Source: a bacterium (lineage in GTDB: Bacteria > Myxococcota_A > Bradymonadia > UBA7976 > UBA1532). Taken from it: 64,000 nt of DNA. The first letter of the stretch is position 1; the number at the start of each line of letters is the position of its first letter. Positions 1 through 64,000 of the stretch are shown in pieces. Position numbers and translations under genes: made by a program. The notes beneath the pieces were generated by a model that saw nothing but the letters and a program-made list of their open reading frames with translations, made no database searches and was not told where the DNA came from. Location: the NCBI GenBank assembly GCA_030426085.1, contig JAUHYW010000029.1, positions 1 to 64,000 on the forward strand. Direction: 5' to 3'.

Positions 1-144
1 TGCCAATGCCTCGCTCAGCCAGCCCGTGGCCAGGTCGTCGATGAACCGCTCGTCCTCGGCGCTGAGCCCCAGATAGGGCCGTGCCGGGATCGCCGGATGG
101 CCCTGGGTCGTGTCCCCGCCCAGCTGGTGGATCTCGGCGCTCAT
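1..144 (-). CDS. 5' end of an unidentified gene following virB10 (cut by window edge)
   Basis: An ATG nine bases after the virB10 stop opens a frame that stays open to the window edge, giving the first 48 residues. The peptide is hydrophilic, has no signal sequence, and contains IPARPYLGLSAEDERF. By position it is the next gene of the type IV secretion operon, where virB11 often sits, but these residues do not show a VirB11 pattern that I recognise. A weak resemblance to the C-terminal motif of Mu gpG-like virion proteins (IPARPFLGLS) was noted but is too short to trust. Codon use matches the virB genes beside it and not the rest of the window. Confidence 0.5.
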   Translation of the reverse strand, partial: MSAEIHQLGGDTTQGHPAIPARPYLGLSAEDERFIDDLATGWLSEALA

Positions 145-152
145 CGCTTGCC

Positions 153-1295
153 TCAGCGGACCTGCGGAGCCTGGCTGAAGTCGAGGTGGCGCGCGGTGTA
201 GACCCGGATCGGCTCGCCCATACGCACGCGCACGGTCGGCGGACGCTGGCCGTCCTGCTGCAAGGCAGTGTTGGCGGCGTTCTGTCCGCCGCCGAGAACG
301 ACAGAGGCACCGCCGCTGGCAATGGTGGTCAGGCCGCCGATCACCGACAGCAGCATGGCCGAGCCGAAGCGCGAGAAGAAATGGCTGTCGACATCGCCGG
401 CAAGACCCGTCGTGCCGTCAAACCCGGTCGCGGGGCTGGAAATGTTCACCGATACGCCATCGGGACGGATCAGCGTGGTCCAGATCACATAGGCGCGGCG
501 CTGACCTGCCTGCAGCCCGGACTGGTACTGGCCGACAAGGCGGCTGGAACGCGGCACGAGGATACGACTGCCGTCATAGCTGCGCACATCCTGGCTCACC
601 ACTGCACGGACATAGCCCGGCACATCGGTGTTGATCGCGGTTTCCAGCACCGCAGGGATCATCGTGCCCTGCGTCACCGTGGTGGCGGGATCGAAGGTCT
701 GCTGCGCCATGGCCGGGCCACCGCCGACACCGCCGATGCGCGCGGCAAAGTCACCCGCCGAGCCGGAGCCGGGCACCACTCCGCCTTCAGGCGCTGCAGC
801 GACATCTGCAGCTGCTGCCGCATTGGCTGCTGCCGTGCCGGGAGCAAGGCCGGCATCGAACACCACCGTGGGCGAGGAATAGGGGTTGATGCTGGGCTGA
901 TAGCCTTCCTGCTGTGGCGGCTGGGCCAGCACGGGGGCAGGGCCAACAGCGGGCTGCGCCGCACCGGCATTGGCGCTGGGCAAGCCTTCCACCGCAGGCG
1001 GAGGCGTGGCTACGGCGGACTGCGCAGGAGGCACGATGGCAGCGTTTTCGGCAGGCGTTGCCTCCTGCGTATCGCGACCGGCGTTGAGGCCATAAAGCGT
1101 TGCTGCGCCGAGCAGGGCGACGAAAGCGACACCGGCAGCAAGGCCCAATGCGTCCGATTTGCCCTTGCGGTTGGCAACCGCCGGATAGGAGGTGCGGCTG
1201 GCGAGGTCGATCACCTCGGTCGGCGCATCATCGCGCGGATCGTGGTCTGCCTTGGAAGAGGCATTCTTTTCGGGAAGGCGCATGGCAAGTTTCAT
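153..1295 (-). CDS. virB10: VirB10/TrbI-type conjugation channel protein
   Basis: A 380-residue VirB10-family protein, the subunit that spans inner and outer membranes of a type IV secretion channel and passes the ATPase signal outward. It has a short cytoplasmic N-terminus, one membrane segment at about residues 48-66, a Pro/Ala-rich periplasmic linker (about 70-190), and a C-terminal domain with the family pattern: GTMIPAVLETAINTDVPG, SRLVGQYQSGLQAGQRRAY, and a hydrophobic antenna region near the end (SAMLLSVIGGLTTIASGG). The start is supported by AGGAGG just upstream. It lies 14 bases after virB9, as in virB operons. Codon use and GC differ clearly from everything beyond 1,850. It resembles plasmid or ICE genes of Sphingomonadales-like Alphaproteobacteria (inference). 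Confidence 0.9.
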   Translation of the reverse strand: MKLAMRLPEKNASSKADHDPRDDAPTEVIDLASRTSYPAVANRKGKSDALGLAAGVAFVALLGAATLYGLNAGRDTQEATPAENAAIVPPAQSAVATPPPAVEGLPSANAGAAQPAVGPAPVLAQPPQQEGYQPSINPYSSPTVVFDAGLAPGTAAANAAAAADVAAAPEGGVVPGSGSAGDFAARIGGVGGGPAMAQQTFDPATTVTQGTMIPAVLETAINTDVPGYVRAVVSQDVRSYDGSRILVPRSSRLVGQYQSGLQAGQRRAYVIWTTLIRPDGVSVNISSPATGFDGTTGLAGDVDSHFFSRFGSAMLLSVIGGLTTIASGGASVVLGGGQNAANTALQQDGQRPPTVRVRMGEPIRVYTARHLDFSQAPQVR

Positions 1296-1309
1296 CGCGT
1301 TTCCTCCTG

Positions 1310-1834
1310 TCAGGACCGGTTGTTGCCGGCGAGCGACAAGGGCTCTCCGGTCGCTGCACGTTGCGGCGGGGCATTGTTGACCAGGATGGCCATATCATCG
1401 CCGGAACGCAGGATGATCTCTGCCGGCACAAGGTCAAGCACGATCACATCGCCGCGCACGGCATAGTTCACCGGGCCTTCGGTGCCGTCGACATCCTTGA
1501 CGAGGATGGCGGGCATCGGCTCACCCACGGGCCAGGCAAGGAAGGTCGCCTCGCCATTGTCATAGACCTGTTCGGGCAGCAGCTTGGCATCGCCTTCCGC
1601 ACCCCATGCAAAGTTGAGCGCGGCGGGATCGAGCAGCGCCAGGTCGTCATTCGCAGCAGCCATTTCGGTGGCGTTGGCGCTCTGGCGCGGGTTGGCAGCA
1701 GCTTCAGCCTCGGCTTCCGCTTCCTCAACTGCAACCTCAGCCACGGCCTCTTCTTCTGCTTCCGCTTCTTCAACCACAGCTTCTGCTTCCGCTTCGGCCT
1801 CGACTTCTGCCTGTTTCTTGCGCTTCGCCGCCAT
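1310..1834 (-). pseudogene. virB9: VirB9/TrbG, C-terminal half only (broken at ~1,840-1,850)
   Basis: The C-terminal domain of VirB9, which docks on VirB10 in the outer-membrane ring of type IV secretion systems: LNFAWGAEGDAKLLPEQVYD, then FLAWPVGEPMPAILVKD, and the PVNYAVRGDVIVLDLVPAE strand with the final IILRSGDDMAILVN. It is preceded by an Ala/Glu-rich linker (about residues 8-55). The N-terminal domain and signal peptide of a normal VirB9 (about 250-300 residues) are absent. The frame runs on past the nominal ATG for a few residues (ERYTTP) that could still be VirB9, then enters unrelated very high-GC DNA. The gene is therefore cut off by the junction, not by a natural start. The ATG at 1,834 is probably an internal Met. 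Confidence 0.8.
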
Positions 1835-1850
1835 CGGGGTTGTGTAGCGC

Positions 1851-2254
1851 TCAGCGCTCGCGAGCGAAAGAGCAGAGCCGCGCCGCGCCGCCCAGCGGCC
1901 TCGCGGCGGAGGTCACCCACCGCGCGCCACCGCCCAGCGGCCCCGAGGCGGGGGTCGCCCACCGCGCTGCGCTGCTCGGGCGACCGGAGGCGCCGGTCGG
2001 GGCGCATCCCGAGCCGGCTGGTGCCGCCGCCGGTGGGGTCGACCCGTCCGCCCTGCCGGCCACCGGACCGTGGGCGGCGGCGACCCTCGACGCGACGCGG
2101 GCGAGCGGACCGCGCGCGCCAGTCACCTGCCGCGCTGCGCGGGCCAGCCCGCGGGGAGCGCGGCCGGCACCCGCGCCGCGCCGGCCGGCGGGCGGCGCGA
2201 CGCGGGCTCGAGGCGTCCCGCGCCGTCGGCTGAGGGGTGGCCCGACGGGCGGCG
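1851..2254. other. GC-rich stretch with no convincing gene, next to the junction
   Basis: About 400 bases of extremely GC-rich DNA between the broken virB9 and the phosphotransferase gene. Frames are open on both strands only because stop codons are rare at this GC; the predicted peptides are Arg/Pro/Ala-rich without family features. It contains a partial 42-bp tandem repeat, listed separately. No promoter or RNA gene was seen. Confidence 0.5.
1890..1974. repeat. Two-copy 42-bp imperfect tandem repeat
   Basis: Two neighbouring copies of about 42 bases, each beginning GCCCAGCGGCC and containing a (G)GGTC(A/G)CCCACCGCGC block. The first runs about 1,890-1,931 and the second 1,932-1,974. They differ at several positions. 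This is direct observation; no function is known. Confidence 0.5.
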
Positions 2255-3172
2255 TCAGGACAGGGTCCAGATCCCCGATCCCCCGCGCAGCAACCCGTCG
2301 AGCCGCAGCCGGGCCTCGGCTGCGCGCCGGGTATCGATCGCGGCGGTGCCCAGGGTCCACGCCACGCACAGGATCTCGTAGGCCCGGCACAGCGTCTCGA
2401 ACGGCGCCCAGGCGGGGGCGGTCGGGGACCAGCGGTCCGGATCGGCGCCGTAGGCGGCGACGAAGGCCCGATAGCCGGCCGGATCGGCGCCGTAGCGCCG
2501 CACGCCGACCGCGGCGGGCACCAGATCCCAGGCGGCGGGGCCGAGGCCGCCGAACTCGATGTCGATGAAGCGGGGCGCGCCGTCGGCCCACATCACGTTG
2601 TCCCGGTGCACGTCGCCGTGCAGCAGCACCGCGCCCAGGGGGCAGCCGTCGCGGGTCTCGAGCCACGCGGCGCGGGCGGCGTCGGTCTGGGCGGCGAGGG
2701 CGGCGCGGTCGGCGGGCGCGATCCAGTCGGGCAGGCGGGCGCGCCAGTGGTCGATCTCGACGAACGGGTCGAGCGGGGGCAGGTCGGCGGGCAGCGCGGC
2801 GGCCGGGCAGCGGGCGTGCACCGCGGCGATCAGCCGGCCGAGCGCCGGCGGGTCGAGGGTCGGGCCGGGTTGCAAGCGCTGCCAGAAGGTGATCCGGGGA
2901 TCGGCGGCGGCCGGCGGGGGTGTCCAGAGGCGCATCACGGGCGCGGCGCGCCGGGCGAAGGCCCGCCCCAGCGCGGTCTGCCGGGCGGCGGCGGCCGGAT
3001 CGCCCTCGACCCGGGCGATGCGGTCGGCGGCGGGCAGGTCGACGATCACCGCGCTGCCCCGGCGCACGACCCGGGCCCCCGACGGGTCGAGGCCGGCGGC
3101 CCGCGCGGCGGCGATGGCCCGGCGCAGGGACTCGGCCGGCGGCGGGCAGCGGGTGGGCGCGTCCGGTGACAT
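2255..3172 (-). CDS. Aminoglycoside phosphotransferase-family (APH/choline kinase fold) protein
   Basis: A 305-residue protein of the APH/phosphotransferase enzyme family, which has a protein-kinase-like fold and moves phosphate from ATP to a small-molecule hydroxyl. The catalytic loop HGDVHRDNVMW (Asp near residue 188) and the metal-binding DIEFGG, the family's equivalent of DFG, about 15 residues later are both intact. Cytosolic; no signal peptide. The substrate cannot be deduced: members act on aminoglycosides, choline, homoserine or fructosamine, and the neighbours give no hint. It stands alone on the minus strand, 45 bases after the large Cys-rich lipoprotein gene, so it may be read from that gene's transcript. 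Confidence 0.8.
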   Translation of the reverse strand: MSPDAPTRCPPPAESLRRAIAAARAAGLDPSGARVVRRGSAVIVDLPAADRIARVEGDPAAAARQTALGRAFARRAAPVMRLWTPPPAAADPRITFWQRLQPGPTLDPPALGRLIAAVHARCPAAALPADLPPLDPFVEIDHWRARLPDWIAPADRAALAAQTDAARAAWLETRDGCPLGAVLLHGDVHRDNVMWADGAPRFIDIEFGGLGPAAWDLVPAAVGVRRYGADPAGYRAFVAAYGADPDRWSPTAPAWAPFETLCRAYEILCVAWTLGTAAIDTRRAAEARLRLDGLLRGGSGIWTLS

Positions 3173-3217
3173 GCCGAGGACGATACCGTGAACGCCCGCC
3201 CGCCGGTACGGGGCCCG

Positions 3218-5698
3218 TCAGCGGGCCCGGATCGCGAGCGTCTGGGGCACCGCGCCGCTGGACTCGACGAAGATGAACCACTCGCCCCCGACCAGTTCGA
3301 CCTCGGCGTCGGCGCCGAATACGCACTCGACCTCGGTCGCGGGGTCGGCGCAGGCCCGGCGCACGGCGAGCGTGGTCTGGCGGTCGTCGGGGCGGGCGGT
3401 GAGGCTGACCGTGCGGGGGCCGGCGAGGCGCAGGCGCACGACGTGATCCGGGGCGGCGGCGCCGGGGGCGCAGCCCAGCTCGAAGCGGTCGACGGGCAGG
3501 GTCGGCGGCAGCGGCGCGGCGCGGTCGAGCGGGTGCTCGGCGGCCTCGGCGCAGGCGGCGGGCGCGGCGGCGGGGGTGGCGGTCGCCTCGAGGGTCAGGT
3601 CGAGGGTGATCGGGGCGTCGGCGCCGGCCAGCCGCAGCGCGTGGGGGCCGGTCTCGGCGATCTCGCCCCGCAGGACGAGCGCCCGGTCTTCGATCAGCGC
3701 CGAGGCGAGGACCTCGTCGGCCGGATCGAGCAGGTCGACGAGCAGGATCTCGGGCTGGCCTTCGCTGACGGCGACGACGGTGAGCGCGGTGCCGGCGGCG
3801 GCGTCGAACCCGAGCCAGTCGGTGTCTTCGGGGCACAGCGCGACGGGCGGCGGCGCGGGGCCGATGGGCGTGGCCCGGTCGCGGGTGTCGTTGGCGAACG
3901 GCACCTCGTTGGGGTCGGGGGGGCAGCCGTCGGCCGGCAGGCGCTCGACGGTGAGCGCGTAGCGGGTGTCGTAGCCCACCCGGCCGTCGATCTCGACGTC
4001 GACCACCTGGGCCGCGGGCGACGGGGGCAGCCCGACGGTCTCGAGGCCGGCGGCGCCGTCGGAGGCGGCGTAGATCAGGGCCGGCGCGTCGGGGGCGGTG
4101 AGGCGCAGGGCCAGGTCGCCGTCGGCCGGGTCGTGGCGCACGGCGATCCGCAGGCCCTCGCCGGGGGCCAGCTCGACCCGGTAGCGGTCGACGTCGCCGT
4201 CGCACAGGACGAGGTCGGTCCAGGTGCGGGCGGCGAGCGGGCTGGGGTCGCGGTCGCCGTCGAAGCGGTCGCCGGCGCAGGGGCCGGGCGGGCAGCGGCC
4301 GTCGGCGCACTGGCGGCGCCCGGGGCAGTCGGCGTCCTCGGCGCAGCCGTCCAAGAAGACGCACCGGCCGCCATCGCAGAACTCGCTGGGCGCGCAGTCG
4401 AGGTCGCCCCGGCAGGCCACGCAGCGGCCGAGCAGGCACACCGGGCGCAGGCCGCCGCAGTCGGCGTCCTCGGCGCAGGGGTTCGGATCGGCGCAGACCC
4501 CCGCCCCGCACAGCGCGCCGGCCTCGCAGGCCCCGTCGCCGGCGCAGGCCACCGGGACCGCGCCGCACAGGCGGTCGACGCAGGCGTCGGGGCAGTCGGC
4601 GTTCTCCGCGCACTCGGGGTCGGCGCACAGCCCGCCCACGCACAGCCGATCGCCGACGCAGTCCGCGTCGAGGACGCAGCCCTGGGGGGCCTCGCCGCAC
4701 AGGCCCGAGGCGACGTCGCACACCAGGGCCCCGGGGCAGTCGGCGTTCTCCCGGCACGGATCGGCGCAGCGGCCGTCGAGGCAGATCCGGGCCCCGCGGC
4801 AGTCGACGGCGCCCTCGCAGGCGGCCGGCTCGACGCACCGCCCGTCGCCGCCGCAGAGCTGGCGCCCGGGGCAGTCGCCGTCGCCCCCGCACACGGCGGC
4901 GCATTGCATGTCGTCGCAGACCCGGCCGGGGTCGCAGTCGCCCGCGGCGAAGCAGGCGGCGGGCTCGGGGCAGCGGCCGCTGATCGGATCGCAGGTGCGG
5001 GTCCCGGGGCAGTCGGCGTCCTCGACGCACGGCTCGGCGCAGGCGCCGAAGAGGCAGATGCGGGCCCCGGCGCAGTCCGCGTCGTCGGCGCAGCCGTCGC
5101 CCTCGACGCAGCGGCCGTCGTCGCCGCAGGTCTGGTTGCCGGGGCACGGGGCCTCGGGGCCGCAGGCGTCGGCGCAGACCCCGTCGACGCACAGCCGGCC
5201 GGGGTCGCAGTCCTCGGGGGCGAGGCACATCGCCGGCTCGGGGCAGCGGCCGGTCTCGAGGTCGCACAGCCGGGTGCCGGGGCAGGCGGCGTCTTCGAAG
5301 CAGTCGTCGACGCAGGCCCCGTCGGCGCAGTGGCGGCCGTCGAGGCAGTCGACGTCCGCGGCGCAGTCGCCGGCCTCGACGCAGGCGCCGGTGGCCGTGT
5401 CGCAGATCTGGTCGCCGGGGCAGGCGCCGCAGTCGAGCGGGGCGGCGTCGGCCGGCGCGAGGTCGGGCGCCGCGTCGGGGTCGAGGCCGGCGTCGGTGAC
5501 CGCGTTGGCGTCCAGCCGCGGCGCGGGGGCCATGTCGACCGGCGCCATGTCGGGATCGGGCTCGGGCTCGCCCCCGTCGATCGCGGCGTCGGGCGCCGCC
5601 GCGTCGGGGGCGGGCCCGTCGTCGTCGTCGCAGCCCCACAGGGCGGAGGTGAAGGCCAGCGTCAGGGCCAGCGCCGGCCCGATTCCTCTGCGTGTCAT
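3218..5698 (-). CDS. Large cysteine-rich repeat lipoprotein with C-terminal PPC-like beta domains
   Basis: An 826-residue exported lipoprotein. The N-terminus has a signal peptide and lipobox ending LWGC, followed by an Asp/Pro/Ala linker (about residues 24-85). Then come roughly twenty short Cys-rich units (about 90-480) of the type C-x-x-D-x-D-C-P-G-x-x-x-C, alternating 'seen' and 'graded' Cys spacings. The C-terminal ~340 residues have almost no Cys and look like two or three beta-sandwich modules of the bacterial PPC type (DRYRVELAPGEGLRIAVRHD). GGGAGG precedes the start. It diverges from the collagen/LamG gene across a 95-bp gap. Such proteins are common in Myxococcota, and the role is presumably at the cell surface. 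No enzyme motif is visible. Confidence 0.75.
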   Translation of the reverse strand: MTRRGIGPALALTLAFTSALWGCDDDDGPAPDAAAPDAAIDGGEPEPDPDMAPVDMAPAPRLDANAVTDAGLDPDAAPDLAPADAAPLDCGACPGDQICDTATGACVEAGDCAADVDCLDGRHCADGACVDDCFEDAACPGTRLCDLETGRCPEPAMCLAPEDCDPGRLCVDGVCADACGPEAPCPGNQTCGDDGRCVEGDGCADDADCAGARICLFGACAEPCVEDADCPGTRTCDPISGRCPEPAACFAAGDCDPGRVCDDMQCAAVCGGDGDCPGRQLCGGDGRCVEPAACEGAVDCRGARICLDGRCADPCRENADCPGALVCDVASGLCGEAPQGCVLDADCVGDRLCVGGLCADPECAENADCPDACVDRLCGAVPVACAGDGACEAGALCGAGVCADPNPCAEDADCGGLRPVCLLGRCVACRGDLDCAPSEFCDGGRCVFLDGCAEDADCPGRRQCADGRCPPGPCAGDRFDGDRDPSPLAARTWTDLVLCDGDVDRYRVELAPGEGLRIAVRHDPADGDLALRLTAPDAPALIYAASDGAAGLETVGLPPSPAAQVVDVEIDGRVGYDTRYALTVERLPADGCPPDPNEVPFANDTRDRATPIGPAPPPVALCPEDTDWLGFDAAAGTALTVVAVSEGQPEILLVDLLDPADEVLASALIEDRALVLRGEIAETGPHALRLAGADAPITLDLTLEATATPAAAPAACAEAAEHPLDRAAPLPPTLPVDRFELGCAPGAAAPDHVVRLRLAGPRTVSLTARPDDRQTTLAVRRACADPATEVECVFGADAEVELVGGEWFIFVESSGAVPQTLAIRAR

Positions 5699-5793
5699 CG
5701 ATCCCTCCCCGGAGCGCCGCGCGGCGGCGCCTTCTATTCATACTGCATTATTGTAATCTGAGGGAACACGACCACCCGACGCGGAGGCCCCCC
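5699..5793. promoter_or_regulatory. Divergent promoter region with an AT-rich patch
   Basis: The gap between two divergently read exported-protein genes. Bases 5,731-5,758 form the only AT-rich patch for kilobases, with TGTAAT on the plus strand (5,752-5,757) and an overlapping TACAAT on the minus strand as possible -10 elements. No clear -35 was found. Both start codons have strong GGAGG-type ribosome sites. Confidence 0.45.
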
Positions 5794-8568
5794 ATGCGAC
5801 GCGCGACGATGTCCGCACTCGCCCCGGCGATGTGCGCTTGCCTGATCCTGGCGCTGCCCGGCGGCGCGCAGGCCCTGCCCGACCACTTCATGCAGGAGGG
5901 GCTGCTGACCACGAACGACGGGGCGCCGCTGGACGGCGTGCATCGCTTCCGAGTGCGGCTGCTGGACGCCCCCCGGGCCGGCGCGCTGCTGTTCGAGGAG
6001 GTGCACCCCGACGTCGAGATCATCGACGGGTACTACGCCCTGGCCATCGGCGCGCAGGAGGCCCTGCCGGCCGGGCTGTGGGCCGGCGAGGTGTACCTCT
6101 CGCTCAGCATCGACGACGGGGCCGAGCTGCTGCCCCGGATCCGGCTGCGCAAGGTGCCGGCGGCGTTCGTGGCCGATCTGGCCTACGGGGTGGTGGGGCC
6201 GATCGCGCCGGAGTCGGTGTCGGTGGGCGGGCGGCTGGTGATCGACGACGGCGGGCGCTGGGTGGGTGATCCGACGGGGCTGCGGGGGCCGCCGGGGCCC
6301 GCGGGCGAGGCGGGGCCCGAGGGGCCGCAGGGGCCGCGGGGGCCGGCGGGCGGCGAGGGGTCGCCCGATACGCCGCAGCAGGTGCGGGACAAGCTGGTGC
6401 AGGTGGACGGGGCCGGATCGGGGATCGACGCCGATCGGCTGGACGGGGCCGAGGCGGGCGACTTCGTGCGCACCGCGGCCCAGGTGCTCGCCCGGCTGGT
6501 GACGGTGGACGGGGACGGCTCGGGGGTCGACGCGGACCGCCTGGACGGCCTCGACTCGACCGCGTTCGTGCGCACCGCCGAGCAGGTGCGCGATCTGCTG
6601 CGCACGGTGGACGGCGGCGGCTCGGGGGTCGACGCCGATCGGCTGGATGGCCTGGACTCGACCCAGTTCGTGCGCTCGGCGGATCAGGTGCGCGATCTGC
6701 TGCGCGCGGTGGACGGCGACGGATCGGGGGTCGACGCCGACCGCCTGGATGGCCTGGACTCGACCCAGTTCATGCGGGCCGATCGCAACACCGGCACGGC
6801 GGGCGATCTGACGGTGGGGCAGACGCTGGTCGCCGACGAGGCCCGCATCGGGGGCGACGGCCGGCTGGGGGTCGGCGTCGAGGATCCCCAGGCCCGGGTC
6901 GACGTGGACGGCGACATCCGGGCCGACGCGCTGTGGCTGCGGCCCCAGGACGCCGAGCCGGCCGATCCCCCGGCGGGGCTCTTGTACTTCGACGCCGAGC
7001 GGCAGGGGCTGCGGGTGTGGGACGGCGGGCAGTGGGTCGATCTGAACGGCGGCGGGGGCGAGGACGAGGTCCCCGAGGGGGCCATCGATCCGGCGGCGTA
7101 TCGGCGGGTGATCGCGGAGGACGGCCCGGTGGCCTACTGGCCGCTGAACGAGCGCAACGGGGTGCGGGCCGAGGACTTCTCGGGCTTCGGGCGCCACGGG
7201 ACCTACGTCGGCGACGTGCTGCTCGGGGTGCAGGGGCAGGTGGGGCGGGCGGTCAACATCCGCTCGCGGGGGCACGTCGACACGCCGGTGCGGCTGGACG
7301 GGATGATGCCGAACGACCGGGGCACGGTGACCGCGATCATCCGGCTGCCCGACGCCTACACCGCGTTCGGCGCGCGGGCCTACACCTCGCGGCACCAGGT
7401 GTGGTCGACCCGGGCCTACTGGCAGGGCATCAGCGTGGGCCGGGTGGCCGGCGTCGACGGGGTGCACTTCTGGTACTTCTGGAACGGCAGCACCGAGTAT
7501 CAGGTGCACGTCGCGACCCCGCCCGGGCGGTGGGTGCACGTGGCGTGGGTGGTGCGCGGGGGGCGGCTGTACGCCTACGTCAACGGGGTGGAGTCCTCGG
7601 TCGCCGCGCCCAACCCGATGGGCAGCCCGGGCATCTTCAACATCGGCCGCTACCACAACACCGAGCAGACGACGCCGCCCCCCTACCCCGGCGAGATCCA
7701 GCACGTCGCGGTGTTCGCCGACGGGCTGAGCGCCGCCCGCATCCGGGCCCAGGTGGCGGCGGCGGGGCTGGCCGGGGCGAGCGGGCAGAGCCGGGAGGAG
7801 GCCGGGCGGACGTGCAAGAGCATCCTCGACGCCGACCCCGGGCTGCGGGGGCAGGACGGGCTGTATTGGATCAACCCCGAGAGCGACGATCCGGCGGATG
7901 CAGTCCAGACGTTTTGTGACATGACGATCGACGGCGGGGGGTGGAGCCTGGTGTCATACGCGCCGTCGGGCAGCGCGCGGGCGATGTGTGCCTTCGACGG
8001 CAACACCCGCAATCTGTATCCGATGAGCACCGGCGGCGGGGCGTGGGATCCGGCCGATCGGGCGTCGGCGGCGAGCCTCGCGGCGGTGCCCATCGCCCGC
8101 CGCTCGACCGAGATGCTGCTCGCCCGCAGCGACCGCGACGGGGCCACCGGCGCCATCGGGGGCATGGACGTGGTCAACAAGTTCACGATCCCCGATCCGT
8201 CGATCGTGCACTTCGACAACGCCAGCCCCGGCCGGGGCGACATCGACCGGGGCGTCTGCACCCGGGTGCAGCTCACGACCCTGCGGGGGCCCGACGCGAC
8301 CGGGGCGGTGCGCTACACCTGGAGCCGCTCCCTGATGGTCACCTGGAGCGACACCTACCCCACCGGCTACGGGGTCAACTCGGCGAACGACTGTCAGCAG
8401 AGCACCACCGGGCCGGCGTATACGACCTCGTTCACCGGCCGCGGCTGGCCCCAGCGCTACTGCTGGCCCCACGACGCGCTGGGCGGGGCCTACACCTACT
8501 GGCACCGGGGCTGGTGGGATCCGGCGCAGCACGACCGGACCGGCTCGGTCAGCATCTGGCTGCGGTGA
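5794..8568 (+). CDS. Exported multi-domain protein: collagen-like stretch, 34-residue repeats, LamG-like and fibrinogen-like domains
   Basis: A 924-residue exported protein. Signal peptide at residues 1-27 (cleaved near GGAQA). An N-terminal beta domain of the kind that precedes tail-fibre-like repeats follows (about 28-155). Next is a Gly-X-Y collagen-like run at about 162-190 (GPPGPAGEAGPEGPQGP), four 34-residue repeats with core SGVDADRLDGLDS (about 197-330), and a laminin-G/concanavalin-like domain beginning PVAYWPLNE (about 445-660). The C-terminus is fibrinogen-like, with CDMTIDGGGWSLVSY and paired Cys (about 670-924). ATG 5,794 was chosen because GGAGG lies six bases upstream; earlier in-frame Met codons lack a ribosome site. 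Likely a surface or matrix adhesin (inference); each domain type is known in bacteria, but this combination is unusual. Confidence 0.8.
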   Translation: MRRATMSALAPAMCACLILALPGGAQALPDHFMQEGLLTTNDGAPLDGVHRFRVRLLDAPRAGALLFEEVHPDVEIIDGYYALAIGAQEALPAGLWAGEVYLSLSIDDGAELLPRIRLRKVPAAFVADLAYGVVGPIAPESVSVGGRLVIDDGGRWVGDPTGLRGPPGPAGEAGPEGPQGPRGPAGGEGSPDTPQQVRDKLVQVDGAGSGIDADRLDGAEAGDFVRTAAQVLARLVTVDGDGSGVDADRLDGLDSTAFVRTAEQVRDLLRTVDGGGSGVDADRLDGLDSTQFVRSADQVRDLLRAVDGDGSGVDADRLDGLDSTQFMRADRNTGTAGDLTVGQTLVADEARIGGDGRLGVGVEDPQARVDVDGDIRADALWLRPQDAEPADPPAGLLYFDAERQGLRVWDGGQWVDLNGGGGEDEVPEGAIDPAAYRRVIAEDGPVAYWPLNERNGVRAEDFSGFGRHGTYVGDVLLGVQGQVGRAVNIRSRGHVDTPVRLDGMMPNDRGTVTAIIRLPDAYTAFGARAYTSRHQVWSTRAYWQGISVGRVAGVDGVHFWYFWNGSTEYQVHVATPPGRWVHVAWVVRGGRLYAYVNGVESSVAAPNPMGSPGIFNIGRYHNTEQTTPPPYPGEIQHVAVFADGLSAARIRAQVAAAGLAGASGQSREEAGRTCKSILDADPGLRGQDGLYWINPESDDPADAVQTFCDMTIDGGGWSLVSYAPSGSARAMCAFDGNTRNLYPMSTGGGAWDPADRASAASLAAVPIARRSTEMLLARSDRDGATGAIGGMDVVNKFTIPDPSIVHFDNASPGRGDIDRGVCTRVQLTTLRGPDATGAVRYTWSRSLMVTWSDTYPTGYGVNSANDCQQSTTGPAYTTSFTGRGWPQRYCWPHDALGGAYTYWHRGWWDPAQHDRTGSVSIWLR
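6382..6789 (+). repeat. Four-copy 102-bp in-frame tandem repeat
   Basis: Four head-to-tail units of exactly 102 bases start at 6,382, 6,484, 6,586 and 6,688, each coding 34 residues around a conserved SG(V/I)DADRLDG core. Units three and four are nearly identical in DNA, which points to recent duplication; unit one is the most diverged. Confidence 0.85.
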
Positions 8569-8589
8569 CCGCCCGCCAGGAAGCGCAGC

Positions 8590-8607
8590 GCCCCGTCGAG
8601 ACGGGGC
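8590..8607 (+). terminator. Hairpin after the LamG/fibrinogen-like gene
   Basis: GCCCCGT, a four-base loop CGAG, then ACGGGGC forms a seven-pair stem 22 bases after the stop. No T-run follows, so it is a weak or factor-assisted terminator at best. Confidence 0.45.
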
Positions 8608-8647
8608 AGAGTGCCCCGATTCGGATCATCGGGTGCCACCGCAGTGC

Positions 8648-8682
8648 GATCGCTCACCTGTCACGAAGCTGGGTGAGCGATC
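8648..8682 (+). promoter_or_regulatory. Perfect 11-bp inverted repeat upstream of bphO
   Basis: GATCGCTCACC (8,648-8,658) and its exact complement GGTGAGCGATC (8,672-8,682) surround a 13-base spacer and end 11 bases before the bphO ATG. It could be a dimeric repressor operator, or an mRNA hairpin that masks the ribosome site. It overlaps a possible GTG start at 8,673, which argues for the ATG at 8,694. Confidence 0.5.
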
Positions 8683-8693
8683 ATCTCAAGGGT

Positions 8694-9329
8694 ATGAGCA
8701 GCAATCCAGATATCGACGCCGTCACGCCGACCCCCGCGCCGGGGACCCCCGTACTCGACGCGCTGCGTGCCGCCACCCGAGACCTCCACCGCCAGCTCGA
8801 CGGGGCGCTGGCCATCGCCACCAAGCCGCCCGAGCGGCCGATCTATCTGCGCCACGTCGCGGCCATGCTCGGCTGGTTCGCGCCGCTCGAGGCCGCCCTG
8901 CGCGGCGCCATCTGGCCCCCCGGGCTCGAGGCCGAGGCCCGCCTGAGGAAGTCCGACTGGATGGTGGCCGATCTGGTCGCCGGCGGCTTCGACAGCGACG
9001 CGGTGGGCGCCCTGCCCCGCGCCGCCCGCCTCCCGGCCATCGACTCCCCGCCCCGCCGGCTGGGCGTCCTGTACGTGATGGAGGGCTCGACCCTCGGCGG
9101 TCAGGTTCTCGTCCGGCGGCTCGCGCCGCACCTCGAAGGATGGCCCCTGGCGACGCTGGCCGGTTATGGTCGCGCCACCGGCCGCATGTGGCGTATATTC
9201 ACCGCCACGATCGAGCGGGTCGGCCGGTCTCCGGGGTTCACCGAGGCCGCCGCCGGAGGCGCCGTCGAGGCGTTCCGCACCCTGCTCGAGTGGATGCGAT
9301 TCATGGGAGCGGCATGCCCGGAACGATGA
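8694..9329 (+). CDS. bphO: Biliverdin-producing haem oxygenase
   Basis: A 211-residue soluble haem oxygenase of the BphO type that opens haem to biliverdin IX-alpha, CO and iron, supplying chromophore for the phytochrome encoded next. Family features: LRAATRDLHRQLD near the N-terminus with the proximal haem-ligand His (about residue 28), and the YVMEGSTLGGQVL helix (about 125-140), which is diagnostic. The length fits. The gene ends ...CGATGA, with TGA at 9,327-9,329 inside the phytochrome's second possible ATG, so the two are translationally coupled. The start has only a poor ribosome site (AAGGG touching the ATG), which may matter with the inverted repeat upstream. GTG at 8,673 is a less likely start. 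Confidence 0.9.
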   Translation: MSSNPDIDAVTPTPAPGTPVLDALRAATRDLHRQLDGALAIATKPPERPIYLRHVAAMLGWFAPLEAALRGAIWPPGLEAEARLRKSDWMVADLVAGGFDSDAVGALPRAARLPAIDSPPRRLGVLYVMEGSTLGGQVLVRRLAPHLEGWPLATLAGYGRATGRMWRIFTATIERVGRSPGFTEAAAGGAVEAFRTLLEWMRFMGAACPER

Positions 9330-11506
9330 GTTTCACCCCACCAGTCGGTCTGCACAACTGCGACCGCGAGCCGATCCACATCCCCGGCAGCGTGCAGCCG
9401 CACGGGGCTCTGCTGGCGTTCGACGCGTCGCGTCGGCTGGTGGTCGCCAGCCGCAACGCGGGCGCGGTGCTCGGGTTGTCCGATCGGCCGCTGCCCGGGC
9501 GTTCGCTGGAGCAGCTCGCCCTCGGCGACGAGATCGAGGGCGCCTTCGAGCGGGTCTTCGACGGGGTGCGGCCGGATGATCTCAACCCCGTGCGCGCCCG
9601 GGTCCGCGGGCGGCCGGTCGACGTGATCATGCACCACGCCGGCGCGTTGCTGGTGGCCGAGTTCGAGCCGAGGGCCGAGTCCAGCCCGCCGCTCGACACC
9701 TTCGCGGTGCTCGCCCACCGGGCCCTCGCCGCGCTTCAGCGCCGACGCCAGAACGAGCGCGCGGTGGAGACCCTGCTCGGGGTCGCGGTCACCGAGGTGC
9801 GGCGGCTCATCGGCTTCGACCGGGTGATGGCGTATCGCTTCCGGCCGGACGGCAGCGGCGAGGTGGTGGCCGAAGAGCACGCCCCCGAGATGCCGGTGTA
9901 TCGCGGGCTGCGCTACCCGGCGACCGACATCCCGGCCCAGGCCCGCCGGCTGTACCTGCTCAACCCCCTGCGCCTCATCGCCGACGTCGCCGCCGAGCCG
10001 AGCCCCCTGATCTCGCTCGACGGGCAGGCGGCGCTCGACCAGAGCCACTGCACCCTGCGCAGCGTCTCCCCGATCCACATCGAGTACCTGCGCAACATGG
10101 GGGTCGGCGCCTCGATGAGCGTGTCGATCGTCGTCGAGGGGCGGCTGTGGGGGCTCATCGCCTGCCACCACCTCGCAGCGCACACCGTGCCCTACACCGC
10201 CCGCATGGCCTGCCTGCTCATCGCCCAGAGCCTCGAGATGATGGTCGAGCGGGCCGAGCACGGCGAGCGGCGGGTGATGATCGAGCGGTCGATGGGCGGC
10301 ATCGACGGCCTGACCCGGCGGCTGGAGTCCCACGACGATCTGCTCGCGGCCCTCAACCACGAGGAGACCCTGGCGGTGACCGAGGCCGACGGCTTCGCCG
10401 CGGTGCTCGACGGGCGGGTGGTCCGGGTGGGCGCGACGCCCGATCTGGAGGCGATCGCCGCGCTCGCGGCGTGGCTCGATTCTCAGGGTGAGGCGCTCCT
10501 CGCCACCCACCACCTCAGCGGCGTCCACCCGCCGGCCGAGGCCTACGCGGCGGTCACCTCGGGGCTGATCGCGGCCCGGTTCCACGAGGAGCGCTCGGGC
10601 TACCTACTGTGGTTCCGCCGCGAGCTGCGCCACGTCGTCCGCTGGGGCGGCAAGCCGGAGAAGATCGTCGACGTGGGGCCCCACGGCCCCCGGCTGACCC
10701 CGCGGGGCTCGTTCGAGGAGTGGCAGCAGTCGGTGGTCGCGACGGCGGACGACTGGCACCCGGGGCACATCGAGCTGGCCGAGACACTGCGTCGGCGGGT
10801 CGTGGACGCCGCGCTGCGCCGGGCGACCGAGGTCCAGCGGATGCGCGATCTCTTCATCGGCATCCTGGGGCACGACCTGCGCAACCCGGTAGCGGCGGTG
10901 TCGATGGCGGCCCGCATCGTATCCCGCGCATCGCCCCGCTCGGGGTCGATGGATCGCATCGGGGCCACCCTCGACTCGTCGAGCCGGCGCATGAGCCGCC
11001 TGATCGACCAGATGCTGGACTTCAGCCGCATCCAGGCCGGCGAGCCGATGCGGGTCGACCGTCAGGCCACCGATCTGGGCGCCCTGGTGGACGATCTGGT
11101 CGACGAGCTGGCCCTGGCCTACCCCGGCAGCCAGTTCGTCACCCGCCACACGGGCGACGCGACGGTGTCCCTCGACCCCGACCGCATGGGGCAGGTGGTC
11201 TCGAACCTGGTGGGCAACGCCCGGCACCACGGCGCGACGGGCCGGCCCATCCGCATCGGGGTGCACGGGCTGGCGGGGCGGGTGCACTTCGAGGTCTTCA
11301 ACGAGGGGCGGCCGATCGCGCCCGACCGCATGAAGGACCTGTTCAGCCCGTTCAAGTCGTCCGGTCGGCGGGATCGCCGCTCGAGCGGGGTGGGTCTGGG
11401 GCTGTACATCACCGATCAGATCGTGCGGGCCCACGGCGGACGCATCGAGGTGGAGTCCAACGAGGGCGGCACGACCTTCCGGGTGGTCCTGCCCCGCCCC
11501 GCCTGA
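9314..11506 (+). CDS. bphP: Bacteriophytochrome histidine kinase
   Basis: A 730-residue red/far-red photoreceptor kinase with PAS-GAF-PHY-HisKA-HATPase order. Biliverdin should attach to Cys16 in the N-terminal arm (LHNCDREPIHIPGSVQPHG). The GAF domain has YPATDIPAQARRLY (about 200-214) and DQSHCTLRSVSPIHIEYLR; the PHY tongue has PRGSF (about 462); the phospho-acceptor is His in GHDLRNP (about 520); the ATP lid is GVGLGLYIT (about 692). All key residues are present, so it should be photoactive. ATG 9,314 has GGGAG four bases upstream; ATG 9,326, forming ATGA with the bphO stop, is the alternative and loses four residues. No response regulator follows. The nearest phytochrome-type regulator is encoded at 20,507-20,965. 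Confidence 0.92.
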   Translation: MPGTMSFTPPVGLHNCDREPIHIPGSVQPHGALLAFDASRRLVVASRNAGAVLGLSDRPLPGRSLEQLALGDEIEGAFERVFDGVRPDDLNPVRARVRGRPVDVIMHHAGALLVAEFEPRAESSPPLDTFAVLAHRALAALQRRRQNERAVETLLGVAVTEVRRLIGFDRVMAYRFRPDGSGEVVAEEHAPEMPVYRGLRYPATDIPAQARRLYLLNPLRLIADVAAEPSPLISLDGQAALDQSHCTLRSVSPIHIEYLRNMGVGASMSVSIVVEGRLWGLIACHHLAAHTVPYTARMACLLIAQSLEMMVERAEHGERRVMIERSMGGIDGLTRRLESHDDLLAALNHEETLAVTEADGFAAVLDGRVVRVGATPDLEAIAALAAWLDSQGEALLATHHLSGVHPPAEAYAAVTSGLIAARFHEERSGYLLWFRRELRHVVRWGGKPEKIVDVGPHGPRLTPRGSFEEWQQSVVATADDWHPGHIELAETLRRRVVDAALRRATEVQRMRDLFIGILGHDLRNPVAAVSMAARIVSRASPRSGSMDRIGATLDSSSRRMSRLIDQMLDFSRIQAGEPMRVDRQATDLGALVDDLVDELALAYPGSQFVTRHTGDATVSLDPDRMGQVVSNLVGNARHHGATGRPIRIGVHGLAGRVHFEVFNEGRPIAPDRMKDLFSPFKSSGRRDRRSSGVGLGLYITDQIVRAHGGRIEVESNEGGTTFRVVLPRPA

Positions 11507-11537
11507 CGCCACCGCCCGGCGTGGCCCGCGTCCGCCG

Positions 11538-12470
11538 TCAGTCCCGGGCGGCGGCCAGCTCTTCTTCGGCGACGATGCGCATGCGCTCGGCCTCCCGCAG
11601 GCGGCCCCGAGCGTCGACGAGGGCCGCCTCGTCCCGCTCGGGCGCCTCCTCCAACGTCTCGATCCAGCGGCGCGCGGCGCGCTCCCGGGCGCGGGCCCGA
11701 TCCAGCTCGTCCTCGGCGCTCCGCCGCTCGGCGGCCCGGGCCTGCGCCTCCTGCTCGCGGGTCGACACCGCCCGCACGACCTCGTCCCGCATGCGGTTGG
11801 TCGACCCGGTGACCACGTCGAGCAGCGAGGTGGGGCTGGCGACGCTCTCGAAGTAGGCCTGCTGCTCTTCGTCGAGCACGATCCGCGCGCTGCGGGTGGC
11901 GGCGACGAGCGCCTTCTCGAACTCGGGGTCGGGCAGCCCGTCGGCGGTCCACGCCCGTCCGCGCCAGTCCGTCTCGAGGCCGTAGAGGATCTCCTTGAGC
12001 CGGGAGCGGGCCTTGTGCCACGCGGCCATGCGCTTGGAGGCGTCGGTCAGGGTGCCGAGCAGCTTGAGCAGACCGAAGAGGCCGGCGACGAGCGCCGAGA
12101 ACTCGGCGACGCCGCCCTCGGCGTCCGACCCGTTGAAGAGGACCACCGCCAGCGCGGCGAAGGCCCCGAAGATGAGGGCGACCATCAGCCCGGTCCACAG
12201 CATGCGCTCGCGGCGCAGGCGCTTGATGCGGGCCTCGTACCACTCGATGGCGAAGACGGTGTCCCGCACGAAGCGGCGCAGGGTGGGGCGGGTCGGCACG
12301 CCCTCGGGGGCGTCGAGGCGGCGCAGCAGGATGCCGGCCTCGACGGCGATGTCGTCCGGGTCGACGTACTGGGCGCCGTACTTCACCTCGAAGCGATACT
12401 CGGGGCGGTCGCGACGGGGGCTCTGAGGCGCCGGCTCGGCCGGGCCCCGCGACGGGCCGGGCGCCGTCAT
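11538..12470 (-). CDS. Two-membrane-segment protein with coiled-coil tail (SLATT/DUF4231-like)
   Basis: A 310-residue protein. After a Pro-rich N-terminus and a conserved-looking DPDDIAVEAGILLRRLD stretch, a helical segment rich in Arg leads into two membrane helices (about 85-107 and 115-138). These are followed by a helix containing AAWHKARSRLKEILYGLETD, then a long charged coiled coil (about 225-310). The double helix followed by a Trp/Arg-rich helix resembles the SLATT/DUF4231 group, membrane proteins tied to nucleotide-signal defence systems. This is a fold-level guess from pattern only. ATG 12,470 overlaps the upstream gene's stop as ATGA, so the two are co-translated. Confidence 0.55.
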   Translation of the reverse strand: MTAPGPSRGPAEPAPQSPRRDRPEYRFEVKYGAQYVDPDDIAVEAGILLRRLDAPEGVPTRPTLRRFVRDTVFAIEWYEARIKRLRRERMLWTGLMVALIFGAFAALAVVLFNGSDAEGGVAEFSALVAGLFGLLKLLGTLTDASKRMAAWHKARSRLKEILYGLETDWRGRAWTADGLPDPEFEKALVAATRSARIVLDEEQQAYFESVASPTSLLDVVTGSTNRMRDEVVRAVSTREQEAQARAAERRSAEDELDRARARERAARRWIETLEEAPERDEAALVDARGRLREAERMRIVAEEELAAARD

Positions 12471-13408
12471 GGGCAGGCCCCCAGCGCGAGCAGGATGTCC
12501 TGGTGGCGGCGGCCGTTGAGCCGGGCGACGCGGGCTTCGGGGCGCCACAGGCCGTCGACGACGATCAGCGCCGGGCCGATGCGGCGCACCGCCCGACGGT
12601 GCTCGACCTCGGCGGCGGCGTCGGCGGCGCGCATCGACCGCCGACGGATCCGGGCGGGGCCCGAGGGGCCGGGGTCGGGGTCACCGAGGGGGGCGTCGCC
12701 CGGTGACGGGTCGGGCTCGACGCCCAGGACGCCCAGCCGGCCGTCCGCCGCGCGCAGGGCGACGCGGGGGTCGAAGCCCACGAAGACCCGGCAGTCGACG
12801 AGCAGGACCTCGATGCGGGCCATGACGATGGCCTTGGGGTCTTCGAGGAGGAGCACCGCCCGGTGGTGGCCGTGGGGCGTCGCCGGGGGATCGGGGGCCC
12901 GCCAGGCGGCGAGGCGGCGGGTGCGCAGCGGCCCGATGCGCAGAGCGGTGAGGCGCTCGGCGACGGGTGGGCGCTCGGTGAGGCTGCGGAGCGTGCGCGC
13001 GGCGCGGGGCAGGTGGCGCCGGGCGTCGCCGGTGGCCCGCAGCGCGAAGAGGGCCGGCCCGGCGTGCACCACGGCCCATCGACTGCCGTCCGCCTGATGA
13101 GCTTCGACGAGCGGCAGGCCGGCCCAGCGGGCGTCGATCAACGGCGTATCGAGCGTCGCGGTCAGGGCGGCGAGCCCGTCGACCTCGGCCCCGAAGCGCA
13201 GGACCCACACGTCGAGCGCGCCGGCCCCCCGCAGGCCGCACAGGAGGACGCGGGCGCCGAGGCCCGGCGGCACCCAGTCCGGGGCGACCGGCGCCCACCC
13301 GGCGGGCCATTCGAAGGCGCAGCTCGCCAGGGGTTCGCTCCGGGGCGCGACGCGCCACTCCACCCAGCCGTCGTCGAGTTCGGCGGCGCTCATCCGGCAT
13401 TGCAGCAT
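12467..13408 (-). CDS. Hypothetical protein, first gene of a coupled pair
   Basis: A 313-residue protein that I do not recognise. It has no signal peptide or membrane segment. The first ~125 residues alternate Trp/Val/Leu strands with glycines (EWRVAPRSEPLASCAFEWP...RVLLCGLRGAGALDVWVLRF) and suggest a beta-rich domain. A second half contains LLLEDPKAIVMARIEVLLVDCR, an acidic Pro/Asp linker and an Arg-rich end. Starts at 13,408 or 13,393 are both possible; neither has a good ribosome site. The stop overlaps the start of the two-membrane-segment protein gene, so the products probably act together. Coding character (high GC3) is consistent with a real gene. Confidence 0.6.
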   Translation of the reverse strand: MLQCRMSAAELDDGWVEWRVAPRSEPLASCAFEWPAGWAPVAPDWVPPGLGARVLLCGLRGAGALDVWVLRFGAEVDGLAALTATLDTPLIDARWAGLPLVEAHQADGSRWAVVHAGPALFALRATGDARRHLPRAARTLRSLTERPPVAERLTALRIGPLRTRRLAAWRAPDPPATPHGHHRAVLLLEDPKAIVMARIEVLLVDCRVFVGFDPRVALRAADGRLGVLGVEPDPSPGDAPLGDPDPGPSGPARIRRRSMRAADAAAEVEHRRAVRRIGPALIVVDGLWRPEARVARLNGRRHQDILLALGACP

Positions 13409-13461
13409 GTCTCGGAGGTATCACGCCCGACCCCGCCGCGAAAGCCCGCAGCGGCGGCGGC

Positions 13462-14844
13462 TCACCGGGCCTCGTCCATCGGTCGGGCGTCGGCCTCGGG
13501 CGCGGTCGGGCCGCCGGCCACGAGGCGGTCGCCGGTGATGAGCCGCGAGCCCCGCTGGTAGGTGATGTAGCCCCACGCCCAGTTGAGCAGGACCACCAGC
13601 CGGTTGCGAAACCCGATGAGGAAGTACAGGTGCACCACCAGCCAGGCGAGCCACGCCATCAGGCCGGAGAGTTCGAAGCGGCCCCGCTCGGCGATGGCCC
13701 GAGAGCGGCCGATGGTGGCCATGCTGCCCTTGTCCCGGTAGCGGAACGGCCCCGGCTCGTCGCCGGCGAGGCGCTCGACGATGCGCCGGGCGACGTAGCG
13801 CCCCTGCTGCATGGCGACCGGCGACACCCCGGGCAGCGGGTCGCCGTCCTGCTCGAAGCGGGCCATGTCGCCGATGGCGAACAGGTCGTCCCGCCCCCCG
13901 ACCCGGCAGCGGTCGTCGACCACGACCCGCCCCATGCGATCGGTCTCGGCGCCGAGCTGCTCGGCGAGGGGGCTGGCCCGCACGCCGGCGGCCCAGACGA
14001 CCGTCCGGGCCGGGATCCGGGTGTCGTCGTCGAGCAGCACCCCGTCGGGCTCGATCGCGGTGACCATCGCCCCGGTCCGGACCTCGACGCCGAGGTCGCC
14101 GAGCTGATCGACGGCCGATTCGGACAGCGCCGGAGAGAACGCGGGCAGCACCCGCTCGCCGCCTTCGAGCAGGATCACCCGGGTGGCCTCGGGGTGGATG
14201 CGGCGGAAGTCGCGGGCGAGCACGAAGCGGGCGAGCTCGCGCAGCGCGCCGGCCATCTCGACGCCGGTGGGGCCGGCGCCGACGACGACGAAGGTCAGGA
14301 GTGCTTGGCGCACCTCGGGGTCGGGCTCCCGCTCGGCCTGTTCGAAGGCGAGCAGCACCCGCCGCCGGATCTCGATGGCGTCGTCGATGCTCTTGAGGCC
14401 GGGCGCGAGCGCGCGCCAGTCGTCGTGGCCGAACCACGTGGTGCAGCCGCCGGCCGCCAGGATGAGCGAGTCGTAGGCCAGGGTGCTGTCCCGGGCGTCG
14501 TGCAGCGCGAGGCAGCGGCGCTCGGGGTGCACCGCGGTCACCTCGGCGAGGATGGTGCGGGTGTTGCTCTGCCGGTTCAGGATGCCCCGGATGGGCGCGG
14601 CGATGGACGCCGGCGCGAGCCCGGCCGTGGCCACCTGATAGAGCAGCGGCTGGAAGAGGTGGTGGTTGCGGCGGTCGACGAGTACGACCTCGACCGGCGC
14701 GTCGGCCAGAGCCCGCGCCGCCTCGAGGCCCCCGAAGCCGCCGCCCACGATGACCACCCGGTGGCGTCCCTCGGCGGGGCGGTCGATCAGCTCGGGGTCG
14801 GGGGGGATCGGTGAGGCGGGGTCGTCGGCGTGCGCGGCGGACAT
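13462..14844 (-). CDS. ndh: Type II NADH dehydrogenase (NDH-2)
   Basis: A 460-residue FAD enzyme that passes electrons from NADH to quinone at the inner membrane without pumping protons. It has the FAD-binding GGGFGGLEAARAL (about residues 34-46), the family signature HHLFQPLLYQVATAGL, and the second nucleotide motif GAGPTGVEMAGAL (about 188-200). Also present are AIGDMARF for FAD and a C-terminal membrane-anchoring region (LAWLVVHLYFLIGFRNRLVV). Length and motifs are complete. The start is fixed by a strong GAGGAGG. It stands alone with short gaps on both sides. Could be confused with other FAD/NAD pyridine disulphide oxidoreductases, but the HHLFQPLLYQ motif and hydrophobic tail favour NDH-2. 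Confidence 0.88.
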   Translation of the reverse strand: MSAAHADDPASPIPPDPELIDRPAEGRHRVVIVGGGFGGLEAARALADAPVEVVLVDRRNHHLFQPLLYQVATAGLAPASIAAPIRGILNRQSNTRTILAEVTAVHPERRCLALHDARDSTLAYDSLILAAGGCTTWFGHDDWRALAPGLKSIDDAIEIRRRVLLAFEQAEREPDPEVRQALLTFVVVGAGPTGVEMAGALRELARFVLARDFRRIHPEATRVILLEGGERVLPAFSPALSESAVDQLGDLGVEVRTGAMVTAIEPDGVLLDDDTRIPARTVVWAAGVRASPLAEQLGAETDRMGRVVVDDRCRVGGRDDLFAIGDMARFEQDGDPLPGVSPVAMQQGRYVARRIVERLAGDEPGPFRYRDKGSMATIGRSRAIAERGRFELSGLMAWLAWLVVHLYFLIGFRNRLVVLLNWAWGYITYQRGSRLITGDRLVAGGPTAPEADARPMDEAR

Positions 14845-14935
14845 GGCACCTCCTCTCGGGTCGAGGGATGGAGATGCGCGAGCGCGGGCGACCGTTCCGC
14901 GGGGCGTGCGGGGGGCGGCGCTCGGGACCGGCCGC

Positions 14936-15502
14936 TCAGGTCGGCTCGATCCAGGCGCGGTAGGCGTCGATCTTCTCCGCGAGCCGGCCGGACAAGACCG
15001 GGCTCACCTCCCCCAGCCGCTCCCCGATGCGCATGGCCTCTTCGCGGTAGGCCCGGCGCTTGTCGGCAGACCAGTGGGCCGGCGGCCGGGCGAGGTTGAC
15101 GATGCGATCGGCGAGCTTGACCAGCCACACCTCGTGGGGCTGCGAACGGATGCGGTCGAGGCTGTCGACCATGCGCTCGGCCTTGGGCAGGGCGGGGTCT
15201 TTGCTCAACGCGGCGACGCCCTCGGCCACCGCGTCGCCGAAGCGCTTGCGGATGTCGGCGACGGTGACGGCCGTGTCCTCGACGGTGTCGTGCAGCAGCG
15301 CGCACTGAACGGCCAGATCGGGCTCGCCGTGGTGCTCGTGGCCGAGGGCGCCGAGCACTTCGGCGGCGACGGTGACGACGTGACACAGATAGGGGAGGTC
15401 GGTGCCGGGGACCGTCTGGCCTCGGTGGGCGGTGGCCGCGAAGCGCAGGGCTGCGGCGTAGAGATCGGGGTCGAAGGGGGCGCTGATCATGGGGCGCAGC
15501 AT
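14936..15502 (-). CDS. Small RSH-type HD hydrolase (MESH1/SpoT-hydrolase-like)
   Basis: A 188-residue single-domain metal-dependent phosphohydrolase. The motifs are those of the (p)ppGpp 3'-pyrophosphohydrolase half of RelA/SpoT proteins: HRGQT...PYLCHVVTVA (first His pair), LLHDTVEDT (HD plus ED, about residues 72-80) and KLADRIVNL (Asp, about 135). There is no synthetase, TGS or ACT domain, so it matches small alarmone hydrolases or related nucleotide hydrolases. Cytosolic. Start 15,502 or 15,490 (MISAP); neither has a clear ribosome site. It lies between ndh and the small lipoprotein operon, all on the minus strand but with gaps that permit separate promoters. Confidence 0.75.
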   Translation of the reverse strand: MLRPMISAPFDPDLYAAALRFAATAHRGQTVPGTDLPYLCHVVTVAAEVLGALGHEHHGEPDLAVQCALLHDTVEDTAVTVADIRKRFGDAVAEGVAALSKDPALPKAERMVDSLDRIRSQPHEVWLVKLADRIVNLARPPAHWSADKRRAYREEAMRIGERLGEVSPVLSGRLAEKIDAYRAWIEPT

Positions 15503-15550
15503 ACAGCAACGGGGGGCGTCTGCGGTACGGCCCGAATCATGCGGCTCGAA

Positions 15551-15736
15551 TCAGAAGCCTCCGCCGATGCCATAGTCGAACGCGAAGTGCCCCTCCGCAT
15601 ACGGAAACAGCGTCAGCCGTGCGGACCCGGCGATCGGATCGACGTTCTGACAGTCGTTGCCCGCCGGCTTCTCCTGGGCCGCCGCCGGGCCGGACGCGAG
15701 CACCAGCGCCGCGACGGTGAAGGCCCGGGCGTTCAA
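15551..15736 (-). CDS. 61-residue exported protein with TTG start, last of a three-gene overlapping operon
   Basis: A very short exported protein: signal peptide NARAFTVAALVLASGPAAAQ cleaved near residue 21, then about 40 mature residues with one Cys and an aromatic/Gly end (FDYGIGGGF) like the first strand of an outer-membrane beta protein. The TTG start is supported by GGGAGG six to seven bases before it and by the TTGA overlap with the preceding lipoprotein gene's stop. The product may be a complete small protein or the remnant of a longer one; no in-frame continuation after the stop was checked in detail. Function unknown. Confidence 0.6.
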   Translation of the reverse strand: MNARAFTVAALVLASGPAAAQEKPAGNDCQNVDPIAGSARLTLFPYAEGHFAFDYGIGGGF

Positions 15737-16134
15737 GGCCCGCCTCCCACGTCGATGCCACCGGGCAGCGACGTGCCATCGGACCGCTCGACGAGCAGCG
15801 GGCAGGCCGGCGAAGACGCGAGCCAGCGGTCGAGGTCGTCGCCGTAGCCTGCGATCGTGTCGCAATCGAGCCGACCCACGGCGAGTGAGCAATGCCACAG
15901 CTCTTCGTAGGGCGTCGTGACAGGATCCCACTCGATGCACCGGTATGATGCGAAGAAGGCATCGTAGCGCGCGTTGGCCGCGTCGTGGTCGGCCGCGCAG
16001 GCGAACGTGCGGGCCGAGATGACGCCGGCGAGGTCGTCGCAGGCGGCGGTCGAGCCCTGGGTGTCGATGTCGACCCGGGTGTAGTCGCAGCCGAGCGCGA
16101 GGGCGGCGAGGGCGAGCGCGAGGCGGGCGATCAC
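15733..16134 (-). CDS. Small lipoprotein of unknown function
   Basis: A 133-residue protein with a GTG start, signal peptide and lipobox ALGC (Cys16). The mature part has several Cys (about positions 32, 46, 66, 82, 90, 110) that could form disulphides, and no recognised domain. The GTG overlaps the stop of the VHL-like lipoprotein gene as GTGA, and its own stop overlaps the next TTG. The three genes are thus almost certainly co-translated, and their products share the periplasm or outer membrane. Confidence 0.7.
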   Translation of the reverse strand: MIARLALALAALALGCDYTRVDIDTQGSTAACDDLAGVISARTFACAADHDAANARYDAFFASYRCIEWDPVTTPYEELWHCSLAVGRLDCDTIAGYGDDLDRWLASSPACPLLVERSDGTSLPGGIDVGGGP

Positions 16135-16556
16135 AGCTCGATGACCTCCGTCGGTGTCTCGGAGAGCGTAACCGTATGCAGCAGCGCGCCGTCTTCGGTG
16201 CGCAGGCGCCAGACGTGCTCGACGAAGCTCTCCTGGTCCCGGAACTCTCGAGGAGGCACGACCTGATACCGTCGCTCACCGCATTCGTAGTCGAGCCACC
16301 ACATGACGATCGGGGTCGGCGTCGCGTTGATGACCCGCAGCACCGTGGCATCACCCTGGCCGGCGGTGCACCGCTCGGGCGGCGCGGCATCCCACGGGCT
16401 GCCGTCGCTCGGGTCGCCGCCGTCTCCGAGGTGCTCGGCCCACGCCGTGGGGTCCGGCTCCGGAGGGATGACCGGCTCCTCGCCGTGACACGCGCCGAGC
16501 AGGATCGCCGCAGCCAGAACCGCCGAACGCGAGGCCCGGCGCGGGTGACAGCGCAT
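16131..16556 (-). CDS. Lipoprotein with a VHL (von Hippel-Lindau) beta-domain
   Basis: A 141-residue lipoprotein: signal peptide with lipobox LLGAC (Cys23), an acidic linker, then a single domain at about 69-141 that aligns without gaps to the human VHL beta domain. The residues lining the VHL hydroxyproline pocket are all kept at identical spacing: Trp87, Tyr97, Ser110, His114 and Trp116 here match human Trp88, Tyr98, Ser111, His115 and Trp117. The VHL alpha domain (elongin box) is absent. ATG 16,556 was chosen because it puts the signal peptide at the N-terminus; a frame to 16,682 exists but makes no export signal. It heads a three-gene overlapping operon. VHL-like domains are known in some bacterial proteins; binding of hydroxyproline is inference. 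Confidence 0.75.
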   Translation of the reverse strand: MRCHPRRASRSAVLAAAILLGACHGEEPVIPPEPDPTAWAEHLGDGGDPSDGSPWDAAPPERCTAGQGDATVLRVINATPTPIVMWWLDYECGERRYQVVPPREFRDQESFVEHVWRLRTEDGALLHTVTLSETPTEVIEL

Positions 16557-16690
16557 CACAAGGTGTGTCGGAGGGGCGAACGCTATGGCCCGGACATGAA
16601 ACACCAAGGCTTCGATGGACGCAATCGTCCCCTGGCTTACCTGAGGGTGTGCCCGGTTGATCACCGTGGGCGGACGGGGCACGATCCCTC

Positions 16691-18880
16691 ATGATGCGCA
16701 CCTGCCTCGTAGCGCTGGGGTTCGCGATGTGCCTCGCCCCCGGCTGCCGCCGGGCGACCCCGTCGGCGGACGCCCCCGTCGACGCGGCCCCTGCGGGCGA
16801 CGCATCGCCCCTGCGTGACGCCTCCGCCCGGGTCGACGCCGAGGTCTCCGACGTCACCGCCCCTGCCCGACCGCCCTGGGCCCTCGTCCGAGCCGCCGAG
16901 CAGGCGTGCGCCGACTGTCACCCGGCCGAGGTCGAGAGCTGGCGCGCCTCGCCGATGGGACGCAGCATGGGGCCCATGGCCCCGGGCCCGATCGGCCGGG
17001 CGCCGGGCGAGGTCACCCACCCCGAGACCGGTGAGCGCTTCACCGTGCGCCCGACGCCGACCGGGCTGCGGTTCGAGGAGGTCGGAGGCCACGCGGCGGT
17101 GGCGACCCACGCGGTGGGCAGCGGATCGCATACGCGCTCCTTCCTCCGCCGGGGTGACGGTCGGGCCGAGCTGATGCCCCTGACCTGGTATCGCAGGACC
17201 GGCGGCTGGGGTCTGTCGCCGGGCTACGCCGCGCCCGACCACCCAGGCTTTCACCGGGCGATGAACCTCGAGTGCCTGACCTGCCACAACGACCCGGCGG
17301 CGACCGCGCCCGGTGATCCGGAGCGCTTCGTCGAGCCGTTCGCCGAGGGCATCGGCTGCGCCCGGTGCCACGGGGACGGGCGGGCCCACGTCGAGGCCCG
17401 CATGGCCGGCGGCGACGCCCCCATGGTGATGCCGGATCGCCTCGACGCCGGGCTGGGAGCCGACGTCTGCGGGCAGTGCCACCTCCAGGGCGCGGTGCGG
17501 CTGCTGCGGGCCGGGCGGGACTGGGATCACGTCGTGCCCGGCCGGCCGCTGGGCGAGGTGGTGGCCGTCTTCGCCCGCGCTCAGCCCGGCTCGGGCATCG
17601 GCATCGCCAGCCACGCCGAGCGCCTGCGCCGCAGCCGGTGCGCGACGTCCGACCCCGAAGCGGGGCGGTGCACGACCTGCCACACGCCGCACCCGACCGG
17701 GCCCCGACCCGACCGCTCGGCGGCCTGCCGGGGGTGCCACGCGCCCCAGGGCGCGGCCCACTGCGCCGGGCCCGCCGAGGATGACTGCGCGGGGTGCCAC
17801 ATGGCGCGGGTGGACACCGCTGACATCCCCCACGTCGCGATGACCGACCACTTCATCCGCGTCCGGCCGCGGGCGCCAGATCGGCCGGCGACCGACCGCG
17901 GGCCGCTGGTGTGGATCAACCGCCCGGCGGGGGTCGCCGACGCCGAGGCCCGGGTGCTGCTGGGGCGGGCGTGGGCCGAGTCGGCCCGGACCCGGGTCTC
18001 GACCGATGATCGCGATCGGGCGATCGCCCTGCTCGAGCCGGCCCTGGCCGAGCGCCCGGCCGACGCCGCCGGCTGGGCCGATCTGTCCTCCATGAAGCTG
18101 CTCGCGGGGGACGTCGCCGCCGCCCGGCAGGCGATGGAGACCGCGGTGACGCGCGCCCCGCACCCGCCCGCCCGCTGGTGGGCGTCGCTGACCCGCCTGC
18201 GCATGCAGACCGGGGCCATCGCCGAGGCCCGCGCGGCGCTGGCCCGGGCCCGGGCGCTGCGCCCGGGGCACGCGCCCGACGCGCTGCTCGCGGCTCAGCT
18301 CGCCGCGGGGCGCCCGGCCGAGATGCAGGCCGAGATGCAGGCGTTCGAGGCGGCCCGCCCGGGGCAGGCCGACGGGGTGATGCTGCGGGGGGCGCTGGCC
18401 CGGGCGGCGCTCGATCCGGTGGCGGCCGAGCAGGCCTTCGCCGAGGCCGTCCGCCGGGAGCCGGGCGACCCCGCCGGCTGGCTGAATCTGTGTCGCATCC
18501 GGGCCGATCTGCACCGGTGGGACGCTGCCGACGAGGCGTGCGCCCGCGCGGCGGCGCTGGCCCGGGGCGCGGCCGCGGTCGCCCGGGTGGCCGGCGCCCG
18601 GGCCCGGGTGGCCCTCGCCCGGGGGCAGGGTCGGACGGCGGCCGAGCTGGCGGCGGCGGCGATGCAGGCCGCGGGCGCCGACGCCGCGTACGTGCTGGGG
18701 CGCCTTGCGCTCGACGCCGGCCGCCCGGACGACGCGCTGAAGCTGCTCGATCGGGCGGTGCAGGCCGAGCCGACCCTGGCCGACGCCTGGGCTGCGCTGG
18801 CCGAGGTGCTGCGGGCCCGGGGCGAGAGCGATCTGGCCGAGCGGGCCGCGACCCAGGCCCGGCGATTGGGGGCCCGGTGA
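16691..18880 (+). CDS. Seven-haem cytochrome c lipoprotein with C-terminal TPR repeats
   Basis: A 729-residue protein. Signal peptide and lipobox LAPGC (Cys19), then an Asp/Ala linker. The cytochrome domain (about residues 70-385) carries seven CXXCH haem sites: CADCH, CLTCH, CARCH, CGQCH, CTTCH, CRGCH and CAGCH. About 330 residues of alpha-helical TPR-like repeats follow (GWADLSSMKLLAGDVAAARQ and similar). This layout resembles multihaem cytochrome/TPR proteins of Deltaproteobacteria that receive or store electrons outside the inner membrane. Its stop overlaps the GTG of a histidine kinase gene (GTGA), an unexpected partner for a respiratory protein. Electron donor and acceptor are unknown. 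Confidence 0.82.
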   Translation: MMRTCLVALGFAMCLAPGCRRATPSADAPVDAAPAGDASPLRDASARVDAEVSDVTAPARPPWALVRAAEQACADCHPAEVESWRASPMGRSMGPMAPGPIGRAPGEVTHPETGERFTVRPTPTGLRFEEVGGHAAVATHAVGSGSHTRSFLRRGDGRAELMPLTWYRRTGGWGLSPGYAAPDHPGFHRAMNLECLTCHNDPAATAPGDPERFVEPFAEGIGCARCHGDGRAHVEARMAGGDAPMVMPDRLDAGLGADVCGQCHLQGAVRLLRAGRDWDHVVPGRPLGEVVAVFARAQPGSGIGIASHAERLRRSRCATSDPEAGRCTTCHTPHPTGPRPDRSAACRGCHAPQGAAHCAGPAEDDCAGCHMARVDTADIPHVAMTDHFIRVRPRAPDRPATDRGPLVWINRPAGVADAEARVLLGRAWAESARTRVSTDDRDRAIALLEPALAERPADAAGWADLSSMKLLAGDVAAARQAMETAVTRAPHPPARWWASLTRLRMQTGAIAEARAALARARALRPGHAPDALLAAQLAAGRPAEMQAEMQAFEAARPGQADGVMLRGALARAALDPVAAEQAFAEAVRREPGDPAGWLNLCRIRADLHRWDAADEACARAAALARGAAAVARVAGARARVALARGQGRTAAELAAAAMQAAGADAAYVLGRLALDAGRPDDALKLLDRAVQAEPTLADAWAALAEVLRARGESDLAERAATQARRLGAR

Positions 18881-20556
18881 TCGGCCGCTTCGAACTCGGC
18901 CCGCCCGACGGCCGCTGGGAGCGGCAGTTCGCCGACGCGCTCACCGTCGTCATCGGGCTGGTGCTGACGGTGGAGCTGGTCGCGTGGCTCGCCTTCGACC
19001 AGAGCTGGGCCGCGTGGGGCATCCCGGTCCTGGGGCTGCTCATGATCCCGGTCCGCCGGGGGCGCCGCCTGGCGATCGACGGCCAGCCCCGGGCGGCGGC
19101 CCGCCTGATCGGGGGCGGCCTGGCCGTCACCTCGCTGATCTACGCCTTCATCCTGCCCGCGCTGGCGCCGGTCCTGGCGCTGGTCCCGCTCGAGGTCATG
19201 GCCCTGCTGCTGCCCCACGCCCCGGCGTCCTCGGCGCGGCGGCGCCTGCTCTTCGTCGGCGCGCTGGCGGTCGCGGTGGCCATCCTCTTCATCACGGCGC
19301 TGGCCGATCCGGCCGGAGGCGGCCTCGTCGACGGCTTCGTGCGCTTCGCCCTGGTCATGGTCTTCGCCCTGACGCTGCTGCTCTTCGGGCAGTACGACAG
19401 CCGGGTGCGGGAGACGATGGGCCACATGGCGACCGGCGAGCAGCGGCTGCGGGCGGTGGTCGACACCGCGGCGGACGGGGTGCTGGTCATCGACGGCGAG
19501 GCGCGGGTCACCCGGGCCAACCGGGCGGCGACGGCGCTGTTCGGCCGGGATCACCAGGGCCTCATCGGCCAGCCGCTCGAGACCCTGGTCGCCGTGGAGG
19601 GGGCCCGCCCCCGGCCCACCGGCAGCCTGGGGGGTCAGGTGACGGTCGGGCGGCGCAGCGACGGGCGCAGCTTCCCCGCCGAGGTCTCCATCGGCGAGCC
19701 GTTCGGACCCGGCGCGCAGGAGCAGGTGCTGGTCGTGCGGGACGTGACCGAGCGCACCCGGGCGGCCGCCGAGCTGGCTCGACGGGCCGAGGCGCTGGTG
19801 CGCAGCAACCGCGAGCTGGAGCGCTTCGCCTACGTGGCCTCCCACGACCTCCAGGAGCCCCTGCGCAAGATCCAGGCCTTCGGCGGGCTGCTCGACGAGA
19901 GCGCCCGGGACCGGCTCGACCCCGAGGAGCAGCAGGCCCTGGACTATCTCATCGACGCCGCGACCCGCCAGCGGGTGCTCATCAACGATCTGCTGGCCTA
20001 TTCGCGGGCCCGCACCCGGCCCCGGCAGGTGGGCGAGGTCGATCTGGGCGCGGCGCTGGCCGAGGTGCTCGACGATCTGTCCCCCGCGGTGGCCGAGAAG
20101 GCGGCCGTCATCGAGACCGACGCGCTGCCGGTGGTCCGGGCCGACCCCAGCCTGATGCGGCAGCTCCTGCAGAACCTGATCTCGAACGCGCTGAAGTACG
20201 CCGCGCCCGACCGCCGACCGCGCATCACGATCCAGTGCACGGCGCTGACCGAGGACCCGCCGTCGGGCCTGCTGCTGCGCGTCGCTGACAACGGTATCGG
20301 CTTCGAAGACCGCTTCGCCGAGCGCATCTTCGAGCCGTTCCGTCGGCTGCATCCGCGCCACGAGTACCCCGGCAGCGGCGTCGGGCTGGCAATCTGTCGC
20401 CAGATCGCCGAACGTCATGGTGGACGCATCACGGCCCGCGGCGTCGCCGATGTGGGGGCGACATTCACCGTCGAGCTGCCGATCGAGCGCATCCAGGGAG
20501 GAGCCGGTGAGCGACGAGCTGAAGCAGCCCAAGAAGGCCACGATTCTGCTGGCTGA
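18877..20556 (+). CDS. Membrane histidine kinase with PAS domain, phytochrome-type transmitter
   Basis: A 559-residue sensor kinase. It begins with about five or six membrane helices (about residues 20-165) without a large periplasmic loop, then a PAS domain (about 185-300, LRAVVDTAADGVLVIDGEA), HisKA with the H-box YVASHDLQEPLRKIQ (His about 328), and HATPase with LLQNLISNALKYA and GSGVGLAICRQIAERHGG. The SHDLQEPLR H-box is the type found in Cph1-like phytochrome kinases, and the regulator that follows is the matching Rcp1 type. GTG 18,877 was chosen because it overlaps the cytochrome stop; no better start is near. The 3' end overlaps the regulator gene by 50 bases. Confidence 0.85.
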   Translation: MIGRFELGPPDGRWERQFADALTVVIGLVLTVELVAWLAFDQSWAAWGIPVLGLLMIPVRRGRRLAIDGQPRAAARLIGGGLAVTSLIYAFILPALAPVLALVPLEVMALLLPHAPASSARRRLLFVGALAVAVAILFITALADPAGGGLVDGFVRFALVMVFALTLLLFGQYDSRVRETMGHMATGEQRLRAVVDTAADGVLVIDGEARVTRANRAATALFGRDHQGLIGQPLETLVAVEGARPRPTGSLGGQVTVGRRSDGRSFPAEVSIGEPFGPGAQEQVLVVRDVTERTRAAAELARRAEALVRSNRELERFAYVASHDLQEPLRKIQAFGGLLDESARDRLDPEEQQALDYLIDAATRQRVLINDLLAYSRARTRPRQVGEVDLGAALAEVLDDLSPAVAEKAAVIETDALPVVRADPSLMRQLLQNLISNALKYAAPDRRPRITIQCTALTEDPPSGLLLRVADNGIGFEDRFAERIFEPFRRLHPRHEYPGSGVGLAICRQIAERHGGRITARGVADVGATFTVELPIERIQGGAGERRAEAAQEGHDSAG

Positions 20557-20965
20557 CGATGATCCGGCGGACGTGCTGCTGACCCGGCGCGCCTTCCGCA
20601 CCGCCCGCCTGCAGAACCGGCTGGAGGTGGTCAACGACGGCGAGGAGCTGCTCGAGTACCTGCGCCGGGAGAAGCGCTACGCGCCGCCGGCGGACGCTCC
20701 CCGCCCCGATCTGGTGCTGCTCGACCTCAACATGCCCCGCATGGACGGCCGGGAGGCGCTCGCCGAGCTGCGGGCCGACCCCCGGTTCCAGAGCCTGCCG
20801 GTGATCATCCTGACCACCAGCCAGCAGGAGGCCGACATCCTGCGCACCTATGACCTCGGGGCCAACTCGTTCATCAGCAAGCCGGTCGACCTCGCCGGGC
20901 TCGTCGAGGTCATCAAGGCGCTCGACAACTACTGGTTCGAGATCGTCACCCTGCCCCCGAGCTGA
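20507..20965 (+). CDS. Rcp1-type single-domain response regulator
   Basis: A 152-residue receiver-only regulator. It has ILLADDDPADVLLTRRAF (acidic pair), phospho-acceptor Asp in LVLLDLNMPRMDGREAL, LTTS, and Lys in ANSFISKPVDL. The ending LDNYWFEIVTLP is characteristic of the Rcp1 family, the response regulators of cyanobacterial and bacterial phytochrome kinases. With no output domain, it signals by protein contact. GTG 20,507 has a strong GGGAGGAG. It overlaps the kinase gene by 50 bases and so is its natural partner; it could also serve BphP encoded at 9,314. Confidence 0.88.
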   Translation: MSDELKQPKKATILLADDDPADVLLTRRAFRTARLQNRLEVVNDGEELLEYLRREKRYAPPADAPRPDLVLLDLNMPRMDGREALAELRADPRFQSLPVIILTTSQQEADILRTYDLGANSFISKPVDLAGLVEVIKALDNYWFEIVTLPPS

Positions 20966-20973
20966 TCGGGCCG

Positions 20974-21585
20974 ATGACGACCAACCCCCCCGACCGCCGC
21001 GAGCAGATCCTCGACGCCGCCGCCCGGCTGCTGGCCGACGGCGGCATCGGCAAGACGAGCGTCGCCCGCATCGCCCGGGCGGCGGGGGTCGCGGTGGGCA
21101 GCGTCTACCTCGAGTTCGCCGGCAAGGACGCCATCGTCGAGGCGCTCTCCGCCCGCCGGCTCGACCGGCTGCTCGACGCGATGCGGTCCGCCGGGGCCGA
21201 CGGGCCGTGGGCCGAGCGGCTGGGTCGGGTGATGGCGGTGCGCACCCGGGCCCTGCGGCGCATGGCCGACGACGGGGCCCACGGGGCCGAGATGCTGCGC
21301 TGCTGCTGCCCCGGCGCGGCGGCGGCCTGGCGCCGGTTCCGGGTCGGCGAGCGGGCCCTGCTCGACGGGCTGCTCGCCGCCGGCCGCGCGGCGGGCGCCC
21401 TGCGGGCCGATGCCCGGATCACCGGCGGGACGGTCCTGCGGGCCTACGCCGCGTTCACCCCCCCGGCCTTGCTCGATCTGGACGACGAGACGCTCGACGG
21501 GGCCCTCGAGGCGATGCACCGGCTGATCTTCGACGGCCTCGGCCGCGAGGCAGGGCCGGCCGACCCCGCTCAGCTCCCCCGGTAG
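20974..21585 (+). CDS. TetR-family transcription regulator
   Basis: A 203-residue repressor-type DNA-binding protein. Its N-terminal helix-turn-helix (about residues 8-55) carries REQILDAAARLLADGG and IARAAGVAVGSVYLEFAGKDAIVEA, the classical TetR pattern, followed by an all-helical ligand domain with an odd Cys triplet (MLRCCCPG, about 108). It starts eight bases after the Rcp1-type regulator gene, so it may be the last gene of the cytochrome-kinase operon. Its 3' end runs 16 bases into the convergent uraH gene. Target unknown; uraH/puuD next door or the operon itself are the obvious candidates. Confidence 0.82.
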   Translation: MTTNPPDRREQILDAAARLLADGGIGKTSVARIARAAGVAVGSVYLEFAGKDAIVEALSARRLDRLLDAMRSAGADGPWAERLGRVMAVRTRALRRMADDGAHGAEMLRCCCPGAAAAWRRFRVGERALLDGLLAAGRAAGALRADARITGGTVLRAYAAFTPPALLDLDDETLDGALEAMHRLIFDGLGREAGPADPAQLPR

Positions 21586-21905
21586 GTGCTGTAGCCGAAC
21601 GGGCTGAGCAGCAGCGGGACGTGGTGGTGCTGGTCGGGCGCGGTCACCCGGAAGACGACCCGGGCTACCGGGTAGAAGCCGTCGATCCCCTCGCCCTCGA
21701 ACCACGCCCCGGTCTCGAAGGTCATCCGCCATACGCCCGCGTCGAGCGCGCCGCCCCCGAGCAGGCCCTTCACCCGCCCGTCGCCGTCGGTGACCCCCTC
21801 CCCCACCGTCTGCCAGCCGTCGCCCGCCTGCCGTTCGAGGCGGATGGTCAGGCCCGCCGCGGGCCGGCCGCGGGCGGTGTCGAGGACGTGGGTGCTGATG
21901 CTCAT
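21570..21905 (-). CDS. uraH: 5-hydroxyisourate hydrolase
   Basis: A 111-residue transthyretin-like enzyme that hydrolyses 5-hydroxyisourate, the product of urate oxidation, to OHCU. The N-terminal ISTHVLDTARGRPAAGL and the C-terminal YSTYRGS box are the family signatures, and the active-site His (THVLD), Arg and the YRGS end are intact. Cytosolic, as there is no signal peptide. The ATG is fixed by GGAGG upstream. It diverges from puuD across about 130 bases, so the pair covers the first two steps of urate breakdown. The third-step enzyme (OHCU decarboxylase) is not in the window. Confidence 0.92.
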   Translation of the reverse strand: MSISTHVLDTARGRPAAGLTIRLERQAGDGWQTVGEGVTDGDGRVKGLLGGGALDAGVWRMTFETGAWFEGEGIDGFYPVARVVFRVTAPDQHHHVPLLLSPFGYSTYRGS

Positions 21906-22034
21906 CGGGGCCTCCTGGAGTGATGGGGGCGCAGTATAGCCCCATCCGCCGCTTTGCAGATCCCGTCGGTGGGGGTAGGGTGTCCCGTTCGCCGGGGCGA
22001 CCCGGCGCCGACCGAGGCCGAAGGAGACGCACCC

Positions 22035-23216
22035 GTGCTGGCCCACCTCCAGGAGTGGCTCGAGCTGCTCGTCCGCTGGTTCCACGTCATCGCCGGGGTC
22101 GCCTGGATCGGCACCTCGTTCTACTTCGTCTGGCTCAACAACCACCTGCGCCCGCCGCCCCGCGAAGAGGGCGACGTCTCGGGCGAGGTGTGGTCGGTGC
22201 ACGGGGGCCACTTCTACCGGGTCATCCGCTTCCGGGTGGCCCCGGCGCAGCTCCCCGAGACGCTGCACTGGTTCAAGTGGGAGGCCTACGCCACCTGGCT
22301 CAGCGGCGCGTCGATGCTGGTGCTGGTCTACTACCTGGGCAGCGACGGCATGCTGCTCGGGGCCGGCAGCGACCTCTCGAAGGCGGCCGCGGTGGGCATC
22401 GGCGTCGGGGCGCTGGTCGGCGGGTGGCTGATCTACGACCTGATGTGCCGCTCGCCGCTGCGGCGGTCGCCGGCGCTCTTCGGGCTCATCGGCTTCGGGC
22501 TGGCCACTGGCCTCGCGCTGGCGCTCACCGAGCTGCTCAGCGCCCGGGCGGCCTACATCCACGTCGGGGCGGTGCTCGGCACCTGCATGGCGGCCAACGT
22601 CTTCTTCGTGATCATCCCCAACCAGAAGATCATGGTCGACGCCATGATCCGGGGCGAGGAGCCCGACGGGCGGCTGGGCGAGGCGGGGGCGCTGCGCTCG
22701 CTGCACAACAACTACATGACGCTGCCGGTGCTGTTCATCATGGTGAGCAGCCACTACCCGATGACCTACGGGCACGCCTGGAACTGGGCCATCCTGGCAG
22801 GCATCTCGGTGGCCGGCGCCGTCGTGCGCCACTGGTTCAACGTGCGCGGGCGGGGCCAGCAGAACGTCTGGGCGTGGCCGCTGGCGGCCGTAGCGATCAT
22901 CGCCCTGGCGTTCGTGACCCGGCCGCCGACGGTCGAAGCGGTCGAGGGGGACGTCGACTTCGCGACGGTCATCCACCCCATCGTGCAGAAGCGCTGCACC
23001 CCGTGCCATGCCCGCGAGACGACCTGGCCCGGGTTCAACGGCCCCCAGAAGGGCATCCTGCTCGAGCGGCCCGACGAGATCCGGGATCAGGCCGAGAACA
23101 TCCTCAAGAACGCCGTCACCACCCAGTACATGCCGCTGGGCAACCTGACGCAGATCACGCCCGAAGAGCGGGCGCTGCTCGGGCAGTGGGTGCGCGGCGG
23201 CGCCTCGATCGACTGA
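22035..23216 (+). CDS. puuD: Membrane-bound urate oxidase PuuD (urate hydroxylase with cytochrome c domain)
   Basis: A 393-residue integral-membrane enzyme with about eight membrane helices (WFHVIAGVAWIGTSFYFVWL onward), the PuuD signatures NVFFVIIPNQK and NNYMTLPVLFIMVSSHYPM, and a C-terminal c-type haem domain with CTPCH (about residue 320). It oxidises urate to 5-hydroxyisourate and passes electrons to the respiratory chain, unlike the soluble oxygen-using uricase. GTG 22,035 is chosen because AAGGAG lies eight bases upstream; the ATG at 21,954 would add a charged, non-conserved extension. Divergent from uraH. No xanthine dehydrogenase or transporter gene is nearby. Confidence 0.9.
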   Translation: MLAHLQEWLELLVRWFHVIAGVAWIGTSFYFVWLNNHLRPPPREEGDVSGEVWSVHGGHFYRVIRFRVAPAQLPETLHWFKWEAYATWLSGASMLVLVYYLGSDGMLLGAGSDLSKAAAVGIGVGALVGGWLIYDLMCRSPLRRSPALFGLIGFGLATGLALALTELLSARAAYIHVGAVLGTCMAANVFFVIIPNQKIMVDAMIRGEEPDGRLGEAGALRSLHNNYMTLPVLFIMVSSHYPMTYGHAWNWAILAGISVAGAVVRHWFNVRGRGQQNVWAWPLAAVAIIALAFVTRPPTVEAVEGDVDFATVIHPIVQKRCTPCHARETTWPGFNGPQKGILLERPDEIRDQAENILKNAVTTQYMPLGNLTQITPEERALLGQWVRGGASID

Positions 23217-23348
23217 GGCCCCGGCCAGCGGATCGCTCCCGATCACTGACCTCCCATCGACCGATGACACCGACCCCTCGGCGCGCGCGGATGCCGTGAC
23301 CGATGCCCCGGTCGCGTATCCTATCCGCAGAACTCGACGCTCTGCCCG

Positions 23349-23410
23349 CCCCGAAAAAAATCGGGGAGGTCGGGGTTGACATCTCCGTGAACGAAACCAG
23401 CTTTCGTTCA
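23349..23410 (+). promoter_or_regulatory. lon promoter region with a perfect dyad
   Basis: TTGACA at 23,376-23,381 is a consensus -35. Just downstream TGAACGAAA (23,388-23,396) and TTTCGTTCA (23,402-23,410) form a perfect 9-bp inverted repeat with a five-base spacer, covering the place where the -10 should be. That is typical of a repressor operator. No TATAAT-like -10 is evident at 17 bases, so an alternative sigma factor or an activator site is equally possible. A short hairpin (CCCCGA-A6-TCGGGG, 23,349-23,366) lies just upstream. The dyad is 87 bases before the lon start. Confidence 0.6.
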
Positions 23411-23496
23411 TCGCCGGCACCGCGAACCCCGCGAGATGCCACCCCCGATGCCATACCGGCGTCGAGCCCGACCATTCCGACCGACAGGAGCACGCC

Positions 23497-25959
23497 GTGA
23501 ACCCGAGCGTCGACCCGACCGATCCGATCGCTCTCCTCCCCCTCCGCGGCGGCGTGCTGCTGCCCGGCACGGTGACCACCATCCCGGTGGGTCGCCGCAA
23601 GTCCATCGCGCTGATCAAGGCCCTCTCCGAGCGCGGCCCCGAGCAGAAGGTGGTCGTCGGCGTGCAGCGCGACCCGCGGATCAACGACCCGACGGTGGCC
23701 GACATCCAACCGCTGGGCACGCTGGCCGAGATCATCACCGTCAACCAGGCGGCCAGCGCGGCCCTGATGCTGACCGTGCGCGGCCTCGAGCGGGTCGCCA
23801 TCGAGTCGATGACCGGCAGCCGCCCCTACTGGACGGTCGAGGCGTCCCCCGCGCCGACCTCGAGCAATGACAGCCACCGGGCCCGAGCCCTCGCCGGGGC
23901 GCTGGCCGACCAGATCCGGGAGATCGCCGAGGACGACAGCGGCGCGCTCGTGCGGCTGATCGACGAGACCGACCCCGCCGAGGATCCGGGCCTGTTCGCC
24001 GACCGCATCGCCAGCCTGCTCGACCTGACCCACGAGCGCCGGGTGCATGTCCTGCTGACCCTCGACGCGGTCGACCGGGTGGAGGCGGTGGCCCGGATGG
24101 CCGGCGAGACGCTGACCAAGGGCGAGGTCGAGGAGAAGATCCGCCGCTCGGTGCGCGACGCCTTCAAAGACCACCAGCGGGAGAGCATCCTGCGCCAGCA
24201 GCTCAAGGCCATCCAGAAGGAGCTGGGCGAGGGCGAGCGGTCGCAGAAGGACGATCTGGCCGCCCGGCTGGCCGACATCGAGCTGCCCGACGACGCCCGG
24301 GAGACCGTCGACCGCGAGCTGAAGCGGCTCGAGGCCCTCCAGCCGGGGCAGGCCGAGTACAACGTCGTGCGGACCTACCTCGAGACCATCGCCGATCTGC
24401 CGTGGAGCGCCCGGGCCGAGACCGACGACGACGTGCAGCGGGTCAGCGACGTGCTCGACGCCGACCACTACGGGCTCGACAAGGTCAAGCGGCGCATCCT
24501 GGAGCACATGGCGGTGCTCAAGCTGTCGGGCAACCCCCGGGGCACCATCCTGTGCCTCGCCGGCCCCCCGGGCACCGGCAAGACCTCGCTGGCCCGCAGC
24601 ATCGCCGAGGCCACCGGCCGGCCCTTCGTGCGCATCGCGCTCGGCGGGGTGCGGGACGAGGCCGAGATCCGCGGCCACCGGCGGACCTACGTCGGCGCGC
24701 TGCCCGGGCGCCTGATCGCGGGGCTGCGCAAGGCGGGGGCCAAGAACCCGGTGATGCTGCTCGACGAGCTGGACAAGGTGAGCCAGAGCGCCTACGGCGG
24801 CTCCCCCGAGGCGGCGCTGCTCGAGGTGCTCGATCCCGAGCAGAACGCGGTCTTCACCGACCACTACCTCGAGCTGCCGTTCGACCTGTCCGAGGTGCTG
24901 TTCATCTGCACCGCCAACGACATCGGCCGGCTGTCGTCGCCGCTGCGCGACCGGCTGGAGATCGTCGAGGTCGAGGGCTACACCCGCGACGAGAAGCTGC
25001 ACATCGCCCGCCGGCACCTGCTGCCCAAGCAGCTCCACAACCACGGGGTGGCCGGGCCCGACGCCGACGAGGCCGTCTCGCTCGAGAAGCGCGAAGGCCC
25101 CCGGCCCTCGCTGGAGCTGACCGACGACGCCATCCGGGGCATCATCGGCGACTACACCCGCGAGGCCGGCGTGCGCCAGCTCGAGCGGGAGCTGATCCGG
25201 CTGTGCCGCACCGCGGCGCTGGCGGTGGCCCGGGGCGAGGCCGAGCGGCTCGAGGTCGACGGCGGCGACCTCGTCGAGCACCTCGGCAAGCCGAAGTACC
25301 GCGACGAGGTCGCCGAGCGCACCGCGCTGCCCGGGGTGGCGACCGGCCTCGCCTGGACCCCGGTCGGCGGCGACATCCTCTTCATCGAGACGTCGCGCAT
25401 GCCGGGCAAGGGCCGCCTCGAGATCACCGGCCAGCTCGGCGACGTCATGAAGGAGTCGGCCCGGGCCGCGCTGAGCTACGTGCGCTCCCACGCCGACACG
25501 CTGGGGGTCGACACCGACGCCCTCGCCGAGCAGGACCTGCACCTGCACGTGCCGGCCGGCGCGGTGCCCAAAGACGGCCCCTCGGCGGGGGTGACGATCT
25601 TCACCGCGCTGACCTCGCTGTTGACCGGCCGCTGCGTGCGCAGCGACACCGCGATGAGCGGCGAGGTGACCCTGCGGGGCCGGGTGCTGCCGGTGGGCGG
25701 CATCAAGGCCAAGGTGCTCGCCGCCCACCGGGCGGGGATCTCCCGGGTCATCCTCTCGCGGCGTAATGACCGTGATATCGACGAGGTGCCCGAGGATGTG
25801 CGAGACCGGATCGAGTTCATCCTGGTGGACGACATGAGCGAAGTGCTCGACGCCGCCCTCCAGGACGAGCCGGTCGAAGCGCCCCTCGACGCGCTCGGCG
25901 GGCTGACGGTGGGCGACACGACCGAGGGCCCCCATCCGCTGAGCGCCGAGAGCCGCTGA
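23497..25959 (+). CDS. lon: ATP-dependent protease Lon
   Basis: An 820-residue LonA-type cytosolic protease that unfolds and degrades misfolded and regulatory proteins. N-terminal substrate-binding domain begins LLPLRGGVLLPGTV; AAA+ domain with Walker A GPPGTGKTSLARS (about residue 357) and Walker B LLDELDKV; C-terminal protease domain with Ser in KDGPSAGVTIFTALTSLL (about 693) and Lys in GGIKAKVLAAHRAG (about 736), which form the catalytic dyad. Length is complete. The GTG start has AGGAG six bases before it. Single gene with its own promoter region and a strong terminator. A second Lon copy is common in Myxococcota, so this may be one of two; that is not visible here. Confidence 0.95.
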   Translation: MNPSVDPTDPIALLPLRGGVLLPGTVTTIPVGRRKSIALIKALSERGPEQKVVVGVQRDPRINDPTVADIQPLGTLAEIITVNQAASAALMLTVRGLERVAIESMTGSRPYWTVEASPAPTSSNDSHRARALAGALADQIREIAEDDSGALVRLIDETDPAEDPGLFADRIASLLDLTHERRVHVLLTLDAVDRVEAVARMAGETLTKGEVEEKIRRSVRDAFKDHQRESILRQQLKAIQKELGEGERSQKDDLAARLADIELPDDARETVDRELKRLEALQPGQAEYNVVRTYLETIADLPWSARAETDDDVQRVSDVLDADHYGLDKVKRRILEHMAVLKLSGNPRGTILCLAGPPGTGKTSLARSIAEATGRPFVRIALGGVRDEAEIRGHRRTYVGALPGRLIAGLRKAGAKNPVMLLDELDKVSQSAYGGSPEAALLEVLDPEQNAVFTDHYLELPFDLSEVLFICTANDIGRLSSPLRDRLEIVEVEGYTRDEKLHIARRHLLPKQLHNHGVAGPDADEAVSLEKREGPRPSLELTDDAIRGIIGDYTREAGVRQLERELIRLCRTAALAVARGEAERLEVDGGDLVEHLGKPKYRDEVAERTALPGVATGLAWTPVGGDILFIETSRMPGKGRLEITGQLGDVMKESARAALSYVRSHADTLGVDTDALAEQDLHLHVPAGAVPKDGPSAGVTIFTALTSLLTGRCVRSDTAMSGEVTLRGRVLPVGGIKAKVLAAHRAGISRVILSRRNDRDIDEVPEDVRDRIEFILVDDMSEVLDAALQDEPVEAPLDALGGLTVGDTTEGPHPLSAESR

Positions 25960-25979
25960 CCGGCCCGTCCGATTCGATG

Positions 25980-26027
25980 CCCGCGCCCGGGGAACATCTC
26001 CCCCTCCCCCCACACCCCGGGCGCGGG
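25980..26027. terminator. Bidirectional terminator between lon and a convergent gene
   Basis: CCCGCGCCCGGGG (25,980-25,992) and its exact complement CCCCGGGCGCGGG (26,015-26,027) form a 13-pair stem with a 22-base loop, followed on the plus strand by a C/T-rich run (TCTCCTTCCCCCC). It sits between the lon stop and the end of the convergent gene, so it can serve both. Confidence 0.7.
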
Positions 26028-26063
26028 TGTCTCCTTCCCCCCTCGCCACCTCGGGCGCCGGCA

Positions 26064-26630
26064 TCAGAACAGGTGGACCTGCACCCCCAGCCGGCCCTGG
26101 GTCAGCGTCGACAGCTCGATGTCGCCGTCCAGCGAGCCGGTCCACCGGCTGGCGTAGCGGTCGTGGCCGAACCACATCACCTGCTGCACGTCCCCGAAGA
26201 TCGACCACCGCTGGCCCAGCCCCACCTCGACCCCCGCGCCGGCGTGCACGCCGAAGGCGATGTCGTCGGCCCGGGGCGCCTCGTCGTGGTGCGGCTCGAC
26301 GAACGAGAAGTCGGCGCAGAAGCCGAACATGGGCCGCAGGCGCAGCCGGTCGAGCGGGGAGAACGGCACGTACAGGTCGAAGCCGATGACCACGTCCCGC
26401 CGCACCGTGTGGGGGATCTCCACGTCGTAGGCCTCGGCGAACAGGTCGAGGCCGATCGTCTCGGCGTGCTCCAGCCGGGCCCGCCCGCCGACGCCGAGCG
26501 CGTCGTAGTCCCCGCCCCAGCCAGTGCCGTAGGCCGCCAGCCCCGTCGCCTTGTCGAACGGCGACGCCTGCGCCGCGCCGAGACCCAGCACCACCGCGCC
26601 GATCGCGCACACCCCGAACAACCGCACCAT
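26064..26630 (-). CDS. Outer-membrane-type beta protein
   Basis: A 188-residue exported protein: signal peptide VRLFGVCAIGAVVLGLGAAQ (cleaved near QAS), then alternating amphipathic strands with aromatic girdle residues (GGRARLEHAETIGLDLFAEAY, RLGVQVHLF) and a C-terminal Phe, the pattern of small outer-membrane beta-barrels. The family is not recognised. ATG 26,630 is set by a strong GGAGG; an upstream Met would bury the signal peptide. Convergent with lon, divergent from the multi-PAS kinase. Confidence 0.7.
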   Translation of the reverse strand: MVRLFGVCAIGAVVLGLGAAQASPFDKATGLAAYGTGWGGDYDALGVGGRARLEHAETIGLDLFAEAYDVEIPHTVRRDVVIGFDLYVPFSPLDRLRLRPMFGFCADFSFVEPHHDEAPRADDIAFGVHAGAGVEVGLGQRWSIFGDVQQVMWFGHDRYASRWTGSLDGDIELSTLTQGRLGVQVHLF

Positions 26631-26825
26631 GAGACCTCCATCGCGCGGGGGATCGATCCGCGCTGTCGGCCCTGAAAAACCGGCGACCGGAGAACCTGTC
26701 ACCGGGTCAAGCCACCCCGGGGGACCGGAGTATCCATGGAGGACGTGCTACAACTCGCTTGCAATTGTCCGCCCGAAGCACAGATACAATCTGATTACAA
26801 ATCGACTCACTCTCCAGAGGCGCCT
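26631..26825. promoter_or_regulatory. Divergent promoter region before the multi-PAS kinase
   Basis: An intergenic region with an AT-rich patch (about 26,747-26,812) that is unusual for this genome. It holds TTGCAA (26,759-26,764) and TACAAT (26,785-26,790), spaced 20 bases, longer than optimal. The patch would be read as protein if the kinase began at ATG 26,736, but its codons are AT-rich at the third position unlike any gene here, so it is more likely a control region. Confidence 0.45.
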
Positions 26826-29096
26826 GTGCACCCGCTCCTGCTCAATGGCCTCGCCCACGCCGATACCAGCCTGCTGGCGCTCGAGCCCACCGGCCACATC
26901 ATCGCCATCGACGCGGTCGGCGCCGCGTGGCTCGGCGCCGAGCCGGAGGACGTCATCGGCAAGGGGACGTGGGTCTTCGGGGGCATGATCAGCGAGCGGG
27001 AGTGGCCGGCGACCTGGAGCCGGCTCTGCGAGCAAAGGCACCTGCTCGCCGAGGGCGCCATCGTCGCCGCCGACGGGCGGCTGTATCAGCTCGTGCTGCG
27101 GCTCTCCCATGTGCCCGCCGGCCCGCTGCGGGGGCCCTACGTCGGGGTGGTGGCCATCCGCAAGGGCACGGCCGACGGCAGCGACGACGCCACCATCACC
27201 CGCCTCAACCACGCCGCGGCGTTCATCGACGACCCCCTCTCCGACTGGAACCCGCTCACCGACGAGCTCACCCTCAACCCCGCCGCGTGCGACGCCCTCG
27301 GGCTGCCCCCCGGCAGCACCCTGGCCGGCGAGCAGGCGTATCGCTACGTGCCGACCGAGGCCGCACCACAGGTGAAGGCCCGGATCGAGCGGCTGATCTC
27401 CGGCCCCGACGATCGGCTCGCCTTCGTGCAGCAGGTCGAGCTGCCCGGCCAACCCCCTCGGCAGATGCTGACCCGGCTGCGGGTCGCCGCCCGCGGGGCC
27501 GACGGGCGCGCCCGACGCATCGTGTCCCACGGCGTCGACATCACCGAGCACACCACCGCGCTCGCGCTCGCCCGCGAGCAACAGGAGCTCTTCGCCGCGG
27601 TGGCCCAGACGAGCACCGCGGCGATCACCGTGCTCGACACCGACGGCCGGATCATCTTCGCCAACCCCCCGGCCGAGGAGGTCCTGGGGCTGTCGCGCTC
27701 GACGCTGCTCGAGCGGGCCTACGACGACCCCGCCTGGCGCTCGACCGCGCCCGACGGCGGCCCCTGGCCCGACGAGAATCAGCCCTTCATACAGGTGCTG
27801 ACGACGGGCCGCCCGGTGCACGGCGTGCGCCACGCGATCGAGTGGCCCGACGGCACCCGGCGACAGCTCTCGATCAACGGCGAGCCGGTCTTCGACGCCG
27901 AGGGCCGCATCCACCGGCTGGTCTTCGCCGTCGAGGACGTCACCGAGCAGCTCGCCGCCGCCGAAGCCCTCGCCCGCAGCGAGCGGCGGCTGCGAGAGGT
28001 GCTCGATCGGCTGTCGGTCGGGGTCCACGTCGTCGACGCGCAGGGCCGGGTGCAGTTCTGGAACCGCACCTCACAGGAGATGCTCGAGTTCGGTCCCGAG
28101 GACGCCGGCCGGCGACGGCTGAGCGAAGAAACGTGGGACACCGTCGACGCGGAGGGCCGCCCGCTGCCCATCGAGCGCTACCCGCTCGTCCGCGCGCTGA
28201 GGGAGGGGCGGGCGTTTCACAACGAGATGATCGGCGTGCTCAGCGCCGACGAGGAGACCCGCTGGTTCCTGGTCAGCGCCGTGCCTCGGATCGAGGGGGG
28301 CGCCGTGCAGGACGTGGTGCTCGAGCTCAGCGAGATCACCGAGCAGCGGCGGCTCGAGATGCGGCTGCGCGAGGCCCGCCAGCTCGAGGCCATCGGCCGG
28401 ATCGCGGGCGGCGTGGCCCACGACTTCAACAACCTGCTGACGACCATCGTGGCCAACATCGAGATCGTCGCCGAGACGCTGCCCGCCGACGACCCGCGCC
28501 ACGCCGATCTGGCCGAGGTCCAGGCGGCCATCCACCGGGGCACCGGGCTGACCCGGGCCCTGCTCGGCTACGCCCGGCGCCAGTTCCGCCACCGCCGCCG
28601 GGTGCGGGTCGGGCGGCTGCTCGCCACCGCCTGGCGCCGGTTGCAGCCCGGGCTGGACGGGCTCGATCCGGTCATCGACATCGATCCCGCCCTGCCGCCG
28701 CTGCACCTCGATCCCGACCAGTTCGAGCAGGTCCTCGACGCGCTCGTCGCCAACGCCCGCCAGGCGATGCAGGGCCGGGGCCGACTGCACATCGACGTGG
28801 CCCGCTACCCGCTCACCGCCGACGAGCCCGACTGGCCCGAACTGAAGGCGGGGCCGTACGTGCGGCTGGCCGTCACCGACAGCGGCCCAGGGGTCGACCC
28901 CCGCGTCGTCCCCCGCCTGTTCGAGCCGTTCATCTCCGCGGCGCAGCTCGACGGCCGCGCCGGCCGGGGGCTGGGGCTGGCCAACTGCCACGGCATCCTG
29001 CGGCAGAACGGCGGCGGCATCCGGCTGGCGGCCAACGGGCCGGACGGCGCGCGCTTCGAGGTGCTGTGGCCCGTGGCCGACGGCCCCGCCCCCTGA
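26826..29096 (+). CDS. Soluble multi-PAS hybrid-type sensor histidine kinase (no receiver)
   Basis: A 756-residue cytosolic sensor kinase with four PAS-like domains in series (about residues 10-120, 125-245, 250-385 and 390-510; VAQTSTAAITVLDTDGRI and VLDRLSVGVHVVDAQGRV begin two of them). HisKA has the H-box GGVAHDFNNLLTTIVANIEIV (His about 535), and HATPase has ALVANARQAMQGRG and GRGLGLANCHGIL. The HDFNNLL box belongs to the NtrB/hybrid-kinase group. There is no membrane segment and no regulator next to it, so it is an orphan. GTG 26,826 is preferred over ATG 26,736 because the added 30 codons have atypical third-base composition. Confidence 0.82.
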   Translation: MHPLLLNGLAHADTSLLALEPTGHIIAIDAVGAAWLGAEPEDVIGKGTWVFGGMISEREWPATWSRLCEQRHLLAEGAIVAADGRLYQLVLRLSHVPAGPLRGPYVGVVAIRKGTADGSDDATITRLNHAAAFIDDPLSDWNPLTDELTLNPAACDALGLPPGSTLAGEQAYRYVPTEAAPQVKARIERLISGPDDRLAFVQQVELPGQPPRQMLTRLRVAARGADGRARRIVSHGVDITEHTTALALAREQQELFAAVAQTSTAAITVLDTDGRIIFANPPAEEVLGLSRSTLLERAYDDPAWRSTAPDGGPWPDENQPFIQVLTTGRPVHGVRHAIEWPDGTRRQLSINGEPVFDAEGRIHRLVFAVEDVTEQLAAAEALARSERRLREVLDRLSVGVHVVDAQGRVQFWNRTSQEMLEFGPEDAGRRRLSEETWDTVDAEGRPLPIERYPLVRALREGRAFHNEMIGVLSADEETRWFLVSAVPRIEGGAVQDVVLELSEITEQRRLEMRLREARQLEAIGRIAGGVAHDFNNLLTTIVANIEIVAETLPADDPRHADLAEVQAAIHRGTGLTRALLGYARRQFRHRRRVRVGRLLATAWRRLQPGLDGLDPVIDIDPALPPLHLDPDQFEQVLDALVANARQAMQGRGRLHIDVARYPLTADEPDWPELKAGPYVRLAVTDSGPGVDPRVVPRLFEPFISAAQLDGRAGRGLGLANCHGILRQNGGGIRLAANGPDGARFEVLWPVADGPAP

Positions 29097-29199
29097 CACG
29101 CCCGGCGCCTTCGCTGGCCCGGATGTTGCTCGCGGGCGGCGCTGATCGTGAACGACCGCCGCTCGCCCGGCGGCCGCCCCCACCGACCCGGAGTGCCCA

Positions 29200-32070
29200 T
29201 TGAGCCGCTTGCCCGCGCCGTCTCGTCTCTTCACCGCCGCCCTCTGCGCGGTGGCCGCCGCCCTCCTGACACCGCTCGCGTCCACCGCCTCGCCCTATGA
29301 CTGGCGATCGTATCCTAACGGCGACCGGGTGGTGGCGGCCGATCTGGCCGACGACTGGCTGCTGCTCGACGCCGCCGCCCGAACCCTCGATCCCGACGCC
29401 ATCGCCAACCTGCTGGGCAAGATCGAGCCGGCCGCGACCCTGGCCCGCATCCAACCGCTGGTGCCCGGCCGGGTCGCGATCGAGGTGGCCGGAGTCGACG
29501 CCGACATCCTGCGCGAGCTGGGGGCCGATCTGGTGCGCTACGGCGTCGCCGCCCGCTTCTGGCCCGCCTTCGCCCGGGAGTCGGGGCGGGGCTTCTTCGA
29601 CGATCGGCTCGCGGTGCGGGTCGAGTCCGTCGCGGCGCTCAAGGTGATGTCGGCCCTCGGGGTGCGGCCGGTCGCGCCGAGCAGCATCGACGGCGTCTGG
29701 TGGGCCGAGGCCGAAGACGGGGACGCCATCGGCGCCGCCTGGGCCCTGCGGGGCCGGCCGGGCATCGCGTGGGCCGAGCCCGATCTCATCCGCGACGCGC
29801 AGCCCCACGCGCTCACCGACGATCCCCGAGTGGCCGAACAGTGGCACCTCACCTCGCCCGACGGCGCCGGCAGCATCGACGCCGAGGGCGCGTGGGAGGT
29901 GACCAAGGGCAGCCCGGAGATCGTGGTGGGCGTCTTCGACAACGGCTTCGACGTCGACCACCCCGATCTGGTCGACAACCTCGTCGGCGGGTTCGACGCG
30001 CTGACCCCCGACGACGACCCCTCCGCCGAGTGCTCGGCGGGCCAGGACGGCCTGGGCCCCGCCGCCTCGTGCCCCGAGGACCGCCCCTACCGCCAGAGCC
30101 ACGGCACCGCCGTCGCCGGGGTCGCCGCCGGCCGGGGCGACAACCAGCTCCTCGGCGCCGGGGTCTGCCCCCTGTGCTCGCTGTACGTGGTGCGCATGCT
30201 CGGCGAGGGCGGCTTCCGCAGCCTGAGCAACGCCGAGACGTTCCGCCGGGCGGCCGACGAGGGGGTCGACGTCATCAACAACTCGTGGGGCCCCTCGATC
30301 ACCCGCTTCTTCCCGCTGGGTCAGGCCGAGCGGGAGACCTTCCTCGACATCACCACCCGCGGCCGGGACGGCAAGGGCATCGTGCTGCTGTTCGCCGCGG
30401 GCAACGACTTCTTCACCCCGGCCACCGCCAACCCCTACGCCACCGACCCCGGGGTCATCACCGTCGCCGCCTCGACCCGGGTCGACGACTTCGCCTGCTA
30501 CAGCAACTACGGGGACGTCATCGCCATCGCCGCGCCGTCCCAGGGCTGCTTCGAGGACGAGCCGGGCATCGCCACCACCGACTACGTCGGCCCCGAGGGC
30601 TACAACCCCGGGGACTTCACCCGCGACTTCGGCGGCACGAGCGCCGCCTCGCCGGTGGCCGCCGGGCTGGCCGGGCTCATCCTGTCGGCCAACCCCGAGC
30701 TGACCGCCCAGCAGGTGCGGCTGGTGATGCAGATCTCGGCCGAGCGCATCCGGGCCGACAAGCACGACTGGTCCCAGGTCATCGGAGACGCGGTCGATCT
30801 GGCCGAGGAGTTCGACTACGACGAGAACGGCTTCAGCCGCGGCTTCGGCTACGGGCGCATCAACGCCGCCCGGGCGGTCGTCGCCGCGCAGGATCCGCCC
30901 CCGGTGGGTGGCGCCTGCGGCGAGGGCTGCCCCCGCTGCGTCGACGACCGGTGCGTGACCGACTGCGAGGCGGACACCGACTGCCCCGGCGCCAGCCGCT
31001 GCTTCGAGCAGGCCGACGGCGCGCTCGGCTGCGCGCTGCCCCGCCCGGCGCCCACCGACGCCGGCCAGCCGTGCGTCGCCGAGTGCGAGGTGTGCGTGGG
31101 CGCGGTGGACGCCGACTTCGACGAGGTCCGCATCTGCTCGAACCACTGCGAGAGCGACGAGGACTGCGGCTTCGGCTTCGACTGCCGCACCGTCGATCCG
31201 ATGGCCCCCCAGGTCTGCGTACCGGGCAACCAGGAGTGCGGCGAGCCCTACCGCGACGTGCGCTGCCAGAGCCAGGTGGCGGTGCAGGGCGACGGCAACA
31301 CCTTCTGCTCGTGCGAGTGCTTCGGCGACGAGGCGGGGTCGTGCCCCGACGGCTTCATCTGCAGCTACGTCTCGTGCCGCCGCAGCCGGGGCGGCCTGAT
31401 CTGCGATCCGGTGGAGAACCAGTTCCAGGCCAACTATCTGCCCCACTGCGTGCCCGACCCCGACGCGGTGCGCGACGTGCCCTGCGAGGCGCACGCCGAC
31501 TGCAACAGCGGGCAGTTCTGCATCGACGGGCTGTGCGCCCCCGACCGGGAGCCGGGCGGCTGCGACACCTGCGTGGGCTGCAGCAGCGACGACGAGTGCA
31601 GCGAAGGGTCGGTCTGCGCCGAGACCACCCGGGGAGGCAAGTGCTTGCGGCCGTGCGAGTTCGGCGGCGACGAGGGGCAGTGCCCGGCGGACACCGTCTG
31701 CGCCAACCTGCCCGGCCCGGCCGGCGACCACTGCGTCAACCCCGACTTCGCCAGCAAGGGCTACTGCCCCCGAGCCTACCGCTGCGCCGAGGAGGGCCGC
31801 TGCTTCGAGGACGCCGACTGCGAGGACGGGGTGAGCTGCGGCGACGACCGCTGGTGCGCGGTGCCCGAGCCGCCGGCCCCCGACATGGCGCCCGAGCCGG
31901 AGCCGGTCGACGCCGAGGTGCCCGAGGCCGACATGGGGCTGGTGGTCTCCGAGGTCGAGCGTCCCGGCCGGGACGAGGGCTGCGCGGTCGCGACCCCCGC
32001 CGGCGGCTCGAGCTGGCCGCTGCTGTTGCTCTTCGCCTGCGCCCTGCCCGGCCTGCGCCGCCGCCGCTGA
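29200..32070 (+). CDS. Exported subtilisin-like protease with Cys-rich region and MYXO-CTERM sorting tail
   Basis: A 956-residue secreted serine protease. Signal peptide (1-30), propeptide (about 31-200), and a peptidase S8 domain with the catalytic triad visible: Asp in VFDNGFDVDHPDL (about 244), His in SHGTAVAGVAAG (about 301), and Ser in FGGTSAASPVAAGLAGLI (about 480). About 330 residues of Cys-rich repeats follow (VDDRCVTDCEADTDCPGASR). It ends with an acidic stretch and a MYXO-CTERM tripartite tail (Cys-containing motif near DEGCAV, hydrophobic helix, RRRR). The TTG start has GGAG seven bases before it. MYXO-CTERM proteins are processed and anchored or shed at the surface. Confidence 0.88.
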   Translation: MSRLPAPSRLFTAALCAVAAALLTPLASTASPYDWRSYPNGDRVVAADLADDWLLLDAAARTLDPDAIANLLGKIEPAATLARIQPLVPGRVAIEVAGVDADILRELGADLVRYGVAARFWPAFARESGRGFFDDRLAVRVESVAALKVMSALGVRPVAPSSIDGVWWAEAEDGDAIGAAWALRGRPGIAWAEPDLIRDAQPHALTDDPRVAEQWHLTSPDGAGSIDAEGAWEVTKGSPEIVVGVFDNGFDVDHPDLVDNLVGGFDALTPDDDPSAECSAGQDGLGPAASCPEDRPYRQSHGTAVAGVAAGRGDNQLLGAGVCPLCSLYVVRMLGEGGFRSLSNAETFRRAADEGVDVINNSWGPSITRFFPLGQAERETFLDITTRGRDGKGIVLLFAAGNDFFTPATANPYATDPGVITVAASTRVDDFACYSNYGDVIAIAAPSQGCFEDEPGIATTDYVGPEGYNPGDFTRDFGGTSAASPVAAGLAGLILSANPELTAQQVRLVMQISAERIRADKHDWSQVIGDAVDLAEEFDYDENGFSRGFGYGRINAARAVVAAQDPPPVGGACGEGCPRCVDDRCVTDCEADTDCPGASRCFEQADGALGCALPRPAPTDAGQPCVAECEVCVGAVDADFDEVRICSNHCESDEDCGFGFDCRTVDPMAPQVCVPGNQECGEPYRDVRCQSQVAVQGDGNTFCSCECFGDEAGSCPDGFICSYVSCRRSRGGLICDPVENQFQANYLPHCVPDPDAVRDVPCEAHADCNSGQFCIDGLCAPDREPGGCDTCVGCSSDDECSEGSVCAETTRGGKCLRPCEFGGDEGQCPADTVCANLPGPAGDHCVNPDFASKGYCPRAYRCAEEGRCFEDADCEDGVSCGDDRWCAVPEPPAPDMAPEPEPVDAEVPEADMGLVVSEVERPGRDEGCAVATPAGGSSWPLLLLFACALPGLRRRR

Positions 32071-32538
32071 TCCCGCCCCGCCCGTCGGCCCTCACCGACG
32101 GGCGGCCCTCCGCCGCGCCCCCTCCCACCGGACCGTCCGTCCGTCAGCAGTCTCCCGAATGCGGTCTCTGGTCCGTTTGACGCGGTCCGCACGCCACATT
32201 CCTCCCAGATAACCTCACATACATCGATGTCAGCATCCGTTCGGACCACAGACCGGGCTCTGGTCTGTGAGATGGGCCGTGGACTGTCATTTCGTGACAA
32301 GGCGGTGTCAGCGCCGACGGTGCCATGCGGGTCCGGGCGCGGGTGACCCTCTGGAGAGGGCTGGCACGGCCGCTGCAAATACATCTCCCCGTCACCGCGG
32401 AGCAGGTGGGTCGCCGGGATGCCATGGGATGGCGCCCGGACGGCCGATGGCATGTCCCTCATGCCACCCGCGCCGCCGGAGTCGTCATCACTCGTATGCC
32501 AACACGGATCGCACCGATCCGGACGGGAGACTTGTATC
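32071..32538. other. 468-bp intergenic region with an inverted repeat
   Basis: Separates the subtilase from the small exported protein gene. It contains a perfect 8-bp inverted repeat, CACAGACC (32,247-32,254) and GGTCTGTG (32,262-32,269), with a seven-base loop, which may be the subtilase terminator or an operator. TTGACG at 32,177-32,182 is a possible -35 without a matching -10. No coding sequence with acceptable composition was found. Confidence 0.45.
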
Positions 32539-33087
32539 ATGAACACTCGCATCACTTCGCTGCTCGCCGGCCTGTGCCTGATGCTGCTCGCCGCCCCCGC
32601 CGTCGCCCAGATCAACGGTGGCTTCGAGGCCCGCGAGTTCCATGTCGTCGTCGACCCCGACGGGGCGGCCATCCACGCGGCGACGGTCTGGTTCGACGAC
32701 ACCCTGATGGAGTCGATCTGGGTCGCCGAGAACAAGATCGACGCCGCCGACATGGCCTATGGCATCAAGCTCGAGGATCAGGGCACGTCGACCGTGCCTT
32801 CATACCTCAGCGCCTCGTACTCCAGCACCACCCTGACCAGCACGACGACCTACACCGACGTTCACGCCTACGAGCGGCCGTCGGACGACGAGATCGACAT
32901 CGTGATGGTGCTCGACCTCGAAGGGAGCTGCACCGTCGACTGCTACATCGACGCGCTCGACTTCCTGACGGTGGACGACCTCAAGACCGACCTCGGCAAC
33001 CCCACCCTGTCGACCTACGAGTTCGACTACTACAGCAGCTTCAATGGGCTCGCGGGCGACACGGTCGAGGATCACGCGGCCCAGTGA
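32539..33087 (+). CDS. Small exported protein of unknown function
   Basis: A 182-residue secreted protein: signal peptide NTRITSLLAGLCLMLLAAPA cleaved at AVAQ. The mature chain is rich in Ser/Thr/Tyr/Asp, with two Cys (CTVDCY) that could pair, and looks beta-stranded. No family recognised. GGGAG lies about nine bases before the ATG. Codon composition is a little less GC-rich than its neighbours. It converges with the kinase-FGE gene, 32 bases apart. Confidence 0.65.
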   Translation: MNTRITSLLAGLCLMLLAAPAVAQINGGFEAREFHVVVDPDGAAIHAATVWFDDTLMESIWVAENKIDAADMAYGIKLEDQGTSTVPSYLSASYSSTTLTSTTTYTDVHAYERPSDDEIDIVMVLDLEGSCTVDCYIDALDFLTVDDLKTDLGNPTLSTYEFDYYSSFNGLAGDTVEDHAAQ

Positions 33088-33119
33088 CCGGGCCCCGGGT
33101 ACGGCCTGCCGAAGCCGTA

Positions 33120-35597
33120 TCACCCAGGCCAGGGGCAGGCGAGCCGGAAGCCGATGACCCGGAATCGCTGGTCCACCCGGCTCGCGAAGCGGCCGGCCGG
33201 CCTGCAGAAGAGCGGCCGACTCATCGAGCTGCCCCCCCTCACCTCCCGCATCTCACCCTCAGCCGGCAGACAGCGCGCCCGGCCATCGCTCGGCGGCTCG
33301 CCGACGAAGGTGTCGCAGCACCAGTTCCGAACCGTGCCCGCCATATCCCGCACACCGTAGACGCTCTCGTCCTCGGGGCACTCGCCCACGACGACTGGAC
33401 GCGGTGGCCCGGGGAAGCTCTCCAGCGTACGGGCCCAGCTCGGCTCGAAGTAGTCGCCCCACGGCAACGGCCGCCCGTCGACTCCCCGGGCGGCTTTCTC
33501 CCATTCGAATCCGGTCGGCAAGCGCCACGGAATGCCCATCTGGCGGGCCTTCCATCCGGCGTAGGCCATCGCACCGTGCCAGTCGACCAGGGTCACCGGC
33601 GCGTCGAGTTCGATGGAACCCGAATCGAGATCGTCGACGGGACGCAAGGCATCGCCAATGCTCGCGTAGACCGGCCGGCCGTCGCGATGCCGGGGGACGA
33701 ATCGCTCCCAACCGTCCTCGTTCAGCCTCGAGTCCTCCAGGAACGCCAGCCACTGCCGATGAGTCACCGAGTAGCGCTGGATCACATAGCCGTCGACCCA
33801 CAGCCGACACCGGGGCAGCGGGCTCGGGGCCGACTCATCGCCGCCGAAGATGGCCCAGCCCGGCGGGACGTAGACGTCGTCGGGGCCGAGCAGGCCCGCC
33901 GGCGGCAGCGGGACGGGCCGCGGCTCTGCCTCGCCGGGCGGCACCCCATCCCACCGGCCGCCGCGCTCGAGGTGGATCGGGTAGCGCACCGGCGGCCGGT
34001 CGTCGGCCTCGATCACGGCGAGGTAGCTGCCCCGGCTCAGCACCCGATCGACGATGGGCGTGCGCCCCAGATCCTCACCCGGGGCCGGCACCAGCCGCCG
34101 CTTGTCGAGCACCAGCCGGTGCAGCGTCACCCGGGCGCCGGTGGGCGCGGTGTGCAGCGTCAGCCGCCCCTGCCCGGTCAGCCACTCCGCGTGCGCGCCC
34201 CGATCGTGCTGACGCAGCAACGCCTCGGCCCGGCGGGCGGTGCCCCGGTCGCGGCGGGCCTCGGCCTCGACGAGCCGGGCCCGATGGTGGTCGGCGAGCA
34301 GGGCGTGGGCTTCGTAGAGGTCGGGCACCCGGGTCAGGGCGGCGCCGAGCAGGCCTTCGAAGTCCAGCTCGGCCATGGCCAGCGCATCCGCTTCGCGGCG
34401 GGCCTCGTCCTCGATGGACCACGCGCCGTGCTTGTCGACGGCCGGCGCGTGGCCCGGCACCTGCTGCAACGCCTCGGCCGCCCGCCGCTGCAGCCGGCGC
34501 ACCTCACGCCGGGCCTCGGCGATGCCGCTCACCAGCCCCCGGGCCCGGCCGACGAGCCGCAGCGCCTCGTCCCGCCGACGGGCGCCGTCGAGCCAGTCGA
34601 TGAGCCGCTGCCGCAGCAGCGCCGCCGTCGGGATGCGCCGGTCGGGGTCGGGCTCGGTCGCCCCGACGCAGATCTCGACGAGGTCGGGGGGCAGGGCCTG
34701 CCCGTCGACCCACCGCCGGGGGAAGTCGGCTGGCAGCGGGGTCAGCTCGGGGGCCTCGGCGGGATCGGTGCCGGTCAGCACTTTGAACAGGATGGCCCCG
34801 AGACCAAAGACGTCGGCCCGCACGTCGAGCAGCCGGGGGTCGGCGTAGCACTCGGGCGCAATGTAGCCCCGGGTCCCGGCCGGGCGGCGCTTGGAGCGGC
34901 GGCGCGTGCGCCGGGGGCGCAGGCCCTCGGGCAGCTCGCGGGCCAGCCCCCAGTCCATCACCAGGGCCTCGTCGTAGGCCCCGACCATGATGTTGCGCGG
35001 CTTGAGGTCGCGGTGCACCAGCCCCCGCTCGTGGGCGTGGGCCACCGCGCCGCAGATGCGGGCGACCAGCTCGATCAACCGCCTCAGCCCCAGCCGGGTC
35101 TCGCCCCAGCAGGCCCGCTGCACCACCTCGCCGAGGTGCTCGCCCTCGACCCGCTTCATCGCGAACCACGGCCGCCCGTCGAGGGCCACCCCCCGATCGA
35201 ACACCGGCACGACGCCCGGGTGGGCCAGCCGCACGGTCCGCTCGATCTCGGCGTGGAACCGCTGGCGGGCCCGCTTGCTGGCCTTGGGGCGCACGATCTT
35301 CACCGCGAGGTCGCGGCCGAGGATGTCGTCGTTGACCCGCCACACGTCCCCCTGCCCGCCCCGGGCGATGAGGGTCAGCACGGTGTAGCGGGGGTGCCCC
35401 AGGTCGGGCGCCTCGGGCAGCGACTCGCCGCCCCCGCCGATGCCGGACTGGTCCAACCCCGAGTAGTGGGTGCTGCGATCGCGGGCCGGGGTCGGCGAGC
35501 GGCCGCTCTCGGCGTCGGTGCTGCCGTCGCCGGGGTCGCTCGACAGCCCGTCGGCGGTCGCGCGGGGATCCGCCGGCCGGGCGGTGTCGTCGGTCAT
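33120..35597 (-). CDS. Ser/Thr protein kinase fused to PEGA-like and formylglycine-generating-enzyme-like domains
   Basis: An 825-residue protein. Kinase domain at about 70-345 with glycine loop ARGGQGDVW, Lys in DLAVKIV, catalytic VHRDLKPRNIM (about 196) and a DWG in place of DFG (MDWGLAR), so it should be active. A helical linker follows (about 350-450), then a PEGA-like strand module (HTAPTGARVTLHRL...GSYLAVIEADDRPP), then a C-terminal FGE/SUMF1-type domain (about 572-825) with WRLPTGFEWEKAARG, GGSS and VIGFRLA. Such kinase-FGE fusions are typical of Myxococcota and Planctomycetota. The FGE part is usually a non-catalytic binding fold. No membrane segment. Gap to the FHA/sigma-54 gene is 34 bases. 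Confidence 0.88.
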   Translation of the reverse strand: MTDDTARPADPRATADGLSSDPGDGSTDAESGRSPTPARDRSTHYSGLDQSGIGGGGESLPEAPDLGHPRYTVLTLIARGGQGDVWRVNDDILGRDLAVKIVRPKASKRARQRFHAEIERTVRLAHPGVVPVFDRGVALDGRPWFAMKRVEGEHLGEVVQRACWGETRLGLRRLIELVARICGAVAHAHERGLVHRDLKPRNIMVGAYDEALVMDWGLARELPEGLRPRRTRRRSKRRPAGTRGYIAPECYADPRLLDVRADVFGLGAILFKVLTGTDPAEAPELTPLPADFPRRWVDGQALPPDLVEICVGATEPDPDRRIPTAALLRQRLIDWLDGARRRDEALRLVGRARGLVSGIAEARREVRRLQRRAAEALQQVPGHAPAVDKHGAWSIEDEARREADALAMAELDFEGLLGAALTRVPDLYEAHALLADHHRARLVEAEARRDRGTARRAEALLRQHDRGAHAEWLTGQGRLTLHTAPTGARVTLHRLVLDKRRLVPAPGEDLGRTPIVDRVLSRGSYLAVIEADDRPPVRYPIHLERGGRWDGVPPGEAEPRPVPLPPAGLLGPDDVYVPPGWAIFGGDESAPSPLPRCRLWVDGYVIQRYSVTHRQWLAFLEDSRLNEDGWERFVPRHRDGRPVYASIGDALRPVDDLDSGSIELDAPVTLVDWHGAMAYAGWKARQMGIPWRLPTGFEWEKAARGVDGRPLPWGDYFEPSWARTLESFPGPPRPVVVGECPEDESVYGVRDMAGTVRNWCCDTFVGEPPSDGRARCLPAEGEMREVRGGSSMSRPLFCRPAGRFASRVDQRFRVIGFRLACPWPG

Positions 35598-35631
35598 CGG
35601 CTCGCCTCGGCGGGGACGGGGGCGCCCACCA

Positions 35632-37407
35632 TCATGGCTCGAAGGACAGGCCGAGCCGGCGCAGCCGCTGACGCAGCGCGCGCTCGGTGACCCGAAGACG
35701 GTCTTTGAGCGCGCCGATCCGGCCCCCCTCGGCCTCCCAGACCGACCGCAGATCGGTCTCGGGGATCTTGCTCACCGGCATGATCCCCAGCTCCCGCTCA
35801 GCGTAGCGGGCGAGGCTCGTCTTGGGCACCCCGATCTTGCGCGCGGTGCGGTGGATGCCCCAACCGTTGAGCCGCAGCAGGCGCTGGACCCCGGCCGGGG
35901 TGTAGGTCTGGCCGTCCGACCCGCACAGCAGCGCCGGCTCGGGGTGCACGTCCTCCGGGCCGAGCGCGGGCAGGTCGCCGGTCTCGGCCCGCGAGCGCTG
36001 GTGGGTCTCCGACGCCTCGGACAGCGAGCGGGATGGGGCCCGGCTGACCCCGGTGCTGCGCAGGCCGGTCGAGCGGGCCTCGGTGCTGCGCTCGACCGAG
36101 CGGGTGCTGAGCTTGAAGTGGCTGGTCTCGCCGGTGCGCTGGGTGCTCGGCCGGGTGGGCATCGACGCGTCGCTGCTGTGGCGCAGCCAGCCGAGCTGGG
36201 CCGACTGCTCGACCTGGGGCCGGTCGTGGCTGGCGTGCACCACCTGGTCGGCCATCGACAGGAGCTGGCGCACGTTGCCCGGCCACGGGTAGCGCATCAT
36301 CTGCTGGACCAGCCGGGCGTCGATCCACGGCTTGCCCTTCTCCCGGCCGAGCTCGAGGCGGTCGAGCGCGTCCATCGACTCGAGGCCGTCCCGCAGCCGA
36401 TGCAGGAAGAGCCGGGGCACGTCGTCGGGCCGGGCCCGCAGGGGCGGCACGTCGATCACGATGTTGTGCAGCCGGTAGTAGAGCGGGCCCCGGAACGAGT
36501 TGTCGGCGATCTTGGCCTCGAGGTCGGCGTCGGTCGCCGCCACGACCCGCACGTCGACCGAGACCGGGCGGTTGGTGCCGAGCGGGGTGACCGTCTTCTG
36601 ATCGAGGGCCCGCAGCAGCGTCGGCTGCGCCTCGGGGTGCAACTCGCCGATCTCGTCGAGGAAGAGCGTGCCGCCCTGCGCCGCCCGGAACGCGCCCGGC
36701 TGGTCCGAGATGGCGCCGGTGAACGCCCCCTTGACATGCCCGAAGAGCGTCGCCGAGATGCGCTCGGCCCGCAGCTCACCGCAGTTGATCGGCACGAACG
36801 TCCGAGCCCGGCGCCAGCTCGCGTTGTGGATGCCGGCGGCGACCAGCTCCTTGCCCGAGCCGGTCTCCCCCCGGATGAGCACCGGGCGGTCGAAGCAGGC
36901 CGCCTTGTCGACCGCCAGCCGCAGCCGACGGATGGCGGCGCTGTCCCCGACCATCTCGTGGCGGCTCATCGCCGGGGGCACCTCGGGCATCGGGTGCAGG
37001 GCGAGCAGCAGCCGGTGGCTGACGTCGATGAGCAGCATACGCTCCTCGATCTGCTCCCGGCTCCAGGTGCGGCGGGTCTGGAGCCGCACCCCGTCGACAT
37101 ACGGCCCCGGCCGGTCGGCCGGCGGCGAGATGCTGACGGTGCTCTCGGCGATGTCGATGAAGATCGGCCGCCGGGTCACCATGTGGGTGTCGAGGCAGCG
37201 GGCCGCGCCCCCGTCGACGTCGTGGAACTCCACGTCGTAGCGCGACAGCACCGTGCGCCCCGGCCCCAGGCGGGCGATCTCGCCGACCCGGGATACATCG
37301 GGGTGCCAGGCGATGGTCAGCCCCAGCGGCACGATGCGATGCGTGTCGTCGTGATCGGGGACCGTCGCGTCCCCTTCGAAGGTCTTCCGGTCGTCGTGGC
37401 TCCCCAT
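35632..37407 (-). CDS. FHA-domain sigma-54-dependent transcription activator
   Basis: A 591-residue activator of RpoN-dependent promoters. The N-terminal ~120 residues fit an FHA phosphothreonine-binding domain (PGRTVLSRYDVEF...TRRPIFIDI). The AAA+ domain has Walker A GETGSGKELVAAG (about 180), the RpoN-contact loop GAFTGA (about 225), Walker B TLFLDEIGEL, and PWPGNVRQLLSM (about 370). After a long Ser/Thr/Arg-rich linker come two C-terminal helix-turn-helix motifs (IHRTARKIGVPKTSLARYA and KDRLRVTERALRQRLRRLGL). Kinases next door often control such FHA regulators by phosphorylation, so it probably pairs with the kinase-FGE protein encoded just downstream. Confidence 0.9.
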   Translation of the reverse strand: MGSHDDRKTFEGDATVPDHDDTHRIVPLGLTIAWHPDVSRVGEIARLGPGRTVLSRYDVEFHDVDGGAARCLDTHMVTRRPIFIDIAESTVSISPPADRPGPYVDGVRLQTRRTWSREQIEERMLLIDVSHRLLLALHPMPEVPPAMSRHEMVGDSAAIRRLRLAVDKAACFDRPVLIRGETGSGKELVAAGIHNASWRRARTFVPINCGELRAERISATLFGHVKGAFTGAISDQPGAFRAAQGGTLFLDEIGELHPEAQPTLLRALDQKTVTPLGTNRPVSVDVRVVAATDADLEAKIADNSFRGPLYYRLHNIVIDVPPLRARPDDVPRLFLHRLRDGLESMDALDRLELGREKGKPWIDARLVQQMMRYPWPGNVRQLLSMADQVVHASHDRPQVEQSAQLGWLRHSSDASMPTRPSTQRTGETSHFKLSTRSVERSTEARSTGLRSTGVSRAPSRSLSEASETHQRSRAETGDLPALGPEDVHPEPALLCGSDGQTYTPAGVQRLLRLNGWGIHRTARKIGVPKTSLARYAERELGIMPVSKIPETDLRSVWEAEGGRIGALKDRLRVTERALRQRLRRLGLSFEP

Positions 37408-37505
37408 AATCCCGCATCATGCCTGACCCGCGCCTGCAGCAACACCGGGCGGGTATAACGTCAGCATAACAGCACGCCGAAACCGGGTACGGTATCGGCG
37501 TGCGG

Positions 37506-40133
37506 TCAATCGCACCCCGGCAGCTCGATCGGCGTGACCGGCCCCGGCCCGACCGGGGTCACGCCGCCCCCGTCCCGATCGACCCACAGGGGGTTGCTCA
37601 GCGCAAAGACCGGGCGCGACGGGCGCACGTGGGCCAGCGCGTCGTCGCCCAGGGCCAGCAGGATCACCGAGCCGTCCCGCTCGACGGGCACCTCGATGAC
37701 CCCGTCGAAGTCGACGATGTCCGCCGCCGCGCTCTCCACCGGCACCTCGGCGACCTGCGCCCCGTCGACGAAGGCCACGATGCGATGCACCGCGGCGTAG
37801 GGCGGGGTCCGCACCCGCACCCGCAGCGGCAGCACGTCGGCGTCCAGCTCGATCTCGTCCCCCGGCAGGCGCCCGTCGGGGAAGTCCATCACCGCGCCCC
37901 CGCCCACGAACACCTGCCCCGCCTGCACCGCGCCGATGATCTCCTCGGCGGTGACCCGCGCCGGGTCGAGCGCGGGCACGTAGTTGCGGGGGTAGCCGGC
38001 CGAGGCCCCGAGCGAGTGGCTGTCGGAGTTGCCCACCCCGGTCACCCGCAGCCCCTGGTTGAGCAGCCCCATCCAGTCGGCGAGGAGCTGGCAGGTGTCG
38101 CTGGCCCGATTGGCGATCTCCATGCTGTCGAAGTCGGCGGTGAACCGATCGGCGGGCAGCTCTTCGACAGGCGTCTCGGCGGTGTAGCCGGTGTGCGTGA
38201 AGAGCCCCGAGCTCTCGCGGGCGTGGTTCATCTGCACCAGCCCCGCGCCCCGCTCCCGGGCCGAGGCCACCAGCTCGGGCACCGTGCGGATGCGCCACTG
38301 GCCGTCTTCGAGGATGGGCAGCGGCGGCGCGCCCCCGGCCCCGGCGTGGGCGTCGTAGCGCAGCCCGTAGGCCCCGATGTGGGTGAAGGTCGGCGAGATC
38401 TCGACCCCGGCGAACGGCACCACGATGCGATCGGCGAGCCCCTCCCGGGCGGCGAGGCCCTGGTAGTCGTAGATCACGTCGTGCTCGCTGGGCACCATGA
38501 ACTGCACCCCCTCGGCGAGGTTGGCCAGCACCCGGTCGAGCACCGGGATCTCGCTGTCGATGCTGGGCGAGGCGTGCTGATGGAACTCCCCGGCGGCCCA
38601 GCCCTCGAGCGGGATGACCTCTTCGAGCACGACCTCGACGTCGAGCGCCTCGCCCGCGACGAGGTCGAACGCCCGGGTGTCGACGGTGTAGTGCCAGCCG
38701 CGGGTGGTCTCCATGGTCCACGCGCCGGCCGGCAGGCGCAGCGCGCGATCGTCGCGCACGAGGACCCGCCGCCCCGCGGGCCCGGCGAGGTCGACCCGGG
38801 CCACCAGCGGCGCGCCGTCGGCGTCGCGCACCGAGATGCGCAGCGTGGCCGGCTCGGGCGGCGCGACCGCCGCCTCGGCGCCGGCGGGGGTCACCTGGAC
38901 CACCTCGGTGAAGGCGCCGCCGGGCCAGTCGTGCGCGGTCAGCCCGTAGGCCCCCGGCGCGACCATCGCCGTGGCCCGGCCCTCGGCGTCGAGCAGCACC
39001 CGGGTCGGCTCGGGGCCGTCGACGTCGAGCCGCAGGCCGGGGGGACCGGTGATGATCAGCGGGGCCGCCTCGGGCGACGGACGGCGCACGCTCTCCACGT
39101 CGCCGCTCCCGATCTGCAACCGCCGCCGCACGAGCGCGGTGTCGCCCGGCCGCAGCGAGAGCTGGTCGGACTGGGTGGCGGTGACCGGCAGCAGATCGAG
39201 CGCCACGAGGGGGAAGATGCCCAGCGGCCCGTCGGGGCGGGACCAGCCGTAGCTCACCCCCGGGGCCTCGGCGACGAGCAGATCGGGCGTGTCGCCGATC
39301 CCGAGCACCGGCGGGAAGGGGCGGGTCTGATCACCCCCGTAGAAGAGATCGACGACCCGCACCAGGGCCGGCGTGTCTCGCCCGCCGACCCAGGTGAGGA
39401 TGTCGACCGCATCGCTGTCCGGGGCCAGCCGGAACTCGGTGACCACCGGCAGGGGCGGCGGCACGAACGAGCCCGGCAGGATGCCTTGGATGATCAGCGC
39501 GCCCCCGGCGGTGCCCTCGGTGCGGATGACGGCCGGGCCGCCGTCCGCGCCGTCGCGCACGATGCCGATGCGCTCGACCGAGACCTCGCCCATCGCGATC
39601 GTGTGGATGACCTCGCGGAGGTAGTCCCCGTGCAGCCAGTCCTCGGCCTCGGGGTCGACCCGGATCGCGTCGATCAGGTTGCCCCCGGCGAAGGTGAACT
39701 GCCCATAGCTGCGCTCGGCTTGGATGCACAGCGCAATGACGGCGTTGTCCAGCCGGAAGTCGCCGACCCGGCAGTGGGCCTCGACTCCGGTGATGCGCTC
39801 GTCGTCGGCGTCGACCCGGCCGGCGCGGGCGGTGCCGACCGCGGCGGGCATGGTCAGGTCGTCGGCCCCGGGCAGATCGGGCTCGCCGGGGGTCGGCGGC
39901 TCGTCGGGCACCCGCGGCGGCGCGGCGTCGGGGCCGGCGTCGACCCCGGCGTCGAGCGCGCCATCCGGGGCATCGGGCGCGCCGTCCGGCTCATCGGGCA
40001 GCGGCCGCGCGTCCCGGTCGACGTAGGCGTCCACCTCCCCGGCGGCCACCGGCGCGCCGTCGTCGCAGCCGGCGCCCAGGGCGGCGGCCCACGCCACCGC
40101 CAGCCACAACCGGCCCGCTCCCGCTCTCGTCAT
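37506..40133 (-). CDS. Large lipoprotein of the CehA/McbA PHP metallohydrolase family
   Basis: An 875-residue lipoprotein with lipobox ALGAGC (Cys23), an Asp/Pro linker to about 90, beta-rich domains (about 100-480), and a C-terminal PHP-type metal-binding domain. The motifs are GEFHQHASPSIDSE (first His pair, about 505), VPSEHDVIYDY, FAGVEISPTFTHIGAYG, QMNHARES and GNSDSHSLG (about 695), all retained, so it should bind two or three metals and hydrolyse a phosphate or carbamate ester. The substrate is unknown. Periplasmic or surface location follows from the lipobox. A 98-bp gap with AT-rich TATAAC separates it from the regulator gene. Confidence 0.82.
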   Translation of the reverse strand: MTRAGAGRLWLAVAWAAALGAGCDDGAPVAAGEVDAYVDRDARPLPDEPDGAPDAPDGALDAGVDAGPDAAPPRVPDEPPTPGEPDLPGADDLTMPAAVGTARAGRVDADDERITGVEAHCRVGDFRLDNAVIALCIQAERSYGQFTFAGGNLIDAIRVDPEAEDWLHGDYLREVIHTIAMGEVSVERIGIVRDGADGGPAVIRTEGTAGGALIIQGILPGSFVPPPLPVVTEFRLAPDSDAVDILTWVGGRDTPALVRVVDLFYGGDQTRPFPPVLGIGDTPDLLVAEAPGVSYGWSRPDGPLGIFPLVALDLLPVTATQSDQLSLRPGDTALVRRRLQIGSGDVESVRRPSPEAAPLIITGPPGLRLDVDGPEPTRVLLDAEGRATAMVAPGAYGLTAHDWPGGAFTEVVQVTPAGAEAAVAPPEPATLRISVRDADGAPLVARVDLAGPAGRRVLVRDDRALRLPAGAWTMETTRGWHYTVDTRAFDLVAGEALDVEVVLEEVIPLEGWAAGEFHQHASPSIDSEIPVLDRVLANLAEGVQFMVPSEHDVIYDYQGLAAREGLADRIVVPFAGVEISPTFTHIGAYGLRYDAHAGAGGAPPLPILEDGQWRIRTVPELVASARERGAGLVQMNHARESSGLFTHTGYTAETPVEELPADRFTADFDSMEIANRASDTCQLLADWMGLLNQGLRVTGVGNSDSHSLGASAGYPRNYVPALDPARVTAEEIIGAVQAGQVFVGGGAVMDFPDGRLPGDEIELDADVLPLRVRVRTPPYAAVHRIVAFVDGAQVAEVPVESAAADIVDFDGVIEVPVERDGSVILLALGDDALAHVRPSRPVFALSNPLWVDRDGGGVTPVGPGPVTPIELPGCD

Positions 40134-40394
40134 GTCCGCCTCCCCGGCTTCGGCCCGACACGGGCGGCAGGCAGCATACGGGGACGGCCCGGCCGACGCG
40201 AGCGTCAGACGCAGTAGACCGTAAGCCGTCGTCTCCCAAGCGTACTCCGCCGCGCCCCGCGTCGGGCCCGATGTCTCCGGGTGGGATACCGCTTACGGAT
40301 GTATCCCATCGGGCATGTGCGAGGCGGTTGACCTGATCCCCCCGCACTCCGAGGATGGGGCCGACCGCGGCGTGGACCGCGAGAGGAGGTGGGC
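40134..40394. promoter_or_regulatory. Divergent gap with an 8-bp inverted repeat
   Basis: TGGGATAC (40,282-40,289) and GTATCCCA (40,301-40,308) form a perfect inverted repeat around 11 bases, placed 87 bases before the Cys-rich lipoprotein start. GTAAGC near 40,220 and GCTTAC at 40,291-40,296 are another, wider pair. Possible operator; no clear -35/-10 found. Confidence 0.4.
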
Positions 40395-42800
40395 GTGCTT
40401 CGTTCCCCATGTGGACCGCTCCTGGCGCTGCTCGCGCTGGGGTGTGCCGGCGTGACCCAGGAGCCGCTCGACGGCGGATCCGGCCGGGACGCGGCGGTGT
40501 CGTGCGTGCCCGAAGACTGCCCCTCGGGGGCGTGCGACGAGCGGACCGGGACCTGCCTGCCCGGCGGCTGCGCGACCGACGCCGACTGCACCGGCGGCCG
40601 GGTCTGCGATGCGGCGACGGGCGCCTGCGTGCTGCCCTCGGGGTGCAGCCCCGGCGAGTGCGAGGACGGGCAGTACTGCGCCGCCGACGGGGCCTGCGTG
40701 CCGTTCGGGGCCAGCCTGTGCAGCACCTGCGGGGAGAACGTGGACTGCGGCGGCGCCGACGATCGCTGCGTGCAGGTCGCCGGGGGGCGGGTGTGCGCGG
40801 TGGCCTGCGCCGCCGACGGGACCTGCTCGAGCGGGCTCACCTGCGTCGACGGTCAGTGCATCCCGGTCGCCGGGTGCGGGCCGTGCGTGGGCCTCGACTG
40901 CGGCGCCGACGAGGTGTGTGATCCGGCGGCCGGGGCCTGCGTGGGCTCGTGCGCCGCCGCCGGCGCCGCGCCGTGCCCCCCGCCGACGACGTGTCAGGCC
41001 GACGGGCTGTGCCGCCAGTGCCTCGACGACAGCCAGTGCGACACCGAGGACGGGTTCCGCTGCGAGCCGACCCGCAACCGCTGCATCCAGTGCACCTCGG
41101 ACGACGAGTGCGACGTGGGCCGATGCGACGCCCGCGGGCGCTGCCGGGAGTGCACCGGCAACGACGACTGCGCCGAGGGGGTGTGCGACATCGGCGACGG
41201 GGTCTGCGTCGACTGCCTCGACGACAGCCACTGCCCGATGGGGGTGTGCGACGCCGACGCCGAGGCGTGCGTGCAGTGCATCTCCAACGACCACTGCCCC
41301 GACGGCGGGGTGTGCCAGCCCGAGACCCGACAGTGCGTGGGCTGCGTGGCCGACGGCGACTGCCCCGGCGGCGCGGTGTGCGAAGGCGCCCTGTGCGTCG
41401 AGTGCCGCGAGGCGGCCGACTGCGGCGGCGGGGCCTGCGTCGAGCAGCGCTGCGTGACCTGCGCGATGGACGCCGACTGCCCCGAGGGTCAGCGCTGCGA
41501 GGCCGACGCCGCCGGCGGCGCCCGCTGCGTGGCCTGCCTGGTGGACGCCGACTGCCCCGGCGAGCGGTGTGATCCGGCCAGCCGGCAGTGCGTGCGCTGC
41601 CTCGCCGACGGCGACTGCCCCGACGGGGTCTGCGTCGACGCCCTGTGCGTCGCCTGCCGGGTCGACGGCGACTGCCCGGGCAACGCGGTGTGCCGCGGGC
41701 AGCAGTGTGTGGGCTGCGCCGCCGACGCCGACTGCGGCCAGCAGTACTGCCTCGACGAGACCTGCGTGCCGTGCCGGGGCGACGCCGACTGCGCCGCGCC
41801 CGACCCCCGCTGCGTGCCCCGGCTGGGCGGCTGCGTCGCCTGCGCCGAAGACGTGGACTGCCCGGCGGGGGTGTGCGACGCCGAGCGCGGGCGCTGCGTG
41901 GGCTGCCGCGACGACGGCGACTGCCCCGGGCGCTGCGACGGCGGCCGCTGCGTGCAGTGCCTGGGCGACGCCGACTGCGCCGACGGGGCGTGCCTCGTCG
42001 CCCAGCAGCGCTGCGTGGAGTGCGTGCGCGACGCCGACTGCCCGACGGGCGCCTGCGGCAACGACAACACCTGCCGCACCTGCCTCGACGCCGCCGATTG
42101 CCCCGCCGATCAGGTCTGCGACCGCCAGCGCGACCGCTGCGTGGCCTGCCTGCAAGACGGCGACTGCCCCGGGGCCCGGGTGTGCGACGTCGACCGCTTC
42201 GCCTGCCGCAACTGCCGGGGCGACTTCGACTGCGGCCCCAACCAGCTCTGCGATCTGGCCGCCGATCGGTGCCTGGAGTGCGAGAACAACGCCGACTGCA
42301 ACCAGGACGACGACCGCCCGGTGTGCGACGTGGCCGCCGGCCTGTGCGTGCAGTGCGTCGACGACGCCACCTGCCCCGCGGGCCAGATCTGCCGGGGCGA
42401 CGGCACCTGCGGCCCGTGCGCCAACGACGGCGACTGCGGCGGGGCGACCCCGGTGTGCAGCGCGTCGCTGGGCATCTGCGTCGAGTGCCGAGCCGACGGG
42501 ATGTGCCCCGGGGGCAACGTGTGCAACGCCGCCGCCGGTCGCTGCATGAACCCCGACGCCATCTGCGCGGAAGACGCCGACTGCGGCGCCGATCGGGCCT
42601 GCGATCTGGTCACCCGGAGCTGCTATGCCCTGGACGGCTCCTGCCGGAGCAACTTCGACTGCCGCCCGACCCAGATCTGCCAGTTCGACCTGTTCTCCGG
42701 CGGCCTGGTGTGCGTCGGCTGCGGGTTCCTCGGGCTGCCCATCTTCTCGTGCCCCGACACCCAGATCTGCTTCCTGAATGTCTGCCGCCCCGCCGAGTGA
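40395..42800 (+). CDS. 801-residue cysteine-rich repeat lipoprotein
   Basis: A lipoprotein with lipobox LALGC (Cys near 17) and then more than thirty short Cys units almost to the end, most of the form C-x-x-D-x-D-C-P-x-G-x-x-C (for example CVADGDCPGGAVC), each about 22-26 residues. Nearly all Cys are in a regular two-by-two spacing, suggesting a long disulphide-braced rod. No enzyme motif is seen. GTG 40,395 has GGAGG five bases upstream; GTG 40,389 is part of that ribosome site. Same family style as the lipoprotein at 3,218-5,698 but without its C-terminal domains. The MopE-type lipoprotein follows after 19 bases, probably in one operon. Confidence 0.78.
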   Translation: MLRSPCGPLLALLALGCAGVTQEPLDGGSGRDAAVSCVPEDCPSGACDERTGTCLPGGCATDADCTGGRVCDAATGACVLPSGCSPGECEDGQYCAADGACVPFGASLCSTCGENVDCGGADDRCVQVAGGRVCAVACAADGTCSSGLTCVDGQCIPVAGCGPCVGLDCGADEVCDPAAGACVGSCAAAGAAPCPPPTTCQADGLCRQCLDDSQCDTEDGFRCEPTRNRCIQCTSDDECDVGRCDARGRCRECTGNDDCAEGVCDIGDGVCVDCLDDSHCPMGVCDADAEACVQCISNDHCPDGGVCQPETRQCVGCVADGDCPGGAVCEGALCVECREAADCGGGACVEQRCVTCAMDADCPEGQRCEADAAGGARCVACLVDADCPGERCDPASRQCVRCLADGDCPDGVCVDALCVACRVDGDCPGNAVCRGQQCVGCAADADCGQQYCLDETCVPCRGDADCAAPDPRCVPRLGGCVACAEDVDCPAGVCDAERGRCVGCRDDGDCPGRCDGGRCVQCLGDADCADGACLVAQQRCVECVRDADCPTGACGNDNTCRTCLDAADCPADQVCDRQRDRCVACLQDGDCPGARVCDVDRFACRNCRGDFDCGPNQLCDLAADRCLECENNADCNQDDDRPVCDVAAGLCVQCVDDATCPAGQICRGDGTCGPCANDGDCGGATPVCSASLGICVECRADGMCPGGNVCNAAAGRCMNPDAICAEDADCGADRACDLVTRSCYALDGSCRSNFDCRPTQICQFDLFSGGLVCVGCGFLGLPIFSCPDTQICFLNVCRPAE

Positions 42801-42819
42801 CGGGGGCGAGAGGATGCCC

Positions 42820-44253
42820 ATGCCCGCCCGACGCCTGCTCCCGCTCCTGACGCTGGCCCTCGTCGGCTGCGACGACGCGCCCCCGGCCCCGACGACCGAC
42901 GGCCCCGACATGGCCCGGGGGGTCGACGGCGGCGGCCCCCCGTGCACCGGTGAGGCCTGCGAGATGTGCAACGGCGTCGACGACGACGGCGACGGCACCG
43001 TCGACGAGGGGGTCCCGATGGCCGGCGAGGCCTGCGGCAACGCGGCCTGCGGCATGGGCACCTGGACCTGCATCTCGGGATCGATGGTCTGCGCCGGGGC
43101 CGCCGCGGTGGGCGAAGAGGTCTGCAACGGCGAGGACGACGACTGCGACGGGCAGATCGACGAGGCCGACCCCCGGCTGGGCGAGGCGTGCGAGGCATGC
43201 GCCGGGCAGTACGTGTGCATCGACGGCGACCTGCGGTGCAACGCGGGCGCGGCCGAGGTGTGCAACGGCCTGGACGACGACTGCGATGGGCAGGTCGACG
43301 ACGGCCTGACCCGCCCCTGCGGCGAAGAGACCGGCGCCTGCGAGCCGGGCACCGAGACCTGCACCGACGGGCAGTGGGGCGGCTGCGTCGGCGGCACCGG
43401 GCCCAACGGCGAAGAGTGCAACGGCCTCGACGACGACTGCGACGGCCTGATCGACGAGCGGGTGGCCGACTGCAACGGCCTGGGCACCCCGTGCGCGAAC
43501 GACGCCGCGTGCAGCAGCGGGCTGTGCCTGGACGATGACGGCAGCTTCTACTGCAGCCGGGCCTGCGACCCGGCGGTGGCCGACGACTGCGGGGCGGGCA
43601 ACCGGTGCGTCACCATCGACGGGGCCGACGTGTGCATCCCCGACTGGACGGCGTGCGCGACCGACTGCGAGTGCCCCGACGGCCTGGCCTGCATGCCCGC
43701 CGCCAACCACCCCGACGTGCATTACGGCTGCCGGCCCGAGCGCCGCGACGGCCGCCCGGTGGGCGCCGAGTGCACCCCCAACGAAGGCCAGTGCGCCACG
43801 GGGACCTGCCTCGCCCGCACCGGGCGCTGCGTCCGGTGGTGCGCCGCCGCGGCCGAGTGCGGCGGCACCTCGATCTGCGACGCGGGCACCCTCTGCGTCG
43901 AGCTGTCCGGCGTCGAGCAGCCGATCTGCGCCAACGCCTGCACCGCCGACGCCGACTGCCCCCGCCACGCCGGGCTCGGTCCGGACGACCCCGCCGAGCT
44001 GTGCCGCTACCGGCCAAACGCCGATATGACGGCCAACGTCGGCGTCTGCGACTGGCCCAACGCCGACGGCGCCGCCCTCGGCGAGCTGTGCGACGGCGGC
44101 GCCGACTGCGCGCACGGGCTGTGCTTGCGCTTCCCGAACGCCGACAACTACTGCACCAAGGGCTGCGACGCGGTCGAGGACTGCCCGCCCGACTGGCGCT
44201 GCGAGCCGGACCGGCTCAACGGGCTCGAGGTCTCGATCTGCCGGCGGGATTGA
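42820..44253 (+). CDS. Lipoprotein with four MopE-type metal-binding repeats
   Basis: A 477-residue lipoprotein (lipobox ALVGC, Cys near 17). After a short Asp/Pro linker it has four copies of the MopE-type motif, CNGVDDDGDGTVDEG, CNGEDDDCDGQIDEA, CNGLDDDCDGQVDDG and CNGLDDDCDGLIDER, in the first ~210 residues. These are acidic loops thought to bind Ca or Cu in surface proteins of methanotrophs and Myxococcota. The rest is Cys-rich without repeats (CSSGLCLDDDGSFYCSR). ATG 42,820 is chosen because GAGAGG lies six bases before it; ATG 42,814 touches that site. Confidence 0.82.
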   Translation: MPARRLLPLLTLALVGCDDAPPAPTTDGPDMARGVDGGGPPCTGEACEMCNGVDDDGDGTVDEGVPMAGEACGNAACGMGTWTCISGSMVCAGAAAVGEEVCNGEDDDCDGQIDEADPRLGEACEACAGQYVCIDGDLRCNAGAAEVCNGLDDDCDGQVDDGLTRPCGEETGACEPGTETCTDGQWGGCVGGTGPNGEECNGLDDDCDGLIDERVADCNGLGTPCANDAACSSGLCLDDDGSFYCSRACDPAVADDCGAGNRCVTIDGADVCIPDWTACATDCECPDGLACMPAANHPDVHYGCRPERRDGRPVGAECTPNEGQCATGTCLARTGRCVRWCAAAAECGGTSICDAGTLCVELSGVEQPICANACTADADCPRHAGLGPDDPAELCRYRPNADMTANVGVCDWPNADGAALGELCDGGADCAHGLCLRFPNADNYCTKGCDAVEDCPPDWRCEPDRLNGLEVSICRRD

Positions 44254-44277
44254 GCGGCGCGCGGACCCGGCGGACCT

Positions 44278-45045
44278 TCAGCGGCGGCGGCGCAGGGCGG
44301 CGAGCCCCAACAGCCCCAGACCCACCAGCCAGCCGCCGCTCGGCGCCCGCCCCGGCGCAGCGACGCAGCCCTCGTCGACGGGCTCTTCGGCGAAGATGGT
44401 CGCGTAGATCTCGCAATACGCGAGGATGTCGTCGCGGGCCAGCGTGCGCTTGTTGTTCTCGCCGGGCCCGGCCGACGCGTACATCGTCGCGTCCTCCTCC
44501 GGCGTGTGATCGAAGCCGAGCAGGTGCCCCACCTCGTGGGTCAGCGTATTGCGCAGGTCGAAGCGGGCGCGGGGGGTGATGTCGCCGGCCGCAAACGGGA
44601 AGGCCCCGTTCACCTCGATGTCGGCGTCGATGATCTCCCCCGCCCGATCGCACACCCCGCCCTTGCCCTCACAGAACGACACCGTGGTCACCGCCACGGC
44701 GTTCTCGTCGTGCAGCCACAGCGCCTCCTGCTCCCGAAAGACGACGACGTTGACCTTGTCGTAGCCGATCTCCTTCTCGGGGTCGGCCCCGTGCGCGGTC
44801 GGCCCCTCGTACACGACCTCCATCTCGACGCACGACTGCTCGAGCCACGGGGCGAACGACAGCGCGACCTGAGCGACGAGCGTATCGAAGTCCATGTCGT
44901 CGCTGCCGACCTCGTTGATCCGGTAGGTGATGAGCCGGGTGTTCCACTCGGTCAGCGCCTCGGCCTTCTTCGTGCGCGACTGCACGTAGGCCGATGCGTC
45001 GACGGCGCCCAGGAGGACCACGGCCGCGAGCCATACGCGGATCAT
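44278..45045 (-). CDS. Exported zinc metalloprotease with MYXO-CTERM tail
   Basis: A 255-residue secreted protease of the matrixin-like (metzincin) type: signal peptide 1-20, then a catalytic domain with zinc motif HEVGHLLGFDH (HExxHxxGxxH, about 170-180) followed by the Met-turn region ATMYAS, and a C-terminal MYXO-CTERM tail (PSGGWLVGLGLLGLAALRRRR minus its first residues). The ATG overlaps the stop of the upstream gene as ATGA, so both are translated together. No propeptide Cys switch is obvious. Substrate unknown; surface location is inferred from the tail. Confidence 0.87.
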   Translation of the reverse strand: MIRVWLAAVVLLGAVDASAYVQSRTKKAEALTEWNTRLITYRINEVGSDDMDFDTLVAQVALSFAPWLEQSCVEMEVVYEGPTAHGADPEKEIGYDKVNVVVFREQEALWLHDENAVAVTTVSFCEGKGGVCDRAGEIIDADIEVNGAFPFAAGDITPRARFDLRNTLTHEVGHLLGFDHTPEEDATMYASAGPGENNKRTLARDDILAYCEIYATIFAEEPVDEGCVAAPGRAPSGGWLVGLGLLGLAALRRRR

Positions 45046-45650
45046 CGGGCACCCCCGGTCGGCGTATCGGTCGGCGGATCGAGCAGGCGGGGGCGCTCGG
45101 GCAGGGTGCCCGCGTCGCGCACCACCCGCACCGCCAGATCTTTCAGGAAGGCATCGAGCGGCATCACATCGGCGGCCTCGACCTCGGCGCCGTCGTCCGC
45201 GATCAGCCGCAGGTCCGACAGATCGCGCACGGCCCGCCCTCCAGCCAGCCCGGGTACGACCCGCAGCTTGCCTTGAGCCATGCCCCGCACCCGCAGCCGC
45301 CCGTCGGGCCGCCGGGCGAGGAAGACGACCACCTGCTCCCCCTCGGTGAACTGCGCGCTGCCGGCCACCCGCTGACCGATGCCATCGACCACGCCCCCGG
45401 CGGTCTCGACCACCACCGGCCCCTCGACGGCGCCCTTGACGACCCGCTCGGGGACCAGCGTCGTGCGGGTCCAGAAGCGGGCGCCGACCGCTACGCTCTC
45501 GCTGGAGCCGACGGTGCCCAGCAGGATGACATCGGCGGTCGCCACGAGCGTGTCCAGGTCGATCTTGCGCATGGTGGTGGCGTCGGCACCCGGCGGGACA
45601 CCGACGAGCGCGGCGACGAGGGCCAGCAGCCCGGTCAGTCGATACATCAT
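45042..45650 (-). CDS. Exported protein coupled to the metalloprotease
   Basis: A 202-residue exported protein with signal peptide MYRLTGLLALVAALVGVPPG. The mature domain has strand patterns TLVATADVILLGTVGSSESV, TRTTLVPERVVKGAVEG and EQVVVFLARRPDGRLRV. This resembles the domain often found beside myxobacterial M10-type proteases, but I do not place it in a named family. The start at 45,650 (of two adjacent ATGs) is chosen for the signal peptide. The stop overlaps the protease ATG. Likely an inhibitor, chaperone or partner of that protease (inference from coupling). Confidence 0.65.
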   Translation of the reverse strand: MMYRLTGLLALVAALVGVPPGADATTMRKIDLDTLVATADVILLGTVGSSESVAVGARFWTRTTLVPERVVKGAVEGPVVVETAGGVVDGIGQRVAGSAQFTEGEQVVVFLARRPDGRLRVRGMAQGKLRVVPGLAGGRAVRDLSDLRLIADDGAEVEAADVMPLDAFLKDLAVRVVRDAGTLPERPRLLDPPTDTPTGGAR

Positions 45651-45835
45651 GGGGAACCTCGAAGTCGGGAGTCGGGCGCAGTCTACCGCAAGAGCCCCGA
45701 CCGAGGCACAGCCCCACCGCCGCGGGCCGCAGCGAACGCAGAAAAGCACCGGCCCGGCGAAAAAACGCTCCAGTTGGAGCGGATCCGGCCGATGGCGTCT
45801 CGGGGGCCGTGTGATCCGGCCGCCCGAGGAGCCCC

Positions 45836-46069
45836 ATGAAGGTCTCGCCCCAGGCCGCGCAATACGCTTTGCAATACGCCGCCCAGGCCCCGCCCGCGCT
45901 CGCCCCGGCGGCCACCGCCCAGGCGATGGACGTGATGGTCGCCGCCAAGGCGCTCGACGCCATCGACGCCCAGGGTCAGGCCGCCCTCACCTTGCTGGAG
46001 TCGGTCGCCCAGGTGGCCGAGCTGGCGCAGATCACCGGCGTCGGCGGGCACATCGACACCTACGCCTGA
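45836..46069 (+). CDS. 77-residue YjfB-like putative motility protein
   Basis: A small Ala/Gln-rich helical protein. The core AMDVMVAAKALDAIDAQGQAALTLLESV follows the pattern of the YjfB 'putative motility protein' family (Pfam-style), seen in flagellate Bacillota and some Proteobacteria. No signal peptide. GAGGAG is five bases before the ATG. It sits alone between the divergent exported-protein gene and dgoK. No motility genes are nearby. The assignment rests on a short pattern. Confidence 0.5.
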   Translation: MKVSPQAAQYALQYAAQAPPALAPAATAQAMDVMVAAKALDAIDAQGQAALTLLESVAQVAELAQITGVGGHIDTYA

Positions 46070-46139
46070 CCCCCCTCGACGGCTCCCCGCCGGCCGGATA
46101 CCGTATTCGACATCCGACCCGCCGCTGGAGCCCGCCCCG

Positions 46140-47102
46140 ATGACCCGCAGCCCCGAATTCCCCCCCGGCGAGCCGCCGCCGCCCACGGCCCTGATCGGCG
46201 TCGACTGGGGCCCGATCGGCGTCCGGGCGCTGCGGCTGTCGGCCGAGGGGGAGGTGCTCGCGACCGCCGACGAGCACGACTGGCGGGCCCGGGTGGCGGC
46301 CGAGGGACACGGCGCGATCTACGCCGAGCTGCGCCACGCGCTGGGGGTCACCGACGGGGTGCCCGGCCTGCTCAGCGGCGCGGTGGGCGGCCGGCGGGGC
46401 TGGATCGACGCCGGCTACGTCGACTGCCCCGCCGGACCCGCCGAGCTGGGCGCGGCGCTGGTGCCCACCCCGACCGATCCCGGCAGCTTCGTGGTGCCCG
46501 GCCTGCGGCTCGACACCGTCGAACACTGCGACCTCATGCGCGGCGAAGAGACCCGCCTCGCCGGCCTGCTCGAGAGCGTGCCCGGCGCCCGGGATGGCAT
46601 CCGGGATGGCATCGTGTGCCTGCCCGGGCATCACAGCAAGTGGGTCCGGCTGGCGGCTGGGCGGGTGCAGCGCTTCGCGACCCACCTCACCGGCGAGCTG
46701 ATCGACCTGTGCCGGCGCCACGGCACCCCCGGGCGGACGATGCGCGGCGTGCGCCACGACGAGCGGGCGTTCACCGCCGGGGTCGACGCCTCGGCGAAGC
46801 CCGGCGGCGTGCAGCACCACCTGTTCGCCGCGCGCGCCCTGCCCCGCACCGGGCGCCTGCGATCCGAGCAGGTCCACCCGTGGCTGTCGGGGCTGCTCAT
46901 CGGCCACGAGTGTCGGGCGATGCGGGCCCGGTGGACCGAGGCCAGCGCGGTGGTGCTCGTCGGGGCCCCCGAGACCATGGCCCGCTACGCGTCGGCGCTG
47001 CGCCGCATCGGGGTGACGGCGGTCCAGATCGACGGCGCGGTCGCGATGGCCCGGGGCCTCGCCCGCCTCGCCCGCCGGGCGGGCCTGATCGCCGCCCGCT
47101 GA
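46140..47102 (+). CDS. dgoK: 2-dehydro-3-deoxygalactonokinase
   Basis: A 320-residue sugar-acid kinase that phosphorylates 2-keto-3-deoxygalactonate (KDGal) in the DeLey-Doudoroff galactonate pathway. The N-terminal ATP loop is LIGVDWGPIGVRALRL; the family's GAVGGRRGWIDAGYVDCPAG (about 80-99) and CLPGHHSKWVRL (about 160-171) are both present. Cytosolic. The KDPGal aldolase that takes the next step is encoded at 54,292, seven genes away but in the same direction. No galactonate dehydratase was seen in the window. Confidence 0.88.
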   Translation: MTRSPEFPPGEPPPPTALIGVDWGPIGVRALRLSAEGEVLATADEHDWRARVAAEGHGAIYAELRHALGVTDGVPGLLSGAVGGRRGWIDAGYVDCPAGPAELGAALVPTPTDPGSFVVPGLRLDTVEHCDLMRGEETRLAGLLESVPGARDGIRDGIVCLPGHHSKWVRLAAGRVQRFATHLTGELIDLCRRHGTPGRTMRGVRHDERAFTAGVDASAKPGGVQHHLFAARALPRTGRLRSEQVHPWLSGLLIGHECRAMRARWTEASAVVLVGAPETMARYASALRRIGVTAVQIDGAVAMARGLARLARRAGLIAAR

Positions 47103-47166
47103 GCGACCACCGGGCCGCTGATCGAACCGGTCGACGCCGCGCGCCGGGCGGGTGTACACAGCCTGC

Positions 47167-47673
47167 ATGCGATCGAACTTCAGACGATGGCCGGCGCTCA
47201 TGACGCTCTGCCTCGCAGCGTGCGGCGGCGACGAAGCCGGCGACCCCCCCGCCCTGCCGACCGAGGCGAGCCCGGCGGCGATCCTCGACTTCCTCGACAC
47301 CCGCCGCTTCGACGGCCCCGGCTGGCGCCCCGAGTCCCCCGCGCCCCGCCCCGAGCTCACCCCGGTCTCGCCCCACGACCGGGTCCGGGTCTACCAGAAC
47401 GAGGCGCTGATCCAGTCCCGCCCGAGCGGCGACTACGCCCCCGACAGCATGGCGGTCAAAGAGATGTACGACGGCGACACCCCGGTCGGCTACGCGGTGC
47501 TGTGGCTCGAGCCGGGCGCGGCCCGCTTCACCTGGCTCTGCTACGGCCCCACCGGGCGCTGCGGCCTCGCCGAGCAGGCCGCCGAGCGCACCTCGCCGAT
47601 CTTCGGGCAAGGGGCCGAGGTCGTCTGCGGCCAATGCCACGGCGGCATGGTGTTCACCGAGATCGCGCCATGA
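47167..47673 (+). CDS. Mono-haem lipoprotein resembling cytochrome P460
   Basis: A 168-residue lipoprotein (lipobox CLAAC, Cys19) with one c-type haem site, CGQCH, near the C-terminus (about 155-159). The preceding part has the P460 style VRVYQNEALIQSRPSG...SMAVKEMYDGDTPVGYAVL...YGPTGR, ending with the haem motif a few residues before the stop. Cytochrome P460 proteins oxidise hydroxylamine or detoxify NO/sulfide-like compounds through a Lys-crosslinked haem; the Lys in SMAVKEMY would be the candidate cross-link residue. The stop overlaps the next ATG as ATGA. The assignment is by pattern and is moderately certain. Confidence 0.7.
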   Translation: MRSNFRRWPALMTLCLAACGGDEAGDPPALPTEASPAAILDFLDTRRFDGPGWRPESPAPRPELTPVSPHDRVRVYQNEALIQSRPSGDYAPDSMAVKEMYDGDTPVGYAVLWLEPGAARFTWLCYGPTGRCGLAEQAAERTSPIFGQGAEVVCGQCHGGMVFTEIAP

Positions 47674-49199
47674 GCCGACGATCGCTCACGCCGAGATGGG
47701 CCCGCCTCGCCCCATGGGCCCTGGCCTGCGGGCTGCTCGCCGCCGCCTGCGACGAGCGGACGACACCCCAGGATCCACCGCCCGCAGACGCCGCGCCGCC
47801 GGACGGCCCCCCAGCGGATCACGCCCCACCGGACCGCGCCCCACCAGATGATGGACCCCTCGACGCCACGCCGCCTGACGGGCAGCCCGACGCCGCCCCC
47901 GACCCGGGCCCGGCGTTCACCCCCCGGCCCCGCAACCCGCCGACCGCCACCCTGAGCGCGCCCCCGGGCATGGCCGTCGCCCGGGGCCTGATCCACATGC
48001 ACAACGTCTTCAGCCACGACGCCTGCGACGGCGAGCCGCTGTTCGAAGACGGCACCCCCGACGAGGCGTGCCACCAGCGCATGCGGGCCGCCTTCTGCCA
48101 CAACCGGCACGACTTCGTGCTGATGACCGACCACCCCGACTCGGTCGAGCGCCGCACGCTGCCCGAGGCGCTGTACCACCGCCCGGGCGACACCCTCGAG
48201 CTGCGCGACGGCGCGCCCGTGGCCAACCGCATCCCCTGCGACGACGGACACAGCGTGCTGCTGACCGCCGGCAGCGAGGGCGACCTGATGCCGGTGATGT
48301 TCCAGCGCATGCCCGACCCGGCGCGGCTGCGCGACCGCTCCCCGGCGGGCATCGCAGCGCTGCGCGACGCGGGCGCGCTGGTGTTCCAGGCCCATATGGA
48401 GCGCTTCGACGGCCCCACCGCCGCGGCGTGGGATCTGGACGGCCACGAGATCTACAACATCCACGCCAACCTCGACCCCGGCGGCCCGGTGCTGCGCGAG
48501 GTCCTGCCCGACATCGCGCAGCTCGTCGGCGCCGGCTTCGACGGCCCGCACCCCGACCTGTGGTTCACCGGCATCTTCCGCGCGGGCGACGCCGCGCTCG
48601 CCACCTGGGACTGGACCCTCGCCCGCCGCCGCATGCTGGGCTTCGCCGGCTCCGACACCCACGAGAACGTGCCCCTGCCCATCGACACCGGCGACGGCGA
48701 GCGCATCGAGAGCTACCGCCGCATCGGCGGCTGGTTCAGCAACCGGCTCCTGCTCGACGGCCCGGTGAGCTACGACGCGATCCGGGCGGCCCTGCTCGCC
48801 GGGCGGCTCTACGTGGTGCTCGACGCCTTCGGGCAGGTCGACGGCTTCGACGTGCGGGCCGAGGGCCCCGCCGGCGACCGCCTCGAGATGGGCGACGACG
48901 CGCGGTTCACCCCCGGTTGGCGCATCCTCGTCGACGCGCCCGACGCCCCGCCCGCAGCCACCGTCGAGATCCGCCTGCTGCGGATCACCGAAGACGGCCC
49001 GGCGATCGTCGCGCAGACCACCGATCCGACGCTGACGTTCGAGCCGCCCGGTCCCGGCGCCTATCGGGTCGAGATCTGGCTGACCCCCGAGCACCTGCGC
49101 CCCGAGATGGGCGCCCTCGCCGATCGGTTCATCCGCCACGGGGTGTGGGTCTATGCCAACCCGATCTACCTGTGGCCCGCCGAGATGCCACCCGAGTGA
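47670..49199 (+). CDS. PHP-family metallohydrolase-like lipoprotein
   Basis: A 509-residue lipoprotein: lipobox LLAAAC (Cys24), a Pro/Asp/Ala linker to about 90, then a PHP-like fold with LIHMHNVFSHDAC (about 107), FVLMTDHPDSVE, AHMERFDG and LGFAGSDTHENVPLP (about 325), and a C-terminal beta domain. Enough His/Asp ligands remain for metal binding. It is co-translated with the P460-like haem protein (ATGA). The larger PHP lipoprotein at 37,506-40,133 shares the overall plan but little sequence. Substrate unknown. Confidence 0.78.
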   Translation: MSRRSLTPRWARLAPWALACGLLAAACDERTTPQDPPPADAAPPDGPPADHAPPDRAPPDDGPLDATPPDGQPDAAPDPGPAFTPRPRNPPTATLSAPPGMAVARGLIHMHNVFSHDACDGEPLFEDGTPDEACHQRMRAAFCHNRHDFVLMTDHPDSVERRTLPEALYHRPGDTLELRDGAPVANRIPCDDGHSVLLTAGSEGDLMPVMFQRMPDPARLRDRSPAGIAALRDAGALVFQAHMERFDGPTAAAWDLDGHEIYNIHANLDPGGPVLREVLPDIAQLVGAGFDGPHPDLWFTGIFRAGDAALATWDWTLARRRMLGFAGSDTHENVPLPIDTGDGERIESYRRIGGWFSNRLLLDGPVSYDAIRAALLAGRLYVVLDAFGQVDGFDVRAEGPAGDRLEMGDDARFTPGWRILVDAPDAPPAATVEIRLLRITEDGPAIVAQTTDPTLTFEPPGPGAYRVEIWLTPEHLRPEMGALADRFIRHGVWVYANPIYLWPAEMPPE

Positions 49200-49203
49200 A
49201 GGG

Positions 49204-50763
49204 TCACCGCTCGACGGCGCCCCGATCCACATCCCGCAGCCGGTCGCCTTCCACCGACCGGGCGTGGCCCCGCACGTCGACCCGCAGCCACTCGATGACA
49301 TCCGCCGGGAAGCCATCCCCGGTGCCGCTGTCGACGGCCGGCGACCCGAGCGTCGGCGCCGGCAGGCCGTCGACCCGCTCCAGCATGGGGTCGCGCCCGT
49401 CGTTGCCCTCGCCCGGCGGCAGCGCGCCCCCGCTCGCGAGGGTATTGAACGCCGCGTCGAGCGTCGCCTGGATGGGATCCTCCCGGTTGTAGGTCGGCCA
49501 CCAGCGCCCGTCGAGCACGATGTCCTGGGGCGCGCCGGTCAGCCGGTGGCGGTTGTCGGCGAGCAGGTTGTTGACCATGACGCCGTGAGGCATCGGCTGA
49601 CCCACCGCGCTCTGATACAACGAGACCCCGATGTGACCCCCGACGATGGTGTTGTTGATCATCACCGGTCGGGCGCCGTTCTTGAAGCCGATGCCGTGGA
49701 AGCAGCCTTCGATGACATTGTCGACGATGACGATGTCGATGTCGCCGTCGCCGGTGATGCCACCCCCGTTTATGCCCGCGTTGGGCCGGTCGGGGTCGAG
49801 CGGGTAGAAGTCGCGGATGTGATTGCCGATGACATACGCCGAGCAGCGATCGAGGTCGATGGCGTCGTCCTCCCCCTCGGCGAACGCGTTGCCGACGAGC
49901 ACCGGCCACTCGCCGACGCAGTCCTGGAGGTCGATAGCGTCCCGATAGCCTCGCCGGGGGCCGAAGACGTTGCCCTCGATGCGCAGCCCGCCGCTGCGCC
50001 GGGCCCGGATGATCTCGCCGCCGACGTCGGGCGCGCTGTCGAGCCCGAAGCGGCCGTCGCGCAGCGTCACCCCGGCGGTGCCCGGCAGGTCGACGGCGAC
50101 GTCGACCCAGCGATCGAAGTCGGCGTGGGCCACCTCGGTGCGCACCCCCGTCGGGTGGCTCACGGTCAGCAGCCGATCCCCGCCCGACAGCGCGGTGTGG
50201 TGCACGCCGTTGGGCCCGGCCCGCAGCTCGACGGTGTCATAGCCGTCGCCCTCGATCCGCACCGGCGCGTCGGGGGATCCGATGGCATACAGCCGCCCCT
50301 CCGAGACCAGCCCGGCCCCCGCGGCGAGCGACAGCCGGGCGCCGGGCCCGAGCACCAGGATGCCATCGGCCGTGACCCGCGCCCCGTCCACGCGCGCGCC
50401 CCGGCCGGCGTAGAGCACCGGCCGATCGATGGGATCGGGCAAGGCGTCGACCACCATCTCGGGCGGCGCGTCCCGCAGGGCGGCCCGCAGCGCGCCGAGC
50501 GTCAACTCACCCGCTTCATAGGCGTCGAGCAGCGCCCGCAGGTCGAAGCCCTCCGGCCAGCCGACGTCGGGGTCGGGCGGCGCCGCGTCCCGGGCGCCGG
50601 GCACGAAGACATCCCCCGCATCGGGCGCGGCGTCGATCGCCGCCGCGTCGGGCGGCGCGACGTCGGCCGCTGCGTCCACCGCGACCCCGGCGTCGGGCCC
50701 CTGCTCCGGCGCGTCGCACGCCGCCGCGAGCAGCCCCGCCATCATCAGCGCCGCGGCCCTCAT
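49204..50763 (-). CDS. Parallel beta-helix lipoprotein, third gene of the CotH operon
   Basis: A 519-residue lipoprotein (lipobox LLAAAC, Cys16) with a long Asp/Ala/Pro linker (about 20-65). The body consists of short repeated strands rich in Asn, Gly, Asp and Val (AIDLQDCVGEWPVLVGNAFA, YVIGNHIRDF, IVIVDNVIEGCFHGIGF), typical of a right-handed parallel beta-helix as in pectate-lyase-like surface proteins. No catalytic Asp/Arg set of a polysaccharide lyase is obvious. The ATG overlaps the stop of the upstream CotH/lectin gene (ATGA). It converges with the PHP lipoprotein gene, only four bases apart. Confidence 0.78.
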   Translation of the reverse strand: MRAAALMMAGLLAAACDAPEQGPDAGVAVDAAADVAPPDAAAIDAAPDAGDVFVPGARDAAPPDPDVGWPEGFDLRALLDAYEAGELTLGALRAALRDAPPEMVVDALPDPIDRPVLYAGRGARVDGARVTADGILVLGPGARLSLAAGAGLVSEGRLYAIGSPDAPVRIEGDGYDTVELRAGPNGVHHTALSGGDRLLTVSHPTGVRTEVAHADFDRWVDVAVDLPGTAGVTLRDGRFGLDSAPDVGGEIIRARRSGGLRIEGNVFGPRRGYRDAIDLQDCVGEWPVLVGNAFAEGEDDAIDLDRCSAYVIGNHIRDFYPLDPDRPNAGINGGGITGDGDIDIVIVDNVIEGCFHGIGFKNGARPVMINNTIVGGHIGVSLYQSAVGQPMPHGVMVNNLLADNRHRLTGAPQDIVLDGRWWPTYNREDPIQATLDAAFNTLASGGALPPGEGNDGRDPMLERVDGLPAPTLGSPAVDSGTGDGFPADVIEWLRVDVRGHARSVEGDRLRDVDRGAVER

Positions 50764-52550
50764 CGGCTCGGCAGCCGGCACAGCACGGGGTTGCGCAGCC
50801 CACAGTGCACCTCGCGCCACAGGCCGGTGCGCACCCCCAGCACGACGCAGGTCTGCCCGCCCGACGGCTCGCCGGGGGACCAGGCGGTGTAATCCAGCGG
50901 GTGGCCGTCCAGCCACTGCCACTCATCGCCGACGCGCCGCAGCCCCAGCCACCAGTCGGCCGACGATCGAGCCATCGCCTGCGCGGTCAGCGACGCCTGC
51001 TCGTCGGCGTCGCGCACGCTGGCCAGGGTGGTGCCATAGGTCTCGCAGACCTCCACCGGCTCGCCGTAGGCCGCCGGCCGATGACACAGGAGGAAGCGGG
51101 CCCCCGCCGGCCCGTCGATCACCCGGCACGGCGGGCACTGCTGGCCGTCGTCGGTGACCCCCGAGCAGTCCTGATCGATCTCGTCGGCGCAGTCCTCCCG
51201 GGCCCCCGGATAGCGCGTCGGATCCCCATCGTCGCAGTCCCCGGCGCAGGCCAGCGTCAAGTCCCCGTCGACGTCTGCGGCGGGATCGAGGCAGGCCAGC
51301 GAGTCGCGCAGGCGCTCGGGGTGGGCCTCGATGAAGCGCATCAGATCGTCGATCGCCGCCGCCCGCCGGTCGGGGTTGCTCGGGTTCTTCGGATCATCGG
51401 CCAGCGCCGGGTCGATCAGCGCCCGCAGCGCCTCGATCTCGGCCCGTGTGTCGTGGGCCTCCACGGCGTCGGCGAAGGCTGCGATGGTCTCCGCGTAAGG
51501 CAACCGGCACGGCAGCCAGTCGGCGCACATGCGGAACAGGCGCCCCCGGCCGACGAAGGCGTTGCGCACCCGCTCGAAGGTCTGGTCGGTGCCCCACGGC
51601 AGGAACACCGCCCGCCCGTCCCCCGGCCGCAGGAAGACATAGTAGTTGTTGCGCTGGCCGGCGTAGCCATCCCAATGACCCACCGCCATCTCGGCGGCGA
51701 AGTAGGCCCGCATGGCCTCCAGGTCGACGACCGATCCCACGTCGAGGTCGAAGGTCAGCGGCAGGGCCCGGTCGAGGCCGGCGACCACCCGACGCAAGCC
51801 GGCGCGGCCGGGATCATCGCCCGCGTCCCGGTCGAAGGCGTCCACGTCGGCCACCTGGAAGTCGCGATCGAACACGCCCTCGTAGAGCACGGCCCCCGGG
51901 TGCCCCAGCCGCTCGAGGAAGACGTCGTCGACCGTCTCGATATGAGTATAAAGACCGTAGTCTTCGCCGTTGACCGTGATCCAGGCATACCCCACCCGCG
52001 GCGCGGGCACCCCCAGCCGGGCGAAGGCCGTCGACGCCAGCCGCTCGCGCAGCTTGGTGTGATCCTGGACCATGTTGTTGAAGGTGAGCTGACGCAGGCC
52101 GTGCAGCCGGTCGCCGTCGACGTAGCGATCGATCTCGATCTTGAACGCCGCCTTGCTGTCGATGGGCTTGAAGCTCGCCGATCCCTTCAGCCGGATCCCC
52201 ACCGTCGCCCGCCGCGCGCCGTCGACCGTGATCGCGCCCAGGACGTACACCCGGGGCTCGTCCCGCAGGCGCTGCATCGCCGCCTCGTCCAGCTCGATGG
52301 CCACCGGCACGATCACCTCGGCGCCGAACAGCCGGGCCTGCGCCGCGGCGACGTCGTCCGGCAGATCGGGCGGCGCGGTGTCGGTGGGCCCGCCGTCCAC
52401 GATGGGGGTGCCATCCGGCGGCGTGGGCGGGCCGTCGAGGGTGGCGTCGGGCGGGGGCCCGTCGACCGGCACGCTCAGCGACGGCGCCTCGCACCCGGCG
52501 ACGCCGGCCAACGCCATCAGGCCGACGAGGGTGAGGTGTCGACCCCTCAT
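50760..52550 (-). CDS. CotH-family lipoprotein with MopE-type motif and C-type lectin domain
   Basis: A 596-residue lipoprotein (lipobox VAGC, Cys20). The CotH kinase-like domain spans about 60-410 and shows IRLKGSASF...SKAAFKIEIDRY, QLTFNNMVQDHTKLRERLA, NGEDYGLYTHIETVDDVFL and LPWGTDQTFE. CotH proteins are atypical protein kinases of spore coats and other surfaces. A MopE-like acidic Cys motif follows (ADEIDQDCSGVTDDG, about 460), then a C-terminal C-type lectin-like domain (about 475-596) with paired Cys, WWLGLRRV, PGEPSGGQTC (EPS in place of EPN) and the final WREVHCGLRNPVLC. Coupled by ATGA overlaps to both neighbours. Confidence 0.85.
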   Translation of the reverse strand: MRGRHLTLVGLMALAGVAGCEAPSLSVPVDGPPPDATLDGPPTPPDGTPIVDGGPTDTAPPDLPDDVAAAQARLFGAEVIVPVAIELDEAAMQRLRDEPRVYVLGAITVDGARRATVGIRLKGSASFKPIDSKAAFKIEIDRYVDGDRLHGLRQLTFNNMVQDHTKLRERLASTAFARLGVPAPRVGYAWITVNGEDYGLYTHIETVDDVFLERLGHPGAVLYEGVFDRDFQVADVDAFDRDAGDDPGRAGLRRVVAGLDRALPLTFDLDVGSVVDLEAMRAYFAAEMAVGHWDGYAGQRNNYYVFLRPGDGRAVFLPWGTDQTFERVRNAFVGRGRLFRMCADWLPCRLPYAETIAAFADAVEAHDTRAEIEALRALIDPALADDPKNPSNPDRRAAAIDDLMRFIEAHPERLRDSLACLDPAADVDGDLTLACAGDCDDGDPTRYPGAREDCADEIDQDCSGVTDDGQQCPPCRVIDGPAGARFLLCHRPAAYGEPVEVCETYGTTLASVRDADEQASLTAQAMARSSADWWLGLRRVGDEWQWLDGHPLDYTAWSPGEPSGGQTCVVLGVRTGLWREVHCGLRNPVLCRLPSR

Positions 52551-54100
52551 GGCATCCAACCTCGCAGAGCATCCACCCGCGCCCGCTGGCGCTCGATCAT
52601 GGCTTCGGCGTCCACCATGGGATCGGGCGCGACGTCGTCCCGGGTCATGATGTCGCGCACCCCGGGGCGCTCCAGGTACACCGCCAGCTCGGCCGCCGAG
52701 CGACGCACCGCCTCGGCGTAGGCGCTCGGGGCGAGGGGGCCGGCCAGCAGCGCCTCGAGGCGGGCCAGATAGCGCGCCTGCACCGCCGGATCGCGGCTCA
52801 CCGGCAGATCGAGGCCCGACTCGGCGCAATACATCAGCGGCTCGGGGATGGGATCCCCCACATGGCACCGCGTCTGCACGCCGTCGTAGTCCCAGGGCAT
52901 GATGTCGAACCACGGCTCGGCGCTGCCCGGGGGCCCTGGCCGATCGAAGAGGTACACCTCGTCGATGTAGTCCCCGTTCTCCAGCACGCTGTTGAGGGCC
53001 AGCCAGTCGAGGTAGGCGTCGTAATGCATCCGCCGGTCGAGCTGGTCGAGCAGCGCCTCGCCCCGCACGGCCTCGGCGAGCCGATACAGCGCCCGGTACG
53101 GTGCCAGCAGCGCCTCCCGGTCGGCGATGTCGTCCTCGTCGGGGGTCTTGATCTCCTCTTCGTCGTCGCGCAGCCGCCGGATGACGAGGGTGTCCCGGCC
53201 GGCGAGGCGCTCGGCGGCTTTGCGGGGGCGCTCCACGGCCAGGTACACCCCCCGGGTGCCGTCCCCGTAGCGCAGCTCGACGTAGCCCGACCACATCGGC
53301 CAGATGCCGGCGGCCCGCATCACCGCGGCCGAGCTGTGCATGCGCAGGTAGGGGGCGTCCTCACACATCGACAGCAGGGTGACGTGCTCGAGGGGGTGGC
53401 TGTCGGCGATGCGCACCGGGGTGTCGAAGCGCACGGTGAACGAGCGGCGGGCGCAGTAGAAGGTGCCCTTGCCCCGCAGGTTGAACTCGGCCTGCGGGCC
53501 GTCGACCCCGTCGAGGCGGGTGCCGACCACATAGCGGGTGTCCCGCGAGCGCTCGGCGCGCACCCCGGCGACCTGCTCGGGGGTCATCAGCAGCTCCAGC
53601 GTGTGGTGCACGTCGACGATCGGCAGCGCGATCGTCCACCGCTGCCCGCCCATATCGGCGTGCAGCGCGCCCGACCCGCCGGCCTCGTCGGCGTCGACCG
53701 GCGCGGTGAACACGACCGCCGCCTCAGTGGGCCCGGCGGGGTCCAGGTCGAGCGCGGGGGGCCGCATGTCGAACCCGGACGCGGTGACCCGCACCGGCCC
53801 CGCCGCGTCGGCGGTGAGGCGCACGGTGAAGCCGCCCGGGCGCCCCTCCACCAGCCGGACCGGCCACGGCCCGACCCGGATCGGCGCCTCGGGCGGGCCG
53901 GCGTCGGACGGTGGGGCGGCGGCGTCGGGGGCCGGCGGGCCGCCGTCGTCCGGCGGCGGATCGGCGTCGATCAGCGGCGGGGCGACGTCGTGCGGGGCGC
54001 CGTCGGGAGCCGGCAGCGGCTCTCCACACCCGAACGCGCTCGCGACGAGCAGCGCCGCGAGCAGACGGCGGGGGGGACGCGCGGTGCGGAGTGGGCCCAT
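52547..54100 (-). CDS. CotH-family lipoprotein, first gene of the operon
   Basis: A 517-residue lipoprotein (lipobox ASAFGC, Cys25) with an Asp/Pro-rich linker and a CotH kinase-like domain at about 165-505. Motifs include NLRGKGTFYCARRSFTVRFD, EHVTLLSMCEDAPYLRMHSS, RGVYLAVERPRKAAERL and DIMPWDYDGVQTRC, the last carrying the Asp of the CotH active site. It lacks the lectin and MopE parts of its neighbour, so the two are diverged paralogues, not a recent duplication. ATG 54,100 has GAGAGG upstream. Likely an extracytoplasmic protein kinase (family-based inference). Confidence 0.82.
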   Translation of the reverse strand: MGPLRTARPPRRLLAALLVASAFGCGEPLPAPDGAPHDVAPPLIDADPPPDDGGPPAPDAAAPPSDAGPPEAPIRVGPWPVRLVEGRPGGFTVRLTADAAGPVRVTASGFDMRPPALDLDPAGPTEAAVVFTAPVDADEAGGSGALHADMGGQRWTIALPIVDVHHTLELLMTPEQVAGVRAERSRDTRYVVGTRLDGVDGPQAEFNLRGKGTFYCARRSFTVRFDTPVRIADSHPLEHVTLLSMCEDAPYLRMHSSAAVMRAAGIWPMWSGYVELRYGDGTRGVYLAVERPRKAAERLAGRDTLVIRRLRDDEEEIKTPDEDDIADREALLAPYRALYRLAEAVRGEALLDQLDRRMHYDAYLDWLALNSVLENGDYIDEVYLFDRPGPPGSAEPWFDIMPWDYDGVQTRCHVGDPIPEPLMYCAESGLDLPVSRDPAVQARYLARLEALLAGPLAPSAYAEAVRRSAAELAVYLERPGVRDIMTRDDVAPDPMVDAEAMIERQRARVDALRGWMP

Positions 54101-54291
54101 CGACCTCTCGGGGTGTCGGTTCGGGGCGCGATCATACGGAATGGCCCGCGACGACGTCCACGGCCGCCCGGCGGCGCCCGGCCGCGGCGGCGGCAACCGC
54201 CTTGAACCCGGCCGCCCGGCGGGCCACCATGCGGGTGGACGCGCGGCGCGCCCCGGACGACGGCGGGGGGAGCCGCCGGAGACACAGACAC

Positions 54292-54924
54292 ATGGACTTC
54301 GAGACCGCCCTCGAACGCTGCCCGATCGTCGCCATCCTCCGCGATCTCGAGCCGAGCGAAGCCCTGCCCGTGGGCCAGGCGCTCGTCGGGGCCGGGGTGA
54401 CGCTGATCGAGGTCCCGCTCGACGCGCCCGATCCGATGCGCAGCATCACGACGCTGGTGGAGTGCTTCGGCGAGAAAGCCCTGATCGGCGGGGGCCTGGT
54501 GACCGCCCCCGATCAGGTCGACGCGCTCGCCGATGCCGGCGCCCGGCTCGTGGTGAGCCCGCACACCGATCCGGCGCTCATCGCCCGAGCCCGGGCCCGC
54601 GAGCTGTTGCCGCTGCCGGGGGTGCTCACCCCCACCGAGGCCTTCCGGGCGCTGCGGGCGGGGGCGGTGGCGCTCCAGCTCTTCCCGGCCCAGGCCACCC
54701 GCCCCCAGGCGCTGGCCGCGATGCGATCGGTGCTGCCCCCGGGCACCGCGGTGCTGCCCGTGGGGGGCATCACACCCGACAAGATGGGTCATTGGTGGGC
54801 GGCCGGCGCCCGGGGCTTCGGGCTGGGCGGCACGCTCTACCGGCCGGGGCGCAGCGCCCGGGACGTCGCCGAGCGGGCCCGGGCGTGCATCGCCGCCATC
54901 AAGGGGCCGCTGCCGGCGCCGTGA
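54292..54924 (+). CDS. dgoA: 2-dehydro-3-deoxy-phosphogalactonate (KDPGal) aldolase family
   Basis: A 210-residue class I aldolase of the KDPG/KDPGal family that cleaves the DgoK product to pyruvate and glyceraldehyde-3-phosphate. It has PIVAILRDLEPSEALPVG with the catalytic Glu region, IEVPLDAPDP (the PLN/PLDSP form that favours KDPGal over KDPG), GGGLVT, and QLFPAQATRPQALAA; the Schiff-base Lys usually in the FK(L/F)FPA segment is replaced here by Gln (LQLFPA). That replacement is notable and may be real or a family variant. Divergent from the CotH operon. Confidence 0.8.
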   Translation: MDFETALERCPIVAILRDLEPSEALPVGQALVGAGVTLIEVPLDAPDPMRSITTLVECFGEKALIGGGLVTAPDQVDALADAGARLVVSPHTDPALIARARARELLPLPGVLTPTEAFRALRAGAVALQLFPAQATRPQALAAMRSVLPPGTAVLPVGGITPDKMGHWWAAGARGFGLGGTLYRPGRSARDVAERARACIAAIKGPLPAP

Positions 54925-54987
54925 CCCGCCCGTGGCATACCCGACGGCATCTCTGGTGGCACTCGGCGATGGCTCCGATGCCATCGG

Positions 54988-56766
54988 TCACCGTCGGCGC
55001 CGAGGCCCCTCGGCGTACATCGCCTGCACCTCGGCCCGATAGCGCTCGATCACCCGCGCCCGACGCACCTTGAGCGTCGCCGTCAGCAGGCCGTCGGCCT
55101 CGGTGAACGGGGCGTCGATCACCCGGAAGTTGCGGATGTGCTCGTGCCGCTCGAGCTCGTCCTCGATGCGGCCGATCGCCGCCCGGATGCGGGCGTGCAC
55201 CTCCCGCTCGGACAGCTCGGCCCGGCCGCCGAGCGCGTCGAAGTCGGGCACGATCAGGGCGCCGCACCACGGGCGACCGTCCCCGACCACGCACGCCTGA
55301 TCGATCTCCGGCAGCCCGGCCAGCAGCGCCTCGAGCCGCTGGGGCGCGACGTACTTGCCCCCCGACGACTTGAAGAGATCCTTCTTGCGATCGGTGATGC
55401 ACAGCCGCCCCCGGGCGTCGAACCGCCCCACGTCGCCGGTGTGCAGCCAGCCGTCGCGCAGGACCGCCGCCGTGTCGTCGGGCCGCCGCCAGTAGCCCGG
55501 CATGACGTTGGGCCCCCGCACCAGGATCTCGTGATCCTCGGCCAGCCGCACCCGCACGTTGTGCAGCGGCTGACCCACGCTGCCGAAGCGCACGCTCTCG
55601 GGGCGGTTGACGCTGATGACCGGCCCGGCCTCGGTCAGCCCGTAGCCCTCGAGGATGAGCACCCCCGCCGCCATGAAGAACTCGCCCACCTCGGGGCGCA
55701 GCGGGGCCCCGCCGCTGACGAAGAAGCGCACCCGGCCGCCGAGGCGCTCGGTCAGCGGGTCGAAGAGCTGATCCCGGGCGAGCCGGTAGCCCAGCTTCAC
55801 CGGCAGCGACAGGTCGTCCCGCCGCTGACGGGCTCGGGCCACCCGCTGGCCGATGGCCAGGCCGGCGTGCATCAGCAGGCGGCGGGAGGCCGAGGCCCGA
55901 TTCCGGGCCTGCTCGAAGCGGGCGTAGATGCGCTCGTAGACCCGGGGCACGCCGGTCATGATGGTCGGCTTGACCTCGGCGATCTCCCGGAACAGGCGCT
56001 TGACCGAGGACGCGTAGTAGACGGTGGCCCCGCCGAAGAGCAGCGCCATGTAGTAGCCGGTGGTGCGCTCGAAGGCGTGGCTCAGTGGCAGGAAGGACAA
56101 CAGCACGTCGTCGCTGCGCACCGGCAGGGCCCGGGCGCAGCCCTCGCAGTTGGCGATGATGTTGCCGTGGCTGAGCATGACCCCCTTGGGCTCACCGGTC
56201 GTGCCCGAGGTGTAGATCAGGGTCAGCAGATCATCGGGGCCCAAGGCCGCCGCGCGGGTATCGACCGTGCCCGGGTCGTTGCGCTCGATGCCCAGCCGCT
56301 CGAGCCCCAGCAAGCTCACGCAGGTGACGCCGGGGGCCTGCTGCCGGGCGTCGGCCTCGAAGCCGTGCACCACCAGCCGCAGATCCGACAGCCCGGGACA
56401 CAGCGACAGCGCGGTCTCGAGCAGCGACGGGCCGCCCACGAACGCCGCCACGCAGCCGGCGTCGGCCAGGATGTGCCGCACCGTGCCCGGGGTCGAGGTC
56501 TCGGGGATCGGCACGCTCACCGCCCCCGCCGTCGCGCACGCCAGATCGAAGAGCACCCACTCCACGCTGCTCTGGGCGAAGACCGCCACCCGGTCGCCGG
56601 GCTCGATGTCCAGGGCGCACAGCCCGGCGGCGGCGTGATCGACCCGCTCGCGCATCTGGGCCCAGGTCAGCGGGCGCCAGTGGCCGCCGATCTTGCTGTA
56701 GGCCATGGGGCGGCTGCGCAGGGCCTCGGCCTGCTCGCGGAAGACCGCGGGGATCGAGCGGTGCAC
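54988..56766 (-). CDS. fadD: Long-chain acyl-CoA ligase (AMP-forming)
   Basis: A 592-residue adenylate-forming enzyme that activates fatty acids to acyl-CoA. Motifs: the P-loop-like LIYTSGTTGEPKGVMLSHGN (about 183-202), FLPLSHAFERTTGYY, GYGLTEAGPVISVN (about 375), GWLHTGDVGRFD, and DRKKDLFKSSGGKYVAPQRLE with the catalytic Lys region. Size and SHAFER motif fit the FAA1/FadD15 group. GTG 56,766 was selected because GAGGAG lies eight bases upstream; an ATG about 20 codons earlier adds a non-conserved piece. Alone on the minus strand, convergent with the aldolase. Confidence 0.9.
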   Translation of the reverse strand: MHRSIPAVFREQAEALRSRPMAYSKIGGHWRPLTWAQMRERVDHAAAGLCALDIEPGDRVAVFAQSSVEWVLFDLACATAGAVSVPIPETSTPGTVRHILADAGCVAAFVGGPSLLETALSLCPGLSDLRLVVHGFEADARQQAPGVTCVSLLGLERLGIERNDPGTVDTRAAALGPDDLLTLIYTSGTTGEPKGVMLSHGNIIANCEGCARALPVRSDDVLLSFLPLSHAFERTTGYYMALLFGGATVYYASSVKRLFREIAEVKPTIMTGVPRVYERIYARFEQARNRASASRRLLMHAGLAIGQRVARARQRRDDLSLPVKLGYRLARDQLFDPLTERLGGRVRFFVSGGAPLRPEVGEFFMAAGVLILEGYGLTEAGPVISVNRPESVRFGSVGQPLHNVRVRLAEDHEILVRGPNVMPGYWRRPDDTAAVLRDGWLHTGDVGRFDARGRLCITDRKKDLFKSSGGKYVAPQRLEALLAGLPEIDQACVVGDGRPWCGALIVPDFDALGGRAELSEREVHARIRAAIGRIEDELERHEHIRNFRVIDAPFTEADGLLTATLKVRRARVIERYRAEVQAMYAEGPRRRR

Positions 56767-56997
56767 CGGGTCGGCTCCTCGACGGCGGCGGTGTGGGGCG
56801 CCATGGAAGCAGCGGCCGGGGCCCATGTCAACGCGGGGGCGCCGATCGAGCCCCCGCCGGCGAGGCGCTGAGACGAGGGTGAGACGAGGCGAGTCGCCCG
56901 GCGCCCGGCGATACGCTCCGAGACACGATGGCCCGCGGGTTGCATTGCAGCGTTGGTGAAACATTCCGACATGGCCACCAGAGCCAGGAGCCGCCTC
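56767..56997. other. Divergent intergenic region, no recognised element
   Basis: About 230 bases between fadD and the divergent unknown gene. It contains a repeated GAGACGAG(G) motif near 56,871-56,888. No convincing promoter boxes, hairpin or small gene was found. Confidence 0.3.
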
Positions 56998-57687
56998 ATG
57001 TCCCACGCCGCGCAGATCACCCGGATCGCCCTCGTCGATGTCTCCGAGCCGCTCGTCGAGGCCTTGCAGGCGGCCGTGGCCCGCATCGGAGCCCGGGTCG
57101 TCGCCGCCGTGGACGGGCCCGACGCCACCCGCTGGGCCGAGGCCGCCCGCCCCGATCTGCTCATCGTCGGGCCGACCCACGACTTCGAGGCCCAGCGGGC
57201 CCGGTGCCGCACGCTGCGGGCCCGCATCACCGCGCCGGTCGTCGTGCTCACCACCGACGGCCCCGGCGGCTCCCGGGCCTTCGCCGGCGAGCCCTCGGTC
57301 AACGCGACGCTGCTGATCACGGTGGGCATCGACGCGATGGTCGGGCAGCTCCCGGTGGTGCTCGGGCGCTGGGCCGCCTGGCGCAAGCCCCGGGTGATGG
57401 GCCCGCTGCGGGTCGACCGGGCCGATCCGGCGGTGGAGCTCTTCGGGGTGGCGGTCAAGGTGACCCGGTGGACGGCCGACGCGCTGTCGACCTACGCCGA
57501 CCGCCGCCGCAAGGAGCGCCGCTCGGGCCCGCTGCCCCGGATCTCGCGCATCACCGGCTCCCTGCCCCGCATCGGCCGACGGACGAGCAGCCCGCACCCC
57601 GCGGCGCCGCCCGAACCCGAACCCGAGTGTGCGCCGACCCCGATCCCCACCCCGCCCGCGGCCCGGACCCTGGCCCACGCGAGCTGA
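56998..57687 (+). CDS. Receiver-like protein with a Pro/Arg-rich tail
   Basis: A 229-residue cytosolic protein. The first ~110 residues follow the alternating strand-helix pattern of a response-regulator receiver (RIALVDVSEPLVEALQAAV, DLLIVGPTH, PVVVLTTDGPGG), with Asp in VDVSE. The usual phospho-Asp after strand three is replaced (LLIVGP). Thus it is probably a pseudo-receiver. The tail is rich in Arg and Pro without a domain. ATG 56,998 has AGGAG seven bases upstream; earlier Met codons at 56,953 and 56,971 lack one. It converges with the T6SS operon. Confidence 0.5.
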   Translation: MSHAAQITRIALVDVSEPLVEALQAAVARIGARVVAAVDGPDATRWAEAARPDLLIVGPTHDFEAQRARCRTLRARITAPVVVLTTDGPGGSRAFAGEPSVNATLLITVGIDAMVGQLPVVLGRWAAWRKPRVMGPLRVDRADPAVELFGVAVKVTRWTADALSTYADRRRKERRSGPLPRISRITGSLPRIGRRTSSPHPAAPPEPEPECAPTPIPTPPAARTLAHAS

Positions 57688-57788
57688 GCAGCGGCACGGG
57701 GGCTCGGTCCGAGACGCTGGATACGAATCGACTCGGAGTGGTTGAACCGTTCACCCATCGCCCGCGCCTCCGGGCGGCGTTGAGACAC

Positions 57789-57817
57789 TGAGACACCGTC
57801 AAACCGCCGGTGTCTCA
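57789..57817 (-). terminator. Inverted repeat overlapping the tssG stop (T6SS operon end)
   Basis: TGAGACACC (57,789-57,797) and GGTGTCTCA (57,809-57,817) form a perfect nine-pair stem around an 11-base loop that includes the tssG stop codon. A further TGAGACAC copy lies at 57,781-57,788. No T-run follows, so it may be an attenuating hairpin or a terminator that depends on a factor. Confidence 0.5.
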
Positions 57818-58971
57818 TCTCCTCCCGCGGCCGCGTCCACCTCCACTGGGGCCGGGCTCGTGATCAGCTTGCCCGAGGTCCGGGCCTCGACGAGCTCGCA
57901 CGCCATGGGCTTCGTCAGCAGCCACGACGTCCAGCCCAGCCGCAGGTCGTTGCCCCGGGCCGAGAGCGGCGGCCGGTTGGGGTAGATCTCGTCGGCCTTG
58001 ACCGTGATCCGGGTGCTGAAGTCGAACGCCCCCCGCACATAGAACTTCGTCAGGCGGCTGAAGCTGCGGAACCGGGCCCCAGAAGGCAGGAAGTCGACGA
58101 AGTCCCGCCAGCCGAGCGGCCCGAGGTGCAACTCGAAGCCCGACTGCGGATCCCAGATGCGGCTGCCGGCGACCGCGCTCACCCCGAGCCGGTTGTGCTG
58201 CCGGCCCGTGCTCAGGGCGCTGCGCGCCTCCTGGGCCAGCGTGATCCATCGCCCTTGCAGCTCGTGACCCTTCACCGGGAAGTCGTAGTAGTGGCTGAGG
58301 AGCTGCTCGAGCCCGTGCATCGACCGGCTGCGGTGCCACAACAGCCCGGCGTAATAGATCAGCTCACGGGTGCTGATGGGTCGCGCGGGCGGCGTATTGG
58401 GGTCGTCGTCCTCGTCGTAGACGTTGAGGTGCGCCTCGAGCGCGTCCCCCCGCAGCCCGCAGTACGAGAGCAGGTAGCGCGCGACCGGGTGATCGGTCAC
58501 CGGCCCGGTCTGAAGGGTCGGCCGGTTGCGCTGCCGCACCCGATACAGCATCGAGATCGCGCGGTGGTTGAAGATGTCGAAGAAGTCCCGCATGGCGGTG
58601 TCGCCGAGGCGGCGCCGGTTGCGGATCAGCTCGGTGTAGAAGAACGGCAGCGGCCCCCGGGCGCCGGTGAGCGACATGAAGTCGACCTCCATCAACGGGA
58701 TGTCGCCGTCCCGGGGGTTCAGGTCGATGTCGCGGATGTCGCTCGGGCGGAAGTCGAGGCCGATGTTGGCCCGAAACCGGACCGCGTCGAAGGCCGGATC
58801 GTCGCTGCTGCCCACCGGCTCGGGCTCGGTCTCGTCGAAGTCCTGTCGCTGCCGGCGAACCCAGGCCTCGATCAGCTTGACCGCCTGGTAGAAGTCGAAC
58901 TTGTACGGCTCGGCGAAGTAGGCTTCGCCTTCCTTCAGCCGTTTTCGACGGATGGGATCATCGGCGGCCAT
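57799..58971 (-). CDS. tssG: T6SS baseplate protein TssG
   Basis: A 390-residue component of the type VI secretion baseplate wedge (two TssF with one TssG and TssK). Family traits: FAEPYKFDFYQAVKLIEAW near the start, VRFRANIGLDFRPSDI, a conserved LPFFYTELI segment, and GPLGWRDFVDFLPSG with the downstream FYVRGAFDF...TWSSWL-type end. No signal peptide. The ATG lies inside the tssF 3' end (37-base overlap). Last visible gene of the cluster before the convergent receiver-like gene. Confidence 0.88.
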   Translation of the reverse strand: MAADDPIRRKRLKEGEAYFAEPYKFDFYQAVKLIEAWVRRQRQDFDETEPEPVGSSDDPAFDAVRFRANIGLDFRPSDIRDIDLNPRDGDIPLMEVDFMSLTGARGPLPFFYTELIRNRRRLGDTAMRDFFDIFNHRAISMLYRVRQRNRPTLQTGPVTDHPVARYLLSYCGLRGDALEAHLNVYDEDDDPNTPPARPISTRELIYYAGLLWHRSRSMHGLEQLLSHYYDFPVKGHELQGRWITLAQEARSALSTGRQHNRLGVSAVAGSRIWDPQSGFELHLGPLGWRDFVDFLPSGARFRSFSRLTKFYVRGAFDFSTRITVKADEIYPNRPPLSARGNDLRLGWTSWLLTKPMACELVEARTSGKLITSPAPVEVDAAAGGDETPAV

Positions 58972-60752
58972 AGCTTCCAGATGCCATCGCGCTGCCGGGA
59001 GACGAGCGCGAGCTGGGTGAATACATTGACCGACGCGTGCAGCCCGAAGTAGTTCTGCAACACATGGCCGAGCAGGATGGGCGTGATGCCTTGGAAGCGA
59101 TCTTCGTTGAGGGTCACCGTGATGCGTTGCACCCGCACGAAGCCGCGCCACGACTGGTCGTCGGCCCGCAGCGCCACGGTCTCTCGAGCGACCTCTTCGA
59201 TGGCTTGAAGCTGGTTCTCGATGGGATCTTCGGTGGTGAAGGCATACAGCCGGAGCTGCTCCTGCAACGCCGCCACCGCCCCGGGGCCTTCGGGCAGCCC
59301 GATGTGACTCAGCGCGAGGTGGCTCACCAGCTTCCACAGCGTCTCGCCCTGGGTCGGCGGGCTGAGCTGCTTGGTGGGCCGGGTCAGCAGCTTGACCTCG
59401 GCGTGGGGGCCGTCCTCGACGTGCAGCGTCTCGCCCTCGTCGACCGCCTGGGCCAGATCGCGGTTGGTGCAGGTGATCCGGGCCCGGATGATGTCGGTCT
59501 GGGGCAGCGAGCGGGCGAGCTGGGCGTCGACGAAGGTGACCCACACATCGGTGCCCGGCAGGCTCTCGGTCCGCGCGATGCGCCGGCGCACGTCGAAGTA
59601 GGTCACCCCCTCGTCGGTGCGGTGACCCAGGCCGTACAGCGGCTCGAGCCGGGTGCCGTCGTCCCGGATCGACGACTTCATCGACTGGATGGTGTGCACC
59701 TCGGTGGTGCGCTCCCAGCGGGCGTCGGGGTTGAGCAGGTACTCGTAGGTGTCGCCCTCGACGTAGATCGGCTCGCTGACCTTCTCGAACAGGTTGACGA
59801 CCGGGGTGCAGCCGAGCCGGAAGGTGTCGGGGCTGACGCTGATCTTGCGCCGGGGCGCCGTGCGGAAGCAGATGAGGACCTCGAGATCCTGCTCGACCCA
59901 ATGGGTCGTGAAGCCGCGCACGTCGACGAAGAGGAACTTCTCGGGCAGCGCGAAGTACTCCTGCAACAGCGCGTAGCCCCGCAGCCCGTGACGGCTGGTG
60001 GGCAGCACCACCTGATCCTCGGCGAAGCCCACCGGCTCGACGGTGCCCCGGTCGGGCGAGTCGTTGCGCCCGGGCACCTTCTGCGGGTCGAACGAGACCA
60101 CCCCGTGAAGCTGAGTCGTCAGCAGCTCGTAGAGCGCGCCGGTGACCCGGGGCTCGCCGGAGAGGAAGAACCGCAGGAAGGCCGGCTTGAGGTTGTGGAA
60201 CGGCTCGGTGTTGCTGTGCAGCCGGAGCCGAAGCACCGAGCGCACGTCGCTGAAGACCCGCGAGGTGGGCCCCATGAAGGGGTACTTCGCCGGGTTCTCC
60301 CAAGCGACCTCGGCCACCTCGATCGGCCACAGCTCGACCGGGTACGCCGTGCGCCAGCGGCAGGTGCGCTGCTCGAAGCTGGTGTTGCAGTAGAGCTGGA
60401 GATGCCGGGGCATCATCTTGCTGGCGGTCATGCCCACCCCGCCCTTGGCCGGCGCGAGCTGGGCGATGGCCATCGACGGCACCGGGTGGAAGAAGTGGGG
60501 GTAGAGCATCGCGAGCAGCCCGGCGGTGATGTCGGGCAGCTCGGCTTCGAGGTTGTGCTGCAAGCGGGCGATGAGGAAGGCCACGCCCTCCAGCAGCCGC
60601 TCGACGTGCGGATCGGGGGACGGCCCCTCGGTCAGCTCGAGGCGCTTGGCGATGCGGGGGTACTTCCGGGCGAAGCGCGATCCCATGCGCCGCAGCCAGA
60701 CCAGCTCGTCGCGGTAGCGTTCCAGGATCGTCTCTTCGAAGTCACCGGCCAC
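58935..60752 (-). CDS. tssF: T6SS baseplate protein TssF
   Basis: A 605-residue baseplate subunit. The N-terminus LERYRDELVWLRRMGSRFA and PHVERLLEGVAFLIARLQ...LPDITAGLLAMLYPHFF is characteristic, and the length is normal (about 600). GTG start, overlapping the end of tssE by 11 bases; no better ATG is near. With TssE, TssG and TssK it forms the platform on which the contractile sheath assembles. Confidence 0.9.
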   Translation of the reverse strand: MAGDFEETILERYRDELVWLRRMGSRFARKYPRIAKRLELTEGPSPDPHVERLLEGVAFLIARLQHNLEAELPDITAGLLAMLYPHFFHPVPSMAIAQLAPAKGGVGMTASKMMPRHLQLYCNTSFEQRTCRWRTAYPVELWPIEVAEVAWENPAKYPFMGPTSRVFSDVRSVLRLRLHSNTEPFHNLKPAFLRFFLSGEPRVTGALYELLTTQLHGVVSFDPQKVPGRNDSPDRGTVEPVGFAEDQVVLPTSRHGLRGYALLQEYFALPEKFLFVDVRGFTTHWVEQDLEVLICFRTAPRRKISVSPDTFRLGCTPVVNLFEKVSEPIYVEGDTYEYLLNPDARWERTTEVHTIQSMKSSIRDDGTRLEPLYGLGHRTDEGVTYFDVRRRIARTESLPGTDVWVTFVDAQLARSLPQTDIIRARITCTNRDLAQAVDEGETLHVEDGPHAEVKLLTRPTKQLSPPTQGETLWKLVSHLALSHIGLPEGPGAVAALQEQLRLYAFTTEDPIENQLQAIEEVARETVALRADDQSWRGFVRVQRITVTLNEDRFQGITPILLGHVLQNYFGLHASVNVFTQLALVSRQRDGIWKLWPPMIPSVENG

Positions 60753-61233
60753 TGAGTTCCACCGTCCCTTCGCTCTGATCGACGACGAGGCCGAAGCTTA
60801 CCGGCTCGGTGGTGCCCCCGCCAATCAGCATGGCGTCGAAGCGGATGAGCAGGCTGCGGTGCTTGTCGACGATCTCCTCGACGACGACCTCGTTGATCCG
60901 CAGCCGCGGCTCGTAGGCCTCGATCGCGCTGCGGAAGCTGCGGGCGATGATGTCCCGATCCTCGTAGTTGGCCGGCGAGAGGTGGGTGAAGTCGTCGACC
61001 CCGTAGTCGAGCACGGTCCGCGGCCCGGCGACGTCGCCCACGTCGAATCGCTTCGTGGTGCGGGTGTTGAACAGGTAGCCGAGGTCGCGCACGACCGCGC
61101 GGGCGTACTGCGACCGGGTCTGGACCCGGAACGGCGGGCGCTCGGGCCTCGCGCCCGGCTCGTCGTCGATGAGCCGGTCGAGGACCGAGGCCCGATATTT
61201 CTTGGGGCGTTCGTTGTCGAACGGAGCGACCAT
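60742..61233 (-). CDS. tssE: T6SS baseplate protein TssE (gp25-like)
   Basis: A 163-residue gp25/lysozyme-like baseplate protein. It has the SVLDRLID start, VRDLGYLFNTRTT, a YGVDDFTHL stretch and IEAYEPRLRINEVVVEE, the EPRL motif being typical of gp25/TssE. Cytosolic, part of the baseplate wedge. It comes about 195 bases after hcp, with the hcp terminator between them, so it may depend on read-through or on its own promoter. Confidence 0.88.
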   Translation of the reverse strand: MVAPFDNERPKKYRASVLDRLIDDEPGARPERPPFRVQTRSQYARAVVRDLGYLFNTRTTKRFDVGDVAGPRTVLDYGVDDFTHLSPANYEDRDIIARSFRSAIEAYEPRLRINEVVVEEIVDKHRSLLIRFDAMLIGGGTTEPVSFGLVVDQSEGTVELSGR

Positions 61234-61372
61234 GGTGCTGCTCGCCGTCCTCGATTGCAGGGGTCGGTGAAGGGGTCGACGCGGCCGCTCCCCCTGAGCG
61301 GCGCGTCGCCCATCCTACCATCGCAGCGGCGGCGCCCGATGCTTTTCTCGGCGGCGGCGCCCTTCGAAAAGA

Positions 61373-61409
61373 CGACGCCCCGCGGCGTCGAGGACGGCGC
61401 GGGGCGTCG
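61373..61409 (-). terminator. hcp terminator
   Basis: An 11-pair perfect stem, CGACGCCCCGC (61,373-61,383) and GCGGGGCGTCG (61,399-61,409), with a 15-base loop. On the minus strand it is followed by TCTTTTC, a short U-run. It lies 19 bases after the hcp stop. Partial termination here would make hcp mRNA more abundant than tssEFG. Confidence 0.7.
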
Positions 61410-61427
61410 CGGCAGGCGGAGCGTCGG

Positions 61428-61940
61428 TCAGCTGACGACGTTCGTCGGGCCGTCGTGCTTGACGGTCTGCACGCCGGTCGAGGTGCCCTTCTTCTGATCC
61501 TGCGGATCGTAGGTGAAGGTGATGGTGTTGTAGTACAGCGCCACGTTCTCCACGGCGATGTCGCCCTGGCCGCCGCTGATCGAGTAGTCGCCGACGACGA
61601 CCTCGTCGAGCTCGATCTTGAGGTACTGCACGCCCATCTGGTTGGCGCCGCCGTCACCGCTCGAGCGGTAGGCGACGAAGGTGGCCTTCTCGATGTGCTT
61701 GCCGGTCCAGGCCATCTTCAGCAGGTCATCGCTGGCGGTGTCGATGTACTTGGTGAAGTGCAGCGGGCCCTGGGTGATCTTCTCGGCGGTGAGGCCGCCG
61801 CCCGAGCCGACCTTCGAGTTCACCGTCTGGTGGCAGCCGTAGTTCCACGACAGCACCTCGATGTGCGTCTCGTGGCCCTTGGCGACCGACGAGCCGGCGA
61901 TGTCGGGGCCGAGCATCTTGATGAACATATTGCTGGCCAT
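61428..61940 (-). CDS. hcp: T6SS tube protein Hcp (TssD)
   Basis: A 170-residue Hcp, which forms hexameric rings that stack as the inner tube and can carry effectors. The pattern FIKMLGPDIAGSSVAKGHET, the IEVLSWNYG strand, PLHFTKYIDTASDDLLKMAW and VALYYNTITFTYDPQD fit the family, including the ITFTY near the end. GAGGAGG precedes the ATG. It has long non-coding DNA on both sides and its own promoter and terminator, fitting its need for high expression. Confidence 0.93.
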   Translation of the reverse strand: MASNMFIKMLGPDIAGSSVAKGHETHIEVLSWNYGCHQTVNSKVGSGGGLTAEKITQGPLHFTKYIDTASDDLLKMAWTGKHIEKATFVAYRSSGDGGANQMGVQYLKIELDEVVVGDYSISGGQGDIAVENVALYYNTITFTYDPQDQKKGTSTGVQTVKHDGPTNVVS

Positions 61941-62326
61941 GGGAACCTCCTCGCGTGCCGGGCGCTGTCACACCCGGTGGGTATTCAGATGAGTCGACGG
62001 CGGCGTCGGGCCGCGTCGCTTCGATCGGGTGGGCTGTGCCCGACGGCTCCCCCCGAGGGCGCGTCGAGCGAGTGTGTCTATCCCGCCGGGGCGCGGGCGG
62101 CCCGAGTGCAGATGACTCGGAATGGCTGGCTGTGTGTGCCGCGGACGACACATCATTTGCTTTGGAGGGATGATAGGTCGGGCGGCGGTGCGGCGCAAGG
62201 CCATTTTTGGATGATCGAAGAAAAATCTCGTGAGGCTGCACACCGCCGACCGAGCGCTTCGAACGGCGAACGGCCGCCCGAAGGCGGCCGTTCGTGGTCG
62301 AGTGGATCGCGGGATCCGATCGACGC
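61941..62326 (-). promoter_or_regulatory. hcp promoter and long leader; tssC end hairpin
   Basis: On the minus strand TTGCGC (62,193-62,198) and TATCAT (62,170-62,175), exactly 17 bases apart, make a sigma-70-type promoter for hcp, with a leader of about 220 bases before the ATG at 61,940. Closer to tssC, CGAACGGCCGCC (62,267-62,278), loop CGAA, GGCGGCCGTTCG (62,283-62,294) form a perfect 12-pair hairpin that can stop or stabilise the tssBC message. Predicted peptides in the gap have poor composition and no ribosome site. Confidence 0.55.
62267..62294 (-). terminator. Perfect 12-pair hairpin after tssC
   Basis: CGAACGGCCGCC, tetraloop CGAA, GGCGGCCGTTCG, starting 33 bases after the tssC stop on the minus strand. 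No T-run follows. Probably a terminator or mRNA-end stabiliser between tssBC and hcp. Confidence 0.6.
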
Positions 62327-63787
62327 TCAGCCCGCCGGCGGGGGCAGCTCCGACACCAGCCGGATCGACGCGGTGAGCTCGTCGAGCTGGAAGTGCGGCC
62401 GGAGGAAGACCACCGCCCGGTAGGCGCCGGGGCGGCCGGGCACGTCGTACACGTCCACCCGCGCCTCGCGCAGCGGGTAGCGGGCCTTGATGTCCTGCCC
62501 GGCGTCGTCCTTGCCGAGCACGTACTGCATGATCCACCGGTTGAGGTAGTTCGACACGTCCTCGCGGGTCATGAACGAGCCGACCTTGTCCCGGGCGATC
62601 ACCTTCAGGTAGTGGGCGAACCGCGACGCCGCGAGCACGTACGGCAGCATCGACGAGATGCGGGCGTTCGCGTTGGCGAAGTCGGTGTCGTAGGTCTTGG
62701 GCTTGTTGACCGTCGACGCCCCGAAGAAGGTCGCGTAGTTGGTGTTCTTGCAGAACACCAGCGGCAGGAAGCCGAGGTCGCTCAGCTCCTTCTCCCGGCG
62801 GTCGGTGACCGACACCTCGGTGGGCACCTTGGCGGCGATGTCACCCTCGGCGGTCTTGAACTTGTGCAGCGGCAGGCCCTCGACCATACCCCCGCCCTCG
62901 GTGCCCCGGATCGCGCCACACCACTTGTACATGGCGAACGCGGCGGTGCACCGCTCGGCGAGCGCCCACGAGCTGGGGCCCCACAGATACTTGCCCGCGT
63001 CGGTGCCGTCGACGTCCTCGGTGAAGTCGAGGCCGTCGACCGGGTTCTGGACCGGGTCGTAGGGCAACCGGAGCAGCATGCGGGGCAGCGTCAGGGTGAC
63101 GTACCGCGCGTCCTCCATGCCCCGGAACTGGTTCCACTTCTCGTAGCCGCTCTCGAAGATCTTCGCGAGATCCCGGGGGTCGCCGAGCTTCTCGTAGTCC
63201 TCGAGGCTGAACATGTCCGCCGCCGCGCTGGCGACGAACGGCGCGTGGGCCGCCGAGGCGATGTTGCTCATGCCCATCAGCAGGTCGAGGTCGGCGTTGC
63301 TCTTGCCGAACTCGTAGCCCCCGACGAGCATGCCGAACGGCTCGCCGCCGTAGGTCCCGTACTCCTCCTCGTAGATCATCTTGAACAGCCGCGACTGGTC
63401 GAAGTCGCTGGCGTTCTCGATGTCCTCGAGCATCTCCTTCTTGGTCGCCGAGACGACCCGCAGCTTGAGCATCTGCCCGGTCTCGGTCTTCGAGACCAGG
63501 TAGGACAGCCCCCGCCAGGTCGACTCGAGCTGCTGGAACTTCTCGTTGTGCAGGACCGTGTTCAGCTGCGCTTCGATCTTGCGATCGAGCGCCTGGATCT
63601 GGCCCTCGATGAGCTGGGTCGCGTTGCGGATCGTCTTCTTCTTCTCGGCCGCTTCCTCGGCCGAGACGCCCGCCGCCACGGCGAGCTCGAGCAGCGCCTT
63701 GAGGCCGTCGTTCGCCTCGGCCGCGGCCGTGTGGGCGACCACGGACTCGAGGAGGTCTCCGCCTCCGCCTTCGATCTCTTCAGCCAT
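62327..63787 (-). CDS. tssC: T6SS sheath protein TssC (VipB)
   Basis: A 486-residue large subunit of the contractile sheath. Family motifs: KFQQLESTWRGLSYLV, LLVGGYEFG-type segment (GMLVGGYEFGKSNADLDLL), SSWALAERCTAAFAMYKWC, FCKNTNYATFFGA and a C-terminal domain with the HFQLDEL strand. Length is normal. ATG is preceded by GAGAGGT. It directly follows tssB, with which its product forms the sheath. Confidence 0.95.
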   Translation of the reverse strand: MAEEIEGGGGDLLESVVAHTAAAEANDGLKALLELAVAAGVSAEEAAEKKKTIRNATQLIEGQIQALDRKIEAQLNTVLHNEKFQQLESTWRGLSYLVSKTETGQMLKLRVVSATKKEMLEDIENASDFDQSRLFKMIYEEEYGTYGGEPFGMLVGGYEFGKSNADLDLLMGMSNIASAAHAPFVASAAADMFSLEDYEKLGDPRDLAKIFESGYEKWNQFRGMEDARYVTLTLPRMLLRLPYDPVQNPVDGLDFTEDVDGTDAGKYLWGPSSWALAERCTAAFAMYKWCGAIRGTEGGGMVEGLPLHKFKTAEGDIAAKVPTEVSVTDRREKELSDLGFLPLVFCKNTNYATFFGASTVNKPKTYDTDFANANARISSMLPYVLAASRFAHYLKVIARDKVGSFMTREDVSNYLNRWIMQYVLGKDDAGQDIKARYPLREARVDVYDVPGRPGAYRAVVFLRPHFQLDELTASIRLVSELPPPAG

Positions 63788-63829
63788 GCCTGTACCTCTC
63801 GGTGTCTAGTGGGTCCGTGTTCCCCGGGC

Positions 63830-64000
63830 TCAGCCCAGCTTCTCCATGAGTTCCTGCAGCTTGCCCTTCAGCTCTTCGTCGGTCGCCGTGGAGCGGATGA
63901 CGTCGTTGAGGGCGCTGGCGAGGTCGTCGTTGACGTAGATCTTGGCGAGCAGCGCGTTGAGCGCGTTGCGGCGCTCGTACGTCTCGCGGACCTTGTCGAC
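63830..64000 (-). CDS. tssB: T6SS sheath protein TssB (VipA), C-terminal 56 residues
   Basis: The visible end of the small sheath subunit, cut by the window edge: RETYERRNALNALLAKIYVN then DLASALNDVI, and a charged helical tail ending QELMEKLG. This is the conserved TssB C-terminus. It lies 42 bases before tssC. The rest of the cluster (tssA, K, L, M, clpV, vgrG) would be to the right of the window or elsewhere. Confidence 0.9.
   Translation of the reverse strand, partial: VDKVRETYERRNALNALLAKIYVNDDLASALNDVIRSTATDEELKGKLQELMEKLG

What the first reader, a model, noticed from the sequence alone, without database searches (positions are those of the whole stretch)
15551..16556. Exported VHL beta-domain lipoprotein with a complete hydroxyproline pocket, heading a three-gene overlapping operon
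The domain at residues ~69-141 lines up without gaps to human VHL. The five pocket residues (Trp88, Tyr98, Ser111, His115, Trp117 in human) are present here as Trp87, Tyr97, Ser110, His114, Trp116, with identical spacing. In animals this pocket reads prolyl hydroxylation of HIF. Here the protein is a lipoprotein outside the cytoplasm, without the alpha domain, and translationally coupled to another lipoprotein and a 61-residue exported protein. A bacterial surface reader of hydroxyproline, for example on collagen-like proteins such as the one encoded at 5,794-8,568, would be new. That link is speculation; the pocket conservation is direct.
Basis: partly seen in the sequence, partly recalled or inferred. 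Interest (0 to 1): 0.8.

Follow-up and report, generated by a model that had tools for sequence, protein, structure and literature searches.

The report
Bacterial surface VHL protein, intact hydroxyproline pocket
A bacterium of the Myxococcota carries a small surface-type lipoprotein with the same fold and binding-pocket residues that let the human tumour suppressor VHL recognise hydroxyproline; it belongs to a bacterial family found in a conserved outer-membrane gene set and often fused to protein-digesting enzymes, which makes a bacterial hydroxyproline reader plausible and easy to test.

Summary
Window 16131-16556 (-) encodes a 141-aa lipoprotein whose residues 76-120 match Pfam VHL above its cut-off (21.9 bits, cut-off 21). 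AlphaFold gives a confident beta-sandwich whose listed best PDB matches are all pVHL. Trp87, Tyr97, Ser110, His114 and Trp116 sit where the human hydroxyproline pocket residues sit.

The surroundings change the reading in three ways.

1. The three genes are a degraded copy of a conserved Myxococcota module: VHL lipoprotein, 6-Cys lipoprotein, ~430-aa outer-membrane beta-barrel. The window's '61-residue exported protein' is that barrel with about 370 residues deleted in frame.

2. In the module's first-gene slot the pocket is nearly all-or-none: nine proteins keep 5/5 residues, eight homologues keep 0-2, one keeps 3. The fold does not need the pocket, so its retention implies a ligand.

3. In Planctomycetes and Verrucomicrobia the same domain is fused to exported-looking peptidases: 20-21 of 35 scanned proteins are DPP-IV/S9 prolyl peptidases and about ten more carry HExxH.

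The most likely role is an extracytoplasmic binder of hydroxyproline/proline-rich peptides. Binding is unproven. The collagen link is weak (ten Gly-X-Y triplets, one Pro at Y). The genome has a prolyl-hydroxylase/GlcNAc-transferase fusion but no hydroxyproline epimerase.

The parts
16131..16556 (-). VHL beta-domain lipoprotein, 141 aa; lipobox LGAC with Cys23; domain about residues 63-141; pocket W87, Y97, S110, H114, W116; likely extra disulphide Cys63-Cys92 shared with relatives (inferred)
15733..16134 (-). gene 2: GTG start overlapping the VHL stop (GTGA); 133-aa lipoprotein (ALGC) with six further cysteines invariant in five aligned homologues; no Pfam family; accompanies almost every gene-3 locus found
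15551..15736 (-). gene 3 remnant: TTG start overlapping the gene-2 stop (TTGA); 61 aa = signal peptide and N-terminus plus the C-terminal strand of a ~430-aa outer-membrane beta-barrel, about 370 residues deleted in frame
16197..16331 (-). stretch matched by Pfam VHL profile positions 15-59, containing the whole pocket

Best explanation
The protein is a genuine VHL beta-sandwich displayed outside the cytoplasm as a lipoprotein. It is the binding subunit of a three-gene outer-membrane module (VHL lipoprotein, six-Cys lipoprotein, beta-barrel). Its pocket (Trp-Tyr-Ser/Thr-His-Trp) most likely holds a 4-hydroxyproline, or a closely similar proline-type ring, in an extended peptide, in the way pVHL holds hydroxylated HIF. 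It would thereby capture hydroxyproline-rich proteins or peptides at the cell surface; in Planctomycetes and Verrucomicrobia the same domain would bring such substrates to a fused prolyl or metallo-peptidase. In this genome the barrel gene has been reduced to a 61-residue remnant, so the window copy acts without its barrel or is decaying. Shown: homology, predicted fold, pocket residues, module conservation, near all-or-none pocket pattern, fusions, deletion. Inferred: export and surface position, ligand identity, function.
For: Fold and homology. In 33 Pfam-found Myxococcota domains: W88 33/33, H115 33/33, W117 32/33, S/T111 30/33, Y98 21/33. In 47 further loci from several phyla found with a pattern that did not require W88 or Y98: W88 47/47, Y98 41 Tyr + 5 Phe. 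In the operon slot, found by position rather than by the pocket: nine proteins with 5/5, one with 3, eight homologues with 0-2 of 5; the pocket-less ones are still VHL relatives by profile comparison (98.1%, E 6.5e-14), so the fold persists without the pocket. Fusions: of 35 scanned VHL proteins 21 carry DPPIV_N and 20 Peptidase_S9; 11 of the 47 extracted proteins have HExxH upstream of VHL, plus three more in Myxococcota. Module: gene 3 in 17 of 379 genomes, gene 2 next to virtually every copy.
Against: No binding data. Most bacterial homologues have Thr where human has Ser111. Myxococcota relatives vary at Y98 (21/33 Tyr). None of the VHL-positive genomes in the sample has a hydroxyproline epimerase / proline racemase gene, so free hydroxyproline is not an evident nutrient. 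The nearby 'collagen-like' protein is barely collagenous. The window copy has lost its barrel partner, so it may not be functional.
Confidence: 0.5

Rival explanations
1. The pocket is a real binding site but for another ligand: unmodified proline-rich peptide, another hydroxylated or glycosylated residue, or a small ring compound.
For: Fused enzymes are prolyl peptidases, for which plain X-Pro substrates suffice; Thr replaces Ser111 in most bacterial members and Y98 varies in Myxococcota; many of the source organisms are free-living groundwater, lake or marine bacteria (contig titles).
Against: The hydroxyl-contacting positions (Ser/Thr111, His115) are conserved together with the aromatic cage, as in the known hydroxyproline reader; a plain proline pocket would not obviously need His115 (inference).
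Confidence: 0.3
2. The beta-sandwich is only a structural or assembly partner of the barrel, and the pocket is an inherited or structural feature without a ligand.
For: Homologues in the same operon slot persist without the pocket.
Against: Near all-or-none retention of five dispersed residues in proteins only 20-35% identical and retention in unrelated enzyme fusions argue for a common ligand.
Confidence: 0.12
3. The protein reads hydroxyproline that the bacterium makes itself, using its own prolyl hydroxylase.
For: The genome encodes a GlcNAc-transferase (PF11397) fused to two 2OG-Fe(II) domains, the last closest to collagen P4H alpha-2 and bacterial P4H; 2OG oxygenases are somewhat enriched in VHL-positive genomes (16/27 against 129/352, Fisher p = 0.024, not corrected for relatedness).
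Against: No export signal is evident on the hydroxylase, and it lies on another contig; 11 of 27 VHL-positive genomes lack a strong PF13640 hit.
Confidence: 0.12
4. The window locus is a decaying operon: the ancestral module was functional but this copy is on its way out. This is compatible with the best explanation for the family as a whole.
For: Gene 3 has lost about 370 internal residues and no other copy exists in the assembly.
Against: VHL and gene 2 are intact, with overlaps, lipoboxes, cysteines and the full pocket kept at 50% identity to the congeneric copy; the remnant is still in frame. An assembly error cannot be excluded.
Confidence: 0.3

Closest known systems
Human pVHL beta domain (PDB 1lm8, 1lqb; 4awj with capped hydroxyproline; 7cjb)
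   Same: Fold (rmsd from 1.3 A), the five pocket residues and their spacing, Asn78
   Different: Lipoprotein with a signal sequence, no alpha domain or BC box for Elongin C, extra Cys pair, no HIF or ubiquitin system
Bacterial proteins annotated with Pfam VHL (e.g. Litorilituus sediminis EMK97_00595, PMC9002001)
   Same: Same Pfam domain in a bacterium
   Different: That paper treats the domain as a tumour-suppressor analogue; the passages I read do not describe an exported hydroxyproline reader, the outer-membrane module or peptidase fusions
DPP-IV/S9 prolyl peptidases and HExxH metallopeptidases with a VHL domain in Planctomycetes and Verrucomicrobia (loci L064, L061 and others)
   Same: VHL domain with intact pocket on exported-looking proteins
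   Different: There it is fused to a catalytic domain; here it stands alone in an operon with a barrel gene
Svx extensin-cleaving peptidase of Pectobacterium (PMC13164431)
   Same: Functional analogy only: exported bacterial protein with an accessory domain that recognises a hydroxyproline-rich glycoprotein
   Different: Its recognition domain is acyltransferase-like and binds arabinan; VHL is not mentioned in the paper; no homology tested

Membership tests
VHL beta-domain family (PF01847) | Profile match above the curated cut-off | tested here: met
   21.9 bits, cut-off 21; congeneric orthologue 33.2 bits
VHL beta-domain family (PF01847) | VHL-type beta sandwich | tested here: met
   Predicted model, block means about 94-98 pLDDT over the domain; listed top PDB hits all pVHL
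VHL beta-domain family (PF01847) | Hydroxyproline pocket W88, Y98, S111, H115, W117 | tested here: met
   All five present in register
pVHL E3 ligase substrate receptor | Alpha domain with Elongin C-binding BC box | tested here: not met
   The protein ends right after the beta domain at residue 141
pVHL E3 ligase substrate receptor | Intracellular location | tested here: not met
   Signal sequence with lipobox LGAC read directly from the sequence; no signal-peptide predictor available
Hydroxyproline reader | Hyp-dependent peptide binding | not testable with these tools
   Needs protein and peptides
Three-gene Myxococcota module (VHL lipoprotein, 6-Cys lipoprotein, barrel) | Gene 2 family next to the VHL gene | tested here: met
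Three-gene Myxococcota module (VHL lipoprotein, 6-Cys lipoprotein, barrel) | Full-length ~430-aa outer-membrane barrel as gene 3 | tested here: not met
   Only 61 aa remain; full length in G001, G077, G290

The most novel reading that the evidence does not exclude
Bacteria use an extracytoplasmic VHL domain as a dedicated hydroxyproline-peptide binding module, either as a lipoprotein in an outer-membrane capture system or fused to prolyl peptidases. The animal oxygen-sensing reader would then be one intracellular use of a widespread, possibly older hydroxyproline-binding fold.
Probability: 0.42. Interest if true: 0.88.

Novelty: new variant of a known kind. Interest (0 to 1): 0.72.

Why it matters
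pVHL is the textbook hydroxyproline reader, and no bacterial counterpart with that function was found in the papers searched. A bacterial family with the complete pocket, retained nearly all-or-none on a fold that survives without it, and repeatedly fused to prolyl peptidases, gives a directly testable route to (a) how microbes recognise collagen, extensin and algal hydroxyproline-rich proteins, (b) where the animal oxygen-sensing receptor came from, and (c) new small hydroxyproline-binding reagents.

Tried and rejected
Link to the collagen-like protein at 5794-8568: it has ten Gly-X-Y triplets, one Pro at Y, plus LamG and a COLFI match just below cut-off, so it is not a convincing substrate. 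Hydroxyproline as a nutrient: PF05544 epimerase/racemase is absent from this genome and from every VHL-positive genome in the sample. Own-hydroxylase idea: co-occurrence with PF13640 only weakly positive and confounded by kinship. The G059 VHL hit (L022) was discarded because it lacks the pocket and looks spurious. The first genome-contig scan with the broad alignment failed because no stretch was conserved enough; a narrower alignment worked. Foldseek on the barrel gave only generic porin/FadL-type barrels with low TM-scores, so no transport substrate can be named. The gene-3 tree does not show pocket state to be one clade: at least two changes are forced.

Full report
THE OBSERVATION. The coding sequence is 16131-16556 on the minus strand, ATG start, 141 aa. 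It begins MRCHPRRASRSAVLAAAILLGAC, a signal sequence ending in a lipobox with Cys23; this was read by eye, since no predictor was available. Pfam finds VHL (PF01847) at residues 76-120 with 21.9 bits against a curated cut-off of 21. It is the only VHL hit in the genome. The pocket residues are W87, Y97, S110, H114 and W116, in the register of human W88, Y98, S111, H115 and W117. A sequence-only search of the PDB already puts pVHL first (E = 0.013). A profile of 19 bacterial relatives finds pVHL at E = 2e-14. The AlphaFold model from 31 rows has block means of about 94-98 pLDDT from roughly residue 71 to 140, and the Foldseek hits listed are all pVHL, rmsd 1.3 A over 78-88 columns at best, including pVHL bound to capped hydroxyproline (4awj) and to hydroxylated peptides.

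THE OPERON IS REAL, BUT THE THIRD GENE IS A REMNANT. VHL and gene 2 overlap by GTGA, gene 2 and gene 3 by TTGA. In the congeneric genome G001 the order is the same: VHL lipoprotein (50% identical over the whole protein), gene 2 (72%) and gene 3, which there is 429 aa. The window's 61-aa product matches only the first ~55 and the last 23 residues of that protein. No other piece of it exists elsewhere in the own assembly. AlphaFold on eight rows models gene 3 as a long antiparallel strand series typical of an outer-membrane barrel (pTM 0.73); Foldseek matches are generic porins and FadL with low TM-scores. The window therefore holds a three-gene module whose barrel gene suffered an in-frame deletion of about 370 residues. 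An assembly error cannot be ruled out.

THE MODULE IS CONSERVED ACROSS MYXOCOCCOTA. The phylum is inferred from named contigs that coincide with members of the sample, e.g. the Sorangium MAG L052/L024, and L054 = G001. A gene-3 profile hits 17 of 379 genomes. Gene 2, with a lipobox and six cysteines invariant in the five aligned sequences, lies beside every gene-3 locus except one contig-end fragment. The slot upstream of gene 2 often holds a lipoprotein with a VHL domain, including several that the Pfam search had missed. A second operon type pairs another VHL lipoprotein subfamily with a ~740-aa lipoprotein (L036, L050, L038, L034).

THE POCKET IS NEARLY ALL-OR-NONE. Most of those slot-1 proteins were recognised by position, so their pocket residues are a fair sample. 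Nine keep all five residues, one keeps three, eight keep none to two. The pocket-less ones are still VHL relatives by profile comparison (probability 98.1%, E = 6.5e-14), with the same Cys pattern and length. The fold therefore does not need the pocket, and its complete retention elsewhere suggests selection for a ligand. In the 33 Pfam-found Myxococcota domains W88 and H115 are invariant, W117 is kept in 32, S/T111 in 30, Y98 in 21. In 47 loci from Verrucomicrobia, Planctomycetes, Actinoplanes, Chloroflexi and others, found with the pattern Qx[TS][FY][VAS]GHVW[RIV] that does not touch W88 or Y98, W88 is 47/47 and Y98 is 41 Tyr plus 5 Phe. The confirmation step used a query that has both residues, so a mild bias remains.

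WHAT THE DOMAIN IS FUSED TO. Of 35 VHL proteins scanned, 21 carry DPPIV_N and 20 Peptidase_S9; VHL lies ahead of the propeller. In 11 of the 47 extracted proteins an HExxH metallopeptidase-like region lies upstream of VHL, as in three Myxococcota proteins. Prolyl peptidases beside a hydroxyproline-type pocket are the strongest hint to ligand class, though plain proline-rich substrates would fit as well.

SOURCES OF HYDROXYPROLINE. The genome encodes a PF11397 GlcNAc-transferase (the family that modifies hydroxyproline on Skp1, from general knowledge) fused to two 2OG-Fe(II) domains, the last closest to collagen prolyl 4-hydroxylase alpha-2 and bacterial P4H. It has no evident export signal. 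Across the phylum sample, 16 of 27 VHL-positive against 129 of 352 VHL-negative genomes have a strong PF13640 hit (p = 0.024, no correction for kinship). PF05544 (4-hydroxyproline epimerase / proline racemase) is absent here and from all VHL-positive genomes of the sample. The 'collagen-like' protein at 5794-8568 has one run of ten Gly-X-Y triplets with one Pro in Y. So the ligand is more likely from outside the cell than from that protein.

MECHANISM. Shown: homology, predicted fold, pocket residues, pocket pattern, module, fusions, deletion. Inferred: lipoprotein export, surface display, peptide binding by the pocket with the ring stacked in the Trp/Tyr cage and the hydroxyl held by Ser/Thr and His, and handing of the captured substrate to the barrel or to a fused peptidase. 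I give hydroxyproline (or hydroxyproline-like) binding about 50%.

COMPARISON WITH THE KNOWN. It is a VHL beta-domain protein but not a pVHL ubiquitin-ligase receptor: no alpha domain, wrong compartment. Bacterial VHL annotations exist (PMC9002001), so the domain's presence in bacteria is not new. In the searchable literature I found no description of the module, of the pocket pattern or of the prolyl-peptidase fusions; a survey of prokaryotic prolyl oligopeptidases shows no occurrence of 'VHL' (PMC4522959, counted). Most subscription papers and all preprints were not searchable.

Noticed in passing
L106 (own genome contig C162) 4116-7856: GlcNAc-transferase of the Skp1-hydroxyproline family (PF11397) fused to two 2OG-Fe(II) oxygenase domains, the last P4H-like: a possible bacterial protein-hydroxyproline modification enzyme.
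   Followed up: partly
L064, L075, L086, L096 and about 16 other genome-contig loci: VHL domain placed ahead of the propeller of exported-looking DPP-IV/S9 prolyl peptidases in Verrucomicrobia and Planctomycetes; one (L060) also carries DUF885.
   Followed up: partly
L055 5767-11430: Rhodobacteraceae DSL-40 protein with nine tandem VHL domains plus a beta/gamma-crystallin / peptidase-inhibitor I36-like stretch.
   Followed up: no
L036 7009-9656, L050 4993-7757, L038, L034: Second conserved operon: another VHL lipoprotein subfamily followed by a ~740-aa lipoprotein.
   Followed up: partly
L024 1-1686 (= L052; Sorangium MAG): VHL domain behind a transmembrane-like stretch after kinase-like motifs (DFG, APE): possible receptor-like Ser/Thr kinase with an external VHL domain, start of gene unclear.
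   Followed up: no
L107 6018-6998 (own genome contig C17): WelO5-type 2OG halogenase relative (157 bits).
   Followed up: no
window 5794-8568: Exported-looking protein with a short collagen run, LamG domain and a COLFI (fibrillar collagen C-terminal) match just under cut-off.
   Followed up: partly
window 16691-18880: Divergently transcribed, exported-looking multihaem cytochrome with TPR repeats next to the VHL operon; same neighbour in G001 (62% identity).
   Followed up: no
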